Shown here: in pieces, positions 1 through 52,398 of the stretch
How the letters are laid out: the number at the start of each line of letters is the position of its first letter
Numbering within the stretch: position 1 is the first letter of the stretch
Assembly: GCA_005798285.1 (NCBI GenBank)
Contig: SYKE01000059.1
Coordinates: 1-52,398, forward strand
DNA length: 52,398 nucleotides
From: Actinomycetota bacterium
GTDB lineage: Bacteria > Armatimonadota > SYMT01
Direction: 5' to 3'
The notes under the pieces: model-generated
Databases searched by the model: none
What the model saw: the letters and a program-made list of their open reading frames with translations, nothing else
Told to the model about the DNA's origin: nothing
Translations under genes and position numbers: made by a program

Positions 1-120
1 GAGATAGCCGGGTTGAAGATGGTGCAGAGTACGTTCCACGGAGAGTGGAACTACATCATCGCGCCAAGGAAGGTCTGGGACCGATGGGATGCCCAGGATC
101 GCGAGAAGGTCATTGTGTAG
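1..120 (+). CDS. C-terminal end of an ISAzo13-like transposase (partial, cut by window edge)
   Basis: The window opens inside a reading frame that runs 39 codons to TAG at 118-120. The visible tail carries FHGEWNYIIAPR. From memory, ISAzo13-type ('Rhodopirellula') DDE transposases end in a very similar FHGEWNYT-type motif followed by a few charged residues. The catalytic DDE residues lie outside the window, so the assignment rests on this tail alone. No clear terminal inverted repeat could be recognised in the bases after the stop. Together with the IS start at the right edge it suggests that the contig ends at multicopy elements. Alternative: the tail of an unrelated protein. Confidence 0.55.
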   Translation, partial: EIAGLKMVQSTFHGEWNYIIAPRKVWDRWDAQDREKVIV

Positions 121-148
121 CGGTTATTCGCTGACGCTGCCAGAGTCC

Positions 149-170
149 GCCGGGTGTTGAAACACCCGGC
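149..170. repeat. REP-like palindrome A
   Basis: A perfect inverted repeat with 10-bp arms (gccgggtgtt / aacacccggc) around a 2-base centre 'ga'. It lies 29 bases after the transposase stop. It has the same build as palindrome B at 231-252, with the complementary centre, so the two form an inverted pair. It sits over the degenerate end of the pseudogene on the minus strand. Confidence 0.7.
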
Positions 171-230
171 TTGCTGCGTGAAGGTCGCTGTGGGACTCGG
201 ATCCGCCCGCTGCGGTGGCGCTCCGTGTCA

Positions 231-252
231 GCCCGGGATTTCAATCCCGGGC
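231..252. repeat. REP-like palindrome B
   Basis: A perfect inverted repeat with 10-bp arms (gcccgggatt / aatcccgggc) around the 2-base centre 'tc'. The arm begins with the same gc-ccggg core as palindrome A. The centres of the two are 82 bases apart and they carry complementary centre dinucleotides. This layout resembles a paired REP/REPIN-type intergenic element. Confidence 0.7.
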
Positions 253-528
253 GGCCCCCGCGCGTTCGGCCGAGCCGTGCGATTTGCGGTCCGTCATTGC
301 CGGTCTTGATCGCGTGATACACGGATGCGCCGCGCCAGGCAACCCGAACCTCCCGGCCAAACCCGCGGACCAACGGGGCAACCTCATCCCACTCTGGGGC
401 AACGCCCCAGGACTGCTTGTCGGTGATCTCCACCAAAGTCTCTCCCGAGTGAGCACCACCACCACATCATCGTTATTCTTTGTAGCAATGCATACCATGA
501 TGAGTTTTCCGCCCCGGGCCTCTACTCG

Positions 529-556
529 TGGACTGCATTGCGGGGGCTGATATACT
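529..556 (+). promoter_or_regulatory. Possible sigma-70-type promoter for the gene at 617
   Basis: A -35-like tggact (529-534) and a -10-like tatact (551-556) are separated by 16 bases. This would start a transcript roughly 55 bases before the ATG at 617. The -35 matches the consensus at four of six positions. This is pattern matching only, and promoter consensus in this phylum is uncertain. Confidence 0.3.
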
Positions 557-616
557 GCTCAAGAGTTGGAGAAACGCAATGGGGTGAAGCTATGACTTGA
601 TAGGGGGTAAGGTGCC

Positions 617-994
617 ATGGCTGTTTTTCGACCGTCAAGCTGGCTCGTGGCTTTGGTCCTCACCGCTGCAATCAGCGGCGCCGCATTCGGTGTGAACGGA
701 GTTCTCACCGGTCCGACAGCCGGTTCGCACTTCGCCGTCAATCAGAATTACAATCTTGATGGTGAGCTGTTTTGTTTCTCCCCGTACCATGACGATCATC
801 CGTACATGAAGCTTTACAGCAACATTGATGCACAGGGTTGGGTCGAGAAAGACATTCAGACCATTCCCGCCTATCAGTGGACCGTTGTGAACCAGGATGA
901 GTGCTTCGTGGACTGGAAGGTCGAGTTCTGGTGGGAGTGCGGGGGTGTGGTCGGAACGGAGGATGAGAATGCGGGTAGGTACTACAGTCCTTGA
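617..994 (+). CDS. Secreted protein of unknown function, probably truncated by an in-frame TGA
   Basis: The 125-residue product starts with a clear signal peptide (positive start, hydrophobic LVALVLTAAISGAAFG, cleavage near residue 25). The mature part is rich in aromatic residues and Asp, with three cysteines (FCFSPYH, ECFVDW, WECGG). The ATG at 617 is preceded by a purine-rich agggggtaagg ribosome-binding site. The stop TGA is at 992-994, but the same frame continues with protein-like sequence for 49 further codons (see 995-1144). The natural product may therefore have been about 175 residues. I do not recognise a family. Confidence 0.6.
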   Translation: MAVFRPSSWLVALVLTAAISGAAFGVNGVLTGPTAGSHFAVNQNYNLDGELFCFSPYHDDHPYMKLYSNIDAQGWVEKDIQTIPAYQWTVVNQDECFVDWKVEFWWECGGVVGTEDENAGRYYSP

Positions 995-1144
995 ACCGCA
1001 GTCTACGTGCGTAGTGCCCTGGTCGTTGTTGGCTCCTCGACACCGCCAGCTTCGGTTTTTGATCAAAACTTGCCAGGAGCGATTTATGTCGGGAGCTTGG
1101 ACTCTCGAATCCAGGACATGAGGGATATTGTTCCGCCACGCTGA
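995..1144 (+). other. In-frame continuation after the TGA of the secreted protein gene
   Basis: After TGA 992-994 the same frame reads 49 codons to a second TGA at 1142-1144. It includes VRSALVVVGSS, VFDQNLPGAIYVGSLD and RIQDMRDIVPPR, which look like ordinary protein rather than random sequence. A hairpin follows 3 bases after the second stop, as if this were the true gene end. Explanations are a nonsense mutation (TGG to TGA would give SPWTAV), a base-call error, or readthrough. No coding recognition of TGA is claimed. Confidence 0.45.
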
Positions 1145-1146
1145 TA

Positions 1147-1174
1147 GGAGGGTGGCCGACTACAGTCGCCCTCC
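1147..1174 (+). terminator. Hairpin after the interrupted secreted-protein gene
   Basis: Outer arms ggaggg/ccctcc enclose inner arms cgac/gtcg with a taca loop, and one strand has a 4-base bulge. It begins 3 bases after the second TGA. No T-run follows, so this is a possible terminator only. Confidence 0.35.
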
Positions 1175-1292
1175 GTCGGTCTGATATTGCAGTCGAGGTC
1201 GTGAGGACGCCCCGCCTCCACGCGGCTCACATAAGAACTCGACGATTTAGGCGACTGTTACATCGTATCTGGGGTGTTCAACGGGTGCAGCC

Positions 1293-2165
1293 ATGGTTCA
1301 ATGTTCCGTTCCGGGCTTGTTGTTTCTATCAACCTTTCGGGCCATCAAGTATTGTGCCTGCGTCGCTTCTGGCCTGGTGATCTGGCTAATGTGTGTGTGC
1401 ACGTTGCCCGCCGGAAGTTATGCAGCAGACCAGTCTTCTTTCAGAATGCTGGAGTCGAGAACTAGGATCCGTATCGATAAGTCCGATAGCGCCAAAACAA
1501 CAACTATCCGTCAGCGAGAGATCATCGTTTCAGGAGGCGACTACAAGATCATCGAGCGAGAAGGAGCGTCGAATTTGCCTCGTATAATTACCCTCAGATT
1601 GGCTGATCAACCTGATGTTGAGTATGAGCACCTTGTGCACAAGAAATATGCATTGCTATCGCTCCGAAGCACGTATCGCTTCCTGTTTCTGAATTTCCCC
1701 AAGGAATTTGAGAAATTCTCCGCTGGACCCCGCTATGCAAAGCATCAGACGGCGCCGTTGCAGCCTCCGACTCTCCCCATCTGGAAGGGGGATTCCAGCC
1801 TGAGCGAGGTTTCAAAGGTATCGCCGACCACCCGGTGGACCCGGTTGAGGGACACTGAGGTCGTTTCCGGAGAGACGTGCCGGGTTTTTTCGGCACGGCA
1901 TTCTGTCCACCGTGGAACCTACCGCTGCTGGGTCTCGACTCGAGACTCGGTGATCATGCAGCACGAAGCGAGCGGTCCGACAAGCTCTGGGTCCTTTACA
2001 CACCGGATTACGATTTCAGGCTTGCAGCGAAACGTTAAGATTCCGAGGTCGGAGTTCAACCTGACGAAGGGGACGGAGCTCCATATTCCCGCCGTCTATT
2101 CAGTCCGTCCTCCGGATGGTTTGATTCTCAACCCCGTTCCTGGGTTCGGCATCCGGAAGGACTAA
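1293..2165 (+). CDS. Secreted LolA/MucB-like outer-membrane-sorting domain protein
   Basis: This 290-residue protein has a long N-terminal hydrophobic stretch (about residues 20-42, ending LPAGSYA) that looks like a signal peptide. The true start could be further in than 1293, because no strong ribosome-binding site precedes this ATG. The mature part has alternating beta-type segments, with TRIRIDKSDS near the start and DTEVVSGETCRVFSAR then YRCWVSTRDSVIMQHE later. This matches the 'gEtyrvw-d' pattern of LolA/MucB-like lipid-binding folds. It ends 9 bases before the next gene, which starts with an STN domain, so the two are probably co-transcribed and act in the envelope. The fold assignment is inference from pattern. 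Confidence 0.6.
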   Translation: MVQCSVPGLLFLSTFRAIKYCACVASGLVIWLMCVCTLPAGSYAADQSSFRMLESRTRIRIDKSDSAKTTTIRQREIIVSGGDYKIIEREGASNLPRIITLRLADQPDVEYEHLVHKKYALLSLRSTYRFLFLNFPKEFEKFSAGPRYAKHQTAPLQPPTLPIWKGDSSLSEVSKVSPTTRWTRLRDTEVVSGETCRVFSARHSVHRGTYRCWVSTRDSVIMQHEASGPTSSGSFTHRITISGLQRNVKIPRSEFNLTKGTELHIPAVYSVRPPDGLILNPVPGFGIRKD

Positions 2166-2174
2166 TAATCCACC

Positions 2175-3875
2175 ATGCGATCAAAGCCGCCCCACTGGCT
2201 GCTCCGGGCAGCTTCGCTGCCGGTGATCCTCGGATTTGTCCTCGAACCTGCTCATGCAAGCCGCCTGCAGGCCGTCTCCGTAAGGCGGTTTCGAGTTCCA
2301 CTGTCGACCGTGGTTCAGGACATTGAGCGGCAGGCATCCGTCAAGATCCAGTTTTCCGAGAATATCGCGGCGGATCCCGTCTCCGTACGGCTCAACGGTC
2401 GTACGCCTGACCAGTGTCTTCAGGCGCTGGCGGAGGTGATGCAGTACCGCGTGCGATCAAGCGGTCCGGATCGCTATGAGATGTCCCTGGATCCGGCGTG
2501 GGCCCAACGAGTTGCCCGATTGGAGTCCCTGTTCGCACAGCGAGAGGAGCGGGACGAGTCGGAGCGGGCTGCGGCTCTTGAAGCGGATCTGGCCACGCTG
2601 GTCGAGGCGCTCAGAAGCGGTAAGGAAACCGGCGGACTTCTGGGTCGCCAGTTGGAGCAGCAGCGCGGAGTTGGGGATTGGATTGCCTCTCTGAGCGGTG
2701 AAGAACGGCAGAGTCTCGCCCTGGCCATGTCCGGCGATGTCGGCGTGATCGGAACCGGAAGAGAGAACAGCCACCTCGCGCAGCAGGCTCTCTTTTTCCG
2801 CCCGGTGGACTCGGTAAGTCCGGAGATTCGAGGCATGCTCGATGCAGCGGCGTTGAGCGATCCGTCTCTGGCCGAGGCGATTCGCTCCCCGTCCACAAGA
2901 ATTGGCCTCAGCGCTCAGTCGGGCGCGGTGGGAATCGTGGCGTTCGACGGCGCAAACTACAAACTCATGGGTGGGCTTCGGGTAGCCGGAACGGCCTATG
3001 TGGCCGGCGTTATGGAGGCGGGCCGACAGCGAAAGAGTTGGGAGCAGGAAGCCGAGGCCGCCTCACGCCTGGATCGGCGCTGGTTGGATCCGCAGGCACA
3101 GGCGCTGCCGGGGTTTGTTTCGCCGCTGTGGCGAAAGACGCGATTGGTGTGGAAGCCGGATCAGAGAATCAAGCCGACGGAGCAGTCCCATCTCGAGTTT
3201 CTGACAGAGAAGGGGGGCATCGAATTGGTGGCGGACGCGTGGACCGATTCGCTTCGGAGCAACAACGGTCCGCCGTCGGCCGGACCGTCGGAGGAGGGAT
3301 CCGTCGCCGACTGGAGTCGGGTGATCGCGCAGACCCACCACCGGCTCTATCGGGCCGTGGGTGACCGGTTGCTCATGCGCTCGAACCGTGCGATCTGGAG
3401 CCGCTGGGTGGAGCCGCCCGCCAACGTCGTCGAGTCGATGAGAACTACCGTCAAGCTTCGACATGGGCTGGGCTTCGAAGACTACGTGAAGCACTGCCTG
3501 AAGCTGAATACTCAACGCTGTTTCGCCCTCAGCCAGATCCCTGAGCATGAAAAGATTCACTTCCGACAGGAAGCGATCGTGTTCCGAAACGAGCGACGTC
3601 TGCTTACGCTATTGGCTCGCCGGCTCCCGGCGCCGGGAGCCGCGGTTCCGCCGGTGGAAGAGGGTTCGGTGGATTTCTCGACTGCCACGCCGCAGGACCA
3701 GCGTCGCTTCCTCAGGCTGCTGCTGGCGGGAATCCCGGTGGAGTCCCTAAGTGCGTCCCGGCCGGCACGGGTCGCGTGGAAGCCGGCGCCGGGTGGAGTG
3801 GAGCTGGAATTTGAGGACTCGCGTCGAAAGGTGCTAACGCGCCGCCGGCTAACGCTGCCGAGACACTCGCCGTAG
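2175..3875 (+). CDS. Secreted STN-domain (secretin/TonB short N-terminal) protein of unknown function
   Basis: This 566-residue protein has a signal peptide (about 1-29, ending EPAHA). Residues of about 33-100 match the STN domain of secretins and TonB receptors: VSVRRFRVPLSTVVQDIERQ, SVKIQFSENI, VSVRLNGRTPDQCLQAL and YRVRSSGPDRYEMSL. A Glu/Arg-rich, probably helical stretch follows (about 110-160). The remaining 400 residues are not recognised and contain neither a secretin ring domain nor a TonB barrel. It follows the LolA-like gene by 9 bases. STN domains in this phylum often sit on surface or protein-interaction proteins. Confidence 0.6.
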   Translation: MRSKPPHWLLRAASLPVILGFVLEPAHASRLQAVSVRRFRVPLSTVVQDIERQASVKIQFSENIAADPVSVRLNGRTPDQCLQALAEVMQYRVRSSGPDRYEMSLDPAWAQRVARLESLFAQREERDESERAAALEADLATLVEALRSGKETGGLLGRQLEQQRGVGDWIASLSGEERQSLALAMSGDVGVIGTGRENSHLAQQALFFRPVDSVSPEIRGMLDAAALSDPSLAEAIRSPSTRIGLSAQSGAVGIVAFDGANYKLMGGLRVAGTAYVAGVMEAGRQRKSWEQEAEAASRLDRRWLDPQAQALPGFVSPLWRKTRLVWKPDQRIKPTEQSHLEFLTEKGGIELVADAWTDSLRSNNGPPSAGPSEEGSVADWSRVIAQTHHRLYRAVGDRLLMRSNRAIWSRWVEPPANVVESMRTTVKLRHGLGFEDYVKHCLKLNTQRCFALSQIPEHEKIHFRQEAIVFRNERRLLTLLARRLPAPGAAVPPVEEGSVDFSTATPQDQRRFLRLLLAGIPVESLSASRPARVAWKPAPGGVELEFEDSRRKVLTRRRLTLPRHSP

Positions 3876-3881
3876 GCGTGG

Positions 3882-3937
3882 GGTTCTGGGGTTCCGGGGT
3901 TCTGGGGTTCTGGGGTTGCGGGATTCTGGGGTTCTGG
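3882..3937. repeat. Seven tandem copies of an 8-bp unit (GGTTCTGG) between convergent genes
   Basis: From 3882 the sequence reads ggttctgg, ggttccgg, ggttctgg, ggttctgg, ggttgcgg, gattctgg, ggttctgg. That is seven 8-bp units with three single-base variants and a fourth altered by one base pair change at most. It fills nearly all of the gap between the stop of the STN protein (3875) and the stop of the ABC permease (3947). It is a G-rich array on the plus strand. Confidence 0.9.
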
Positions 3938-3946
3938 CCTTGCACT

Positions 3947-4825
3947 TCATGCTTTGAGGGCGCCGGAGGTGAGTCCGGCGATGAAAGAGCGCATGGTGAG
4001 CAGGAAGAGCAGCAGCAGCGGGATGGACGCCAGTACGTAACCGGCCATCAAGGGTCCGTAGGTGGTCTGGTAGGCGCCGCGGAAGAAGGCGAGGCCGATG
4101 CTGAGGGTCTTCTTCGACTCCTCCGACAGCACAATGAGCGGCCACACATAGTCGTTCCAGGTGGAGAGCGTGGTCATCACGGCGACGGTGGCGAGGATGG
4201 GGCGGGAGAGCGGCACGGCGATGGCGCCGAAGAGCCGCCACTCCGAGGCGCCGTCGAGACGGGCGGCCTCGAACAGCTCTTCGGGCAGGGCGGCGATGAA
4301 GCTCCGCAGGATGAAGATGGCGAACACCTGACCGCCGGCGACGTAAGGCAGAACCAGGGCCCAGTGGGTGTTGAGCAGACCCGTTCCGCCGCTGCCCCAC
4401 AGGTCGTTTCCGCCGGTCAGCGGGAACTGCTTCATCCACATAAACGCCGAGACCAGGGTGAGAACGCCCGGCACCATCATCAGCGCGAGGATGGCGTAGA
4501 ACAGCGTTTCTCGACCCGGGAAGCGGTGTCGGGCGAAGGCGTAGGCGCTGAGCGACGCGACGAACAACGTGCCGATGACCGTGCTCACCGTCACTACCAC
4601 ACTGTTGATCGCGTACGGCGAGATGGCTTCCCACGCCTGCCGGTAGTTGTCCCACTGAGGTGGAGATGGGAAACCCCAGAAGTCGTGAAAGAACTGGGTG
4701 TTGTCCTTGAACGAGGTGAGGATCAGGAAGTAGAAGGGGTAGAAGGTCAGCAGCAGGAGCAGCCCTAATCCGAGGTGGATCGGGAGGTCTCGCATCGCGG
4801 GAGATCGGCTGGCCGAGCGACTCAT
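3947..4825 (-). CDS. ABC sugar importer permease, MalG type
   Basis: This 292-residue inner-membrane protein has six hydrophobic spans. It carries the EAA loop of binding-protein-dependent permeases (FEAARLDGASEWRLF, about residues 187-201), through which it contacts the ATPase. The N-terminus (FYPFYFLILTSFKDN) and the end (LLLLFLLTMRSFIAGLTSGALK) are typical of the MalG/carbohydrate CUT1 group. Its start overlaps the stop of the fused binding-protein/permease gene by 4 bases, so the two are translationally coupled. No ATPase gene is in the window. A shared MsmX/UgpC-like ATPase elsewhere probably energises it, which is common for CUT1 importers. Confidence 0.93.
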   Translation of the reverse strand: MSRSASRSPAMRDLPIHLGLGLLLLLTFYPFYFLILTSFKDNTQFFHDFWGFPSPPQWDNYRQAWEAISPYAINSVVVTVSTVIGTLFVASLSAYAFARHRFPGRETLFYAILALMMVPGVLTLVSAFMWMKQFPLTGGNDLWGSGGTGLLNTHWALVLPYVAGGQVFAIFILRSFIAALPEELFEAARLDGASEWRLFGAIAVPLSRPILATVAVMTTLSTWNDYVWPLIVLSEESKKTLSIGLAFFRGAYQTTYGPLMAGYVLASIPLLLLFLLTMRSFIAGLTSGALKA

Positions 4826-7275
4826 GGCTGATGCTCCGAGCTGGATTTCAGGTACTTCATGTTGAGGTAGGTGATGCCGAGGATCACCAGGAAGAGCGCC
4901 ACCCCGATGGAGCAGGCGTAGCCCATCCGATCGAAGGAGATGGCGTTCTGGTAAAGCTGCATGCCGGGGACCGTGGTCGAAAAGCCGGGTCCGCCGTTGG
5001 TGAGTAGAAGCTGAGTCTGAAACCCCTGCAGTCCGCCGATGAAGCTGAGCACGATCAGCAGCTTGATCTGTCCGAGCAGCAAGGGCAGATCGATGGAGCG
5101 GAACCGGCGGAGCCCGGAGGCGCCGTCGAGTCGGGCCGACTCGAACACATCACCGGAGATGCTCTGCAATCCGGCGTAGTAAATGAGCAGCGCGAAACCG
5201 CCGACCCACGGGAAACCCATGAACATCAGCGAGTAGAGCGCGATCCGGGGGTCTCCCAGCCACGACTGGCGCCACCCACCCGCGCCGACGGCCTCCAGAA
5301 GCTGATTGAGCAGACCGACATTGTCGTCGTAAAGAAACCCCCAGATGAGCAGGATGACCACTCCCGGCACGACCATCGGCACCACGAAGAGCACCCGATA
5401 GAGGTACTGAGCCCGCTCCTTGCGGAGGGCGAAGATCATCTCCGCCGCGATGAGCGGGGCCGTCAGGGTGATCAGGATCTGAGCTCCGAGCAACCGAACG
5501 GTGTTCCAGACGCTGTCTCTCAGGATGTCGTCCGCGAACATCGTCCGAAAGTTCAGCAGGCCGACCCACCGGGTGTCGCCGTTGCCCTTCCACTCGGTAA
5601 AGGCGTGGCCGAGCGCCGAGAGGATGGGGTAGTAGCTGAACAGCCCCAGCAGGATGAAGCTGGGCAGGATGAACAGGTAGCTGATGCGGGCCCGCCGGAT
5701 GGCCGGGCGGCGGAGCGCCACGCCGATCCCCGCAGCAACCGCGAGTCCGGCGCCGGCGAGGAGCGCCCCGGTGGGCGTCTGTCCACCGGGACCGGCGGGA
5801 GTGGGGCTGCTGGGCGGGGGCTGGATCTCCCAGTTGGCGTCAAAACGCCACACATCCGCGTTGTCCTTGAGGGTGATCTCCACGCTTTCTGCGAGGTATC
5901 GATCCAGACGGGCGAGACACTGCTCCTCGGTGTACTCGCCTCCGAGGTAGCCCTGCAGCACGCGGAACAGTCGCTCGTTGTAGAGGGGGCCGGCATCCTC
6001 GCCATTGAATCGAGTGGCGCCCTTTCGCAGCACCTCCATGAACAGGTTCAGGCTGGGCGCCCCGGCGAGGCCCACCACGTTGGGAACAAACAGCTCGGCC
6101 TCTTGAACGAGCGGCTGCAGGTTCTGCGGAGCCGTGATGAAGCGCAGGAAGTCGATGCAGAGCTCCACCTTGTTCGACCGCATGGCCGTGTTGGTGATGC
6201 AGTACTGGATCGACGTCGCGCCGCCGACCCCGCGCGCGCCGACGCTCGAGGCATAGGGGCTCGTCTCGCGAGTGATGGGCGGCACGAGAAAGGAACCGTA
6301 CTCGAACGACCGCAGCTTGTCCTGCCGAATGACCGGCGTGTACCAGCTCCCGTCCCACCACATCGCGACCTTGCCCATTCGAAAGAGGCGGTCGTCGAGG
6401 GCGGCGAGGTGTCCCGGCTGCCAGTAGGCCGACCACTCCTTCAGGATGCGGAGCAGTTCCGAGTAGCGCGGATCGTGGATGGAGAAGATGCCCTTTTTGT
6501 AGGCGCGGACGAACTCCTGCTGGTCCACCCCGGGGAAGCCGTACTCGGTCTGGCGGACGTCCATCTCCGGGACCCGATCGGCCCAGAGCTGGTCGTTCAG
6601 GATCCGGCGCGCCCAGGTGTACCGCATCTCCTGGGAGCCGGTCATCAGGAACGGCAGCACGCCCGCCGCCTTCAGCTTGCGGTGGATCTCCATCCACTCC
6701 GCCCAGCTCTTCGGCGGAACGGCGCCCACGCGTTGGAAGAGCTCCTTGTTGTAAAAGACGCAGGTTTCGACCTGGTCGATGGGCAGGGAGTAGAGGTGAC
6801 CGTCGGGCGCCCGCTTGGCGTTGGTGGCCTCCGGGTAGAACTGATCTCGCCAGCGCTTGTTGCCCTGAGAGCCGGGTGGGCAGTAGGGGTTCGGCTGTTC
6901 GAGGAACGGGTCGAGGTTGACGAACCAGCCGTAGCGGGCATCCTCGTTCGTGAAGGTGGAGTGCGACCACATCACGTCGGGAGCCATGCCCCCCTGAAGC
7001 TGAGTCCGCATCCAGGTGCGAAAGTCGCCCACCGGGCTCTTCGTGAACTCGATCTTCACGCCCGGGTGGAGCCGCTCGAACTCTCGGGCGAGGCGCGTGA
7101 ACTCCTTCAGCGGGCGGGGATTGTCTCCGGTGGTGATCTCCGGAGTGTAGGCCTGCGCAAAGAAGCGCAGCACCGTGTCGGCTGAGGCGGCGCGCGGCCC
7201 CACGCAGCAGGCGATCACGAGCGCCAGGCAGAGCGCGAAACCGGGAGAGAACCGAGCGAACACCACGGCGTGCAC
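4822..7275 (-). CDS. Fused extracellular sugar-binding protein and MalF-type permease
   Basis: This 817-residue protein joins two importer parts. Residues of about 1-32 are a signal peptide (ALVIACCVGPRAASA). About 33-485 are a family 1 solute-binding protein (EFERLHPGVKIEFTKSPVGD, MAPDVMWSHSTF, AMWWDGSWYTP). A Pro/Gly linker (about 487-507) and one extra membrane span lead into a MalF-like permease (about 525-817: YLFILPSFILLGLFSYYP and the EAA loop FESARLDGASGLRRF). The binding protein is thus tethered at the outer face of the inner membrane. The start chosen is GTG at 7275; a later start would still leave a signal peptide. The MalG partner follows with a 4-base overlap. Confidence 0.9.
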   Translation of the reverse strand: MHAVVFARFSPGFALCLALVIACCVGPRAASADTVLRFFAQAYTPEITTGDNPRPLKEFTRLAREFERLHPGVKIEFTKSPVGDFRTWMRTQLQGGMAPDVMWSHSTFTNEDARYGWFVNLDPFLEQPNPYCPPGSQGNKRWRDQFYPEATNAKRAPDGHLYSLPIDQVETCVFYNKELFQRVGAVPPKSWAEWMEIHRKLKAAGVLPFLMTGSQEMRYTWARRILNDQLWADRVPEMDVRQTEYGFPGVDQQEFVRAYKKGIFSIHDPRYSELLRILKEWSAYWQPGHLAALDDRLFRMGKVAMWWDGSWYTPVIRQDKLRSFEYGSFLVPPITRETSPYASSVGARGVGGATSIQYCITNTAMRSNKVELCIDFLRFITAPQNLQPLVQEAELFVPNVVGLAGAPSLNLFMEVLRKGATRFNGEDAGPLYNERLFRVLQGYLGGEYTEEQCLARLDRYLAESVEITLKDNADVWRFDANWEIQPPPSSPTPAGPGGQTPTGALLAGAGLAVAAGIGVALRRPAIRRARISYLFILPSFILLGLFSYYPILSALGHAFTEWKGNGDTRWVGLLNFRTMFADDILRDSVWNTVRLLGAQILITLTAPLIAAEMIFALRKERAQYLYRVLFVVPMVVPGVVILLIWGFLYDDNVGLLNQLLEAVGAGGWRQSWLGDPRIALYSLMFMGFPWVGGFALLIYYAGLQSISGDVFESARLDGASGLRRFRSIDLPLLLGQIKLLIVLSFIGGLQGFQTQLLLTNGGPGFSTTVPGMQLYQNAISFDRMGYACSIGVALFLVILGITYLNMKYLKSSSEHQP

Positions 7276-7484
7276 CTCGAAGCGGCAGCTTCCACCAGCC
7301 GTTTCCCGATAGGCCCCGCAGATCCTCCGCCTGGCATGCCGCGATCCAGGACGTGGGCGGTGTTCTCCAGAGGCGGGGGTGTCAGGTTCGCGCGTTCCCG
7401 CGCGTTCTCAACTAGGAGCGCCGGTTTTCGGTGTCCACCCGCTGCTCCACGCAGCCAGGGAATCGAAGTTAGGGGAGGTTCGCC

Positions 7485-7895
7485 ATGCTTGGTATTTTTG
7501 CAACCAGCGTCGTGATGAAAATCATCCGGGCGGTGACGAACAAGGATCCGAACGCCATTGTGGGTGGGCTGACCCGCGATGCGGTCGCTTCCCGCATGCA
7601 TGCCCGCTCCAGGGCCGTCGCGGAGGCCATGGTCGCACGGGGGATGACGCTGGAGAATCTGGCTACGGACGGCACGCTGACGGACCGGGAGAAGAAGACG
7701 GTGATCCGGGATGTCGTCTTTCGGCTCTGGCGAGAAGTACTCACGTTTGAAGGCGCGGGCCACGTGGCCGATCACATCCGTGACACCCAGCAAAGCGCGG
7801 TGTACGAAAAGGTGCTCTCCGGAGTGGATGCTGCCACCTCCATGCAAGCTCTCGTCGACATGGTTCGCGCAGCCGTGATCGAGATCACCTTCTAG
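7485..7895 (+). CDS. Conserved-looking protein of unknown function (136 aa)
   Basis: The ATG at 7485 has a strong ribosome-binding site (aggggagg, 6 bases upstream). The product is mostly helical, with a weakly hydrophobic N-terminus (GIFATSVVMKIIRAV) and charged helices after it (TDREKKTVIRDVVFRLWREV). There is no signal peptide or cysteine motif. It is divergent from the ABC importer across a 209-base gap and is followed 90 bases later by the membrane protein at 7986. I do not recognise the family. Confidence 0.65.
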   Translation: MLGIFATSVVMKIIRAVTNKDPNAIVGGLTRDAVASRMHARSRAVAEAMVARGMTLENLATDGTLTDREKKTVIRDVVFRLWREVLTFEGAGHVADHIRDTQQSAVYEKVLSGVDAATSMQALVDMVRAAVIEITF

Positions 7896-7985
7896 GGCCG
7901 AAGATTCGGGCGCCTGGAGTTGCCCCCTCCGCCTCGCCCCGCGGCATCCGGAAGGAGCAACTTGCGCCACGGGAGGATTTCGAAA

Positions 7986-9380
7986 ATGAACGATATGCAA
8001 TCGCAGAAGGAGACCCTGGTCGCACGTCTGACGTCTCTAAGGTCGCAGCTTGCGGAACTGCGGAGCCAGATCCGAGGTTTTGCGCATTTGCCGGAAGGCG
8101 GCGGCGACGCCGAGGGTGCGCTGGACTGTGCGCAGCAGTCTCTAGAGTCCCAGCAACCGGATCTCGTCTGCGCACGATCCAAACTGGCGAAGGCCCGCGA
8201 CACTCTGGATAAAGCGGATCAAGCCCTCACTCTGCGGAATGCCTATTGGGAGTGGGCGCTGGCCGTTTGGGGAGGGGTCACCCTTCTCTTGAGCTTCTGC
8301 TGGATGGTCAAACTCTGGAGTCAAACCGGTGGCGCCGGCGACGGTGTGGCTACCTACACCATCATTGAGGGCGCGAGGCTGTGGGACTTCACACTAGGCG
8401 GGTTTACCGTCCAATTGGATGCAGCTCAATGGCACGTGCTGCGTCCCGTACTGCTCGCGGCAGCCGGGGGGCTGGCTGGGGCCGGCCTTGCGATCGGTCG
8501 GTTGCTGTACCTCTCCATACCTTCTCGCACTTTGAACCCTAAGAGCATTCTCTGGTATCTCTCATCTCCGATCTATGCGGCAGGTCTGGCGAGCGCCATG
8601 TTTGCAGTCATCCGTGCCGGCCTCCTTGGCGCGGTGGGCCAGCTGCATTCCCAGAGTTCCGGAAGCACCCTGAGCGCTATCGCCCTCGGGTTGTTGGTGG
8701 GATTCGAGCCGACGGCTGTTTTCGAACGCATCAAGGCGGTTGTGCGAGCATTCTTCGGCACCGACGAGGTAAAGGCTCCACGACTGTCGTCGCCCCAGGT
8801 TTCTCTACAGGCAGGAACCTTGACGATCCGGTCGGCCGTGACCGCAAGTCCCGCCACCCGTATCGTCTCGGTGAGCGCCATGCTGCAAACAGATGGTTTC
8901 AAGACAAGTGTCTCGCTGGATCGGGGCGCCGATCACATCTGGTCGGTGAGCTGCCCGGTTCCACAGGCCCTCTTGAAAGCCCCGCACTTTACGGCGACGA
9001 TCGAAGCGCGGGACGAAGCCGGCAATCTCAGCCGCTCAGAGGCGATCAGTGTTTCCATGTCTGCTCCGTCTACTCCTGTTCAGAGTGTTCTCCAGCCTGT
9101 GGTGGTCGTTTCCAGCGCGCCGGCTGAGGGCGGTACACTCGGGGCGGCAGACCCGGTGGTGCTGAACTTCTCCTCGGCGCTGCGGGACCTTGAAGTGACT
9201 TTGACCGCTGCGGATGGGTCGGAGATCGAGTTGGCGAAGGCCTGGGATGATGCCCAGACATCGCTCACCCTATCGCACGCTGCACTGCCGGAGGGCGACT
9301 ATCGCTTGCTCATGGTGAATGCGGTGCTCCCGGATGGGGCCGACTTCGAGTTGGGCCGGGAGTTGCGGTTCAAGGTGTAG
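7986..9380 (+). CDS. Membrane protein with N-terminal coiled coil and C-terminal Ig-like region, unknown function
   Basis: I chose ATG 7986 because a gggagga ribosome-binding site lies 8 bases before it; an open frame extends further upstream but without one. The product has 464 residues. Residues 4-75 look like coiled coil (LVARLTSLRSQLAELRSQI). Four hydrophobic spans lie at about 85-255 (WALAVWGGVTLLLSFCW, VLLAAAGGLAGAGLAIGR, IYAAGLASAMFAVIRAGLL, ALGLLVGFEPTAVF). About 270-464 are two or more beta-rich segments ending in an Ig-like pattern. I do not recognise the family. A receptor- or scaffold-like envelope role is possible. Confidence 0.65.
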   Translation: MNDMQSQKETLVARLTSLRSQLAELRSQIRGFAHLPEGGGDAEGALDCAQQSLESQQPDLVCARSKLAKARDTLDKADQALTLRNAYWEWALAVWGGVTLLLSFCWMVKLWSQTGGAGDGVATYTIIEGARLWDFTLGGFTVQLDAAQWHVLRPVLLAAAGGLAGAGLAIGRLLYLSIPSRTLNPKSILWYLSSPIYAAGLASAMFAVIRAGLLGAVGQLHSQSSGSTLSAIALGLLVGFEPTAVFERIKAVVRAFFGTDEVKAPRLSSPQVSLQAGTLTIRSAVTASPATRIVSVSAMLQTDGFKTSVSLDRGADHIWSVSCPVPQALLKAPHFTATIEARDEAGNLSRSEAISVSMSAPSTPVQSVLQPVVVVSSAPAEGGTLGAADPVVLNFSSALRDLEVTLTAADGSEIELAKAWDDAQTSLTLSHAALPEGDYRLLMVNAVLPDGADFELGRELRFKV

Positions 9381-9398
9381 GGGCTCGCACGCTGAGCA

Positions 9399-9420
9399 GG
9401 CCCGTTCGCAAGGGCGGGCC
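9399..9420. terminator. Possible hairpin between convergent genes
   Basis: Arms ggcccg/cgggcc enclose a 10-base loop, midway between the stop at 9380 and the minus-strand stop at 9445. No T-run is present on either side. It could serve both strands. Confidence 0.3.
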
Positions 9421-9444
9421 CGTTCCCAGAGCACTCGCGGCGGT

Positions 9445-10005
9445 TCACGCGCGGCGACGGTGAGCTGGTTCCAGCACCAGGGTGAGTCGGGGTCTGGGCG
9501 TTCCAAGCGGGTCGCCCCGAAGCAGGCTGCGTTGCAGATTCACCACGGGAAACCGGTAAACGACGAGTCTCGGTAGAACTCCAAGCCCGCCTGCTGCCTC
9601 GATCAGTCGGGAGCCTTCGTAGCGAGCCAGCTCCGAAATCCAGGGTGGGACCTCTCCGTCGGGCAAGGCGGCCAGTGCGCGACTCAGACCCCGCGCATCC
9701 TCGGCCGGCTTGTCGAGGCCGCCGGGAGGGTGTTGCTCCAGGTAGGTCCGGGCGAGCGGACCGAACCGGTCGCCGAGCGCCCGCTCGGTGGCCGGGAGCA
9801 ACCCCCGGATCTCCACCAGGCGCTTGTGGATCAGCGAGTGCGCGAACGCTCGGATCTCCACCTCACACCGGCCGATGGCCGCGATCCGGGCGGCCGGGAG
9901 GTTCGCCTCCTGCCCCACGGTTGCCGGGTCGGCGAAGAACCGATCCCGGTAGGAACCATCGACGAAGAGTCTCGCCAGGAGCGCTTGTTCGCGGGCTAGT
10001 CCCAC
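9445..10005 (-). CDS. Putative DUF692 partner protein (HvfC/MbnC-like role)
   Basis: The 186-residue product starts at GTG 10005, ten bases inside the end of the DUF692 gene and preceded by aaaggcgg. The longer open frame upstream is only the shadow of the DUF692 gene. The protein is soluble and mainly helical at the start (FVDGSYRDRFFADPATV, IRAFAHSLIHKRLVEIRGLL). The C-terminal part carries ISELARYEGSRLIEA and RLVVYRFPVVNLQ. Partner proteins that follow DUF692 enzymes (DUF2063/HvfC, MbnC, TglI) have a similar size, position and an E-x-x-R/Y-E helix. I infer a substrate-binding partner from position and pattern; sequence identity to any named family is unproven. Confidence 0.55.
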   Translation of the reverse strand: MGLAREQALLARLFVDGSYRDRFFADPATVGQEANLPAARIAAIGRCEVEIRAFAHSLIHKRLVEIRGLLPATERALGDRFGPLARTYLEQHPPGGLDKPAEDARGLSRALAALPDGEVPPWISELARYEGSRLIEAAGGLGVLPRLVVYRFPVVNLQRSLLRGDPLGTPRPRLTLVLEPAHRRRA

Positions 10006-10910
10006 CGACCCGCCTTTCGACCGATCTCCCGGGCGCGCTCCAACTCCGGTCGGAGCTCGGCAAGGGCCGGGATGTTTCGATCCCGTTCGAGGACCATGCC
10101 GCGGAGCGGACAACGCGCGGCGACCTCGGCGAGCAGTTCCCACACCGGCTCCGGAGTCTCGGAACCGTGATCGTCTACCCACGTGTCGCCGCGCCGTGCC
10201 CAGCCGACGTAGTGGGTCTGCACCACTCGCTCCAGCGGAAGCTGGTCCAGATACTCCGAGGGATCGAAGCTGAGGTTGGCCGCGTTCACGAGGAGGTTGG
10301 TCACGTCCAACAACAGCCCGCAGCCGGTGCGCTCCGTCAGTTCGGTGAGGAACTGAGGCTCGGTGAGTTCATCGCCGGGGAGGCGAAACGGGGTGGTGAT
10401 GTTCTCCAGGATCAGCGGCGCCGGAATGCGGCGTTGCGCCGCGTGAATGTTGGCGCACAGAAAATCCAGCGCTTCTCGCGTGAGTGGCAGTGCGGCGAGG
10501 TGACCGATGGCGACCCCATCCGCACGCGTGTACGCAATGTGCTCGCTCCACCAGGGAGGATCTATTGCTTCGACGACTCGGGCCAGACGGTCCAGATAGG
10601 CCGGATCGAGTCCCTCCGCGCTACCCAGAGAGAGATCCAGCCCGTGCGGGATCAGGGGGAAGTGCGCCTGGAGCAGCGCCAGCTCGGACTGCACCGCCGG
10701 GTCGGCGCTCATGAAGTGATCCGCCACGATTTCGAGAAAGTCGATCCCCCGACGATCCAGAAACAACTCGCCCCGATGCACTCTACGGTAACCCAACCCC
10801 GAACCCAGAGCGGGAAGTTCCGTGCTCTGCCCGAGTGCCCCCCTCTCAGCCTTCCCCAACGCAGTCCCCTCCGTCCGATGCACAGCTGCCGAAGTGTCCT
10901 CCCGCGTCAC
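9996..10910 (-). CDS. DUF692 family iron-dependent peptide-modifying enzyme
   Basis: This 304-residue TIM-barrel protein shows the DUF692 (UPF0276) hallmarks in order: LGSGLGYR, FLEIVADHFM, PLIPHGLDLSLGS, WWSEHIAYT, LILENITTPFRLPG, GLLLDVTNLLVNAANL, VVQTHYVGW, DDHG and VLERD. The His, Glu, Asp and Asn residues in these motifs are the usual metal ligands. Characterised members (MbnB, TglH, ChrH) use a multi-iron centre to oxidise cysteines in ribosomal peptides. I chose GTG 10910, which overlaps the previous stop by 4 bases (GTGA) exactly as the gene pair upstream does. GTG 10883, behind gggagga, is an alternative. The substrate is probably the Cys/Gly tail encoded at 11803. Confidence 0.88.
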   Translation of the reverse strand: MTREDTSAAVHRTEGTALGKAERGALGQSTELPALGSGLGYRRVHRGELFLDRRGIDFLEIVADHFMSADPAVQSELALLQAHFPLIPHGLDLSLGSAEGLDPAYLDRLARVVEAIDPPWWSEHIAYTRADGVAIGHLAALPLTREALDFLCANIHAAQRRIPAPLILENITTPFRLPGDELTEPQFLTELTERTGCGLLLDVTNLLVNAANLSFDPSEYLDQLPLERVVQTHYVGWARRGDTWVDDHGSETPEPVWELLAEVAARCPLRGMVLERDRNIPALAELRPELERAREIGRKAGRWD

Positions 10911-11806
10911 TTGTCGATCTCGAAGGGGTTCGCAAAAGGATCTCCCCACCCGGCGGCATCAAACCCGTGGAGAGTTTGCGGCAACAAGAATCGCTGGGCG
11001 AGCCACAGCATCGGCGGCAGTGAAAACCTGTTGAAGAATTGCGTCCAGTCGCTCCATGGAGTTCCGCTCAGAGCGCGGATGCCGGCTGCCGCCACCAGCA
11101 TGTCCGGGGTCGTCGTACCTGTCGTGATCGCCTCCCTTCGTTGACGCAGGAAGGCTCTGCCTTCACGGGTCCACGGGCCACGATCCCAATGAACCGTTGA
11201 AGCGAGGGACAGCAATGACACCAGGACGAGCGGCGCATAGAGAGATACACCGACTCCTCCGCCGTGAGGATGACTCCACCTCCACAACGTTCCTGCTGCT
11301 GCAAGTAGCAGAGCTGCCGCAATGCCTGCTCCCCATCGGCACTGCCCCGGCAAAGGTGAGCCCGCCATGTAGCCACGCTGAATGAGTCTCTCCTCGTAGT
11401 TGCGACAGAGGTCCTTCATTCGATCCAGAAGTCGCAGGTCGGAGAGCATCCATCGTGACAGGGGACGAAAGGCGGCCGCCAGAATCACTCGCTCCAGAAG
11501 TTGCTCCGGGAGGTCTTCATCCGAGGTCGAGGAGCGGCGCATCTGGACGTGACGTCGACGAACTCCTCGTGGCGATTCTTGCAGGAGTCGGCGCCCCAGA
11601 AGCGATACGACGGCGGTTTGGACCACTCCGTTCACGCCGTCCCGCAGGAAGGCAATCTCATAGACGTCTGGAGTTTCGGTAAGCACCGAATGTCCGCTGG
11701 CGCGCGGAGCCTTTTGCATGATCCAGAAGCGCAGGACTGCGTGGACTGCGACAGCAGCGACGAAGTACAGAGCCGCTGCCCCCGACGGCAAGAGCGAACC
11801 GTTCAC
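10907..11806 (-). CDS. TIGR04222-like membrane protein without Cys/Gly tail
   Basis: This 299-residue protein is a divergent paralogue of the next gene. It has an N-terminal span (ALYFVAAVAVHAVLRFWIM), then PDVYEIAFLRDGVNGVVQTA, matching the TIGR04222 hallmark 'DPYEvAyLaGG---V--A' but with DG in place of GG. Two further spans follow (AGIAAALLLAAAGTLW and VSLYAPLVLVSLLSLAS). It lacks the fourth span and ends FANPFEIDK with no cysteine tail. The start GTG overlaps the stop of the tailed paralogue by 4 bases, and its stop overlaps the DUF692 start by 4. It may scaffold the tailed protein. Confidence 0.75.
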   Translation of the reverse strand: MNGSLLPSGAAALYFVAAVAVHAVLRFWIMQKAPRASGHSVLTETPDVYEIAFLRDGVNGVVQTAVVSLLGRRLLQESPRGVRRRHVQMRRSSTSDEDLPEQLLERVILAAAFRPLSRWMLSDLRLLDRMKDLCRNYEERLIQRGYMAGSPLPGQCRWGAGIAAALLLAAAGTLWRWSHPHGGGVGVSLYAPLVLVSLLSLASTVHWDRGPWTREGRAFLRQRREAITTGTTTPDMLVAAAGIRALSGTPWSDWTQFFNRFSLPPMLWLAQRFLLPQTLHGFDAAGWGDPFANPFEIDK

Positions 11807-12807
11807 CCTCCGCAGCCCCCGCCTCCACAGCCTCCGCCGCCGCAGCCTCCGCCTCCGCCGCCACAGCTTGAGCCGCAGCCGATCGCCGCGCCGCAGCCTG
11901 CCGATCCGCCGTCCGCCTTCGTGGCGGCGCGCTGGAAGAAGCTGGGATAGGCCGCGAAGGAGGTCTGCGAGAGAATCCCTACACCGAAGGTTGCGACGAC
12001 CAGCGGCAGCAGCCCGCCCCAGGCGGCGCTCCGATCGGTGGAGAGAAGCTGCTCTCGCATCGGCGTGAAGGCGGTTCGTGCACTGGAAAGGAAGCGTTGG
12101 CCCGCCTGCGTCAGGCGCCGTCGCGACACCCGTACCGTGACCGGCAGCAACGCGGTTGAGATCAGCCAGAAGAGGATCAACAGGCCGATGTTCTTTCGTC
12201 CGTAGTGCGAGGCCTCCAGCAGCCGGTAGGCCGTGAGGGTGAAGAGAAACCCGGCGCCCGCCAGCCCGGCGAGAATGCGAGGGAAGTCCGGGGGAGCTAC
12301 ACAGAGCAGTCCCCGGTGGGTGAGATCCCGCTCATAGGTCTGGCACTGTGAGTGAATTCCGGCTCTCACCGCTCCATCGAAGAGCTCCCGGGCCGAAGCG
12401 CTGGCCCGAAGTGTCGTGAGTACGGAGCGCTCCACCGGGTGACGGATGTCGGCATCGGCGACCCGATCAGCCGGCATCAACACGGTGTCCTTGCCGCCGG
12501 GCTTTTCAGTGTCCAGCGTCAGATCGCCTCGCTCCACCAGCGCCGCGACCGCGGTTCGGAGCACATGCTCCTCGCCGCCGTGGAGGTACGCGATCTCGTA
12601 GGGATCCGGCTGCAAGGGGAGCGATTCGTCGGCCGCCGGGTCTGCTGGAAGCGCGCGGAGCACCGCAAAGCGTACGCCCAAGTGCGTCGCCACTGCGGCA
12701 ATCAGATAGAGCACAAGGAATTGCGGACCGCTGAGGTCCGCGAGGGGGTTTTGAAATAACCAATCCACCAGGGTTCTTCCTGTCTGGACATCCGAAGTGC
12801 CGGACAT
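11803..12807 (-). CDS. TIGR04222-like membrane protein with a Cys/Gly-only C-terminal tail (candidate DUF692 substrate)
   Basis: This 334-residue protein starts with a span (FLVLYLIAAVATHLGVRF). It then has the TIGR04222 hallmark DPYEIAYLHGGEEHVLRTA, a soluble helical region, and three more spans ending GGLLPLVVATFGVGIL. After SFFQRAATKADGGSA, the last 31 residues are almost pure Gly and Cys, with six cysteines in the pattern GCG, GCG, SCG, G6C, G4C, G4C, GG-stop. I chose ATG 12807 by alignment with the paralogue; the open frame extends 85 codons further without homologous sequence. As I recall, TIGR04222 was defined on such tails and is often found beside DUF692 genes. The tail would lie on one membrane face for modification. 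Confidence 0.8.
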   Translation of the reverse strand: MSGTSDVQTGRTLVDWLFQNPLADLSGPQFLVLYLIAAVATHLGVRFAVLRALPADPAADESLPLQPDPYEIAYLHGGEEHVLRTAVAALVERGDLTLDTEKPGGKDTVLMPADRVADADIRHPVERSVLTTLRASASARELFDGAVRAGIHSQCQTYERDLTHRGLLCVAPPDFPRILAGLAGAGFLFTLTAYRLLEASHYGRKNIGLLILFWLISTALLPVTVRVSRRRLTQAGQRFLSSARTAFTPMREQLLSTDRSAAWGGLLPLVVATFGVGILSQTSFAAYPSFFQRAATKADGGSAGCGAAIGCGSSCGGGGGGCGGGGCGGGGCGG

Positions 12808-13119
12808 CCTCTCGTCACCGGCGCCGGGCGCCCTCCCACTCGGCGAGGCGAACTCCTCAGCGTCCCGGTACGACTCAAAACGGGATCCAGGCCTCCCGAG
12901 ATACGACCCCGAATCGCGTTCAGAAATCGTTAAGGAGATGGGGAACAGTCCACGGGATTCGCACCGGGATGAGCCGATCTGGGGAACGACATCCAGAAGA
13001 GCGAGCCATGTGGCGCGGGCGACCATTGTCGTTGCAGGAGTCTGGGCGGGCCGTTGATGCACCCCATCAGTCTGCTGCCGCGGTCAACGCTTTCAGCCCG
13101 GCAGAGGTGGAGGACGAAA
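12808..13119. other. Divergent control region between the DUF692 operon and the secreted-protein gene
   Basis: These 312 bases hold no convincing gene; the open frames are N-terminal extensions of the flanking genes. No clear -35/-10 pair or operator palindrome was recognised, although promoters for both directions should be here. A good ggagga ribosome-binding site ends the region before ATG 13120. Confidence 0.5.
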
Positions 13120-14670
13120 ATGGGCGGAGCGGCATTCGGAGTACGGGTTGGCGCGCTGGCGGCGCTGCTGGTCGGCACGGCGTTCGCCGCTCAAGGCGGC
13201 GCCCCAACACCGCCCTACTCGGTGACGGTCGTGGATGAGGTCACTCAGCGCGGTGTGCCGATGGTGACGCTGACCACCGTGCATCACGTGGAGTACGTCA
13301 CCGACAGCGCCGGGGTCGCGGTGCTCCGAGAGCCGCCCGGGCGCTGGTTCTACACCGTGGAGTCGCCGGGGTACGAGTTTCAGAAAGATGGCTTCGGCTT
13401 TCGGGGAAAGGCCCTGGAAGTGCGGCCCGGCGGCCGGGACGTTCTAAAGCTTCGCCGAACGCAGCCCGCGGAGCGGCTCTACCGGGTGACCGGAGCCGAA
13501 CGGTATCGCGACAGTCTCGAGGCCGGGCTGATGCCGCCCGTTTCGGGATCTGAGCTGAAGGCTCGCGTGCTGGGCTCCGACAGCGTGGTGAACGCGGTGT
13601 TGGGCGGACGTCTCTATTGGTTCTGGGGGGATACCCTGCGCCCGGAGTATCCGCTGGGCAACTTCCATGTTCCCGGCGCGACCTCTCTGCTTCCGTCGGC
13701 GGGTGGACTCGCGCCCGATCAAGGCGTGGAACTGGATTATGCCCTGGATGCAAACGGCTTCGCTCGGGAAACCGCCCATTTGCCGGGCGAGGGGCCGACC
13801 TGGATCACGGGGTTGTTTGTGCTGAAGGAAGGCGCTCGAGTGCGCCTCTTCGGCTTCTACAGCAAGATTCGGGGGTTTCTGGAGGCCTACGAACGGGGCC
13901 TCATCGAGTTCGACCCCCAGGCGTTCGTCTGGAAGAAAGTAGCGCCGTTCCCCTTGAAGGCGCCTGCCATTCCCGGCGGACACACCTTCCTCGGATCGGC
14001 AACCGGAAGTCCGGCGGAGTCCGGGCCGCTGTACGTCTACTTTTGCAACCCGTTCCCGAACGTACGCGTTCGAGCCACTCTTGATGCCGTTCGCAACCCG
14101 GCCGCCTACGAGGCCTTCGGCTGCCTTCCCGCCGGCAAGACCGTTCCCGCGAGCGACCGGCATGGCCGTGCCCATTATGCCTGGCGCCGGGGCGCTCCCA
14201 CCGTTTCGCCGGCTGACGAGCTCCGGTTCATCCGAACGCGGAAACTCGCCCGAGCGGAGGCCCGCTTCCTGCCGAGCGCCTCGGGGCGGGATGGCGCTCG
14301 CCGGGATTTGCAGCTTGCGGCCGGATCCGTCAACTGGAACACCCACCGGCAGCGCTTCGTGATGATCGCCGTTCAGCTCAAGGGCGCCTCGATGCTGGGA
14401 GAGGTCTGGTAGGTCTGGTACCTTGAAGCCGATCGGCCCGAAGGACCGTGGGTCAACGCCCGCAAGGTTGCCACCCATCCCCGTTACAGCTTCTACAACC
14501 CCAGGCAGCACCCGTACTTCGATGCCCGCGACGGCCGGCGCATCTACTTCGAGGGCACCTACAGCCAGATGTTTTCCGGCGGCGAGCGATTCGTTCCGCG
14601 GTACGACTACAACCAGCTCATGTACGCCCTGGATCTCGATGGGCGCTCGCTGGACCTGCCCGCCCGTTGA
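13120..14670 (+). pseudogene. Secreted carboxypeptidase-regulatory-like/beta-propeller protein, broken by an in-frame TAG
   Basis: I chose ATG 13120, 7 bases after ggagga. The product begins with a signal peptide (LAALLVGTAFAAQGG). A carboxypeptidase-regulatory-like beta sandwich follows (YSVTVVDEVTQRGVPMVTL, VTDSAGVAVLREPP). The rest is a DUF4185-like propeller-type region (GGRLYWFWGDTLRPEYPLGN, GPTWITGLFVLKEG). A TAG at 14410-14412 stops translation after 430 residues. The same frame then continues YLEADRPEGPWVNARKV, HPYFDARDGRRIYFEGTYS and onward to TGA 14668-14670. The TAG is created by the 9-bp duplication at 14402-14419; without it the frame reads LGEVWYLEADRPEGPW. The gene would then encode about 513 residues. 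Confidence 0.8.
14402..14419 (+). repeat. 9-bp tandem duplication creating a stop codon
   Basis: aggtctggt is repeated exactly twice (14402-14410 and 14411-14419). The junction forms TAG at 14410-14412 in the reading frame of the secreted protein. Removing either copy keeps the frame and restores the expected E-V-W-Y-L. Confidence 0.9.
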
Positions 14671-14829
14671 CGGCGCCCGTTGCCGGGGGGCGTTGCGGCC
14701 AACATCTTAAATAATTGCAGTTGTGCAGTGGGTTCAGTGTGAGAATATACAATTAGTGCCTGTCGGCTGCGGCTCGGCTCCGAGGATGGGGCGGCTTATG
14801 GGACCGACGGCCAGGTAAGGAACCAACGA

Positions 14830-15654
14830 ATGCTTCCACGAAGACGTGGCTTCACGCTGATCGAACTCCTTGTTGTGATAGCCATCATCGCCATCCTCGC
14901 CTCGATCCTCTTCCCGGTCTTCGCTCAAGCCCGTGAGAAGGCCCGCCAGGTCGGCTGTTTGAGCAACCTCAAGCAGATCGGCACGGCGTTGATGATGTAC
15001 AGCCAGGACTACGATGAGATAACGGTGGCGGACCGGATCCGGAACTCCCCGCCGTTCCGAACCTCCTCAGGCGGCGGGACGCCCTGCGAGACCGGAACGC
15101 CCTATGCGGCGTGGACCGATCTCATTCAGCCGTATATGAAGAACTACAAGGCGCTTCTCTGCGGCTCGGCGGCGATCACCGAAGGCTATCTGCGGTCGGA
15201 CTTCTCGGGCGGAGCACAGCAACCGCCGAACGGAGACCGGCTCAACCTGGCCTTCAACTTCAACATCAACTACATCTATGTCCGTGGTAACTGCCAGCCC
15301 GGCTGCGTGGATAACCCGAACAGCGCAAGTTTCCCATGGAACCCCCACTGCGCCTTTGGCCGATCCATGGCGTCCATCCCGTTCCCGGCCGAACTCATCG
15401 CGGTTGTGGAGGGGGACGCGCAGTCGCCGGACATTCGCAACGCCATCTCCAACCTGAAGTGCCGCCACAACAGGGGAAGCAACTACATCTTCGCGGATGG
15501 CCACGCGTCCTGGAAGCGGTTTGCGGCGACGCTGACGCCCACCTTCCTCTGGGAAGATACGGGTCTCGCCTCACCCGCACAGATCGCCGCCCAGCGGACG
15601 GCCTATGCCAACGCGCTGGCCGCCGGCTCGGGGCACCTCGCCGCCTGCAAGTAG
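14830..15654 (+). CDS. Prepilin-type N-terminal domain protein with H-X9-DG C-terminus (DUF1559-like)
   Basis: This 274-residue protein starts MLPRRRG with a cleavage site before [16 protein letters not shown], the class III signal of type IV pilins and pseudopilins with Glu5 present. The helix continues [15 protein letters not shown], followed by [21 protein letters not shown]. The C-terminal motif is [12 protein letters not shown] (H-X9-DG). This form is very common in Armatimonadota and Planctomycetota, often in many copies, with unknown cargo. A possible ribosome-binding site (aagga) lies 10 bases upstream. It stands alone, away from the pilus operon at 40780. Confidence 0.92.
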
Positions 15655-15666
15655 GCAGAGCGGATC

Positions 15667-15699
15667 CGCGCTGCTCCGGATCGGCTCCGGGGCAGCGCG
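15667..15699. terminator. Strong GC hairpin between convergent genes
   Basis: Arms of 13 bases (15667-15679 and 15687-15699) pair completely, with one G-T wobble, around a 7-base loop. It starts 12 bases after the prepilin-like gene's stop and precedes the minus-strand stop at 15738. No T-run follows, but the position suits a bidirectional terminator. Confidence 0.55.
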
Positions 15700-15737
15700 A
15701 CTTCAGTGTTGAATCCGCGGTTCGGCCGTCGCCACTG

Positions 15738-16697
15738 CTATCGGGTGGTCGCTTCCCCCATCTTCACGACTTCGAAGTCGCGTCCGCGTACGCGCTTGAG
15801 CGTGTTGAGGGCGTCGTCGTTCCATCTCATGTCCGGCGCCCCGGAGAGGAACCAGTCGCTGCCGTTATCCGCCAGGATCATGCCGTACCGCTGAAGGCCT
15901 CGCAGAATGATCTGAGCCGGTTTGGGGAAGCCGGAGATGGGATAGTCCGCCTTCAATCGAACGCGCATCCCCATCGGTGGGAGATCCGGGTTGGCATCCC
16001 GGCTGGCGAAGTGGCGTGCCGGTGCGATGTACGCGCGTCGGGTACGCCGCACGGTGAACCGGAGCGCGTGACGGATCTCGCCCAGTTCCATCACTTCGTC
16101 ATAGCGGACCAGGCCCGGAAAAATCGGGAGCCCGGCGGCATCGGCGGAGGTCCAGCCGGCGGGACGCTGACGGTTCGTCGCGAGATCAAAGATCGCGCCG
16201 GAGCCCGCACGCCACCGGCCGCCGCCTTCCGGATAGGCGCTGAACAGCTCGTACAGCTTCCAGTTGTCCCGATCGATCACCAGGATGTGGCGATCTCCCC
16301 TGGCCAACGGGCCACCCTCCACGGGCGCTCCCGGTGGGATCGGATAAGGCCCCGGATCGCTCTCATCAGCGTACTCGAAGCGCACCTGAGCCCTCGGTTG
16401 GTTGCCCGGTACGACGATATAAGGAATTCCCGACGGGGCGCTGTTGTAGACCGTGCCGAAGTCCGGGTGGAGCGGCTTCTCGGCGCCGATCCCCCGGATG
16501 AGCACGTCCGACCTCGGATCGACAGGCGCCGATGCGACCTCGGTATTCCACGGACTGTCCGCCGGGAACAATCGGCGCCCGCGGAGGGATGCGCCGGGGC
16601 CGAGATCGGGGACTCCCCCCTGTGTCGCCGCGGCGCCGAGGGTCAGTGCCGTGCAGCAGCCGAGGGCTGCCCGGAGGGGGAGTTCCCGACGCGTCAC
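15738..16697 (-). CDS. Secreted protein of unknown function (319 aa)
   Basis: A signal peptide covers about residues 1-27 (RAALGCCTALTLGAAATQGG). The mature part contains LFPADSPWNTEVASAPVDPR and YIVVPGNQPRAQVRFEYADE. Later it has HILVIDRDNWKLYELFSAY, then RHALRFTVRRTRRAYIAPA and YGMILADNGSDWFLSG. This succession is familiar from large secreted proteins of soil bacteria but I cannot name a domain. Its start overlaps the stop of the SDR gene by 4 bases, so it is the last gene of the minus-strand run from 28266. Confidence 0.7.
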   Translation of the reverse strand: MTRRELPLRAALGCCTALTLGAAATQGGVPDLGPGASLRGRRLFPADSPWNTEVASAPVDPRSDVLIRGIGAEKPLHPDFGTVYNSAPSGIPYIVVPGNQPRAQVRFEYADESDPGPYPIPPGAPVEGGPLARGDRHILVIDRDNWKLYELFSAYPEGGGRWRAGSGAIFDLATNRQRPAGWTSADAAGLPIFPGLVRYDEVMELGEIRHALRFTVRRTRRAYIAPARHFASRDANPDLPPMGMRVRLKADYPISGFPKPAQIILRGLQRYGMILADNGSDWFLSGAPDMRWNDDALNTLKRVRGRDFEVVKMGEATTR

Positions 16698-17452
16698 AGC
16701 GAGAGGCCGCCGTCGATCATCAGGTGGGAGCCCGTCATGTACCCGCTCTCATCCGAGGCGAGGTAAAGCGCCAGAGCGGCGATCTCCTCGGCGTTTCCGA
16801 TTCGGCCCATCGGCTGGCGGGCGATGAAGTCGCGAAGCGCCTTCTCGTAGTCGCCGGTGGCCCGCAGCCGGCCCTGAAGCGAGGGGGTATCCACGGTGCC
16901 GGGGCAGATGGCGTTGATGCGGATGCCCTCCTGGATGTAGTCCAGCGCCACGCTTTTGACCAGACCCACCACCCCCGCCTTGCTGGCGGAGTAGGCGGCG
17001 CGGTTCTTCACGCCGACGAGGCCCGCCACACTGGCCGTCACCACGAACGTTCCGCCGCCCTGCGCGAGCATGGCGGGAATGCCGTATTTGCAGGCCATGA
17101 ACACGCTCTTCACGTTCACCGTCATCGCCTGGTCCCACACGTCCTCGGGGCACTCGGTGACGGTTCCTCCGGGCACAATGCCGGCGTTGGCATAGAAGAC
17201 GTTCAGGCGTCCATAGCGCTCAACGGTCGCGGCCACCAGCTTCTCGACATCCGCCGCCGAAGCCGCATCTGCCTGGAAAAACTCAGCCGTTCCGCCGGCG
17301 GCGCGCACCGCGTTCACGGTCTCCTGGGTGGTTTCCGGGTTCAGGTCGGAGCACATCAGCGCCGCCCCCTCCCGTGCGAAGAGCAGCGATGCGGCGCGGC
17401 CGATGCCGGCCCCGGCGCCCGTGATGATGCAAACCTTGTCCTTCAAACGCAC
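16694..17452 (-). CDS. Short-chain dehydrogenase/reductase
   Basis: This 252-residue classical SDR has the Rossmann motif TGAGAGIG (11-18), NAG (89-91), catalytic Ser141, Tyr154 and Lys158 (YSASK), and ends YMTGSHLMIDGGLSL. Asp36 after the second strand favours NAD(H) over NADP(H). The reaction is oxidation or reduction of a hydroxyl/keto group; the substrate cannot be told from sequence. The gene starts 15 bases after the thioesterase stop and overlaps the next gene by 4 bases. Upstream are an alpha/beta hydrolase and a thioesterase, suggesting a small catabolic operon. Confidence 0.93.
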   Translation of the reverse strand: MRLKDKVCIITGAGAGIGRAASLLFAREGAALMCSDLNPETTQETVNAVRAAGGTAEFFQADAASAADVEKLVAATVERYGRLNVFYANAGIVPGGTVTECPEDVWDQAMTVNVKSVFMACKYGIPAMLAQGGGTFVVTASVAGLVGVKNRAAYSASKAGVVGLVKSVALDYIQEGIRINAICPGTVDTPSLQGRLRATGDYEKALRDFIARQPMGRIGNAEEIAALALYLASDESGYMTGSHLMIDGGLSL

Positions 17453-17467
17453 GTGAAATAGCCCTCT

Positions 17468-17893
17468 TTACTCGGTCCGCTCTTCCTCACGGATCTCGCG
17501 GCCCTGCATCAACTTGCCGGTGGCCACTGCAAGCACCTGGCCCTCGGCATCATGGATCTCCGCCCGGCATTCCACCAAACGACGCTGATGGCGGGTGACC
17601 TCCGAGCGGACATAAAGCTCCACTCCGGTGGGAGTGGGCCTGGAGTAGCGGATGGTCAGTTCCGCCGTGGTGACCCAGCGTCCCAGGGTGACCGCCGCAT
17701 ACACCATCGCCTCGTCCAGCACCGCCGCGACCACGCCGCCGTGAGACATCCCCACATAGCCCTGGTGAAGCTCTCGGGTGGTGAACACGCCTCGAGCGCT
17801 GCGCTCGCCCGTTTCGAAGCGAACCTGGATGCCGGCCTGATTCTCAGGTCCGCACACAAAACAAAAGCGATCGATCTCGGTTTGAATCGACAT
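17468..17893 (-). CDS. PaaI-type hotdog thioesterase
   Basis: The 141-residue hotdog-fold protein has the active-site pattern SHGGVVAAVLDEAM (HGG at 51-53, Asp60). The strand pattern WVTTAELTIRYSRPTPTG and VECRAEIHDAEGQVLAVATG is typical of the PaaI/4HBT group, which hydrolyses acyl-CoA thioesters. A CFVCG pair (Cys11, Cys14) near the N-terminus is seen in many 4HBT relatives. It lies 7 bases after the alpha/beta hydrolase stop. The substrate is unknown. Confidence 0.88.
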   Translation of the reverse strand: MSIQTEIDRFCFVCGPENQAGIQVRFETGERSARGVFTTRELHQGYVGMSHGGVVAAVLDEAMVYAAVTLGRWVTTAELTIRYSRPTPTGVELYVRSEVTRHQRRLVECRAEIHDAEGQVLAVATGKLMQGREIREEERTE

Positions 17894-17900
17894 GGATGCC

Positions 17901-18929
17901 CTAGAGATGACGCTTCAGGAACGGAAAGCCGTCCCGGCCGCTGAAGCTGTGCTCTCCCTCAAAGATCTCAAGTCCCAACCGCTCCTCGGCGCCGAACACC
18001 TTCCAGATTTCCCGGGCCCGCTCGAACGCGCCTCGAGTCGCCTCGACCGGAAAGATCGGATCCCGCGTGCCCGACTCCACAAACATCGCGCGTGGAGCGA
18101 TCAACCCCGCGACATCGGGCATCTCCGCAAGGGAAAGCAGCCCGGGCACGTAGTTGTCGATGCAGTGCGCGATGGAGAAGATGCAGTCTCGGAAGTAATT
18201 GTAATAGCCGGAGACGAGACAGGCCTTGATTCGCGGTTCCAGGGCGGCGCCGAAGAGCGTCATCATCCCGCCGCCGGAGATGCCCATCAGGCCGATCCGC
18301 TTCGAGTCGACTTCACGCCGGGTCTCCAGGTAGTCGACGGAGCGAATGATATCCCACAGCCGCCAGCCGATCATGCACTGGCCCAACAGGAGCGCGGCGC
18401 CGGCGGCCGGCATGCACGAAGAGGATCCGGGCCCCTTCTTTCGCGCGGCCTCGTCGCGGCGATGACCGAAGCCGATCGGCTCCACCGCCAGTGCGGTCAT
18501 GCCGTGATCCACGCACTGAAGCGCGAAGTCATGCTGATAGCCGTCCCGGTTATCGCGAACCGTGCCGTCCGGCCGAATCCCAACGATTTCGTCCACCCCG
18601 GCGCCATGCCCGGGGATGCAGATGACGCAGGGTCCCGGCCCCTGGTAGTTGCGCGGCGTGAGGAAGTAGGCCCACACCGTCATCTCTTCGCGGCTGTCGA
18701 AGAGCACGGTTTCGCGGATGTAGGTCGGAAACTCCTTGCGCTCGGTGACTTCCGCCTTGAGGGGGCATTTTCTTGCCGGGAACCCGCCGAGTTGCTGCAC
18801 GAGCGCTTCGGACAGGCGGCCCTGCCACGCGAGCCCCTCCTCGGCGCTCGCGGACCGAAAGGCGTACGCGGGCTGCCGTTGTTCGAGCATCTTGCGGCTG
18901 ACGTCCAGCGAATCCAGGTAGCGCGGCAT
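17901..18929 (-). CDS. Alpha/beta hydrolase, acetyl-xylan-esterase/dienelactone-hydrolase group
   Basis: The 342-residue protein carries the nucleophile elbow GISGG with Ser218, Asp290 (SGTRDPIF) and His327 (EGEHSF), which together form the catalytic triad. The oxyanion region is VICIPGHGAG (102-111). The layout fits the Abhydrolase_7/acetyl xylan esterase-like families common in Planctomycetota and Armatimonadota. It has no signal peptide, so it probably acts in the cytoplasm on imported or partly degraded esters. The ATG at 18929 follows a gaggggg ribosome-binding site. It is 124 bases downstream of the cytochrome/WD40 gene and may belong to the same transcript. Confidence 0.85.
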   Translation of the reverse strand: MPRYLDSLDVSRKMLEQRQPAYAFRSASAEEGLAWQGRLSEALVQQLGGFPARKCPLKAEVTERKEFPTYIRETVLFDSREEMTVWAYFLTPRNYQGPGPCVICIPGHGAGVDEIVGIRPDGTVRDNRDGYQHDFALQCVDHGMTALAVEPIGFGHRRDEAARKKGPGSSSCMPAAGAALLLGQCMIGWRLWDIIRSVDYLETRREVDSKRIGLMGISGGGMMTLFGAALEPRIKACLVSGYYNYFRDCIFSIAHCIDNYVPGLLSLAEMPDVAGLIAPRAMFVESGTRDPIFPVEATRGAFERAREIWKVFGAEERLGLEIFEGEHSFSGRDGFPFLKRHL

Positions 18930-19053
18930 GTTCCAACCCCCTCAGGCTTCTACAGTCAACGGCGCTTCAGGCGCTGCATCCGGCGCTCCGTTCGCCCTGC
19001 CCGCGGTCGATCCCTCGGCCGAAGCAGCGGCGCACCCCGCGAGCCACGGCGGA

Positions 19054-20535
19054 TTACCGGGCCGCGAGGTTCGCTCCCGGTCGGGCCGAGAACTCGGAGA
19101 GACGCTTCCCGCTCTCCACATCCCACACCTGAATCAGTCCGGTGTAGCTGCCGGCGATCAGTCGCCGGCGCGGCTCATCCAGCGTGAGCGAGTAAATCCA
19201 GTCCGGCTCGCAGGGGAAGGAACGCACTTCCTTGAGATCGGTCAGGTTGAACTGCTTCACCTCGCCGCCCGAAGACGCGGCGAAGAGCGTGGCGCGGGAG
19301 ACGGCCAGTGCGTAGACGTCCTTCTTGAAGCCATGCTCGATGTATCGGGCATGGCCCTGCTTGGCGAAGCGCTCTTCCATGTCGCCGGCGTCGCCCGCCT
19401 CGTCTCGCGTTTTGATCGGATTCCACACCTGCACCCACCGGCCGCCGCCCGCGCTGTAAGCCTGCCGACCCTCGGGCGAGAAACGCAGCGCATAGACGGG
19501 ATGCTGGCCCTTGAACTGTCCGATCTGCCGGTTGTGGCCGAGGTAGGTGGCGAACAGGGCGCCATCCGTGGCCCGGTAGATCTTTACGGTGAGATCCTTC
19601 CCAGCGCTCGCCACAAACTCCCCGTCGGCGCTGAAGCCGAGCGAGGTTACCCAATCGGCGTGCACGCGGTTCTGCCACAGCCGCTTCCCGGTCTCGACCT
19701 CGGTGACTCGAACCGTGTTGTCTGCTCCCCCGGTGGCGACCCTGCGGCCGTCGGGACTGTACGCGGCTGAGAGGAGGATCTCCGAACCGAATTCGAGGAC
19801 GCGCGTTCTGCGGCCCGACGACCAGTCGACCAGCGCGGCCTCCCCATATTCGCCGGGAGTGCCCCCCGCGACGAGGAGAGTCCGGCCGTCGGGCGAGAAG
19901 GCGAGGGATTGAATGCGCTGGGGCAGTCGCCCGATTCGCCGCTTCAGCAGGCCGGACTGCGCGTCCCACACCGTCACTTCGTGATAGCCGCTCACGGCGA
20001 GATCGCCGGAGTCGGGCGCCACGGCGGTCGCCAGAGCCGGCACAGCGGCCCGATAGCTCAGAGGCGCCGCGGGGTGTTCCCGAGGGCCGAGTTGGGCGCG
20101 ATACGGCGCGGTCGGATCGCCGCCGTCGAAGCGGGCCCCTTCGAGGATCCAGCGCCGGATCAACGCCGTCTGAGAGACGGACAACGGCTCATCCTGCTTC
20201 GGCATCCGGAGCGCGGGATCGCGAGTTTCAATCCGACGCAGCAGTTCCGAGGCTTCCGGTTTACCGGGCGTCACCGCCGGCCGCCCCCCACCGCCCTTTC
20301 GCATCAGGTCTTGAAACGCATGCAGGCGGTAGCCGCCGAGATTAGCCCGCTCCCCATGGCAGCCGGCGCAGCGTTTGAGAAGTAGCGGCGCGACTTCTTT
20401 CAAGAAGCCGACCGGCGTGGGCTGGACCGCCGGCGCCGCGCCGGAGCGTGCGGAGGCGCCAAGAGCCAGCACCGTTCCGATGGCGAGAACTGCGGCGGCT
20501 CGGGTCACGACAGGGCTCATGGTGGCGGCTTTCAA
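19054..20535 (-). CDS. Planctomycete-type cytochrome c domain plus WD40 repeats, secreted
   Basis: The 493-residue protein has a signal peptide (about 1-34). It then has a single haem site CAGCH (56-60) in the PSCyt1-like setting APLLLKRCAGCHGERANLGG with distal MPKQDEPLS. Residues of about 150-485 are WD40 blades (SLAFSPDGRTLLVAGG, SAAYSPDGRRVATGGADNTV, SLGFSADGEFVASAGKDLTV, YALRFSPEGRQAYSAGG). The propeller probably acts as a protein- or ligand-binding platform in the periplasm. The start overlaps the DUF1549/DUF1553 gene's stop by 4 bases, and the two proteins probably form one complex. Confidence 0.88.
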   Translation of the reverse strand: MKAATMSPVVTRAAAVLAIGTVLALGASARSGAAPAVQPTPVGFLKEVAPLLLKRCAGCHGERANLGGYRLHAFQDLMRKGGGGRPAVTPGKPEASELLRRIETRDPALRMPKQDEPLSVSQTALIRRWILEGARFDGGDPTAPYRAQLGPREHPAAPLSYRAAVPALATAVAPDSGDLAVSGYHEVTVWDAQSGLLKRRIGRLPQRIQSLAFSPDGRTLLVAGGTPGEYGEAALVDWSSGRRTRVLEFGSEILLSAAYSPDGRRVATGGADNTVRVTEVETGKRLWQNRVHADWVTSLGFSADGEFVASAGKDLTVKIYRATDGALFATYLGHNRQIGQFKGQHPVYALRFSPEGRQAYSAGGGRWVQVWNPIKTRDEAGDAGDMEERFAKQGHARYIEHGFKKDVYALAVSRATLFAASSGGEVKQFNLTDLKEVRSFPCEPDWIYSLTLDEPRRRLIAGSYTGLIQVWDVESGKRLSEFSARPGANLAAR

Positions 20536-22949
20536 TGCTGGAAGAGAAACTCGCGCGTGTTCATGATCGACCAGAGGAGGTCGACCACGGCGGCCTTGCG
20601 ATCGGTCGAGGCGCTCAGGTGTTGGAGCGCGGTCTTGAGCTCCGCGGCGCTCGGGTCCCGGCAGAAGGCAGAGAGATACAACTCCCGCACCAGTGTGTCG
20701 TTGGTCATCGCCGCATAGGTGTCGGCGCCGAGGGTGGCCGCCGTGAAGGCCGTGCCGCCGTTCAAAAGCTCCAGCGCCTGGAGCAGGGTGGGCTCGGTGG
20801 ATCGTTCGCAGGTGCAGGCGGTCTCGCGCTTTGGTTGTCCGAACGCGAGGGTAAACGCGCTGTTCTCCGGCGCCGAACGCTGGGTGGCGTACCGCCGGGC
20901 ATCGGCGGATGTTGAGCCGGGGGCGGGGGGCGGGAGTCGTCGTGAGGTGAGACCGATCGCGTCTTGAAGCTGCTCCGCGGTGAGCAGACGGACCTTCGCG
21001 TGCGAGAAGAGCGACTCGTCGGCGACGTTGAGGCGGTGGGTGATGCTCGATCTCTGGTAAGCGCGGCTGCGGCAGATCAGGCGAAGCATGTGGCGACGGT
21101 CAAACCCGGAGCGCTCAAACTCCAGGCCGAGCGCATCCAGCAGCGCCGCGTTGGAGGGCGGGTTGGTGGAGCGGAAGTCGTCGACCGGATCCACGATGCC
21201 GCGGCCGAAGAGCTCCGACCACATCCGGTTGACCTCCACCCGCGCGAAGACGGGGTTGCCGGCGCGGGCGAGCCAGTCGACGAAGGCCGTTCGTCGATCC
21301 GGCGGCTCCGCGTCGGATGGCTTTGCGCCCCACGGCTTCATCGCCTCGCGGGTGGTCGGCAGCAGGGCATCGCCGGAGTCGGCGAGTCGGATGGCGGTCT
21401 TGTTGGCCACCTGAACCCGGGCGAATACGGCGGCGAGACTGTAGTAGTCTCGCATCGTCCAGCTCTCAAAGGGGTGGTTGTGGCAGCGAGCGCACTCCAG
21501 GCGGGAGCCCATGAAGATCTGCGCCGTCATCTCCGTGCGCTCTTCCATGGTGGGGATGGCGACGAAGTAGCCGGCCGTGGGGGTGTCGGCGCTCTCTCCC
21601 GAGGCGGTGAGGAGCGTGCGGGCGAAGCGATCGTACGGCAGGTTCGTGCGATTCGCCTCGTAGATCCACTCCGAAAGCTTGTCCGCACGGCCGTTGGGCA
21701 GCCGCCCCGAGGTCACGCGGAAGAGGTCGGCCCGCTTGAGGGCCCAGAACCGGGCGTGTGCGTCCGTCTCCAGCAGCTCATCGACAAGCCGGGCTCGTTT
21801 ATCGGGGGACGCATCCGCGAGAAACCGGCGAGTTCGGTCGGGTTGCGGCAAGAGGCCGGTGAGATCCAGGCTGACGCGGCGGATGAACTCCGAATCGGTA
21901 CAGATCTCCGACGGCAGCACCTGAAGCTGCCGCAGTTTGGTATTCACCAACCGGTCGATGAACCCGGGTTCCGGTTCCGGCTTCCACGCGAAGCCGGGCA
22001 CATCCTCGATCATGGTGATGTGCGCCGACGAGAGAAAGTCGAGATAACGGACGCTGATCGCGGCCTGTCCTCGTCCGCGGGCCGTGACCAGGCCGGCGCC
22101 ATCCACCACCGCCACCGCCGGCTGGGTGCTTTCGAACGTCGCCACTCCCGTGACGTCCCGACTGGACCCATCGGAGAATCGGGCGACCACGCAGAGTTGT
22201 TGGGTGAGGTAGGGCGCCTTGAGCACGCGACTCGGACCGGGCGCGATCTCGATGCCGGTGGAGGTCACTGCAGGCTTCTCCACGGTGGCCCCCTCCGCGA
22301 TCCACTCGTGAAGCAGCCGGTAGGCGGGGTCGCTCTTGCGAAGCCGTTTGCCGCCGCCGTGGGAGACCTCGAGCAGCGGCTTCTTGAGGAGCAGGCTCTC
22401 CGATGGCTCCAGCACATTGATGCGACGGTTGTAGCCGTCCCGCGTCAGGGAAACGCGATCGATCTCGGGATCGTAGCCGTACAGCGAGAGCGAAAACCCG
22501 GCCCGTCCGCGCGGACTTCCGTGGCAGGACCCGCTGGAACAACCCTGTCTCGTGAGAAGCGGGATGGTCTCGAAGTGAAAGCGCACCGGATCGGGCGTGG
22601 AGTAGCCGGTCACCCGCACCGGCACGCGGCGCGTGAGCGTTCCGACCCGAACCGCCAGCGTGGCCGAACCATCGCCGGCCGGCTCCACCCGACCGCCGAC
22701 CACGCGAATGACCTTCGGGTCGGACGACACGAACCGAGCCCGCTGCGTCAGATCTCGTTCCTCACCCCCGAACAATCCGGACACCACCACCTGCCGGTAG
22801 TCGCGGCGACTGGTCAACCGCACTTCGGCCGGGACCACGCGGAGTTCGGAAGGTTGCGGCGCCGCGACGGGTCGGGTAGGGGCGGCCGCCGCGGGAGAGG
22901 GAATGCTCCAGAGCGCCGGTATCAGGAGCGCAAGACGCCAGCGTTTCAA
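20532..22949 (-). CDS. DUF1549/DUF1553 protein with bacterial Ig-like domains and a CX4CH haem-type motif
   Basis: The 805-residue secreted protein has a signal peptide (about 1-23). An Ig-like (BIG2) domain occupies about 35-115, and CSSGSCH lies at 137-143. A second BIG2-like segment follows (RFSDGSSRDVTGVATFES, VVDGAGLVTARGRGQAAISV). DUF1549 begins near 345 (FIRRVSLDLTGLLPQPDRTR, ARCHNHPFESW). DUF1553 begins near 550 (VFARVEVNRMWSELFGRG, RSRAYQRSS). The haem motif has four residues between the cysteines rather than two, a variant I recall from this subfamily. Function is unproven, but these are associated with polysaccharide-degrading clusters. It abuts the DUF1501 gene with no gap. Confidence 0.9.
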   Translation of the reverse strand: MKRWRLALLIPALWSIPSPAAAAPTRPVAAPQPSELRVVPAEVRLTSRRDYRQVVVSGLFGGEERDLTQRARFVSSDPKVIRVVGGRVEPAGDGSATLAVRVGTLTRRVPVRVTGYSTPDPVRFHFETIPLLTRQGCSSGSCHGSPRGRAGFSLSLYGYDPEIDRVSLTRDGYNRRINVLEPSESLLLKKPLLEVSHGGGKRLRKSDPAYRLLHEWIAEGATVEKPAVTSTGIEIAPGPSRVLKAPYLTQQLCVVARFSDGSSRDVTGVATFESTQPAVAVVDGAGLVTARGRGQAAISVRYLDFLSSAHITMIEDVPGFAWKPEPEPGFIDRLVNTKLRQLQVLPSEICTDSEFIRRVSLDLTGLLPQPDRTRRFLADASPDKRARLVDELLETDAHARFWALKRADLFRVTSGRLPNGRADKLSEWIYEANRTNLPYDRFARTLLTASGESADTPTAGYFVAIPTMEERTEMTAQIFMGSRLECARCHNHPFESWTMRDYYSLAAVFARVQVANKTAIRLADSGDALLPTTREAMKPWGAKPSDAEPPDRRTAFVDWLARAGNPVFARVEVNRMWSELFGRGIVDPVDDFRSTNPPSNAALLDALGLEFERSGFDRRHMLRLICRSRAYQRSSITHRLNVADESLFSHAKVRLLTAEQLQDAIGLTSRRLPPPAPGSTSADARRYATQRSAPENSAFTLAFGQPKRETACTCERSTEPTLLQALELLNGGTAFTAATLGADTYAAMTNDTLVRELYLSAFCRDPSAAELKTALQHLSASTDRKAAVVDLLWSIMNTREFLFQH

Positions 22950-24389
22950 CTAGAACAACTCCGGAATCGGGCGCCCGTGGGCAGCCAGGTAGATGGGTCG
23001 ATTGACCGGCGTGTGCAGCGGCTTGCTGCGATCAATGCCGAGCTTCTCGTAGACCGTCGCGGCGTAGTCGTCGATCGTATACGCGGCCGAACTCGTGATG
23101 TAGCCGCCTTCCTTGTCGGTAGACCCCACGACCTGCCCCCCCGGCACGCCGGCTCCGGCGAAGACGAAGGTGAAGGCGGGAGTCCAGTGATCGCGGCCCT
23201 GCCGCTCGTTCACCTTCGGCGTGCGTCCAAACTCGGTCACGAGGCAGACCAGCGTGTCCTTGAGTAATCCTCGGTCGCTCATGTCTGAGATCAACGCAGA
23301 GAAGGCTTGATCCAGACTGCCCATCATCGGCCAGGTACCGATGCCCCAGCGTCCCCCGCCCGCCCCGCCGCCCTTGATGTTCGTGTGGCTGGTGGAGTAG
23401 ATCGCGTCGTGGTGGTCCCAATTCATGTTGCCGCCGCCGTCGAATCGAACCGGCTTGCCGTCGCGGTAGGAGTTCAGCGGCTCTCGGGGGTCCACGGTGA
23501 CAAATCGCACGCCGGACTCGATGAGTTTGCGCGCCAGGAGGTAGCACTGCCCTCGGTGTCCGAGCCCATAGCGCTCCCGGACTTTCGACGACTCAGAGGA
23601 GAGGTCGAAGGCCTTGCGCGTGAGGGGATTGGTCAGCATGTCGGACGCCTGATCCATCAGGGATCCGAGCGCCTTCACTGGTTTCCCGCCCCGTGCAGGT
23701 AGAAGTCCCGTGTCGAGGGATGCGAGCAGCTTGCGGCGTTCGGTGAAGCGTTCGGCTCCGATGCCGCCGACGAGGCCGAGGTTCGGCACCGTCCACTTCG
23801 GGTCGGCCGGGCTGCCTCCGGTCCGAAAAGCGGTGTTGGCAGCGGAGAGAAATCCCGGGGTCGAAACTCCTGCTTGCTCGCTGTTTCCGGGGAGCATCAC
23901 ATGCCCGGGAAGGTGCGGCGCGTCGGAGCCCTGCAGACTCGCAACGACGGAGCCGATATCGGGCATCTCAATGGGCCCACCCGGAGCTTCCCCGGAGAGG
24001 ACGTATTGGGAGCCTTTCGGGTGGGAGTTGCCGATGCCCGGCGTGGGCTGGGTCATGCAGCGCACCACAGTGAGGTGTCGGGTCACCGCTGATGATTGCT
24101 TGAGGAGCTCCGTCACCTGGAGCCCATCCACCGGGGTGGACATGGTCTTGAAGGGGGAGCGATGCTCGGTGGGCGCGTCCGGCTTTGGGTCCCAGGTGTC
24201 GATGTGAGAGACCCCGCCCTGCTCGAAGAGCACCAGCACCCTGCGGGCAACCCCCGCTGCCCGCACCTGCTGTTCCAGCAGGACCAGCTCCGCGGCCGAC
24301 CATCCCAGCACGCCGAAGCCGGTGCGGCGCAGAAACCGCCGGCGGCCGTCTTGCTGCCGGGGACTCAGAAATCGGTCGAGGATGTCCAT
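22950..24389 (-). CDS. DUF1501 protein (alkaline-phosphatase/sulfatase-like fold), exported by Tat
   Basis: The 479-residue protein begins with a Tat-like region (DGRRRFLRRTGFGVLGWSA). The DUF1501 pattern follows: VLVLFEQGGVSHIDTWDPKP, VVRCMTQPTPGIGNSHPKGS, LIESGVRFVTVDPR, MNWDHHDAI and DTLVCLVTEFGRTPKVN. Asp and His residues in these motifs correspond to the metal sites of the alkaline phosphatase clan; enzymatic activity is not established for the family. It is paired with the DUF1549/DUF1553 gene immediately downstream, the usual arrangement in Planctomycetota. Confidence 0.92.
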   Translation of the reverse strand: MDILDRFLSPRQQDGRRRFLRRTGFGVLGWSAAELVLLEQQVRAAGVARRVLVLFEQGGVSHIDTWDPKPDAPTEHRSPFKTMSTPVDGLQVTELLKQSSAVTRHLTVVRCMTQPTPGIGNSHPKGSQYVLSGEAPGGPIEMPDIGSVVASLQGSDAPHLPGHVMLPGNSEQAGVSTPGFLSAANTAFRTGGSPADPKWTVPNLGLVGGIGAERFTERRKLLASLDTGLLPARGGKPVKALGSLMDQASDMLTNPLTRKAFDLSSESSKVRERYGLGHRGQCYLLARKLIESGVRFVTVDPREPLNSYRDGKPVRFDGGGNMNWDHHDAIYSTSHTNIKGGGAGGGRWGIGTWPMMGSLDQAFSALISDMSDRGLLKDTLVCLVTEFGRTPKVNERQGRDHWTPAFTFVFAGAGVPGGQVVGSTDKEGGYITSSAAYTIDDYAATVYEKLGIDRSKPLHTPVNRPIYLAAHGRPIPELF

Positions 24390-24424
24390 CAGATCTTCCC
24401 AGGTGGGGCCGCGGGGTGGAGCTT

Positions 24425-25885
24425 TCAGGCCAAAAGCGGCTTCACCACTTCCCCTTCGACATCGGTTAACCGGTAGTCGCGGCCCTGGAATCGGAAGGTG
24501 AGTCGCGTGTGATCCAGCCCCAGCAGATGCAGCAGAGTCGCCTGGAAATCATGCGCCGAAACCGGATCTTTCGCGACGTTGTAGCCAAAGTCGTCGGTCT
24601 CGCCATAGGTCAGGCCGGGTTTGATCCCACCGCCCGCCATCCAGAGCGAGAAGCAGCGCGGATGGTGGTCGCGCCCCCAGTTGCGTCGATCCTTGATGTC
24701 GCCCTGGAGGAAGGGTGTTCTCCCGAACTCTCCCCCCCAGATGACGAGGGTGTCGTCGAGCATACCGCGCTGCTTCAGGTCCTTGACGAGGGCGGCGGAT
24801 GGCTGGTCGGTGTCCTGGCACTGCACTTCCAACTGGTAGGTCAGGTTTCGGTGCTGATCCCAACCGGCATGCATCAACTGCACGAAGCGGACCCCGCGCT
24901 CCACAAGCCGTCGCGCCAGGAGGCAGTTGTAGGCGAAGCTGCCGGGGCGCCTCACATCGGGGCCGTACATCTCCAGCACGCTGCTCGGCTCCCGCGATAC
25001 GTCGGCCAACTCCGGCACCGAGGCCTGCATCTTGTAGGCGAGTTCATACTGTGAGATTCGCGTCGCGATCTCCGGATCTCCCTGACTCTTCAGACGGCTC
25101 TCATTCAGGCTCTTCAAGTCATCCAGGATCCCGCGCCGAACCTCGGAGCTCATGCCCTCGGGATTGGAGAGGTAGAGCACCGGGTCGCCGCTGCCGCGGA
25201 ACTTCACTCCCTGGAACCGGGACGGCAGAAAGCCGCTGCCCCAGTAGTAGTCGTAGAAGATCTGTCCGCAGGAGGCTTCCTTGTCGCGAGAGGTCATCAC
25301 CACGTACGCCGGCAGTTCCTGGGTCTCCGCGCCGAGACCGTAGGAGAGCCATGCACCCATGCTGGGCCGGCCCGGCAGCTCCGATCCCGTGAGGAAGTGG
25401 GTGATCCCAGGCGCATGGTTGATGGCGTTGGTGAACATCGACCGAACGATGCAGATGTCGTCGGCGATCGATGCGGTGTGCGGCATGAAGCTGGAAAGCC
25501 ACTGCCCGCTTTGACCGTGACGTTTGAACTCCGTGATGTTCGGGAGCAGCGGTTTGGATGTCTGTCCCTGGGTCATGGTGCTGAGCCGCTGACCGCCCTG
25601 AACCGACGGCGGAATCTCCTGTCCCATCATCTCGGTGAGCTTCGGCTTGTAGTCGAAGAGATCGACGTGGGTCGGGGCGCCGTTCTGGAACAGGTAAATG
25701 ACCCGCCTGGCCTTCGGCGTGTGATGGGAGAGCCCCTCGCCGAGTGCGGATCCGGGCGCGGCCGAAGCCTCGCCGCCGAGAAGCGAAGCGAGCGCGGCGG
25801 AGCCGAGGCCCCAGGCGCCCCGTCCGAAGAGAGCGCGGCGGGTCAACTGCGCGGAGAGTTCGAGAGTCATGGGGTTTCGGTTCAT
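24425..25885 (-). CDS. Second DUF1501 protein, Tat-exported
   Basis: The 486-residue protein has LTRRALFGRGAWGLGSAALA at the N-terminus (Tat-type twin Arg plus hydrophobic stretch, cleavage near ASAAPG). Family motifs are VIYLFQNGAPTHVDLFDYKP, CIVRSMFTNAINHAPGITH, LVERGVRFVQLMHAGWDQH and DTLVIWGGEFGRTPFLQ. It is only distantly related to the neighbouring DUF1501 protein, so this is an old pair. It sits 20 bases after the upstream DUF1549/DUF1553 gene and 35 bases before the second DUF1501 gene. The operon therefore holds two DUF1549-DUF1501 modules. Confidence 0.92.
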   Translation of the reverse strand: MNRNPMTLELSAQLTRRALFGRGAWGLGSAALASLLGGEASAAPGSALGEGLSHHTPKARRVIYLFQNGAPTHVDLFDYKPKLTEMMGQEIPPSVQGGQRLSTMTQGQTSKPLLPNITEFKRHGQSGQWLSSFMPHTASIADDICIVRSMFTNAINHAPGITHFLTGSELPGRPSMGAWLSYGLGAETQELPAYVVMTSRDKEASCGQIFYDYYWGSGFLPSRFQGVKFRGSGDPVLYLSNPEGMSSEVRRGILDDLKSLNESRLKSQGDPEIATRISQYELAYKMQASVPELADVSREPSSVLEMYGPDVRRPGSFAYNCLLARRLVERGVRFVQLMHAGWDQHRNLTYQLEVQCQDTDQPSAALVKDLKQRGMLDDTLVIWGGEFGRTPFLQGDIKDRRNWGRDHHPRCFSLWMAGGGIKPGLTYGETDDFGYNVAKDPVSAHDFQATLLHLLGLDHTRLTFRFQGRDYRLTDVEGEVVKPLLA

Positions 25886-25905
25886 TCGAATCAGCCTCCG
25901 AGCCG

Positions 25906-28266
25906 TTACTCGCGGGTGATGACCTCATCCAGGTTCATCAGGAGAGAACAGAGTCCGGTCCACGCCGCGTGCTCCGCCGCGGGCAGGTTCCGATCGCGGG
26001 GAGACTCGCCCACGGCCAGGAGCTTCTCCGCCGCCTGCGGGTTGTCGGCGTACTGCGCCTTGAGACGCTGCAGCCGCCCGAGTAAGGTGCGGGTTTCAAA
26101 CGGGGTCGGCTTGCGGCCTGTGGCCATCCGGAATGCACGCCGGATGTGAGCTTCGTCGGTGTCGGGATCGCGCAGTACCCGCTGCCCCAGCGCCCGGGCG
26201 GCCTCGACAAACGTCACGTCATTCAACAGAGTGAGCGCGTGCAGCGGCGTGTTGGTTCGGCTCTGGCGCACCGTGCACGTCTGCCGCGCGGCGGAGTCGA
26301 AGAAAAGCGTGGGGCCGACGATGCGCCGCCAGAAAGTGTAGAGGCTCCGGCGGTAGAGTTTCTCGCCGTGGTCCTGCTCATACTGGATCTTGCCGAACGT
26401 GGCCTCTTCCCACACGCCGGCAGGCTGGTAGGGCTTCACGGACGGACCGCCCTGCTTCTCCACGAGCAGCCCACCGATGGCCAGCGCCTGATCACGCAGC
26501 GCGGCGGACGACAGCCGGAAGCGCGGGCCACGGGCGAGGAGCAGGTTCTCCGGATCCCGCTCTCGGAGTTCTGGCGTGACGGCCGAACTCTGACGGTAGG
26601 CCCGGCTGGTGACCATCAAACGGTGCATCGCCTTCACATTCCAGCCGGAGCGCCGGAACTCGCAGGCCAGCCAGTCCAACAGCTCCGGGTGGGTGGGCCG
26701 CTCGCCCTGCACGCCGAAGTCCTCGGGGGTACGCACCAATCCGGTTCCGAAGAAGAGCTGCCAGTAGCGGTTGACCGCCACCCGTGCGGTAAGTGGATTC
26801 TCGGGACTCACCAGCCAGCGGGCGAGAGCGAGGCGATTGGGCTGGGCGCCCTCCGGCAGCTTCCCGAGAGCCGCCGGGACCCCGAAGCTCACCTTCTCGC
26901 CGGGCCGGGTGTAGATGCCTCGGGTCAGCACGAACGTGTCTCTCGGCTGCGGCCGGTCCTCCATCACCATGACTTCGGTGACTTCGTTCTCGGCCGCGGC
27001 AACCGCCTTTCTCGCGGCATCCACGCGCTCTTTGGCCTTCGCGGCATCGGCCGCCGAGAGGCCCCGGGCCTCTCGCTCGGCGGTTTGAAGGGCGGCGCGA
27101 AGACGCTCGATCTTCGCAGACTGATCGGGGGTGGGGAGCTTCAGCACCGGGTTCGCCTGCCCGTTTCGATCCACCGCTCCCGTCTCGGTAACCTGATTGA
27201 AGAAGGCGAAGAGCTGGTAGTAGTCCTTCTGAGTGAAGGGATCGTACTTGTGATCGTGACAGCGGGCGCAGCCGAGCGTGAGACCGAGCCACACGGTTGA
27301 AGTGGTCTCAACCCGATCGAAGACGTAGTCGATGCGGGACTCTTCGGCAATCCGGCCGCCCTCGCCATTGAGCATGTGATTTCGGTGAAAACCGGTGGCC
27401 ACCCGCTGGTCCACCGCCGGGTTGGGCAGCAGGTCTCCGGCAATCTGCTCCACCGTGAACTGATCGAACGGCATGTTGGCGTTGAGGGCGCGGATCACCC
27501 AATCGCGCCAGGGCCACATGGTGCGGGTTCGATCCCCCTGATAGCCGTTGGTGTCGGCGTAGCGGGCCGCGTCCAGCCACTCCCATGCCATCCGCTCGCC
27601 ATAGCGCGGTGATGCGAGGAGGCGGTCGACCACCTTTTCATACGCGTCCGGAGAGCTATCCGCCAGAAACGCATCCACCTCCTCGAGAGTGGGGGGCAGC
27701 CCGGTCAGGTCGAGGGTTACTCGACGGATCAGAGTTTCCCGGCTCGCCTCGGACGAGGGCGAGAGTTTCTCCCGATGCAGCCTGTCCAGCACGAACCGGT
27801 CGATCGGGTTGGCGGACCAGCGCTCCCGGTTGGGGGAGGATTGGAGCGCCGGTAGTGGCGGCGCCGTGGGTGGGACCAGCGCCCAGTGGGTCTGGTACTT
27901 CGCTCCGGACGAGATCCAGCGCTTCAAGATTGAAAGTTCCGCCGGCGTGAGCGGCTTCTTGCCGGAGCCCGGGGGCGGCATGGTGTGCGCCGTCGCCCGC
28001 GCATAGATTCGGCTCTCGCCGGGTTTTCCGGGAGTCACTCCCCGCTTGCCATTCGGCATCACCGCAGTGGCGCCCTCGAACGTGTCCAATCGCAGCCCGG
28101 CCTGTCTCTTGCCGGCATCGAATCCGTGGCAGCTCAGGCACCGCGCAGCGAGCAATGGACGCACTTCGCGGTCGAAATCGACGGCGCTTCCCCGGTTTTG
28201 AACGGCCGCCCAGGCAGGAATGCCGAGAGCGACCAGCGTGGCGGACAGCAATGTCAGAGTGCGCAT
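25906..28266 (-). CDS. PSCyt1-DUF1549-DUF1553 planctomycete-type cytochrome protein
   Basis: I chose ATG 28266, giving 786 residues with an immediate signal peptide (MRTLTLLSATLVALGIPAWA); the open frame upstream lacks homologous sequence. A haem site CLSCH (43-47) lies in PSCyt1 (VRPLLAARCLSCHGFD). DUF1549 follows (TLIRRVTLDLTGLPPTLEEV, GCARCHDHKYDPFTQKDYYQ), then a coiled-coil insert near 370-410. DUF1553 completes the protein (TARVAVNRYWQLFFGTG, VTSRAYRQSS). This is the first gene of a five-gene minus-strand set. The role is probably extracytoplasmic electron transfer coupled to carbohydrate or sulfo-sugar processing, inferred from genomic context in related phyla. Confidence 0.92.
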   Translation of the reverse strand: MRTLTLLSATLVALGIPAWAAVQNRGSAVDFDREVRPLLAARCLSCHGFDAGKRQAGLRLDTFEGATAVMPNGKRGVTPGKPGESRIYARATAHTMPPPGSGKKPLTPAELSILKRWISSGAKYQTHWALVPPTAPPLPALQSSPNRERWSANPIDRFVLDRLHREKLSPSSEASRETLIRRVTLDLTGLPPTLEEVDAFLADSSPDAYEKVVDRLLASPRYGERMAWEWLDAARYADTNGYQGDRTRTMWPWRDWVIRALNANMPFDQFTVEQIAGDLLPNPAVDQRVATGFHRNHMLNGEGGRIAEESRIDYVFDRVETTSTVWLGLTLGCARCHDHKYDPFTQKDYYQLFAFFNQVTETGAVDRNGQANPVLKLPTPDQSAKIERLRAALQTAEREARGLSAADAAKAKERVDAARKAVAAAENEVTEVMVMEDRPQPRDTFVLTRGIYTRPGEKVSFGVPAALGKLPEGAQPNRLALARWLVSPENPLTARVAVNRYWQLFFGTGLVRTPEDFGVQGERPTHPELLDWLACEFRRSGWNVKAMHRLMVTSRAYRQSSAVTPELRERDPENLLLARGPRFRLSSAALRDQALAIGGLLVEKQGGPSVKPYQPAGVWEEATFGKIQYEQDHGEKLYRRSLYTFWRRIVGPTLFFDSAARQTCTVRQSRTNTPLHALTLLNDVTFVEAARALGQRVLRDPDTDEAHIRRAFRMATGRKPTPFETRTLLGRLQRLKAQYADNPQAAEKLLAVGESPRDRNLPAAEHAAWTGLCSLLMNLDEVITRE

Positions 28267-28579
28267 AAGTAGGATCTCGTTGGGGCGGCCGCCGGAGCGG
28301 GTGGCTTCCGGCTCACGAGCAGAGTTCGGGTTCGATCCACCCGAGATCCTCTTCATCGGGGGCCTCCGCGGGTGCGCCGCCGGTTCTTCTCTGCTTCTTC
28401 AGAGGTTTCATCGAGGCTGACGGTTGCGTCGATCTGGCTTTATCAAAGCCCCGCGAGTAGGCCCGTGTAGGAGAGGCTGCGGACCACGGTGTATCTTCCA
28501 GTCGGCCCTCCGGGCAGACCGGCAGCGCGGTGTAGCGCTCGGCCCCCGGAGATCGGCGCAGATCGAACTGCTTCACACC
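28267..28579. other. Divergent region between the cytochrome operon and the lactate permease
   Basis: These 313 bases hold no well-supported gene. A minus-strand frame ending at 28313 could encode a short Lys- then Asp/Glu-rich peptide (MKPLKKQRRTGG to DLGWIEPELCS, ATG 28411). It has no ribosome-binding site and is not called. No clear promoter motif was recognised for either direction. Confidence 0.4.
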
Positions 28580-30259
28580 ATGTTTACCCAGATCTATGAT
28601 CCGCTCGGCAACGCCATTCTCTCGACCCTGGTGGCGTCACTGCCGGTGGTGGTGCTGTTCTATCTTCTGGTCGTCAAGGAGATCCTGGCGCCCTACGCAG
28701 CGGCGGCCGGAGCGGCGGCGGCGCTGCTGATTGCCGTTCTGGTCTACAAGATGCCGCCCGCCATGGCGGGGATGTCCTTTGTCAGCGGCGCCCTCTTCGG
28801 GTTGATCCCCATCTGCTGGACCATCTTCAACGCGATGTTTCTTTACAACATCACCGTGGAGACCGGGAAGTTTGATGAGATCAAGGACTCCATCGCCGGG
28901 CTCTCCGCCGATCACCGACTGCAGGCGATTCTAATCGGGTTCTCCTTCGGCGCCTTCCTCGAGGGGGCCGCCGGGGGCGGGACGCCGGTCGCCATTTGTG
29001 CCGCCATGATGGTGGGTCTGGGCTTCAATCCGTTCCTGGCGGCGTGCCTTTGCCTCATCGCCAACACCTCGCCGGTGGCGTACGGCGGGTTCGGCACCCC
29101 CATCCTGACGCTGGAGGCGGCCACGGGGATCAAGGCCGAGACGCTGAGCAAGATGGCCGGCAATCAGCTCCCGATCCTCTCGTTCATCGTCCCGCTCTGG
29201 CTCGTTCGCTGCATGTGCGACTGGAAGTCCACCCGAGAGGTGCTCCCGGCCGTGCTGGTCTCCGGCGGCACCTTTGCCGTCGCGCAGTTCTTCTTCGCGC
29301 ACTCCCCACAGTTCCCTCTGACCGACATTGCGGGCGGTCTGATCTCCCTCGTGCTGACCGCGGTGTTTCTGAATTTCTGGAAGCCCAAAACCATCTGGCG
29401 GTTCGAGACCCACGGAAGGGATGCCGATCCGGCCCTGGCGGAGCAGTTCCTGCACACGCCGAAGATGAAGGGCCGAAAAGTGCTGTCGGCGTGGGTGCCC
29501 TACATCGTGCTCTGCGTTCTGATGGTCTTCATCGGAGTCACCAACGGTCAGGAGAAGAACCTCGACAAGCTGTCGTTCGGTCCGATCAAGACCTACTACG
29601 CCATCCCGATGTCGGGTCTCGACGGCAGGGTGCAGCGCACTCCGCCGGTGGTGGAAGAAGGGGCGAAGCCGGAGAAGGCGGTGTTCGACTTCAAGTGGCT
29701 CACGACGCCCGGAACCTCGGTGCTGTTCACCTGGTTGATGATGATCCCGATTCTGAAGCTGAACGGGGCCCAACTCGGCCGAATCTCTCGCAAGACCGTG
29801 CAGCAGATGTCGATCCCGATTCCCACCATCGTCTGCATGATCGGGCTGGCCTACACCACCCGGTATGCGGGCCTGGATGCGACGCTGGGTCTCGCGTTTG
29901 CGTCGACGGGCGTCGCCTATCCGTTCTTCGCCGCGATGCTGGGCTGGTTGGGCGTGTTCCTCACCGGGACCGATGCCGGCAGCAACGCTCTCTTCGGGAG
30001 CCTGCAGAAGATCACCGCGATGCAGTTGGGTCTGAATCCCATCCTCATCTGCACCGCGAACTCAACCGGCGGCGTGATGGGCCAGATGATCGACGCGCAG
30101 AGCATCTGCGTAGCCACCGCCGCCACGGAAACGATCGGCACGGAGGCGAAGATCTTCCGCTTCGTGGTCTGGCACAGTGTGGCGCTGGCGGCCATCGTGG
30201 GCGTCATTGTGCTGGCGCAGGCCTACGTGCCGCCGTTCACGTTGATGGTGCCGAAGTAA
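28580..30259 (+). CDS. lctP: L-lactate permease family transporter
   Basis: I chose ATG 28580, giving 559 residues, the usual length of LctP/LldP/GlcA permeases. The protein has about twelve or more membrane spans and the family motifs FGAFLEGAAGGGTPVAI, LIANTSPVAYGGFGTPI, FLTGTDAGSNALFGSLQ and NSTGGVMGQMIDAQSICVA. Members import lactate or glycolate with protons. It stands alone between two minus-strand operons and is closed by a hairpin terminator. The GlcF-like iron-sulfur protein at 36895 could use the imported 2-hydroxy acid, but no GlcD/LldE partner is seen nearby. Confidence 0.95.
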   Translation: MFTQIYDPLGNAILSTLVASLPVVVLFYLLVVKEILAPYAAAAGAAAALLIAVLVYKMPPAMAGMSFVSGALFGLIPICWTIFNAMFLYNITVETGKFDEIKDSIAGLSADHRLQAILIGFSFGAFLEGAAGGGTPVAICAAMMVGLGFNPFLAACLCLIANTSPVAYGGFGTPILTLEAATGIKAETLSKMAGNQLPILSFIVPLWLVRCMCDWKSTREVLPAVLVSGGTFAVAQFFFAHSPQFPLTDIAGGLISLVLTAVFLNFWKPKTIWRFETHGRDADPALAEQFLHTPKMKGRKVLSAWVPYIVLCVLMVFIGVTNGQEKNLDKLSFGPIKTYYAIPMSGLDGRVQRTPPVVEEGAKPEKAVFDFKWLTTPGTSVLFTWLMMIPILKLNGAQLGRISRKTVQQMSIPIPTIVCMIGLAYTTRYAGLDATLGLAFASTGVAYPFFAAMLGWLGVFLTGTDAGSNALFGSLQKITAMQLGLNPILICTANSTGGVMGQMIDAQSICVATAATETIGTEAKIFRFVVWHSVALAAIVGVIVLAQAYVPPFTLMVPK

Positions 30260-30289
30260 CCTCCCGCGGAACGGACCAGACGCCAAACG

Positions 30290-30327
30290 AGGGGAGAGCC
30301 GGCTTAGATGTCGTGTCTCCCCTTTTT
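30290..30327 (+). terminator. Rho-independent terminator of the lactate permease
   Basis: Eight-base arms aggggaga (30290-30297) and tctcccct (30316-30323) enclose an 18-base loop and are followed by tttt. It starts 31 bases after the permease stop and ends 40 bases before the minus-strand DUF1552 stop. Confidence 0.75.
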
Positions 30328-30366
30328 GTCTTGTTGGGAATGGCGTGTGTGGAGCGAGCCGGCCGC

Positions 30367-31724
<1,358 letters not shown>

Positions 31725-31728
<4 letters not shown>

Positions 31729-34229
31729 CGAACTCCTCGTCTCATCTGAAATGCCGGGCTCCGGACGATTTCCAGCACCAGACTGTGGAAGCGGTACCCC
31801 TGGGACGCCGTACGGGTCGCAATGGTTTCTACGGTCCGTCGGTCGTACCGCTCCAGACCCCGTCCCAGGGCATAGGTGAGCATTTTCTCGGAGACACAGC
31901 GAGCGAATGCTTGCCGATCGGTGAGCAGTACGGCCTTGAGCTCGGCCGCCGAGCGAATCTTCCGGCCGTCGGGCAGTGATGCTTCGGTGTCGATCGGCAG
32001 CCCGGCATCTTCGGTGCGCCACGAGCCGATGGCGCTGAAGTTCTCCAGCGCAAACCCGAGCGTGTCCATCCGAGCGTGACACGAGGCGCACGTGGGATTG
32101 GTCCGGTGGATCTCGAGCTGCTTGCGCAGCGATGCGGGGCCGGTCAGCTTCACCTGCTCCAGAGATGGCACGCCGGGCGGCGGCGGGGGCGGCGGAGCAT
32201 TCAGGATGTTCTCCAGAATCCACTTGCCGCGCAAGACCGGGGAGGTGCGGGTGGCGTACGAGGAAACGGTCAGCACGCTGGCCTGGGTCAGGATTCCGCC
32301 CCGCTGGCTCCCAGCGAGGGATACCCGGCGGAACTCAGGTCCCCGCACACCCGGCACGCCGTAGAACCGGGCCAGCCGTTCGTTGAGGTAGCTGTAGTCG
32401 CTATCGAGCAACTCGAGCAGCGACCCGTTGTCGCGGATGAGCGCCTGCAGGTAGGTTTCGGTCTCCCGGCGCATCGAGGCTCGCAGGTAATCGTCGAACT
32501 CCGTGAAGCGCTGCCGATCCGGCTTCACCGACTCCAGTTTGCGGATTTCGAGCCACTGTCCGGCAAAGTTTTCCACGAGCGCGGTTGCCTTCGGATCCGC
32601 CAGCATCCGCCGCACCTGCGCCGCAAGCACTTCGGGTTTCTTGAGCGAGCCATCCGACGCGGTTCGCAGGAGCGCGTCGTCGGGCATGCTGCTCCAGAGG
32701 AAGTAGGAGAGGCGGGACGCCAGCTCGTAGGAAGTGATTGGCGCGGAGGTTCCCTTCCCGGCGACCGGTCGGTCGTGCTCAATCTGGAACAGGAAGCGGG
32801 GGGAGGTCAGCAGGCTCTGAATCGCCAGACAGAGTCCTTCGTCGAAGGAGTCGCCTTGCTTTCGTGCCTCCGCAAAGAGACGGAGCGGCCGCTCCACTTC
32901 ATCGCGTGTGGCAGGCCTCCGGTAGGCTCGCGGCACGAGCGCGCCCAGGATCTTGCGCTCGCATCCCGACACGTGCTTGCCGACGGGATGTCCGCATACC
33001 AGCAGCCGAGCGCGGCTCTCGGCGGTGGGGCCCGTGCGGGCCTCATACGGGCCGGCGATCTGCACCACGCTGACACGCACCTCGTTGCCGGGGATCCGTT
33101 CTGCTCGCCGCATGGCGAAGCGACGCCGGATCTCTTCCGCCCGTTGGGGGGAGACGGTCGGCGGCAGCTTCAACTGGGGTCGCTCCGGCGGCTTGCGGCT
33201 GGACGGTTTGGGTCCGCCCATTTCCGCGGGAAGGCCCTCGAAGAATCGCGGGATCCCGATGGCCAGGGTGTGTTCCCCCGCCTTCAGCCGGATGCGGAAC
33301 TCGACGGTCTTCCCGGAGAATTCCAGGCGGTCCGGCTCGAACGAGGCCTGACCGAGCGGATCGAGCAGTCGGGTCTCGACTTCCTTGCCATCCACCCACA
33401 GGGTGAACGAAAGTCCCTCCGAGCCGCCCGGCCGAGAGCCGCCGAGGGCGACGCGGATCAGGTACTCGGCCTCCACCGAGAATCGGTGGGTGAGGTGCCC
33501 GGCGTTGGGCAGCGACAGCCCCGTGAGATCGTAGTCGGCGGGAATGTCGAAGCTCGGGCTCACCGGCCGGCTGGAAGGGCGGATCTCAACCAGGGTCGGC
33601 TTAAGCTTCTCCGGTCCGAAAACAGCGGCACGGGCCACCTTCTCCGCCGCCGACAGATAGCGCTCCATCAACACCGGGGAAAGGGAGAGCGCGTCGCCGA
33701 TGTTGTCGAAGCCGTAGCCGGAGTCGTCCTGCGGAAAATCGTCGGCGGGGCGAATGTCGACGCCGAGGAGGTCGCGGACGGTGTTGTTGTAAGCGGCCCG
33801 GTTCAGGCGACGCGCCGTCACGCGACCGGGATCCACCGGAGAGGCGCTCTCGGCCGCGCGGACCGCCCGTTCAATCTGCTCGGCGGCGGTGTGGGCTTCG
33901 GCGGTGGAGGATCTCGGCGCGCCCTTCGGGGGCATCTCGCCGGTCCGGATCTTGTGGGCGATCTTTTCCCAATTGTCCAGTTCGACCGAGGCGCCTGCAG
34001 GCGCGCGAAGGCGGAGGATGTTCAACCCGGCCGCCGCCTGAACGCCGTGGCACGAGCCGCAGTAGCGCTTTAGGTAGCCGGACGCGGGAGCGGCGGACGG
34101 CGGCGCGCTTCCTCGAACGGGACGGCTCTGAGAGGCGGCGAGGACGGCGGCAGGTCCGATCAGCGTGAGCGATCCCAGGAGGGCAGCGGCTCGCCGCCGA
34201 TCTCGTGCTTGAAGTTGGATCAGAAGCAT
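31725..34229 (-). CDS. Planctomycete-type cytochrome with DUF1587-DUF1595-DUF1592-DUF1588-DUF1585
   Basis: I chose ATG 34229, giving 834 residues with a signal sequence (AALLGSLTLIGPAAVLAASQ); the frame upstream of it is the shadow of the DUF1080 gene. A first haem site CGSCH is at 57-61. DUF1587 follows (LNRAAYNNTVRDLLGVDI). DUF1595/1592 follow (LVPRAYRRPATRDEV, ELASRLSYFLWSSMPDD). DUF1588 (TSPVLRGKWILENILNAPPP) leads to a second haem-like site CASCH, and DUF1585 closes the protein. It is a secreted multidomain cytochrome that pairs with the DUF1552 protein. DUF1080 lies just upstream. Confidence 0.92.
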
Positions 34230-34294
34230 GGTCACGGAGCCGCCTTCGGAGGAGGCCGGGAGAGGGCGGGAGCCGCTCTCCCGGAAGAGGTGCA

Positions 34295-35041
34295 TCAGGG
34301 AGTATCGTACCCCGTCAATGGCCGATACCAGATATTGCGGAATCGCACCGGGTTGCCGTGGTCCTGCAGCTTCAACGGGCCGACGGGTGGGTGCGGTTCG
34401 TAGATGCCGACCTTCTTGTGGCCGGTGGCGCCGATGAGCTCCCAGCGATGGTGCAGGAGCACCCCGTTGAGAATCACCGTAACGGCGGCGGGACGAACCA
34501 CCGTGTCTCCGTCGAACCGGGGCCCCTCCCAGATGATGTCGTAGCTCTGCCACTCGCCCGGCTTTCGCGAGGCATTCACAAGGGGTGGGGTTTGGCCGTA
34601 CAGCGCGCCTACCGTGCCGTCGGCGTAGGTCGGATTCTCGTAGCAGTCCAGCACCTGGATCTCGTAGATCCCCTGAAGGAACACGCCGCTGTTGCCGCGG
34701 CCCTGGCTGTCGCCGATGACGACCGCCGGAGCCATCCATTCCAGATGAAGCTGGCAATCGCCGAACTCGGCCAGGGTGCTGATGTCGCCGGTCTTCGCGA
34801 CCACCTCCATGTAGCCGTTTTCCACTTTCCATCCGGCCGGCCCGCCGTCGCGACTCTTCCATCCGTCGAGAGAGCTGCCGTCGAACAGCATTACCGCATC
34901 GGAGGGAGCCGGCAAAATACAGTCGGATGAGGGGGGCGCCCCGGGCGTTACGATCCTGGGCTGCGGGCGATTGCAGTCATGGACGCGGTACGGCCAGTTG
35001 GTCAGGAAGGGAGTGTCATCGTAGCCGGGAAGCTGCGACAT
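34295..35041 (-). CDS. DUF1080 protein (3-keto-disaccharide hydrolase domain)
   Basis: The 248-residue protein starts at ATG 35041 behind ggaga. The concanavalin-like DUF1080 fold shows VMLFDGSSLDGWKSRDGGPA, AEFGDCQLHLEWMAP, GRGNSGVFLQGIYEIQVLD, WQSYDIIWEGPRF and VGPLKLQDHGNPVRFRNIWY. Members hydrolyse 3-keto-glycosides or bind sugars. No signal peptide is visible with this start; a longer form starting at 35146 would not give a good one either. It lies 65 bases before the cytochrome gene and probably belongs to the same carbohydrate-degradation set. Confidence 0.88.
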   Translation of the reverse strand: MSQLPGYDDTPFLTNWPYRVHDCNRPQPRIVTPGAPPSSDCILPAPSDAVMLFDGSSLDGWKSRDGGPAGWKVENGYMEVVAKTGDISTLAEFGDCQLHLEWMAPAVVIGDSQGRGNSGVFLQGIYEIQVLDCYENPTYADGTVGALYGQTPPLVNASRKPGEWQSYDIIWEGPRFDGDTVVRPAAVTVILNGVLLHHRWELIGATGHKKVGIYEPHPPVGPLKLQDHGNPVRFRNIWYRPLTGYDTP

Positions 35042-35185
35042 GAGGGGTAGTTCTCCGGGCCGTGGACCCCTCAGCAGCGAGGGGACGGCAAGCGTGGGGG
35101 TCAGTGCGCGCCCTGTCGGGGAGATTCGACTGAGCGTCCGCCGCATCCTGCGACCAAGTTCCGAGAGGCGGGATGATGTCTCCGA

Positions 35186-35578
35186 CTAAACGCCGGACGC
35201 TCCCTCGGCGGGCTCGCGAAACACTTCCTTCACGGCTTGAAGGAGTTGTATCGGGCTGAATGGCTTCGGAAGGTACAGGTCGGCTCCCGCTCGCTGGGAG
35301 TGGAAGACGTCCTCATCCCGAGATCTCGCGGTGAGGCAGATGACCTTGATAGCGGCAAATTCCGGCTTCGACTTGAGCTGGCGCAAGAACTCGAAGCCGT
35401 CCATCCGGGGCATGGTGATGTCCAGAATGACCAGATCGGGCAATTCAGCGGCCACCTTGTCGAGTCCATCAACGCCGTCGATTGCGGTAGACACACGATA
35501 TCCCGCACGCTCCAGGTTCAGCTGAACCAGGCGTCGGATTCCGGCCTCATCGTCGACGGTTAAGACATGCTTCGACAC
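35186..35578 (-). CDS. Stand-alone CheY-like response regulator
   Basis: The 130-residue protein is a single receiver domain. It has the acidic pair Asp9/Asp10, phospho-acceptor Asp53 (LVILDITMP), Thr83 and Lys105 (LPKPF). No output domain is attached, so it must signal by protein contact. No histidine kinase is encoded nearby. Confidence 0.95.
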   Translation of the reverse strand: MSKHVLTVDDEAGIRRLVQLNLERAGYRVSTAIDGVDGLDKVAAELPDLVILDITMPRMDGFEFLRQLKSKPEFAAIKVICLTARSRDEDVFHSQRAGADLYLPKPFSPIQLLQAVKEVFREPAEGASGV

Positions 35579-35667
35579 CTAATTAGCTCCCCAATGTCGA
35601 TCTAGCGCATCCACCGATAGTTGCAAGTGATAATAGCCCAGAAAGCGCCCGAAGTCCGAAACTCTCT

Positions 35668-36747
35668 TCAGCGCAGTGCCAGTTCCGCCAGAATGGGGAG
35701 GTGGTCGGAGCCCTCCCCCCTCACAACCCGACACGAGAGGGACGACCAGCCGCGATTGTGCAGCAGGTAGTCGATTCGGATCAGGGGGAACGCCGCGGGA
35801 TAGGTCGCGCCGGGGCCCCAACCGCTCTCAGCAAACGAATCCCGAAACGCGCCCCGAAGTCCGGCGTACGGGCTGCTCGCCGGCGTGAGATTGAAGTCGC
35901 CCGCGAGCAGCAGCGGAGCCGTGACTCCTCGCCCGGCGGCGACGAGTTGCGAGACCTGGAGCCGGCGCAGCGTGTCCAATTCTCCCATCCCTCGTAAGGA
36001 TCTCCATGGTCGACGAGACCACTGGTGCCGGAGCGGCCGTTGGAAGTGTGCCGCCGCAACCTGAAATGGACCCCAGGGCGAGTCGACCTGAGTGATGAGG
36101 ATGCGACGGTCTCGCGAGGGGTCGTCGGGAACCGGGATCCCGAGCGTGGATCGCAGGGTCGGGCGGCAGGGCCAGCGAGACGCGACGAAGTAGCCGTCTT
36201 CCCATACGGTGGTCCATCCGGGCAGCGCGAGTCGCTGCAGGTCGAGGCGGCCGAGCGCGAATGGGGAGTAGGCGTGGGCCTCGGTGAAGACGATGACATC
36301 GGGCTGGGCGCCGCGGACTTCGCGGATGAGGGGTTGCGGGCCCGCGGGGGCCCCGCCGACGTTCCAGACTAAGACCCTGATCACAGGACGGCCCCAGGCG
36401 ATTCGCTGGAACGGGGGTGGGATGTTCCATCCGGAGCCCGCCGACAGCGCCGCTGCGAGGATCAGGCGGGCCTTGCGAACCCGAGAGCGCTTTTCGCGGA
36501 CGGAACCCCAAACCACCACCGGCAGCGCCACGATCATCGGCCACAGTGGGATGTCGCGACAGAGGATAAGCCAGTGCGGCGAAACCGGCGCAAGATGCCA
36601 CAACACCCACGCGACTCCGATTGCCGCCGTGCAGCACCAGGTTGCGAACAGCGCGATCGGCTCCGGGATTTGGAGTCGTCGCCACCGCCGGCCGGTCGTC
36701 CTCGCTGGAGTCGCGTCAGGCGCGGGATCTGGTTCCGGATCGATCAT
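35668..36747 (-). CDS. Membrane-anchored endonuclease/exonuclease/phosphatase family protein
   Basis: I chose ATG 36747 (359 residues); an upstream start at 36828 is possible and neither has a strong ribosome-binding site. Two membrane spans come first (LFATWCCTAAIGVAWVLWHL and IPLWPMIVALPVVVWG). The EEP domain has IRVLVWNVGG, VIVFTEAH, LLAGDFNLTP and SDHLPI, the metal and catalytic motifs of the DNase I/phosphodiesterase clan. The catalytic domain probably faces the periplasm. The substrate (nucleic acid, sphingolipid or phospho-ester) cannot be told. Confidence 0.88.
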   Translation of the reverse strand: MIDPEPDPAPDATPARTTGRRWRRLQIPEPIALFATWCCTAAIGVAWVLWHLAPVSPHWLILCRDIPLWPMIVALPVVVWGSVREKRSRVRKARLILAAALSAGSGWNIPPPFQRIAWGRPVIRVLVWNVGGAPAGPQPLIREVRGAQPDVIVFTEAHAYSPFALGRLDLQRLALPGWTTVWEDGYFVASRWPCRPTLRSTLGIPVPDDPSRDRRILITQVDSPWGPFQVAAAHFQRPLRHQWSRRPWRSLRGMGELDTLRRLQVSQLVAAGRGVTAPLLLAGDFNLTPASSPYAGLRGAFRDSFAESGWGPGATYPAAFPLIRIDYLLHNRGWSSLSCRVVRGEGSDHLPILAELALR

Positions 36748-36894
36748 GGGGTGAACGCGGATAGGAATCGTTTTCCGGATGCGGCGCCGTTTCCGGGGAT
36801 GCAAACAGGATACACTCGAAGGAGCCACGGATGGCGTGGTCCACTCGTTCTGTCGGTAGAGTTCCTACCGTTCTAGCTGCTAGGCGCCTCGACT

Positions 36895-38175
36895 TTGAGC
36901 AACCCGATCGTCCCGACCGCTCCAATCCCCGGACTCAAACTGGAGCAGGTTCTGGATTGCGTCCATTGTGGGATCTGTCTTTCGGTTTGTCCCACCTTCG
37001 ACATCCTGGGAACCGAGGCCGATTCACCGAGGGGCCGGATTTACTACATCCGCGCACTGGCGGAGGGCAAGACGGACCTGAATCCCACGCTCGTGGGCCA
37101 TCTGGATTCCTGCCTCGGATGCCGCGCCTGCGAGACGGCCTGCCCGAGCGCCGTCCAGTACGGCGAGATGCTGGTTCACGTCCGCGATGCCATCGAGAAG
37201 CAGTTTCCTCGCAGCCCACAGGAGCGGCTCAGCCGCGGCGTGCTGCTCGAGCTGCTGACCCGTCCCGACCGTCTGGCTCCTGCGATGTTCGGCGCGGCGC
37301 TCGGCGAAAAGCTCGGCTTCGGGGGGATGGTCCGCGCGGCTAACCACTTCCTGTTCGGCCCCGATGCTCCGGAGATGCCCCTCCCGCAGGATGCGTCTCC
37401 TTCGGTGGTTCCGCTCCCGGCGTACACCTACGCGAAGGGCGAGCGTCGAGCGACCGTGGCGATCTTGCCCGGCTGTGTGATGCAGGTGTTGTTTCAGCGG
37501 GTCAATCTCGCCACGATCCGCGTGCTGGCGGCCAACGGCTGTGATGTCGTGGTTCCGGACATGGGCTGCTGCGGCGCGCTGCACGAGCACAACGGCGCCC
37601 TCGACGGAGCCCGAGCTCGCGCCAAGGAAGCGATCCGAGCTCTTGAGGCGGCGCACGTCGACGCCATCGTGGTGAACAGCGCCGGCTGCGGCGCGAGCAT
37701 GAAGCAGTATGGGCATCTGCTTGCCGATGATCCGTACTGGAAAGAGCGCGGCGAAGCGATCGCTGCTCGGACCATGGATGCCAGCGAGTTTCTGGTGAAG
37801 CTGGGACCGATTGCCCCGACCCATTCGGTGGACCGCCGCGTGACCTATCACGATGCGTGCCATCTCGCGCACGCCCAGAAGATCCGCTCGGAGCCCCGGA
37901 CGCTGCTGAAGCTGATCCCCGGCCTCTCGCTGGTGGAACTGCCCAACTCCGACTGGTGCTGCGGCAGCGCCGGCATCTACAACTTCCTTCAACCGGAGCT
38001 CGCAACGCAGCTTCAGGAGAAGAAGGTGGGGCACGTGCTCTCGACTCAGCCCGAGATTCTCGTTACCGGAAACCCCGGTTGCCACGCGTGGATCGAGGCG
38101 GGACTGAAGTCAAGAAACGCGCCGGTCGAAGTACTCCACACCATGGAAGTGCTGGATCGAGCCTACCACGGCTAA
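36895..38175 (+). CDS. glcF: Glycolate-oxidase/lactate-utilisation type iron-sulfur subunit
   Basis: The 426-residue protein has two 4Fe-4S ferredoxin motifs: Cys22, 25, 28, 32 (CVHCGICLSVCP) and Cys73, 76, 79, 83 (CLGCRACETACP). Two CCG domains follow (DMGCCGALHEHNG and SDWCCGSAGIYN, each with a preceding single cysteine). This is the GlcF layout, which passes electrons from a FAD-dependent 2-hydroxy-acid dehydrogenase (GlcD) to the quinone pool. GlcD is not in the window. The start is TTG 36895, because the frame closes 21 bases upstream and has no ATG or GTG. A 6-bp-arm hairpin lies at 36854-36870. Its stop overlaps the convergent redoxin-like gene's stop. Confidence 0.9.
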   Translation: MSNPIVPTAPIPGLKLEQVLDCVHCGICLSVCPTFDILGTEADSPRGRIYYIRALAEGKTDLNPTLVGHLDSCLGCRACETACPSAVQYGEMLVHVRDAIEKQFPRSPQERLSRGVLLELLTRPDRLAPAMFGAALGEKLGFGGMVRAANHFLFGPDAPEMPLPQDASPSVVPLPAYTYAKGERRATVAILPGCVMQVLFQRVNLATIRVLAANGCDVVVPDMGCCGALHEHNGALDGARARAKEAIRALEAAHVDAIVVNSAGCGASMKQYGHLLADDPYWKERGEAIAARTMDASEFLVKLGPIAPTHSVDRRVTYHDACHLAHAQKIRSEPRTLLKLIPGLSLVELPNSDWCCGSAGIYNFLQPELATQLQEKKVGHVLSTQPEILVTGNPGCHAWIEAGLKSRNAPVEVLHTMEVLDRAYHG

Positions 38176-39584
38176 GGCGGCGGGGCGAGACTGTCGACCA
38201 GCGTGAGCAGACGCTCGGGGTCGAGGCCGGCCTGAACGTAGGCGATCTTACCCTCGGGCGTGATCAGGGCGATCTTCGGCACTGCCACGATGTCCCCGAA
38301 CCGCCTGAGACCCGAGTGGTTCTCCTCGGTGTAGACGGGGAGAGTCCACTTGGCCTTTTTCCGGAACGCATCGACATCCGGTCCGGACTGCCCGTCCTCT
38401 CCAAATGCGATCGCGACGAGCTCTACCTTTCGCTTCCGGAACTCCTTCTGCAGGTCCATCAGGAATGCCGACGCGGCAACCGCACGGTCGGAGCCGGCCT
38501 CGAACCAATAGAGCACCACCAGACGGCCCTTGAAGTCGGCGAGCCGAGCCGGCTTGCCCTTCTCGTTTTTCAACTCCAGCGCCGGAGCCACATCTCCCGC
38601 CCGCACCCGGCCCGCCGCAGCGGCGGACGCGAACGAGGCCACCCCTTCTTCGCTGACGCCGGCGTCGGTTTGCACGTACTCCACGGGAACTTCTCCCCGT
38701 GTATCCGTGACGACGGTTCCCGAGGGAAATCGAAACCGAACGGCTTCCGCGGTGGCCGGAGCGCCGCTGCCCGGGGTGATTGTCGTACGGCGGAAGGCCG
38801 CGTTGGACGAGGGGGGCGGGTTCACCACCCACTCCTCAAGCTGCGTGATCGCACCACTCGCGGGATCTCGCTGCACCTGGCAGGCATAGGTCTGACTCTG
38901 CCGTTCACCGCCGGGGCCGATCAGTTCGCGAACGAGTTCCCACCGTACCACCCGTGCGGGCTTGCGCTCGAACAGTATCGTGTGTTTCTCGGTGCTCCGG
39001 GTCCCCTTCAGCTCAAGGAAGTCCGACTTCGGCTGGGCAGTTGTGAAGATGATCCCGGTCGCCGTGCGCGCCACGCGGCTGCTCAGGAGAGCGTCGCCGG
39101 GGGCGGTGATGCCCGCGCTGCTGACCCGGCCGATCTTTCGCAGTTCTTTGTCAAGCGTGGCCTCCACCAGAATCCGCAGTGCGCCGTCTCCCTCCGCAGT
39201 GCGCGTTCGGCTAGGAGCCTTCTTGCCGACGGCGGGCACCGTGAGGGTCTTGAACCAGCCTTCAGTGCGAAACAGGAATGAACCCGTGGCGAGGGTGGGC
39301 GCCCCCTGAGTTAACCGGGCTTTGAGAGCGTCCAGAGTCTCCTGGGGCTGGTGTTCGCCACGCCACTCCTGGACCGAAAGACTGAGCGAGCCTGCCGGCC
39401 GATCAGCCTCGGCCAGACGAATCTGTCCGAGCAGCACGAGGGCCTGGGTCGTGGCGTCGGGTTCATCCGAGCGGGCCGTGAGCCCCGGGCCGATTCCCAG
39501 GATCGCCGCTGCCACTGCGGTGACGATTCGCCGACGGAAGACGGCCCGCGGGCGGAAAACGCTGGGACTGGCGGCGAACAACAC
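38172..39584 (-). CDS. Secreted protein with a redoxin-like domain lacking the CXXC motif
   Basis: I chose GTG 39584 behind agggag (470 residues); ATG 39686 is an alternative. The signal-like stretch is RRRIVTAVAAAILGIGPGL. The N-terminal two thirds resemble LolA/DUF2092-type proteins (TGSFLFRTEGWFKTL, GIIFTTAQPKSDFLEL, TYACQVQRDPASGAI). The last about 140 residues are AhpC/TlpA-like (GDVAPALELKNEKGKPARL, VVLYWFEAGSDRAVAASAF, ITPEGKIAYVQAG). Where thioredoxins carry WCxxC the sequence reads EAGSDRA, so there are no redox cysteines. The domain is probably a binding or structural module. The two stop codons of this gene and glcF overlap. Confidence 0.7.
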   Translation of the reverse strand: MLFAASPSVFRPRAVFRRRIVTAVAAAILGIGPGLTARSDEPDATTQALVLLGQIRLAEADRPAGSLSLSVQEWRGEHQPQETLDALKARLTQGAPTLATGSFLFRTEGWFKTLTVPAVGKKAPSRTRTAEGDGALRILVEATLDKELRKIGRVSSAGITAPGDALLSSRVARTATGIIFTTAQPKSDFLELKGTRSTEKHTILFERKPARVVRWELVRELIGPGGERQSQTYACQVQRDPASGAITQLEEWVVNPPPSSNAAFRRTTITPGSGAPATAEAVRFRFPSGTVVTDTRGEVPVEYVQTDAGVSEEGVASFASAAAAGRVRAGDVAPALELKNEKGKPARLADFKGRLVVLYWFEAGSDRAVAASAFLMDLQKEFRKRKVELVAIAFGEDGQSGPDVDAFRKKAKWTLPVYTEENHSGLRRFGDIVAVPKIALITPEGKIAYVQAGLDPERLLTLVDSLAPPP

Positions 39585-39896
39585 GGGACGCTCCCTTAAC
39601 GGCTTCTTCTGAAGCACGCAACAACAGTTCTGATGGAGTCTGCCGACTGGCGAAGTCGGACGGGGCACTTTCAACGATGCGCTCACACGGCAGGCCCGTT
39701 GCCGAAGCGCCCCGCAGCGTTTGCCGTCCGGCAGCGCCTCGGATGATCATCCCACGGCGCACATCGACGGGTTCATTATGTCGTGGGGAAGCGGCTGGGA
39801 ACCTCCGGATCGCGGCTCCCTGGTCGGCAAGCAATCCCGTGGTCCGTCCGCTTGGCGTGGAGATGCAGCTGGGGGTCGGCCGACGGAAGCGCCCGA
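39585..39896. other. 312-base intergenic stretch without a supported gene
   Basis: This lies between two minus-strand genes. Short plus-strand frames exist (for example 39721-39912) but have no ribosome-binding site and no protein-like pattern. No palindrome, promoter or repeat stood out beyond a small gaagtcggac-type hairpin near 39650. Confidence 0.45.
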
Positions 39897-40781
39897 TTAC
39901 GGATCCCGGTAGCCTTCCTCCCGCTGAAGGATGCGGCTCATCTCTCGAAGGGGAATAAACGGCTCAGGGCAGCGCACCACGACTTGCGCCCGGATCGCGC
40001 CGTCGAGACCGGTCGCGGACACGGGCAGCACGGTGACCGTCTCCTTCCGCTTCAATTCCTCCGCCTTTAAGGTCCGCGTCGCGACCACGACGGCTCGGGA
40101 GGTGAGATCGACCTGGCGGGGACCCGACAGCAGTTCCACCGTAAGAGGCTTAAGCGAGGTGATGAATCCCGTAAGGACTCGTTCTCGGGCAGCCGGCGGA
40201 TTCACGCCGCCTCGCGCGGTGGTGCGAAAGTAGCCTCGCGCGGCGCGCAAAAACACCCGATCTCGATCCAGAAGATCGGGCGTCAGTTCCTCACGCTTGC
40301 CTTCGATGGCGACCAGCCCTCTCACCCGAAGCGCACGGCTTCCCGCGGAGGAGGCGCTGCGGCGCTCCTCTGCGGCGAGTTTTCGATCCTCCGGCTCGTC
40401 GGAGGGGATAAGCAGGCAAAGCTGGTCCGCCTTTAATCCCGACCGGCCGCACCACGCCTGCTGAAAGAAACGTGTGCCGCGATCCACGAGGATGTCCATC
40501 CGCTTCGGAAGGTCCGCGTCCCAGGGCTTGATCCGAAATCGAGTCTTCTCGACCGAGGCCACCTCACCCACCAGGATCGCGGCTCGCTCCGGCCGTTCCG
40601 TGGGGGTTTCGGCCGTGGGAGGATCATCGGAGACTTGAGCTGTGGAAGGGGCTGCCGCCACACCGGCGAACAAGAGCAGGAGAGCGCAAAGGGAACTCCA
40701 ACTCACCGCAACTCTCGCTCTTCCGGCGCGTTCTACCTGGGAGAGGGCCCGCGGCCCCGGCACTGAAGACGGATTCCTCAT
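39897..40781 (-). CDS. Secreted protein of unknown function (about 294 aa)
   Basis: The hydrophobic stretch WSSLCALLLLFAGVAAAPSTAQ is a signal peptide. The start may be ATG 40781 or, giving a more normal signal, GTG 40706. The mature part has two beta-rich repeats: AILVGEVASVEKTRFRIKP and VLTGFITSLKPLTVELLSG. Each looks like a small barrel used to describe metal or nucleic-acid binding, but no family is recognised. Two cysteines lie in WCGRSGLKADQLC. If it starts at 40781, the start codon overlaps that of the divergent pilus operon. Confidence 0.55.
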   Translation of the reverse strand: MRNPSSVPGPRALSQVERAGRARVAVSWSSLCALLLLFAGVAAAPSTAQVSDDPPTAETPTERPERAAILVGEVASVEKTRFRIKPWDADLPKRMDILVDRGTRFFQQAWCGRSGLKADQLCLLIPSDEPEDRKLAAEERRSASSAGSRALRVRGLVAIEGKREELTPDLLDRDRVFLRAARGYFRTTARGGVNPPAARERVLTGFITSLKPLTVELLSGPRQVDLTSRAVVVATRTLKAEELKRKETVTVLPVSATGLDGAIRAQVVVRCPEPFIPLREMSRILQREEGYRDP

Positions 40782-41988
40782 GGGCACCTACACCGTTCAA
40801 CTTTCCGCTCCGGATGGCGCTCGGCTGGAAGCGGTGTTCAACGCGCCCAGTTTGCCGGCTCTGGAGAAGCGCCTGCGGCAGCAGGAGTATACCCTCCTTC
40901 GAGTTCTCCCGCCCTCCGCCGACGTGACCCTCCGGCGAGCCTCCCAAAGAATTCGGGAGGTCGAGGTGGTGACGGTGCTCCACCAGCTCTCCGCGAGCCT
41001 GAAGAACGGAGTGTCGCTGCAGACCGCCCTCGCCTCGATCGCTCGGGACGCGGGAAACCCGGTGCTTCGAGCCGTTCTGATCGACATCGAGTCGTTGGTG
41101 CGCTCGGGCGACGATTTGAGCTCCGCATGCGCCGCGTATCCCGCCCTCTTTCCCCATCTCTATGTCCGGATGCTCGAGGCCGGAGAGCGGGGCGAGCGAT
41201 TGGGGCCGGTGCTGGAACAGATCGCGTTCCTCGCGGAGCAGTCGATGCAGGCGCGGCAGCGGATTACGACGGCCCTGGTGTATCCAGCCACCCTCTGCGT
41301 TTTCACCATGGTGGTGCTGTTGGCCGTCTTCACGTTCACCGTGCCGACGTTCACCTCGCTCTTCGAGGAGTTGGGCGTGCGCAGTTTGCCGCTTGCGACG
41401 CAGTCGCTGCTCTGGCTGCGAAATGTCGGGTTTCCTCTCCTCGTCTTCGCGGCTCCGCTGGTCGCACTGCTCTTCGGTTTCCTTGCTCGCTTCGTGCGGA
41501 TCGACGGAAATCGATTTGGGGTGTGGCTGCGAAATCGGCTGCCCATCGTGTCTGCCGTCTACCACGAACTGGCGCTGATGCGGCTGGCCGGCACCCTCAG
41601 CGCGATGGCGGGAAGCGGGGTTCCGATCCTGGAGGCGCTGCGGTTGGCGGGAGGCAGCAGCGAGAGTCCGGCCTTGCAGGGCGCGATGTGGACAGCGATT
41701 CCGCTCGTCGCCGAAGGGGAGACGCTCTCCGCGGCGTTGGCCCGGAGCGGCCTGCTGCCGGCTACATTCTGCTCGCAGGTGGCGGCCGCCGAGGCGGTGG
41801 GAGACCTGCCCGCAGCTCTCCGACGCCTGGCGGTGTGGCACCAGGGGCGCGTGGATTACCTCGCCAGCCGGATGAACGCATTGATCGAACCCGTGGTGGT
41901 GACGATCCTGGCCCTCGGCGCGGGGTGGGTTGCAGTGGCGCTCTTCAGCCCGGTGCTGGGCATCATTCGATCCTTGTCCGGCGGATAG
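40780..41988 (+). CDS. Type II secretion/type IV pilus inner-membrane platform protein (GspF/PilC)
   Basis: I chose ATG 40780 (402 residues), the normal length of GspF/PilC. Two GspF repeats each carry a helical cytoplasmic part: LHQLSASLKNGVSLQTAL with VRMLEAGERGERLGPVLEQI, then MRLAGTLSAMAGSGVPILEA with QVAAAEAVGDLPAALRRLA. Membrane spans follow them (FTMVVLLAVFTFTVPTF, LVFAAPLVALLFGFLA, VTILALGAGWVAVALF). It forms the platform on which the ATPase drives pilin extraction. It is the first gene of a nine-gene operon in which most neighbours overlap. The open frame further upstream is not coding. Confidence 0.92.
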   Translation: MGTYTVQLSAPDGARLEAVFNAPSLPALEKRLRQQEYTLLRVLPPSADVTLRRASQRIREVEVVTVLHQLSASLKNGVSLQTALASIARDAGNPVLRAVLIDIESLVRSGDDLSSACAAYPALFPHLYVRMLEAGERGERLGPVLEQIAFLAEQSMQARQRITTALVYPATLCVFTMVVLLAVFTFTVPTFTSLFEELGVRSLPLATQSLLWLRNVGFPLLVFAAPLVALLFGFLARFVRIDGNRFGVWLRNRLPIVSAVYHELALMRLAGTLSAMAGSGVPILEALRLAGGSSESPALQGAMWTAIPLVAEGETLSAALARSGLLPATFCSQVAAAEAVGDLPAALRRLAVWHQGRVDYLASRMNALIEPVVVTILALGAGWVAVALFSPVLGIIRSLSGG

Positions 41989-42003
41989 TCGACGGGAGTC
42001 GCC

Positions 42004-43524
42004 GTGGAAACAGTTATTGAGGGCAAGCTGGGGCGGGGTCGGGGCCGCCTTCACGTGTCGCCGGAGGGAATGACTCTCCTGGATCAATTGGGGGAGCATC
42101 TCGGGTCCGCCGATTATGGCGAGGTGGCCGACGTCGCGGCGCAGGGTGGCCGGGGCGGCTCCCGGCTGATCGTCACGCTGACCTCGGGCGCGCTGTGGCG
42201 TTTGGATGGCTTGCATCCCCTCCAGGCGCGTTATGGAACGGAGTTGATCCGTGAGCAACTGGGCGCCCGGGCACGGCGCGGCCTGCCGCTCTTCAGCGAA
42301 AAGCAGATCCTGACCCAGATCCGCACTGCGGCGCAGTCGCTTCTCTCCGGATCCACCCGTGGGGTGGTGGACTACCTCGACTTCCTCCTGTTCCAGGCGG
42401 CGCTCCACGGGGTGAGCGATGTCCACCTGGAGCCGAACGTGGCCGGCCTGCAGGTCCGGTTCCGGCTGGATGGCGCCCTGATCGACGTCGCCGAGCTTCC
42501 GACGCTCTGGCAACCCCGGCTGATGGCCCGCCTGAAGGTGCTTGCGGAGCTTGAAGTCTACCGGTCGGACCTGCCTCAGGAAGGACGGTTCGCACTCCGC
42601 CTCTCGGACCGCACGGTGGATTGTCGAACCACCCTTTTGCCGACGCTCCACGGCGAGAAGGCGGTCATCCGACTCTTCGATTCCACGCGGGCCCTGCGGG
42701 AACTTGGAGAGCTCGGGATGGCGCCAGACGTGCTCTCCGCCTGGATGGAGATGCTGGATCGTCCGCAAGGGCTGCTCCTGCTGACAGGTCCCAGCAACCA
42801 TGGCAAGACCACCACGCTCTACGCCAGCCTTCGCCACCTTCACTCGAAGCGGCGGGACCTCTCGAGTCTGTGTACCGTGGAGGATCCGATCGAACATGAT
42901 CTTCGGGTCATCAATCAGACTCAGGTCAATGCCGGCGTGGGCCTGACGTTCGCCCAGGGCCTCCGGACCGTGCTTCGGCAGGATCCGGAAGTGATCATGG
43001 TCGGTGAAATTCGGGATGAAGAGACGGCCGAAATCGCCGTACGCGCCGGGCTGACCGGCCACCTCATCCTGAGCAGCGTCCACGCGTCTTCCGCGGCCGG
43101 TGTGTTCCCGCGGCTGGTGGATCTGGGATGCCCCGCCTTTCTGGTGGCGAGTTCCGTCGCGGGAGTGATGGCGCAGCGCCTGGTGCGACTGGTCTGCTCG
43201 GAGTGCCGCATCGAGACGGCGCTCTCCGACGAGGCGAGGTCGCGGTGGAACCTGACTGCCTCGGCTGGACTGTGGGTGGAGGGTTCCGGGTGTCACGCCT
43301 GCGGCTTCACCGGCTATCGCGGTCGAACCGGGCTGTTCGAGTTGCTAGCCGTGGACGAAGCGCTGAGGCAGGGTGTCATCTCGGGACGATCTCCCGTCGA
43401 ACTTTCGGCGCTGGCAGGGTCGGGAGTGTCACTGGCGGAGCACGGGCTGAGTCTGGCTAAAGCCGGAAGAACGAGTCTGGCCGAATTGGAACGCGTGCTG
43501 GGGGCGCCGGCGGCATGTCGATAG
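42004..43524 (+). CDS. Type II secretion/type IV pilus assembly ATPase (GspE/PilB)
   Basis: The 506-residue protein starts at GTG 42004, behind gacggga. The ATPase core shows SDVHLEP (138-144), Walker A GPSNHGKTTT (262-271), TVEDPIEHDLRVINQTQVN (291-309), Walker B IMVGEIRD (331-338) and GHLILSSVHA. The zinc module is CSECR plus CHACGFTGYRGRTGLFELL. The Walker A differs from the usual GPTGSGKTTT by Ser-Asn-His, but keeps Gly-Lys-Thr. The N-terminal GspE_N region is short. It powers pilin or pseudopilin assembly with the GspF protein upstream. Confidence 0.93.
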   Translation: METVIEGKLGRGRGRLHVSPEGMTLLDQLGEHLGSADYGEVADVAAQGGRGGSRLIVTLTSGALWRLDGLHPLQARYGTELIREQLGARARRGLPLFSEKQILTQIRTAAQSLLSGSTRGVVDYLDFLLFQAALHGVSDVHLEPNVAGLQVRFRLDGALIDVAELPTLWQPRLMARLKVLAELEVYRSDLPQEGRFALRLSDRTVDCRTTLLPTLHGEKAVIRLFDSTRALRELGELGMAPDVLSAWMEMLDRPQGLLLLTGPSNHGKTTTLYASLRHLHSKRRDLSSLCTVEDPIEHDLRVINQTQVNAGVGLTFAQGLRTVLRQDPEVIMVGEIRDEETAEIAVRAGLTGHLILSSVHASSAAGVFPRLVDLGCPAFLVASSVAGVMAQRLVRLVCSECRIETALSDEARSRWNLTASAGLWVEGSGCHACGFTGYRGRTGLFELLAVDEALRQGVISGRSPVELSALAGSGVSLAEHGLSLAKAGRTSLAELERVLGAPAACR

Positions 43525-43940
43525 ACCTCTGGGTGATGCTGGCGGGTCCTGCCCTGACGCTCGGCGGCTTCGGGTTTTTGCTGAGACAAGTGGCGCTCAC
43601 CTGGCGGACTGCCGGGAGCTTTGTGCCCTGGCTTCGCTTTGCCGTCCGCGGGAGCGATCTGCTCTGGTTGATCGTGGCTCCCGCGCTCGCCGCCGCCGGC
43701 GTCATCTTGGCACAGCAGCACAGCGTACCGGAAGCGGTGGCGATCTCGGTCGGAAGCTGTTGGGTGGCTTATCTGTTGTCGCGGCTTCCATTCTTCGCGC
43801 TGGTGCGGCGGTGGGAGCGAAATGCCGGTCTGTTCAGCACTCCTCCGAGTCCGTTCGCGCGGCACCAGCGGGGCCGCCGTCGGGGTCGCAAGACGGTTCG
43901 GCAGCCGATGCCCTGGACGGCAGGACCGTTCTCGGCATGA
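43515..43940 (+). CDS. Small three-span membrane protein of the pilus operon, unknown function
   Basis: The 141-residue protein has hydrophobic spans LWVMLAGPALTLGGFGFLLR, LLWLIVAPALAAAGVILAQ and AVAISVGSCWVAYLLSRLPF, and a basic C-terminal tail (RHQRGRRRGRK). It starts 10 bases inside the end of the ATPase gene and its own stop overlaps the next start (ATGA). There is no prepilin-peptidase GxGD or other aspartate motif, so it is not the peptidase. Its place in the operon suggests an inner-membrane assembly component. Confidence 0.65.
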   Translation: MSIDLWVMLAGPALTLGGFGFLLRQVALTWRTAGSFVPWLRFAVRGSDLLWLIVAPALAAAGVILAQQHSVPEAVAISVGSCWVAYLLSRLPFFALVRRWERNAGLFSTPPSPFARHQRGRRRGRKTVRQPMPWTAGPFSA

Positions 43941-44305
43941 CACCGCGACCGGAGCATCGGATGCGGCGGGGTATTGCGCTCTACTGGGGGGTCGCCGCCC
44001 TGGCGGTGGCCGCAGCCATGACTCCGATGTATGTCGCCCTGTGCCGCACGCTGTCGCAGGCGACGCGCCGGGGCGGCTATCGTTTGATCGCAACTCAGCG
44101 CGGGCAGGCTGCCCTGGATGACACGCGGCACGGGTTGCCCGATCGAACAGAGTTTCCGGTGACTGAGTTGCCTTCCGGACGCGGAAGCTGGCGAGTCCAA
44201 CCGGAAGCCGGAACTCCGCTGAAGCGACTGATGCTGACGATTACGTGGGTGGAGGACGGCCGCACGGCTCGAGCAGAGTGGACCACGTTGAGGGTGGGGC
44301 AATGA
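43937..44305 (+). CDS. Pseudopilin-like protein without the FTLIEL motif
   Basis: The 122-residue protein starts at ATG 43937, overlapping the previous stop. MRRGIALYWGVAALAVAAAM has the position and hydrophobicity of a pseudopilin signal but no FTLIEL box. A compact, Arg-rich C-terminal domain ends TWVEDGRTARAEWTTLRVG. The size and gene order suit a minor pseudopilin (GspI/J-like). Overlap ATGA with the next gene. Confidence 0.6.
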   Translation: MTPRPEHRMRRGIALYWGVAALAVAAAMTPMYVALCRTLSQATRRGGYRLIATQRGQAALDDTRHGLPDRTEFPVTELPSGRGSWRVQPEAGTPLKRLMLTITWVEDGRTARAEWTTLRVGQ

Positions 44306-44784
44306 CTCGAGGCCCAGGCTGCCGCCGGGCCCGCTCGGGGCTGACCCTTGCCACACTGGTGGCCGGAATCAGCGTCAGCGCGATCGTGCTGTCCTGGACC
44401 GTGCCGCTGTACATCGCCTCGCAGAAGGCTGCGGATCGGGGAGTACGCCGTGCGCTGGCCGTGGAGCGGAGCCGTGCCGTGTTTGCCGCGCTGGGCAGCG
44501 ACGTTCGCTCCGCTCGGAGGGTGGAGTCGCTTGGCGCGGAGGGCCTCCGCGTGGTGGGTAACGGGGGGACAACAGTCTGGCGGATCGGATCGGGCCAGGT
44601 GGTGCGAGAGGCGTCTCAGTCGGGGGTGACGAGAGTCGCGTCCTACTCGCTGGGCTACGCGTCGGCGCGGTTCGAGGTCCAGAGCCCTCACGTGACCCTC
44701 CTGCTGCGCGAGCCGTTGGACGGACGCGGAGTCGGCGCCGAATGGCGGGTGGCTCACCGCTCCACCGTGAGGGTGGAGCCATGA
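44302..44784 (+). CDS. Minor pseudopilin-like protein (GspJ-like)
   Basis: The 160-residue product starts at ATG 44302, overlapping the previous stop by ATGA. RRARSGLTLATLVAGISVSA resembles a prepilin signal, but Glu5 is replaced by Ala/Thr (G-LTLAT). The helix continues VLSWTVPLYIASQKAADRGV and a beta domain follows (GLRVVGNGGTTVWRIGSGQ, FEVQSPHVTLLL), typical of PulJ-type minor pseudopilins. Confidence 0.65.
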   Translation: MTRGPGCRRARSGLTLATLVAGISVSAIVLSWTVPLYIASQKAADRGVRRALAVERSRAVFAALGSDVRSARRVESLGAEGLRVVGNGGTTVWRIGSGQVVREASQSGVTRVASYSLGYASARFEVQSPHVTLLLREPLDGRGVGAEWRVAHRSTVRVEP

Positions 44785-45152
44785 GACGAGGATCCACCCT
44801 GGCGGTGGTGCTCGCCCTGTATCTGGCGCTTGGTTCGCTGCTCACGGCGGCGGCGGGTGTGGCCCTGGCGAGCCTCTCGGCCGCGTCTCGAGAGTACCGT
44901 CGATCCCAGGCGCTGGCGCTGGCGGAGGCGGCCATCGAAGAGGCGCGCGCGGGCCTGGCGCCGCACAACTGGCGGGCGCTGGGGGTCGGCCGCTACCTCT
45001 GGAGCGCTGAGGATCGTCCTGCTGGGAGAGTGGTGCGTGCCGTGGGGGAAGCGCCGCAGGTCGGCGGCGCCCCGGTTCGGCGGACCGTGACGGCGGTTCT
45101 ACAGCGGCGTGGCGCGGCGTGGCGCATCGTCTCCTGGGAGGATGGCGCATGA
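44781..45152 (+). CDS. PilX/GspK-like minor pilin protein
   Basis: The 123-residue product starts at ATG 44781, overlapping the previous stop. [20 protein letters not shown] and then [20 protein letters not shown] and [16 protein letters not shown] are typical of PilX/GspK-type minor pilins, in which the signal is short and a long amphipathic helix follows. The C-terminal domain is small ([20 protein letters not shown]). It lacks the FTLIEL box. Overlap ATGA with the next gene. Confidence 0.65.
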
Positions 45153-45766
45153 AGCGGGAGCGCGGCTTCACCCTGATCGAGCTGATGACGGTGGTGGCGC
45201 TGATCGCCACCCTGGCTGCAATCCTGTTTCCCGTGTTTGCATCGGCCCGCGAAGCTGCCCGCGCCGGCTCCTGTCGGTCGAATCTGCATCAGATCGGCAT
45301 CGCGCTCGCCCTCTATTCCCGGGACTATGAAGGTGAACTGCCGCCGACAGACAACGGATGGATTCCGCTCATCACGCCCTATCTGAACGAACTTCTGGTG
45401 CTTCGATGTCCGAGCTCGTCGGAGAACGTGGATGTCGGCGCACCTCCCAACACGACCCAACTCCCCGGGCCTTCGATGCCCGCGGCAAATTCTCCGGAGC
45501 TGATGGCGCTCCCACCGTCCTACTCCTACAGCTACGTCTACCGAGCCGGACTGTCCCGAGAGCATCCCGGTGACTCGCCTCTGGCATCGGAGCTGTTCTT
45601 TTTGCACTTCGGATCCGCCCATCTACTGCTGCTCAACGGCGCGGTGCGCCGAGCGGCCCCGGGGGATTGGCCGCCCGTGTTTTCCGCGCCGAAGTCCTGG
45701 AAACCCCGCGGCGAGGGCGCCACGCCGCTGAGAGGTCTCCAGACGGCGCGCAGGTCGGGCCGATGA
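45149..45766 (+). CDS. Prepilin-type N-terminal domain protein
   Basis: The 205-residue product has MKRERG cleaved before [20 protein letters not shown]. The helix continues [20 protein letters not shown] and [20 protein letters not shown]. The C-terminal half has a Tyr-rich part ([12 protein letters not shown]) and [20 protein letters not shown], a degenerate H-X9-DG (H-X9-NG). It is a candidate major pilin or pseudopilin subunit of this operon. The gene overlaps both neighbours by ATGA. Confidence 0.88.
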
Positions 45767-46335
45767 CGCGGCGCGCGTTCAGTCTGGTCGAGCTCTGCGT
45801 CGTGCTGTCCATCCTCGCCGTGCTCGGGAGCATCCTGTTCCCCGTGTTCTCGCAGGCTCGGGAGACCGCGAAAAAAGCGCAGTGCGCCTCCAACCTGAGT
45901 CAACTGGGGATTGGACTCCAGCTCTATGCCCGGGACTATGACGGACGCCTTCCCGAGATCTCCAGCGAGCGGCGCCGCCTGGTTCAAGGTTCCTACCTGA
46001 AGTCGTCGGAGCTCTTCCACTGCCTGGCGGATGAGGCGATTCCGGTCGCCGCAGCGGCGGGCGCCCCGGGAATCTCCAGCTACCAGTTCGCGCCCACGGC
46101 GGCGATGGACGGCCGGCCGGGCCGAGCCGTTGCCGCCGATTGGGAATTTCGACACTCGGGAGGGGCTAATGTGTTGTTTGCGGATGGACGCGTGAAGATG
46201 GTGAAGGCGTCGGACTTTCAGCCCTTCGCCAAGGGCATCAGAACGCTGCCGAACGGCGTCCCCACTCCGAAGGATCCGGCGCCCACCCTGGATTCTCCGG
46301 TCGAGACCGTGGTCGAGGGAGATGAGCTTCCATGA
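45763..46335 (+). CDS. Prepilin-type N-terminal domain protein with H-X9-DG motif
   Basis: The 190-residue product has RRA cleaved before [20 protein letters not shown], then [20 protein letters not shown] and [18 protein letters not shown]. The C-terminal motif is [20 protein letters not shown] (H-X9-DG). It is a close relative of its two neighbours, pointing to local duplication. ATGA overlaps on both sides. Confidence 0.88.
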
Positions 46336-46850
46336 GGCGCCGACTGACGCAAACGCGGGTCGTCGAACGATCCGGATCGATCGGGAGTAGAGGATTTTCC
46401 TTTCCCGAGCTCATCGCCGTGCTGGGAGTCATCTCGCTGCTCGCCTGCCTGCTGCAACCCCTGTTCCTCCGAGCCCGCGATCGGGCCCGTGAAACACACT
46501 GCGGCAGCAACCTCACACAACTGTCCCTCGGCCTGCAGCTCTATGCTGCCGACTTCGACGGACGCTTTCCGACGAAGGAGGTGGTGTGGACCTCGGCCAT
46601 CGAGCGCTACACCAAGAATTGGGACTTGCTGCGCTGCCCCACCCACGCGATCCATCGGCGGAGATTCGCCGAGGTGGACTCCGCGGGCAGACTGATCAGC
46701 TACCGGTACCGAAGCGGTTTGACCCTCGATTCTTGGGATGACGAAATCCTGCTTCACGAACTGGACTTCTTCCACGGAACTCGCGCTCTCGGCGTCACCG
46801 TGGCGGGATACCGGAAGGAGCTCCAGCAGGTTCCAGCTTCCAATCCGTGA
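46332..46850 (+). CDS. Prepilin-like protein with variant FSFPEL signal
   Basis: The 172-residue product has a longer basic leader ([20 protein letters not shown]) ending in G before FSFPELIAVLGVISLLACLL. Glu5 is kept but Ile/Val4 is replaced by Pro. The helix continues LQPLFLRARDRARETHCGSN and LTQLSLGLQLYAADFDGRFP. The C-terminal domain is short and has no H-X9-DG motif. It is the last gene of the operon, ending 7 bases before a convergent stop. Confidence 0.8.
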   Translation: MRRRLTQTRVVERSGSIGSRGFSFPELIAVLGVISLLACLLQPLFLRARDRARETHCGSNLTQLSLGLQLYAADFDGRFPTKEVVWTSAIERYTKNWDLLRCPTHAIHRRRFAEVDSAGRLISYRYRSGLTLDSWDDEILLHELDFFHGTRALGVTVAGYRKELQQVPASNP

Positions 46851-46857
46851 TGAAGGC

Positions 46858-48264
46858 TTACCATCCGTAGCGCTCGGGTCCCCAGCGCTTTCGGACCAGG
46901 TCTTGCTTCAGCAGCACCATCTCTCTCGACGGGAGATCGTCGTAGAGCACCACGCCGGCGCCGACGCATGAGTAGGCGCCCGTCTTCACCCCCGGCATCA
47001 GAATCGCGTTGACACCGGTTCGGCTGTAGTCTCCGAGATAACTCGCGTTCGCGCCTTCCTCCGGGATCTCGGGTCGGCCCTGGATGCGATGAATCGTGGA
47101 AGAATCATCAAATCTGAGTGTGCCGCAGACCGTTGCCGCGCCGACATCTACCTTGGAGCCGAGCACGCCCCACAACTCGCAGTAGTGATAGAGGTAGGCT
47201 CCGTCGAGGAGAACGCCGGTAAACTCAGCCCCGTGCCCGCAGAGAGATCCAGGGCCCAGAGTCGTATCGCCACCGATCAGCGCATAGTCTTTCACCCGAG
47301 CGCCGTCGCCGACCAGGCACCGACCCTCGAGAATCGATCCGTTCGTAACCGATGCGTTTGGACCCAACCAGAGGTCGCCGCGGGCCACCACCCGAGCTCC
47401 GACCTCGGCGTTGGGTCCTAAAATCACTCGTCCCGAGAGTTCGGCGCTGTCGTGAATCCGTGCGGTGGTTGAGATCGATGAACCACCTAGCCGATCCGAC
47501 ATGTCCATTAGGACACTCCGATTGGCCAGAAGGACATGCCAGGGTTTGTCCACGTCGATCAGGAAACCGGATGCCTCGATGGCCTGGATGGACTCCCCCC
47601 GATCGGTGAGGGCGGCCAGCGTCTCGGCGATCTCGAACTCCGGCGCCGGCATGCCGCCCACCGGCACATGGGTCATCACGCCAGGGTTTGCTCGGAGCGC
47701 GGGGACGATCTCAGGGCGAAGCGCATAGAGGCCGCCCAGGCGATGACTCCCGCCTCTCCCATGGCCTGCAAAACCTGCTAAAGCACCGTTCTGAACGCTG
47801 ATGGTGATCCAATTGCCCGCTCGCTCTGCCTCAAGCGGGCTGACCACCGCCGCGCCGAGAGCCTCTTCTTGTGTCGCGTGGACCACGGATTGCACGGTTT
47901 CTTCGGTCGTCACCACGTCGCCGTAAGCCACGACGAAGGGCCCCGGCGGCGGCACGGCGTCTAGGCAACGGAGCAGCGTCGACGCGGTGCCGTCTGTCTG
48001 CGCCTGGGGCACGAACCATATTCGCTCTTCCAGTCCCGTCATCGCTGCCCGAACCGAGCCGTCCTGTGAAGAAATACCTAGCACCAAGCGTTGCACACCA
48101 GCACTTAGGAGTTGCTCGGTCAGACGACGGACGATCGGAGTGTTGGCTACCGGGAAGGCAGTCTTGTTCCGGACCTCGTTGAAGGGCCAGAATTTGCGGC
48201 CGGCGCCGGCTGCCAGAACGTAGGCTGTAGTTCCAGAGGTCATGGGATGGTCAGAACCTTTCAT
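46858..48264 (-). CDS. Sugar-1-phosphate nucleotidyltransferase with left-handed beta-helix domain
   Basis: The 468-residue protein starts at ATG 48264 or ATG 48243. The nucleotidyltransferase domain (about 10-245) has LAAGAGRKFWPFNE, NKTAFPVANTPIV, VVAYGDVVTTEE and FLIDVDKPWHVLLAN. About 265-440 are hexapeptide repeats (ARIHDSAELSGRVILGPNAE, VGARVVARGDLWLGPNA, SILEGRCLVGDGARV), as in GlmU and bifunctional glucose-1-phosphate transferases. The end (YLGDYSRTGVNAILMPG) resembles the GlmU acetyltransferase region, but catalytic His and Lys residues cannot be confirmed. It probably makes an NDP-sugar for surface polysaccharides. Confidence 0.88.
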   Translation of the reverse strand: MKGSDHPMTSGTTAYVLAAGAGRKFWPFNEVRNKTAFPVANTPIVRRLTEQLLSAGVQRLVLGISSQDGSVRAAMTGLEERIWFVPQAQTDGTASTLLRCLDAVPPPGPFVVAYGDVVTTEETVQSVVHATQEEALGAAVVSPLEAERAGNWITISVQNGALAGFAGHGRGGSHRLGGLYALRPEIVPALRANPGVMTHVPVGGMPAPEFEIAETLAALTDRGESIQAIEASGFLIDVDKPWHVLLANRSVLMDMSDRLGGSSISTTARIHDSAELSGRVILGPNAEVGARVVARGDLWLGPNASVTNGSILEGRCLVGDGARVKDYALIGGDTTLGPGSLCGHGAEFTGVLLDGAYLYHYCELWGVLGSKVDVGAATVCGTLRFDDSSTIHRIQGRPEIPEEGANASYLGDYSRTGVNAILMPGVKTGAYSCVGAGVVLYDDLPSREMVLLKQDLVRKRWGPERYGW

Positions 48265-48278
48265 CCTTTCGAAGGATG
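48262..48278. promoter_or_regulatory. Palindrome over the start of the nucleotidyltransferase gene
   Basis: catcctt (48262-48268) and aaggatg (48272-48278) form perfect 7-base arms around tcg. On the minus strand the right arm contains the ATG at 48264. In mRNA it would form a small hairpin covering the start codon and the gaaagg ribosome-binding site, so it could favour the second ATG at 48243. Confidence 0.4.
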
Positions 48279-48437
48279 TTCTTTCGGCGGCAATCCGGTC
48301 ACATTCATTCCGGGGATGGATTGTGATCCATCGCAGGTCAGTTCAGAGCGGGCTCGCTCGAACCGTTGAGGCCTGAAGTTTTACTCCTACGGTCCTGGGG
48401 CTGAACGTCTGTTCGGCGCGGGCAAGGGTCCTTAAAC

Positions 48438-50330
48438 ATGAACGTAACATCTCCGGAAGCGTTCAAGAAGTGGTGGGGGCTGTCGCTTCTCCCGCTTCTG
48501 GTCGCGGTAATGTGCTCCGGCCGGATGGTCACCGCCGACGACGATCAACGGTCGGGCGACCGTGATCTGGGTCGGAGGTCAAAGGTCGAGGGCCGGCGAG
48601 GGGAAAACCGTTCCCGGGTCTCAGATGATCTGGACGAGGAGTGCCGGCGTCGCAAGAGCGGTCTCGTCCGAGCGATCGTATGCTTCACGGACTCCGACAT
48701 CAACGTTCGCCGGTTTGCCGATAGCTACGACGGAAAGGTCCGGCGGTTGCTGCCCCTGATCGATGGCGCAGTGATTGACCTGCCGGGCAACAAGGTCGAA
48801 CGCATGGCGGCATCCAATCGGGTTTACAGCGTCCACAGGGACCGCAGCGTCAATCCGACCGCAGATAGCCCCACGGGCGGATCGTTCGGTAGCTTTCCCG
48901 ACGACTACGACACCGAAGCTGTGGGAGCGAACCAGATCTGGGCTAACACCGGCCATCGGGGCACCGGCGTGGGCGTGGCCGTTCTCGACACCGGCATCCA
49001 TCCCTCCCCCGAATTCAACACCTATGGCGGTACGCAGAGTCGGATCCGAGGTTGGTTTGATGTCGTAAACGGGCTCCCTCAGCCCTACGACGACCACGGA
49101 CATGGCACCCACGTAGCCGGCATCGTCGCTGGGAGCGGCAATCTCTCTACCGACGGGCTCCACACGGGAACGGAGTACGGCAGCATCACCGGGACCGCTC
49201 CGGACGCGGACATCATCGCCGTAAAGGTGCTGAATGCAGCGGGTGGAGGAGCGGTCTCCAACGTCATCGAGGGGATCGGATGGTGCGTTCAAAACCGCTT
49301 TGCCCTCAACATTCGCGTCTTGAACCTCTCGCTCGGCCACATCCCCCAGGAGAGCTATGTGACCGACCCGCTCTGTAGGGCGGTGAGGGCGGCGACGTCC
49401 GCCGGGATCGTGGTCGTTGCGTCGGCCGGCAACAAGGGCAAGGACGCCAACGGCGTTATCCGCTATGGCGGCATCAACTCTCCCGGCATTGAGCCGTCGG
49501 TGATCACTGTTGGCGCCGCCAACACCTACCGAACCATCTCCCGATGGGACGATACTGTCACCTCCTTCAGCAGCCGCGGACCGACCTACATCGACCATCT
49601 CCCGAAACCCGACGTTCTGGCTCCCGGCAACAAGATCGCCTCGCTGCGGGTACCGGGTTCTCCTCTCGACAACGCGATGCCGCAAAACCGGCTGAGTGTC
49701 GACGGGGTCAACGAAGATTACTTTGTGCTCTCCGGAAGTTCGATGGCGACCCCACAGGTTGCCGGAGTGGCGGCCCTGCTTGTTCAGGCCCGCCCAACGC
49801 TGAATCCGAATACCATCAAGCTGGCGCTCACCTACACCAGCGAGAACCTCTATGCTCAGGCGCAGACCCTCTCGCCGGGGATGAGCGTCATCACGCAGGG
49901 AACCGGCTTGCTAAACGCGATCGGCGCCTACGAGCTGGTGTCCTGCTTCAACCTGAACGCGCCATTGGGCGCAAACTGGTTGGACGGAACCCCCTACTAT
50001 TCCAACGTCATCAACGGTGACTACGTAAACTGGTCGCAGTCCGTCCTCTTTGGGACACGCCGCTATCAGGGATCGGGAGTGATCGAGCGCCGGCACTCCG
50101 CGCTGGCCGACCAGGCCCTGTGGGGCGACCAGGCCCTGTGGGGTGATCAGGCCCTGTGGGGTGATCAGGCCCTGTGGGGTGATCAGGCTCTCTGGGGTGA
50201 TCAGGCCCTCTGGGGCGACTGCGGCATCGGCGCCGATCAAGCTCTGTGGGGCGATCAGGCCCTCTGGGGCGACCAGGCCCTGTGGGGCGACCAGGCTCTG
50301 TGGGGCGACCAGGCCCTGTGGGGCGACTGA
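48438..50330 (+). CDS. Subtilisin-like serine peptidase (S8) with QALWGD repeat tail
   Basis: The 630-residue protein has a signal-like segment (about 12-30), an inhibitor/prodomain (about 75-140: LVRAIVCFTDSDIN, VERMAASNRVYSVHRD) and an S8 domain. The triad is Asp184 (VAVLDTGIHPSP), His222 (DDHGHGTHVAG) and Ser435 (LSGSSMATPQVAG), with oxyanion Asn332. The C-terminus is eleven QALWGD units plus one CGIGAD unit, and ends at WGD immediately before the stop. It is secreted, and the tail is probably a surface or binding module. It is a paralogue of the next gene, 58 bases downstream. The ATG at 48438 follows aaggg by 10 bases. Confidence 0.95.
   Translation: MNVTSPEAFKKWWGLSLLPLLVAVMCSGRMVTADDDQRSGDRDLGRRSKVEGRRGENRSRVSDDLDEECRRRKSGLVRAIVCFTDSDINVRRFADSYDGKVRRLLPLIDGAVIDLPGNKVERMAASNRVYSVHRDRSVNPTADSPTGGSFGSFPDDYDTEAVGANQIWANTGHRGTGVGVAVLDTGIHPSPEFNTYGGTQSRIRGWFDVVNGLPQPYDDHGHGTHVAGIVAGSGNLSTDGLHTGTEYGSITGTAPDADIIAVKVLNAAGGGAVSNVIEGIGWCVQNRFALNIRVLNLSLGHIPQESYVTDPLCRAVRAATSAGIVVVASAGNKGKDANGVIRYGGINSPGIEPSVITVGAANTYRTISRWDDTVTSFSSRGPTYIDHLPKPDVLAPGNKIASLRVPGSPLDNAMPQNRLSVDGVNEDYFVLSGSSMATPQVAGVAALLVQARPTLNPNTIKLALTYTSENLYAQAQTLSPGMSVITQGTGLLNAIGAYELVSCFNLNAPLGANWLDGTPYYSNVINGDYVNWSQSVLFGTRRYQGSGVIERRHSALADQALWGDQALWGDQALWGDQALWGDQALWGDQALWGDCGIGADQALWGDQALWGDQALWGDQALWGDQALWGD
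50112..50327 (+). repeat. Twelve 18-bp tandem units encoding QALWGD
   Basis: Units of 18 bp: six QALWGD, one diverged CGIGAD, then five QALWGD, ending directly at TGA. Codon use varies only at a few third positions (ggc gac against ggt gat, ctg against ctc). This shows recent copying or gene conversion. Confidence 0.95.
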
Positions 50331-50388
50331 CGGCCGCAAGACCCAGGCGCAGAACTTGAGCAGCTTTCTCAACTCCCGAAATGTGTGA

Positions 50389-52179
50389 ATGACTATGGCA
50401 GCCACCAACTCCAAGATGCTGAGCGCGATGCTTCTCGCAGCGGTGATCGGTTTTGCGGCGAAGCCGGCGGAAGCCGGAATCGCCCCCGATCTCCAGGAGA
50501 TGATCGTCGGCGGATCCGCCGCAGGACCTGGCCAGGGCCGGGCGGCCGCGGGAAGCCCTGCCGTGCAGAAGAACCGGATGGTTCGGGTCATCGCCCGATT
50601 CAACCGCCAGCGTGTGAACGGGCGCTTTCTGGCAGGCAGGTTGGGCGCCCGGTTCCGAGGCTCTCTCGACTCCATCAATGGGGTCGCAATGGAGTTGCCC
50701 CTCTCCACCGTCACCAAGCTGGCTTCTGATCGGCAGGTCTCCTGGGTTTCTCTGGACCGCGATCTGATCACCCACTGGGACAACGACGTGGAGACGATCG
50801 GCGCCGACGAAGTCTGGGAGCGAAAGAACTATCGCGGTCTCGGAATCGGCGTTGCCGTGCTGGACACGGGTATTCATCCCGACTCTGCGGACTGGAAGCC
50901 GTTTGGCGGCACCAGCAGCCGAATCATCGGCTGGAAGGACTGCGTGAACGGCAGAACCACCCCGTACGACGATCACGGACACGGTACGCACGTCTCCGGG
51001 ATTATCGCTGGGTCGGGCAACCTGTCGTCTTCGGCTGCAAAACGCGGCGTGTTCATGGGCGTCGCTCCTGAAGTCTCGCTGATCGGCGTCAAGGTTCTGT
51101 CGGCCGGCGGCGGCGGGCAAACGAGCAACGTGATCACCGGGATCGACTGGTGCATCGCCAACCGCATAACCTACAACATTCGCGTGATGAACCTCTCGCT
51201 GGGATACCTCCCCCGGGAGAGTTACAAGACCGATCCGCTGTGCGCTGCGGTTCGCCGCGCCGTTCAGTCCGGAATTGTGGTGATCTGCTCGTCCGGGAAC
51301 CTGGGCAAGTATGGTGGTGTCATTCGCTACGGAACCGTGAATTGTCCCGGGAATGACCCGAGCGCGCTCACCGTCGGCGCCGTCAACACCAAGAACACCA
51401 CCTCCCGCTCGGACGATGAGATCTGTACATTCAGCAGCCGCGGACCCACCTACATCGACAAACTCGCCAAGCCGGATGTCGTGGCTCCCGGAAACAAGAT
51501 CATCTCTCTTCGAAGTCCAAATTCCACGGTTGATCTTTCGTATTCCAGCAATCGCCTGGATCCCACCTCTTACGGAAAAACGGCGTCGAGCTCCGCCTAC
51601 TTCACGCTCTCGGGCACCAGTATGGCGGCGCCCCAGGTGGCCGGTGTAGCCGCGCTGATGATTCAGGCAAACCCGGGGCTCACGCCGAACATCGTGAAGG
51701 GCGTGATGATGTTCACTGCCCAGAAGATGAACCTCAAGAACGCATCGGGTGCTCCGTTGTCGCAGGGGCTCTCGCTTCTCAATCAAGGCGCCGGGAGCGT
51801 GAATGCGCTTGGCGCTGTGGAACTTGCCGAGAGAATCGATACCACTAAAGCAGTTGGACAACCCTGGATCATCGGAACAGTGACGACGAGCAGCACGTTC
51901 AACGGCGAGACTGTCGCCTGGAGCGGACAGGTTGTCTATGGCAACCAGGTTCTCTGGGGCGACAGCATCCTCGCGGTGAGGCAGGTTCTCTGGGGCGACA
52001 GCGTTCTCTGGGGCGACAGCGTTCTCTGGGGCGACAGCGTTCTCTGGGGCGACAACTCCATCGCGGGCGACAGCGTTCTCTGGGGCGACAGCGTTCTCTG
52101 GGGCGACAGCGTTCTCTGGGGCGACATGGCGCCATTGGCGGTGTTGTTCAACGAGACGGCAGCGTTCGGAGATCCATGA
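50389..52179 (+). CDS. Second subtilisin-like peptidase (S8) with SVLWGD repeat tail
   Basis: The 596-residue paralogue has a signal peptide (SAMLLAAVIGFAAKPAEAG, cleavage near 30) and a prodomain (about 64-125). The triad is Asp159 (VAVLDTGIHPDS), His198 (DDHGHGTHVSG) and Ser411 (LSGTSMAAPQVAG), with oxyanion Asn304. The tail is ten hexapeptide units: two QVLWGD and six SVLWGD, with SILAVR and NSIAGD as the diverged units. After MAPLAVLFNETAAFGDP the gene ends. Similar gene order and motif placement show an old duplication followed by separate repeat expansion. No strong ribosome-binding site precedes ATG 50389. Confidence 0.95.
   Translation: MTMAATNSKMLSAMLLAAVIGFAAKPAEAGIAPDLQEMIVGGSAAGPGQGRAAAGSPAVQKNRMVRVIARFNRQRVNGRFLAGRLGARFRGSLDSINGVAMELPLSTVTKLASDRQVSWVSLDRDLITHWDNDVETIGADEVWERKNYRGLGIGVAVLDTGIHPDSADWKPFGGTSSRIIGWKDCVNGRTTPYDDHGHGTHVSGIIAGSGNLSSSAAKRGVFMGVAPEVSLIGVKVLSAGGGGQTSNVITGIDWCIANRITYNIRVMNLSLGYLPRESYKTDPLCAAVRRAVQSGIVVICSSGNLGKYGGVIRYGTVNCPGNDPSALTVGAVNTKNTTSRSDDEICTFSSRGPTYIDKLAKPDVVAPGNKIISLRSPNSTVDLSYSSNRLDPTSYGKTASSSAYFTLSGTSMAAPQVAGVAALMIQANPGLTPNIVKGVMMFTAQKMNLKNASGAPLSQGLSLLNQGAGSVNALGAVELAERIDTTKAVGQPWIIGTVTTSSTFNGETVAWSGQVVYGNQVLWGDSILAVRQVLWGDSVLWGDSVLWGDSVLWGDNSIAGDSVLWGDSVLWGDSVLWGDMAPLAVLFNETAAFGDP
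51946..52125 (+). repeat. Ten 18-bp tandem units encoding SVLWGD/QVLWGD
   Basis: Units of 18 bp: QVLWGD, SILAVR, QVLWGD, SVLWGD three times, NSIAGD, SVLWGD three times. The SVLWGD units are nearly identical in DNA (agcgttctctggggcgac), so they expanded recently and independently of the array at 50112. Confidence 0.95.
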
Positions 52180-52214
52180 TCCGCCCCCCGAGCGTGACCA
52201 AAGTAACTGGCGCA

Positions 52215-52234
52215 TCTCCCGGGATCGCGGGAGA
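52215..52234 (+). terminator. Hairpin after the second subtilase gene
   Basis: Arms tctcccg/cgggaga (7 bp) around ggatcg, 35 bases after the stop. No T-run follows; it may support the next hairpin. Confidence 0.35.
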
Positions 52235-52251
52235 ATAGATTAGGCCGTGAT

Positions 52252-52286
52252 CCACCTCGCAGGTCTGCGGGGTGGAAACTCTTTTT
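52252..52286 (+). terminator. Rho-independent terminator after the subtilase pair
   Basis: Ten-base arms ccacctcgca / tgcggggtgg with one G-T wobble enclose a ggtc loop and are followed by aaactcttttt. It is about 70 bases after the second subtilase stop. Confidence 0.7.
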
Positions 52287-52368
52287 CCGAGTTGTCGCCG
52301 CTAGGAGCCTGTCCGTGATTTACTCCAATCAAGCATGATTTTCGACGGGGAACGGTGAATCTACCTGT

Positions 52369-52398
52369 ATGGCCCGCTCATTCCGCCCCTACACGCCC
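52369..52398 (+). CDS. N-terminus of an IS1182-like transposase (partial, cut by window edge)
   Basis: The last ten codons read MARSFRPYTP. From memory, this matches the 'M-x-FRPYxPDQ' start of IS1182-type transposases. The bases before it (taggagcctgtccgtgattt at 52301-52320) look like an IS terminal repeat. The rest is outside the window. Confidence 0.55.
   Translation, partial: MARSFRPYTP

Follow-up and report, generated by a model that had tools for sequence, protein, structure and literature searches.

A conserved TIGR04222-MNIO-partner operon with a Cys/Gly-tailed membrane protein as the proposed substrate

The window, that is, the whole stretch of 52,398 nucleotides analysed here, carries four overlapping open reading frames on its minus strand between positions 9445 and 12807. 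An ORF check gave overlaps of 4, 4 and 10 bases, in agreement with the original prediction. The genes and features are listed below in the direction of transcription.

11803-12807, minus strand: tigA, encoding a TIGR04222 membrane protein of 334 aa with a C-terminal Cys/Gly tail (ATG start; NCBIfam TIGR04222, 91.8 bits; tailed homologues in other loci, in two phyla)
12478-12603, minus strand: winged-helix-like stretch of TigA, about residues 69-110, inside a DUF2207_C-related region (AlphaFold2 secondary structure of low to moderate confidence; hhalign to DUF2207, probability 97.8)
11806-11910, minus strand: Cys/Gly tail of TigA, residues 300-334, the proposed substrate (sequence; comparison of tails)
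10907-11806, minus strand: tigB, encoding a tail-less TIGR04222 paralogue of 299 aa (GTG start, 4-base overlap with the tigA stop; TIGR04222, 68.0 bits)
9996-10910, minus strand: MNIO (DUF692) enzyme of 304 aa (GTG start; PF05114, 277 bits; ligands invariant in the alignment; PDB relatives 3bww, 8hci and 7dz9)
9445-10005, minus strand: pme, encoding a partner-like protein of 186 aa, PME-type 2-like (GTG start, 10-base overlap with the MNIO stop; conserved family 3' of MNIO)

Both TIGR04222 proteins score above the model's cut-off of 43 bits and the enzyme above that of PF05114 (25 bits), which bears out the earlier call of a tailed TIGR04222 protein, a tail-less paralogue and a DUF692 enzyme. 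The operon has 64 bp of flank downstream and about 250 bp upstream, and the GC3 of all four genes (0.65-0.76) is similar to that of the genes next to them. The host genome, a 5.04-Mb draft in 326 contigs that is 69% complete, yielded one MNIO gene and these two TIGR04222 genes.

Fourteen loci in two phyla carry the module, with no change in the gene order (TIGR04222, MNIO, partner). Among 291 genomes of the window's phylum, 22 encode a TIGR04222 protein above cut-off and eight a full-length MNIO (262-349 bits), and in seven of these eight a TIGR04222 gene lies upstream of the MNIO gene on the same strand (Fisher p = 4e-8 for the association, a test that ignores shared ancestry). About 390 genomes were sampled from the second phylum, that of Uabimicrobium amorphum; TIGR04222 exceeds the cut-off in 17, seven of which have an MNIO gene downstream. 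The statement in the original prediction that TIGR04222 and DUF692 genes often sit together is supported. Several loci have candidate MNIO start codons at a 4-base overlap, pointing to translational coupling; at locus L052 the two genes lie up to about 1 kb apart. Gene content, order, coupling and conservation together mark a real, conserved operon. When all ORFs of at least 22 aa from 12 loci were compared all-against-all, nothing was shared beyond the tig, mnio and pme families and their antisense frames, so that a hidden precursor shared by these loci was rejected. Together with the short flanks, this confirms the earlier remark that no separate short precursor gene is visible nearby.

By alignment, the enzyme is a bona fide MNIO with its catalytic residues intact. 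Its ligands (H89, H124, E169, D202, N205, H233, D246, H248 and E275) and catalytic D277 are invariant in 12 aligned sequences, and a residue of the window MNIO matches each of the iron ligands and the catalytic Asp of VcMbnB (H55, H91, E135, D165, N168, H194, D209, H211, E238 and D240; PMC8888699). The nearest NCBIfam model is that of the bufferin maturase BufB (NF050167), at 234.6 bits and under the cut-off of 310; the score against TIGR04159 (MbnB) is 50.5 bits, with a cut-off of 325. A contig scan that used the window MNIO alone as query returned one relative. In FonB the residue that follows the catalytic Asp is Phe and in Cys-Lys enzymes it is Asp (PMC13097082); most TIGR04222-linked MNIOs have Glu there and the window MNIO has Arg; from this residue we infer that the TIGR04222-linked MNIOs form a different specificity group. 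The premise that characterised DUF692 enzymes modify cysteines was too narrow for MNIOs overall, since some modify Asp, Asn or Phe (PMC12452194).

The description of the fourth product as a small partner-like protein stands, as its family is conserved 3' of MNIO; membership of DUF2063 is not supported by HMM search. The family follows the MNIO in 12 of 14 loci, a count made with an HMM built with several of those same loci, one of them added by eye. Pfam gave no match to DUF2063 or to any other family, and the hhalign comparison with DUF2063 was statistically weak (probability 6%). One pme homologue matches the HvfC model (E 8e-4), and pme itself weakly matches the NHLP-clan RiPP leader model (22.8 bits, cut-off 40). 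Located right after the MNIO and having no DUF2063 signature, pme appears PME-type 2-like. Confidence is low for the AlphaFold models of TigA and the partner (pLDDT 55 and 58), as the alignments contained window and L033 sequences only. PDB fold searches with these low-confidence models gave nothing significant for either protein, and the sole consistent hint was a 43-residue SonA-leader-like stretch in the pme model.

Residues 300-334 of TigA (GGSAGCGAAIGCGSSCGGGGGGCGGGGCGGGGCGG) contain six Cys, at positions 305, 311, 315, 322, 327 and 332, each followed by Gly. The tail is the sole occurrence of the CGGGGCGG pattern in the host draft genome, and TigB ends without one. Five to eight Cys are found in the tails of all 14 MNIO-linked TIGR04222 proteins, and 69 of these 82 Cys are followed by Gly. 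FonB, a 5-thiooxazole MNIO, favours a Cys-Gly dyad (PMC13097082), and the dyads of TigA would suit the known thiooxazole-forming MNIOs. The best reading, which we propose with middling confidence, is that the tail is the substrate of the MNIO. It is favoured because the enzyme is a bona fide MNIO, the gene order is fixed, no other candidate substrate is shared and Cys-Gly tails occur in 14 of 14 linked proteins, and it is weakened because similar tails exist without an MNIO, the fused long form of TIGR04222 is linked in none of 20 cases and the partner resembles DUF2063 only weakly.

In this picture TigA would span the inner membrane several times and combine a soluble, winged-helix-like domain with a flexible Cys/Gly tail at its C-terminus. 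The MNIO may dock via the small partner protein and oxidise several tail cysteines in the cytoplasm, each Cys-Gly dyad most likely becoming a 5-thiooxazole or a similar Cys-derived heterocycle. The outcome would be a membrane-anchored metal-binding tail, probably for copper, and not a released peptide. TigB, presumably a duplicate that lost its tail, may pair with TigA or help to position it. Taken whole, with substrate, chemistry, metal, TigB role and membrane side all included, this TIGR04222-MNIO-PME model has in our judgement an even chance of being right. A neighbouring CopC-like domain was considered as a copper context and set aside as too weak to use.

The membrane side depends on the segment that precedes the tail. 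Rough, home-made insertion energies have medians of -0.8, +1.4 and -0.6 for helices TM1-3, all three of which look transmembrane, and of +3.1 for a fourth segment, which is not clearly transmembrane and is the counterpart of a soluble DUF2207 helix; the AlphaFold helix at TigA residues 268-280 is short and of low confidence. Should the fourth segment stay out of the membrane, the tail would be cytoplasmic, on the enzyme's side. Antoine et al. 2025 put the TIGR04222 tail in the periplasm (PMC12452194). That the tail is held on the membrane, as originally supposed, is plausible.

The Cys/Gly tail is not diagnostic of MNIO modification, because the same tail is found on TIGR04222 proteins without an MNIO. 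All 22 assessable tailed proteins with no adjacent MNIO have a CGG-rich tail with three to eight Cys, the median is six Cys in linked and unlinked groups alike, and the CGGC motif occurs in 13 of 14 linked and 21 of 22 unlinked tails. With no visible difference between the groups, the tail was rejected as an MNIO-specific signature. In one family, a dozen genomes that are 91-99% complete encode a tailed TIGR04222 protein and give no MNIO match at all.

It is architecture, not the tail, that separates MNIO-linked from unlinked TIGR04222 proteins. Stand-alone proteins are linked in 14 of 19 cases and the long form, which also has the tail, in 0 of 20, counts that ignore ancestry; in the long form TIGR04222 is fused (in two loci, adjoining) to an N-terminal domain with an AGHPV..WHLHL-type motif. 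The tails of this fused form and of MNIO-free genomes, the latter a third of TIGR04222 genomes according to Antoine et al. 2025 (PMC12452194), are what would be expected if in every TIGR04222 protein the tail worked without modification, as a cluster of thiol ligands that serves metal binding, redox or assembly. The MNIO would then have its target elsewhere in TigA or TigB, or in a peptide from another locus, with a shared stress response linking the two. This we consider rather unlikely, as the module is strictly ordered and coupled, the 12 loci share no other candidate substrate and MNIO association occurs in at least two TIGR04222 branches.

Those branches were seen in a quick tree, in which one side of a branch with an SH-aLRT of 97 comprises 11 linked proteins together with both tail-less copies and three others, and the other side the fused forms and three linked proteins. 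Since linked proteins occur on both sides, more than one gain or loss of the association with an MNIO is probable. TigB groups with TigA as its sister (SH-aLRT 91), and in Uabimicrobium a tail-less copy, which is not MNIO-linked, groups in the same way with the tailed one (SH-aLRT 93), so that duplication with tail loss probably occurred twice, at moderate support and with long branches. Both genomes with a tail-less copy retain the tailed one in the MNIO operon, which, subject to the same moderate support and long branches, agrees with a requirement of the MNIO for the tail. A tail-less gene between the tailed gene and the MNIO gene is seen in the window only (0 of 13 other linked loci).

TIGR04222 aligns with the winged-helix and two-transmembrane part of DUF2207_C (hhalign 97.8%, E 7e-13, 157 columns), and Pfam DUF2207_C matches three TIGR04222 homologues at E 0.012-0.11, under cut-off; TigA itself has no Pfam match. 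Judged by these profile alignments, TIGR04222 is homologous to DUF2207_C. DUF2207 (YciQ-like) membrane proteins share this part and a Gly-rich C-terminal tail with TIGR04222, but their N-terminal domain is large, their tail contains no Cys and they are not MNIO-linked in the loci examined here. The two TIGR04222 proteins could on this basis be a DUF2207-like membrane device (anchor, sensor or exporter) for the MNIO product, with a generic low-complexity tail that is not a substrate; the Cys-free Gly-rich tails of DUF2207 members, the tail-less copy in the operon and the unlinked one in Uabimicrobium would agree with this. Such a role is nevertheless improbable, given that Cys is kept in all tails adjoining an MNIO and that each of the two genomes with a tail-less copy still has a tailed one in its MNIO operon. 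A chance neighbourhood of functionally unrelated genes in a fragmented draft assembly (326 contigs, 69% complete) is effectively refuted by a module conserved in 14 loci of two phyla, with overlaps of 4-10 bases and the association given above (Fisher p = 4e-8).

The proposal that the tail is the substrate is not new, having been reached independently by Antoine et al. 2025 (PMC12452194), whose genome mining described the TIGR04222-MNIO association, PME-type 2 partners, Cys/Gly/Ser tails and MNIO-free genomes and who see candidate MNIO substrates in subsets of the TIGR04222 proteins. Their clusters resemble the window in having a Cys/Gly/Ser-tailed TIGR04222 gene upstream of the MNIO, a PME-type 2-like partner and no DUF2063 gene. 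The window differs in its second, tail-less TIGR04222 gene between the tailed gene and the MNIO and, by inference, in a lineage outside the Actinomycetota, to which most of their clusters belong. Thousands of TIGR04222 proteins are known, and the literature searched gave no tested function for any of them and no experimental test of a TIGR04222-MNIO system; the operon is therefore of a known kind and, as first stated, uncharacterised.

Bufferins and captophorins (BufA-BufB-BufC; fontiphorin; oxazolin) are like the window in an MNIO closest to BufB, Cys-Gly dyads, a partner and likely Cys targets. Their precursors carry Sec signal peptides and are served by partners of PME-type 1 (DUF2063), whereas the candidate substrate in the window is a polytopic membrane protein and its partner has no DUF2063 match. 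The window thus lacks a separate (Sec-signal) precursor and a DUF2063 partner, and its MNIO falls under the BufB cut-off. Methanobactin MbnABC shares the MNIO fold, the iron ligands and Cys-Gly next to the catalytic Asp, and differs in its short free precursor and MbnC partner.

Added here are the paralogue pair, the comparison of linked with unlinked tails, the fused/stand-alone split, the DUF2207 kinship, the doubt about topology and a radical SAM-linked sister family. Modification of the tail in place would, if it occurs, extend MNIO chemistry from released peptides to integral membrane proteins and define a membrane-fixed metal-binding surface. The MNIO-free tails, the operon with a tail-less copy and the sister family serve as comparison groups that make the question of the tail directly testable.

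In this sister family, a protein that resembles DUF2207 and TIGR04222 and ends in a conserved (CHSA)n tail is encoded beside a PqqD-radical SAM-SPASM enzyme at 11 of 12 loci in the window's phylum and 8 of 9 examined in the second phylum, 19 of 21 altogether. It aligns with DUF2207 at an hhalign probability of 97.4% and with TIGR04222 at 86% (E 5e-6). A membrane scaffold of apparently one kind bears Cys tails beside two unrelated peptide-modifying enzymes, and this family gives the strongest indirect support for the tail as substrate. Somewhat short of an even chance, in our estimate, is the wider suggestion that TIGR04222 proteins belong with DUF2207-like ones to a single superfamily of membrane scaffolds presenting C-terminal Cys tails to unrelated modifying enzymes, the product being modified and membrane-anchored and not a released RiPP. 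Across 66 pairs of CHSA-tailed proteins, the median identity is 24% in the body and 84% in the tail, and for each pair identity is higher in the tail than in the body.

Some DUF2207-like membrane proteins, a sister family to TIGR04222, have a Cys/His tail built on a (CHSA)n pattern; the tail is roughly 50 residues long and highly conserved. In 19 of 21 loci from two phyla these proteins are adjoined by a PqqD-radical SAM-SPASM enzyme.

L074:6418-9669; L075:333-3621; L161-L169; L171; L182-L190: (CHSA)n-tailed DUF2207-like membrane protein and PqqD-radical SAM-SPASM enzyme
L170:4578-7974: variant of this family with a Gly/Ala/Cys tail, GGGGGGACACACASCACACAGGGR

Median identity is 84% in the tail versus 24% in the body. 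The enzyme falls below every NCBIfam cut-off among the matches listed, and no description was found in the literature searched. The L170 variant, too, has the radical SAM enzyme downstream of it.

A Cys/Gly tail of the same kind as that of TigA is also present on long TIGR04222 proteins, beside which no MNIO (DUF692 enzyme) was found in the sample.

L059-L070; L110-L113; L119: TIGR04222 fusion proteins whose added N-terminal domain bears an AGHPV..WHLHL-type motif

Uabimicrobium amorphum (5.96 Mb; L080/L125) has a second, tail-less TIGR04222 gene distant from its tailed, MNIO-linked copy, a pair which parallels tigA/tigB.

Two other genes of the window were noted.

7983-9380 (+): gene with a C-terminal CopC-like domain (PF04234, 25.1 bits, cut-off 23.3)
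4822-7275 (-): 817-aa gene, SBP_bac_1 and BPD_transp_1

The first, the operon's convergent neighbor, adjoins a suspected copper-type system; its CopC-like domain, which is without an obvious copper-binding His motif, is probably an Ig-like fold. The second unites an extracellular solute-binding protein with an ABC permease, which are as a rule encoded by separate genes.

Follow-up and report, generated by a model that had tools for sequence, protein, structure and literature searches.

The closest described counterparts of the locus analyzed here are subsets of TIGR04222 proteins for which modification has been proposed, with their tails acting as MNIO substrates (Antoine et al., 2025; PMC12452194). 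Captophorins and bufferins are MNIO-made thiooxazole copper-binding peptides, and the enzymes BufB and HvfB are both connected with thiooxazole copper-binding products (PMC13097082); for FonB, a small residue after Cys is preferred and Pro is not tolerated (PMC13097082). In plants, AtGRDP2 carries DUF1399 plus a cysteine-containing [CG]GGGCGG[GC] region (PMC4299439). Because the general idea of tail modification is already published (PMC12452194), the operon described here represents a further case of the proposed class.

The window (the whole 52,398-nucleotide stretch of DNA that was analyzed) contains four close-set minus-strand genes, running from position 12768 to 9445, which encode a tailed TIGR04222 membrane protein, a tail-less TIGR04222 protein, an MNIO (DUF692) and a small protein. 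The tailed gene heads an operon with an MNIO and its probable partner. One MNIO and two TIGR04222 genes are present in the genome (5.04 Mb, 326 contigs, 69% complete assembly), all within this operon. The arrangement resembles that of the putative MNIO substrates of Antoine et al. (PMC12452194) in having a TIGR04222 domain above cut-off, transmembrane segments, a C-terminal Gly/Ser/Cys tail, a downstream MNIO and no Sec signal peptide, whereas it differs in its extra tandem tail-less copy and in its tail, where Gly rather than Ser predominates and the terminal CGGCGG is missing. Around the operon, no genes for metal resistance were noticed, apart from one doubtful CopC-like match in the convergent neighbor (7920–9380, plus strand), which scores 25 bits against a cut-off of 23.3 over C-terminal residues 395–463 and contains hardly any His. 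This region more likely adopts an Ig-like fold than forms a copper site, and a copper link through it was rejected given the weakness of the match and the near-absence of His. Elsewhere in the window, a single ORF (4822–7275, minus strand) joins a solute-binding protein and an ABC permease domain.

The tailed gene (11803–12768, minus strand) encodes 321 amino acids from a GTG start and scores 91.8 bits against NCBIfam TIGR04222 (curated cut-off 43). The GTG at 12768 is probably the true start, being preceded by an AGGAAG ribosome-binding site and agreeing with the starts of cyanobacterial homologues; both observations disfavor the start at 13062 given by the longest ORF. Helices lie at approximately residues 15–38, 161–189 and 194–211, followed by the tail, and the protein has no signal peptide, Pfam match or EGKCG motif. 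Its AF2 model (pLDDT 67.6) retrieved nothing significant in a fold search, and a tblastn search of plasmids with the protein returned no matches. The second TIGR04222 gene (10907–11806, minus strand; 299 amino acids) also exceeds the family cut-off, at 68 bits, but only the first copy combines transmembrane segments with a low-complexity, Cys-containing C-terminus. The two copies share 25% identity and are weakly sister in the tree (support 80/83). Of the 14 MNIO loci sampled, only the window has such a tail-less paralogue, which may form a pair with the tailed copy.

The tail itself (11806–11898, minus strand), GCGAAIGCGSSCGGGGGGCGGGGCGGGGCGG, comprises 31 residues with 6 Cys and 20 Gly, has CG6C, CG4C and CG4C spacers, and past SSC consists of Gly and Cys only; every one of the six Cys is followed by Gly. 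Reading the minus-strand frame directly bore out the original prediction on these features, and also on the tail running to the stop and the stop lying inside the start of the next gene: the TGA (11805–11803) shares 4 bases with the GTG of the tail-less copy (11806). A proline-rich plus-strand ORF at 11501–11950 is the antisense shadow of the tailed gene. That the tail cannot fold conventionally, as had also been claimed, agrees with the AF2 model, in which the last 40 residues have a pLDDT of ~28–46 and are predicted to be unstructured. Given the amino-acid frequencies of the window, six or more Cys in 31 residues have a probability of ~1e-6 and 20 or more Gly ~1e-14, and homologues from many genomes have similar C-terminal ends; composition and conservation together rule out a chance repeat. 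Across the 5.04-Mb assembly, a DNA pattern for CGG..CGG gave three adjacent matches at the tail and only isolated ones elsewhere, a genome-wide count that represents one DNA pattern only.

The MNIO gene (9996–10859, minus strand) likely starts at a TTG after GGAGGGG, and its product matches PF05114 with 276.7 bits (cut-off 25). Positions equivalent to His55, His91, Glu135, Asp165, Asn168, His194, Asp209, His211 and Glu238 of VcMbnB, which coordinate iron there (PMC8888699), are kept in this enzyme and in all of the 14 MNIOs compared, as is an ERD motif with its Asp. By way of the sequence of PDB 3BWW, we infer that this Asp would correspond to the catalytic base Asp249 of FonB. ERD is followed by Glu in most MNIOs linked to TIGR04222, by Arg in the window and by Phe in FonB-like enzymes. 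The nearest NCBIfam models are MNIO_BufB and HvfB, although the window enzyme remains below both equivalog cut-offs (234.4 of 310 bits and 192.7 of 360 bits, respectively).

Directly behind it lies the fourth gene (9445–10005, minus strand; 186 amino acids), whose start shares 10 bases with the MNIO stop and a homologue of which follows the MNIO in all 14 loci; the same 10-base overlap occurs in five cyanobacterial loci (L033, L034, L081, L083 and L086). We regard the product as a probable type 2 MNIO partner. Like TglI and ApyI-like partners, it is encoded right after the MNIO, is of similar size and has an N-terminal helical domain resembling that of TglI (residues 1–58 superpose on TglI 1–61 with an rmsd of 2.7–3.0 Å over 57–58 residues); unlike them, it lies below family cut-offs in sequence, and its whole-fold match is not significant. 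In a Foldseek search with its AF2 model (pLDDT 62), TglI ranked first at E = 1.9 and MbnC twelfth, and no match was significant. Profile matches among the homologues were weak: one to HvfC (E 8e-4) and one to ApyI (E 0.006), both of which are MNIO partner proteins, and NHLP/Os1348-type N-terminal matches in most. None of 13 partner homologues had a Pfam match to DUF2063 (PME1). A PDB search with the single sequence found nothing, and one with the partner profile only LigA-like/SonA (E 0.13).

Within the phylum of the window, 22 of 291 genomes encode TIGR04222 proteins above cut-off, as do 13 of 292 cyanobacterial genomes (the phylum of Calothrix); a single-protein search of genome contigs had found only three cyanobacteria. 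The 14 MNIO loci are the window, six others of its phylum and seven cyanobacterial ones, a sample of draft genomes from two phyla that leaves out Actinomycetota, the main home of TIGR04222. In all 14, the order TIGR04222–MNIO–partner is kept on one strand, so that a partner accompanies every MNIO–TIGR04222 locus here, compared with at least 10% of clusters, and none apparent in many, in the published survey (PMC12452194). The original prediction would be contradicted by homologues with DUF692 neighbors but no Cys-rich tail; a tailed TIGR04222 protein is present in every MNIO locus, all TIGR04222 proteins of the 13 other loci are tailed, and the only tail-less protein next to an MNIO is the window's second copy. 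The expectation of conserved Cys number and spacing fails, as MNIO-linked tails have 4–12 Cys and spacers of 2 to 19 residues, which contradicts strict conservation of either. Conservation extends to the tail being there at all and, usually, to a CGGC near its end, found in 31 of 35 tails, whether MNIO-linked or not, though not in the window. In MNIO-linked tails, 100 of 103 Cys are followed by Gly, Ser or Ala. In one Calothrix locus (L034:7248-7840), two small genes resembling, by eye, a ParD/RelE-type toxin–antitoxin pair lie between the tailed TIGR04222 and MNIO genes. Directly ahead of the MNIO-linked TIGR04222 gene, four cyanobacteria (L033:5012-5812, L034:5077-5877, L082:7185-7982 and L086:5057-5857) have a conserved gene whose product resembles, by eye, a potassium channel ending in a zinc ribbon.

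Our preferred reading, to which we assign a probability of roughly 0.6, is that the MNIO and its partner oxidize the tail cysteines to metal-binding heterocycles, yielding a membrane-anchored chelator. The TIGR04222 protein would sit in the inner membrane and offer its flexible Gly/Cys C-terminus to the MNIO as substrate, taking the place of a small precursor peptide; the MNIO, working together with the partner protein, would oxidize the cysteines of Cys-Gly dyads, with 5-thiooxazole-type groups as the likeliest product, and the modified array would bind a soft metal near the membrane, with copper as the best guess. That the tail is the substrate is likely, because the gene order recurs in 14 loci of two phyla, always with a tail, and because the single MNIO of the genome shares its operon with both TIGR04222 genes. 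The chemistry and the metal are more tentative: a thiooxazole is suggested because small residues follow Cys, which fits the FonB preference, and because BufB and HvfB are the closest models. Like captophorins and bufferins, the window combines a related MNIO, Cys-Gly dyads and a cysteine-rich substrate gene upstream of MNIO and partner; unlike them, its putative substrate is a multipass membrane protein rather than a secreted peptide, its modification is only predicted, and DUF2282, EGKCG and PME1/DUF2063 are absent. Lacking a Sec signal peptide together with DUF2282 or EGKCG, the tailed protein does not qualify as a captophorin or bufferin precursor. The unreached BufB and HvfB cut-offs, the absence of a signal peptide, a DUF2063/PME1 partner and EGKCG, and the lack of neighboring metal-resistance genes other than the doubtful CopC-like match count against the preferred reading. 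Should the tail be modified, the action of MNIOs would extend beyond small peptides to full-size membrane proteins and produce an anchored chelator.

A further point against this reading comes from longer TIGR04222 proteins (mostly ~450–545 amino acids), which occur in genomes without any MNIO, many of them >90% complete. Most of these proteins have the same Gly/Cys tails with the same residues around Cys, so that the tail is independent of MNIO and has a function or partner besides it. Nor is the tail specific to DUF692 neighbors, being found equally in MNIO-free genomes. Of the earlier interpretation, the disorder, the DUF692 operon and the suitability for metal binding or enzymatic modification (now the best reading) are retained, and fixed Cys number and spacing and specificity for DUF692 find no support. 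The MNIO-free proteins also bear on an alternative in which the tail acts through unmodified thiols, as a flexible membrane-attached metal or redox buffer, and the MNIO modifies only some members or another substrate. The persistence of tails with conserved CGGC in near-complete MNIO-free genomes, and of Gly/Cys tails on GRDP-like proteins that lack TIGR04222, would be expected of such a buffer, but the MNIO and partner behind the tailed gene at all 14 loci are left unexplained, and we consider this alternative unlikely.

The side of the membrane on which the tail lies bears on another reading. From charge distribution, short TIGR04222 proteins start outside and have the loop after the third helix inside, and since the segment ahead of the tail shows only marginal hydrophobicity in most members (on a crude scale), the tail may be cytosolic and within reach of the MNIO. 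In a Rhizobium GRDP-like protein, the tail follows RRPRRDR behind a two-helix hairpin with Arg on both sides, an arrangement that suggests a cytosolic tail. Antoine et al. (PMC12452194) placed the tail in the periplasm, in which case a cytosolic MNIO would need to act ahead of membrane insertion. A periplasmic tail would suit a structural or adhesive Gly-rich segment that forms disulfide cross-links outside the membrane, comparable to the Gly-rich ends of DUF2207-type proteins, and three MNIO-free members do match DUF2207_C. Both the Rhizobium arrangement and the marginally hydrophobic segment speak against such a role, which gives no account of the MNIO linkage and which we judge improbable. 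A functionless, slippage-prone GC-rich repeat, as the short GGN/TGY units and the free variation of homologues in length and spacing might suggest, is largely refuted and very improbable, with Cys kept by nearly all intact homologues in two phyla and CGGC in most tails.

The longer TIGR04222 proteins have an extra N-terminal domain of 130 residues, in which WHxH, Cys and HisHis positions are invariant. This WHxH domain was found in 19 of the 21 MNIO-free loci with a tail (L079 being only partly visible) vs. none of the 14 MNIO loci (Fisher p = 5e-8, a value inflated by relatedness). A profile search of 13 of the 14 MNIO-linked genomes found none with the domain, and the window protein and genome likewise lack it. 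The WHxH domain is a distant relative of GRDP-like PF07173/DUF1399: several members show sub-threshold matches to PF07173, and linked Halomonas and Azospirillum relatives exceed the threshold; PF07173 itself was too insensitive as a genome-wide probe. One MNIO-linked protein (L039) nests within the long-form TIGR04222 clade (support 100/99), an indication that an independent switch has taken place at least once. Proteins without TIGR04222 carry the domain as well, combined with Gly/Cys tails in Rhizobium, Jeotgalibacillus and Paenibacillus and, in other cases, with shorter Cys-rich ends.

Like the plant GRDP-like/DUF1399 proteins (AtGRDP1/2; PF07173), the MNIO-free TIGR04222 relatives join this domain to a Gly/Cys tail; the window protein has no such domain, and the plant proteins additionally carry an RNP-1 motif. 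MNIO and the GRDP-like domain may stand in for each other as partners of one tail. More broadly, and doubtfully at present, the Gly/Cys tail could be one conserved module with interchangeable partners, either MNIO and its partner in trans or a GRDP-like/DUF1399 domain fused in cis, the plant GRDP stress proteins included. If so, the GRDP-like domain would be an unrecognized tail-modifying, tail-binding or metal-loading domain, giving a first functional handle on DUF1399, whose function the apparent either/or of MNIO operon and plant-like GRDP domain on the same tail makes testable. The MNIO-independence of the tail and the alternation of a GRDP-like domain with MNIO appear to be new here; a GRDP-like domain was not found in the main text of Antoine et al. 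(2025; PMC12452194).

Several further loci have neighbors or ends of their own. Two small proteins related to the WHxH domain (L107:2327-2923 and L108:2315-2905) end in CRGCSGCNSCSGQSC or CKGCNGCAAGC with a glycosyltransferase gene close behind and are possible cysteine-glycosylated peptides. Variovorax and Cupriavidus GRDP-like proteins (L110:2393-2968 and L116:2441-3055) have Cys-repeat ends (AAWCSLEAGK and EPAYCAREA units) that recall RiPP core repeats, and a WHxH-related protein on a Streptomyces plasmid (L115:255-2890) has CSQCHSGC near its end and a radical SAM gene nearby. In a TIGR04222 protein on a Gloeothece plasmid (L102:2998-4972), the tail is shrunk to GGCGCGC and an overlapping methyltransferase gene lies downstream. 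Finally, in four genomes of one genus (L041, L043, L044 and L048), a gene resembling by eye an NRAMP metal transporter lies less than ~5 kb from the long-form TIGR04222 gene.
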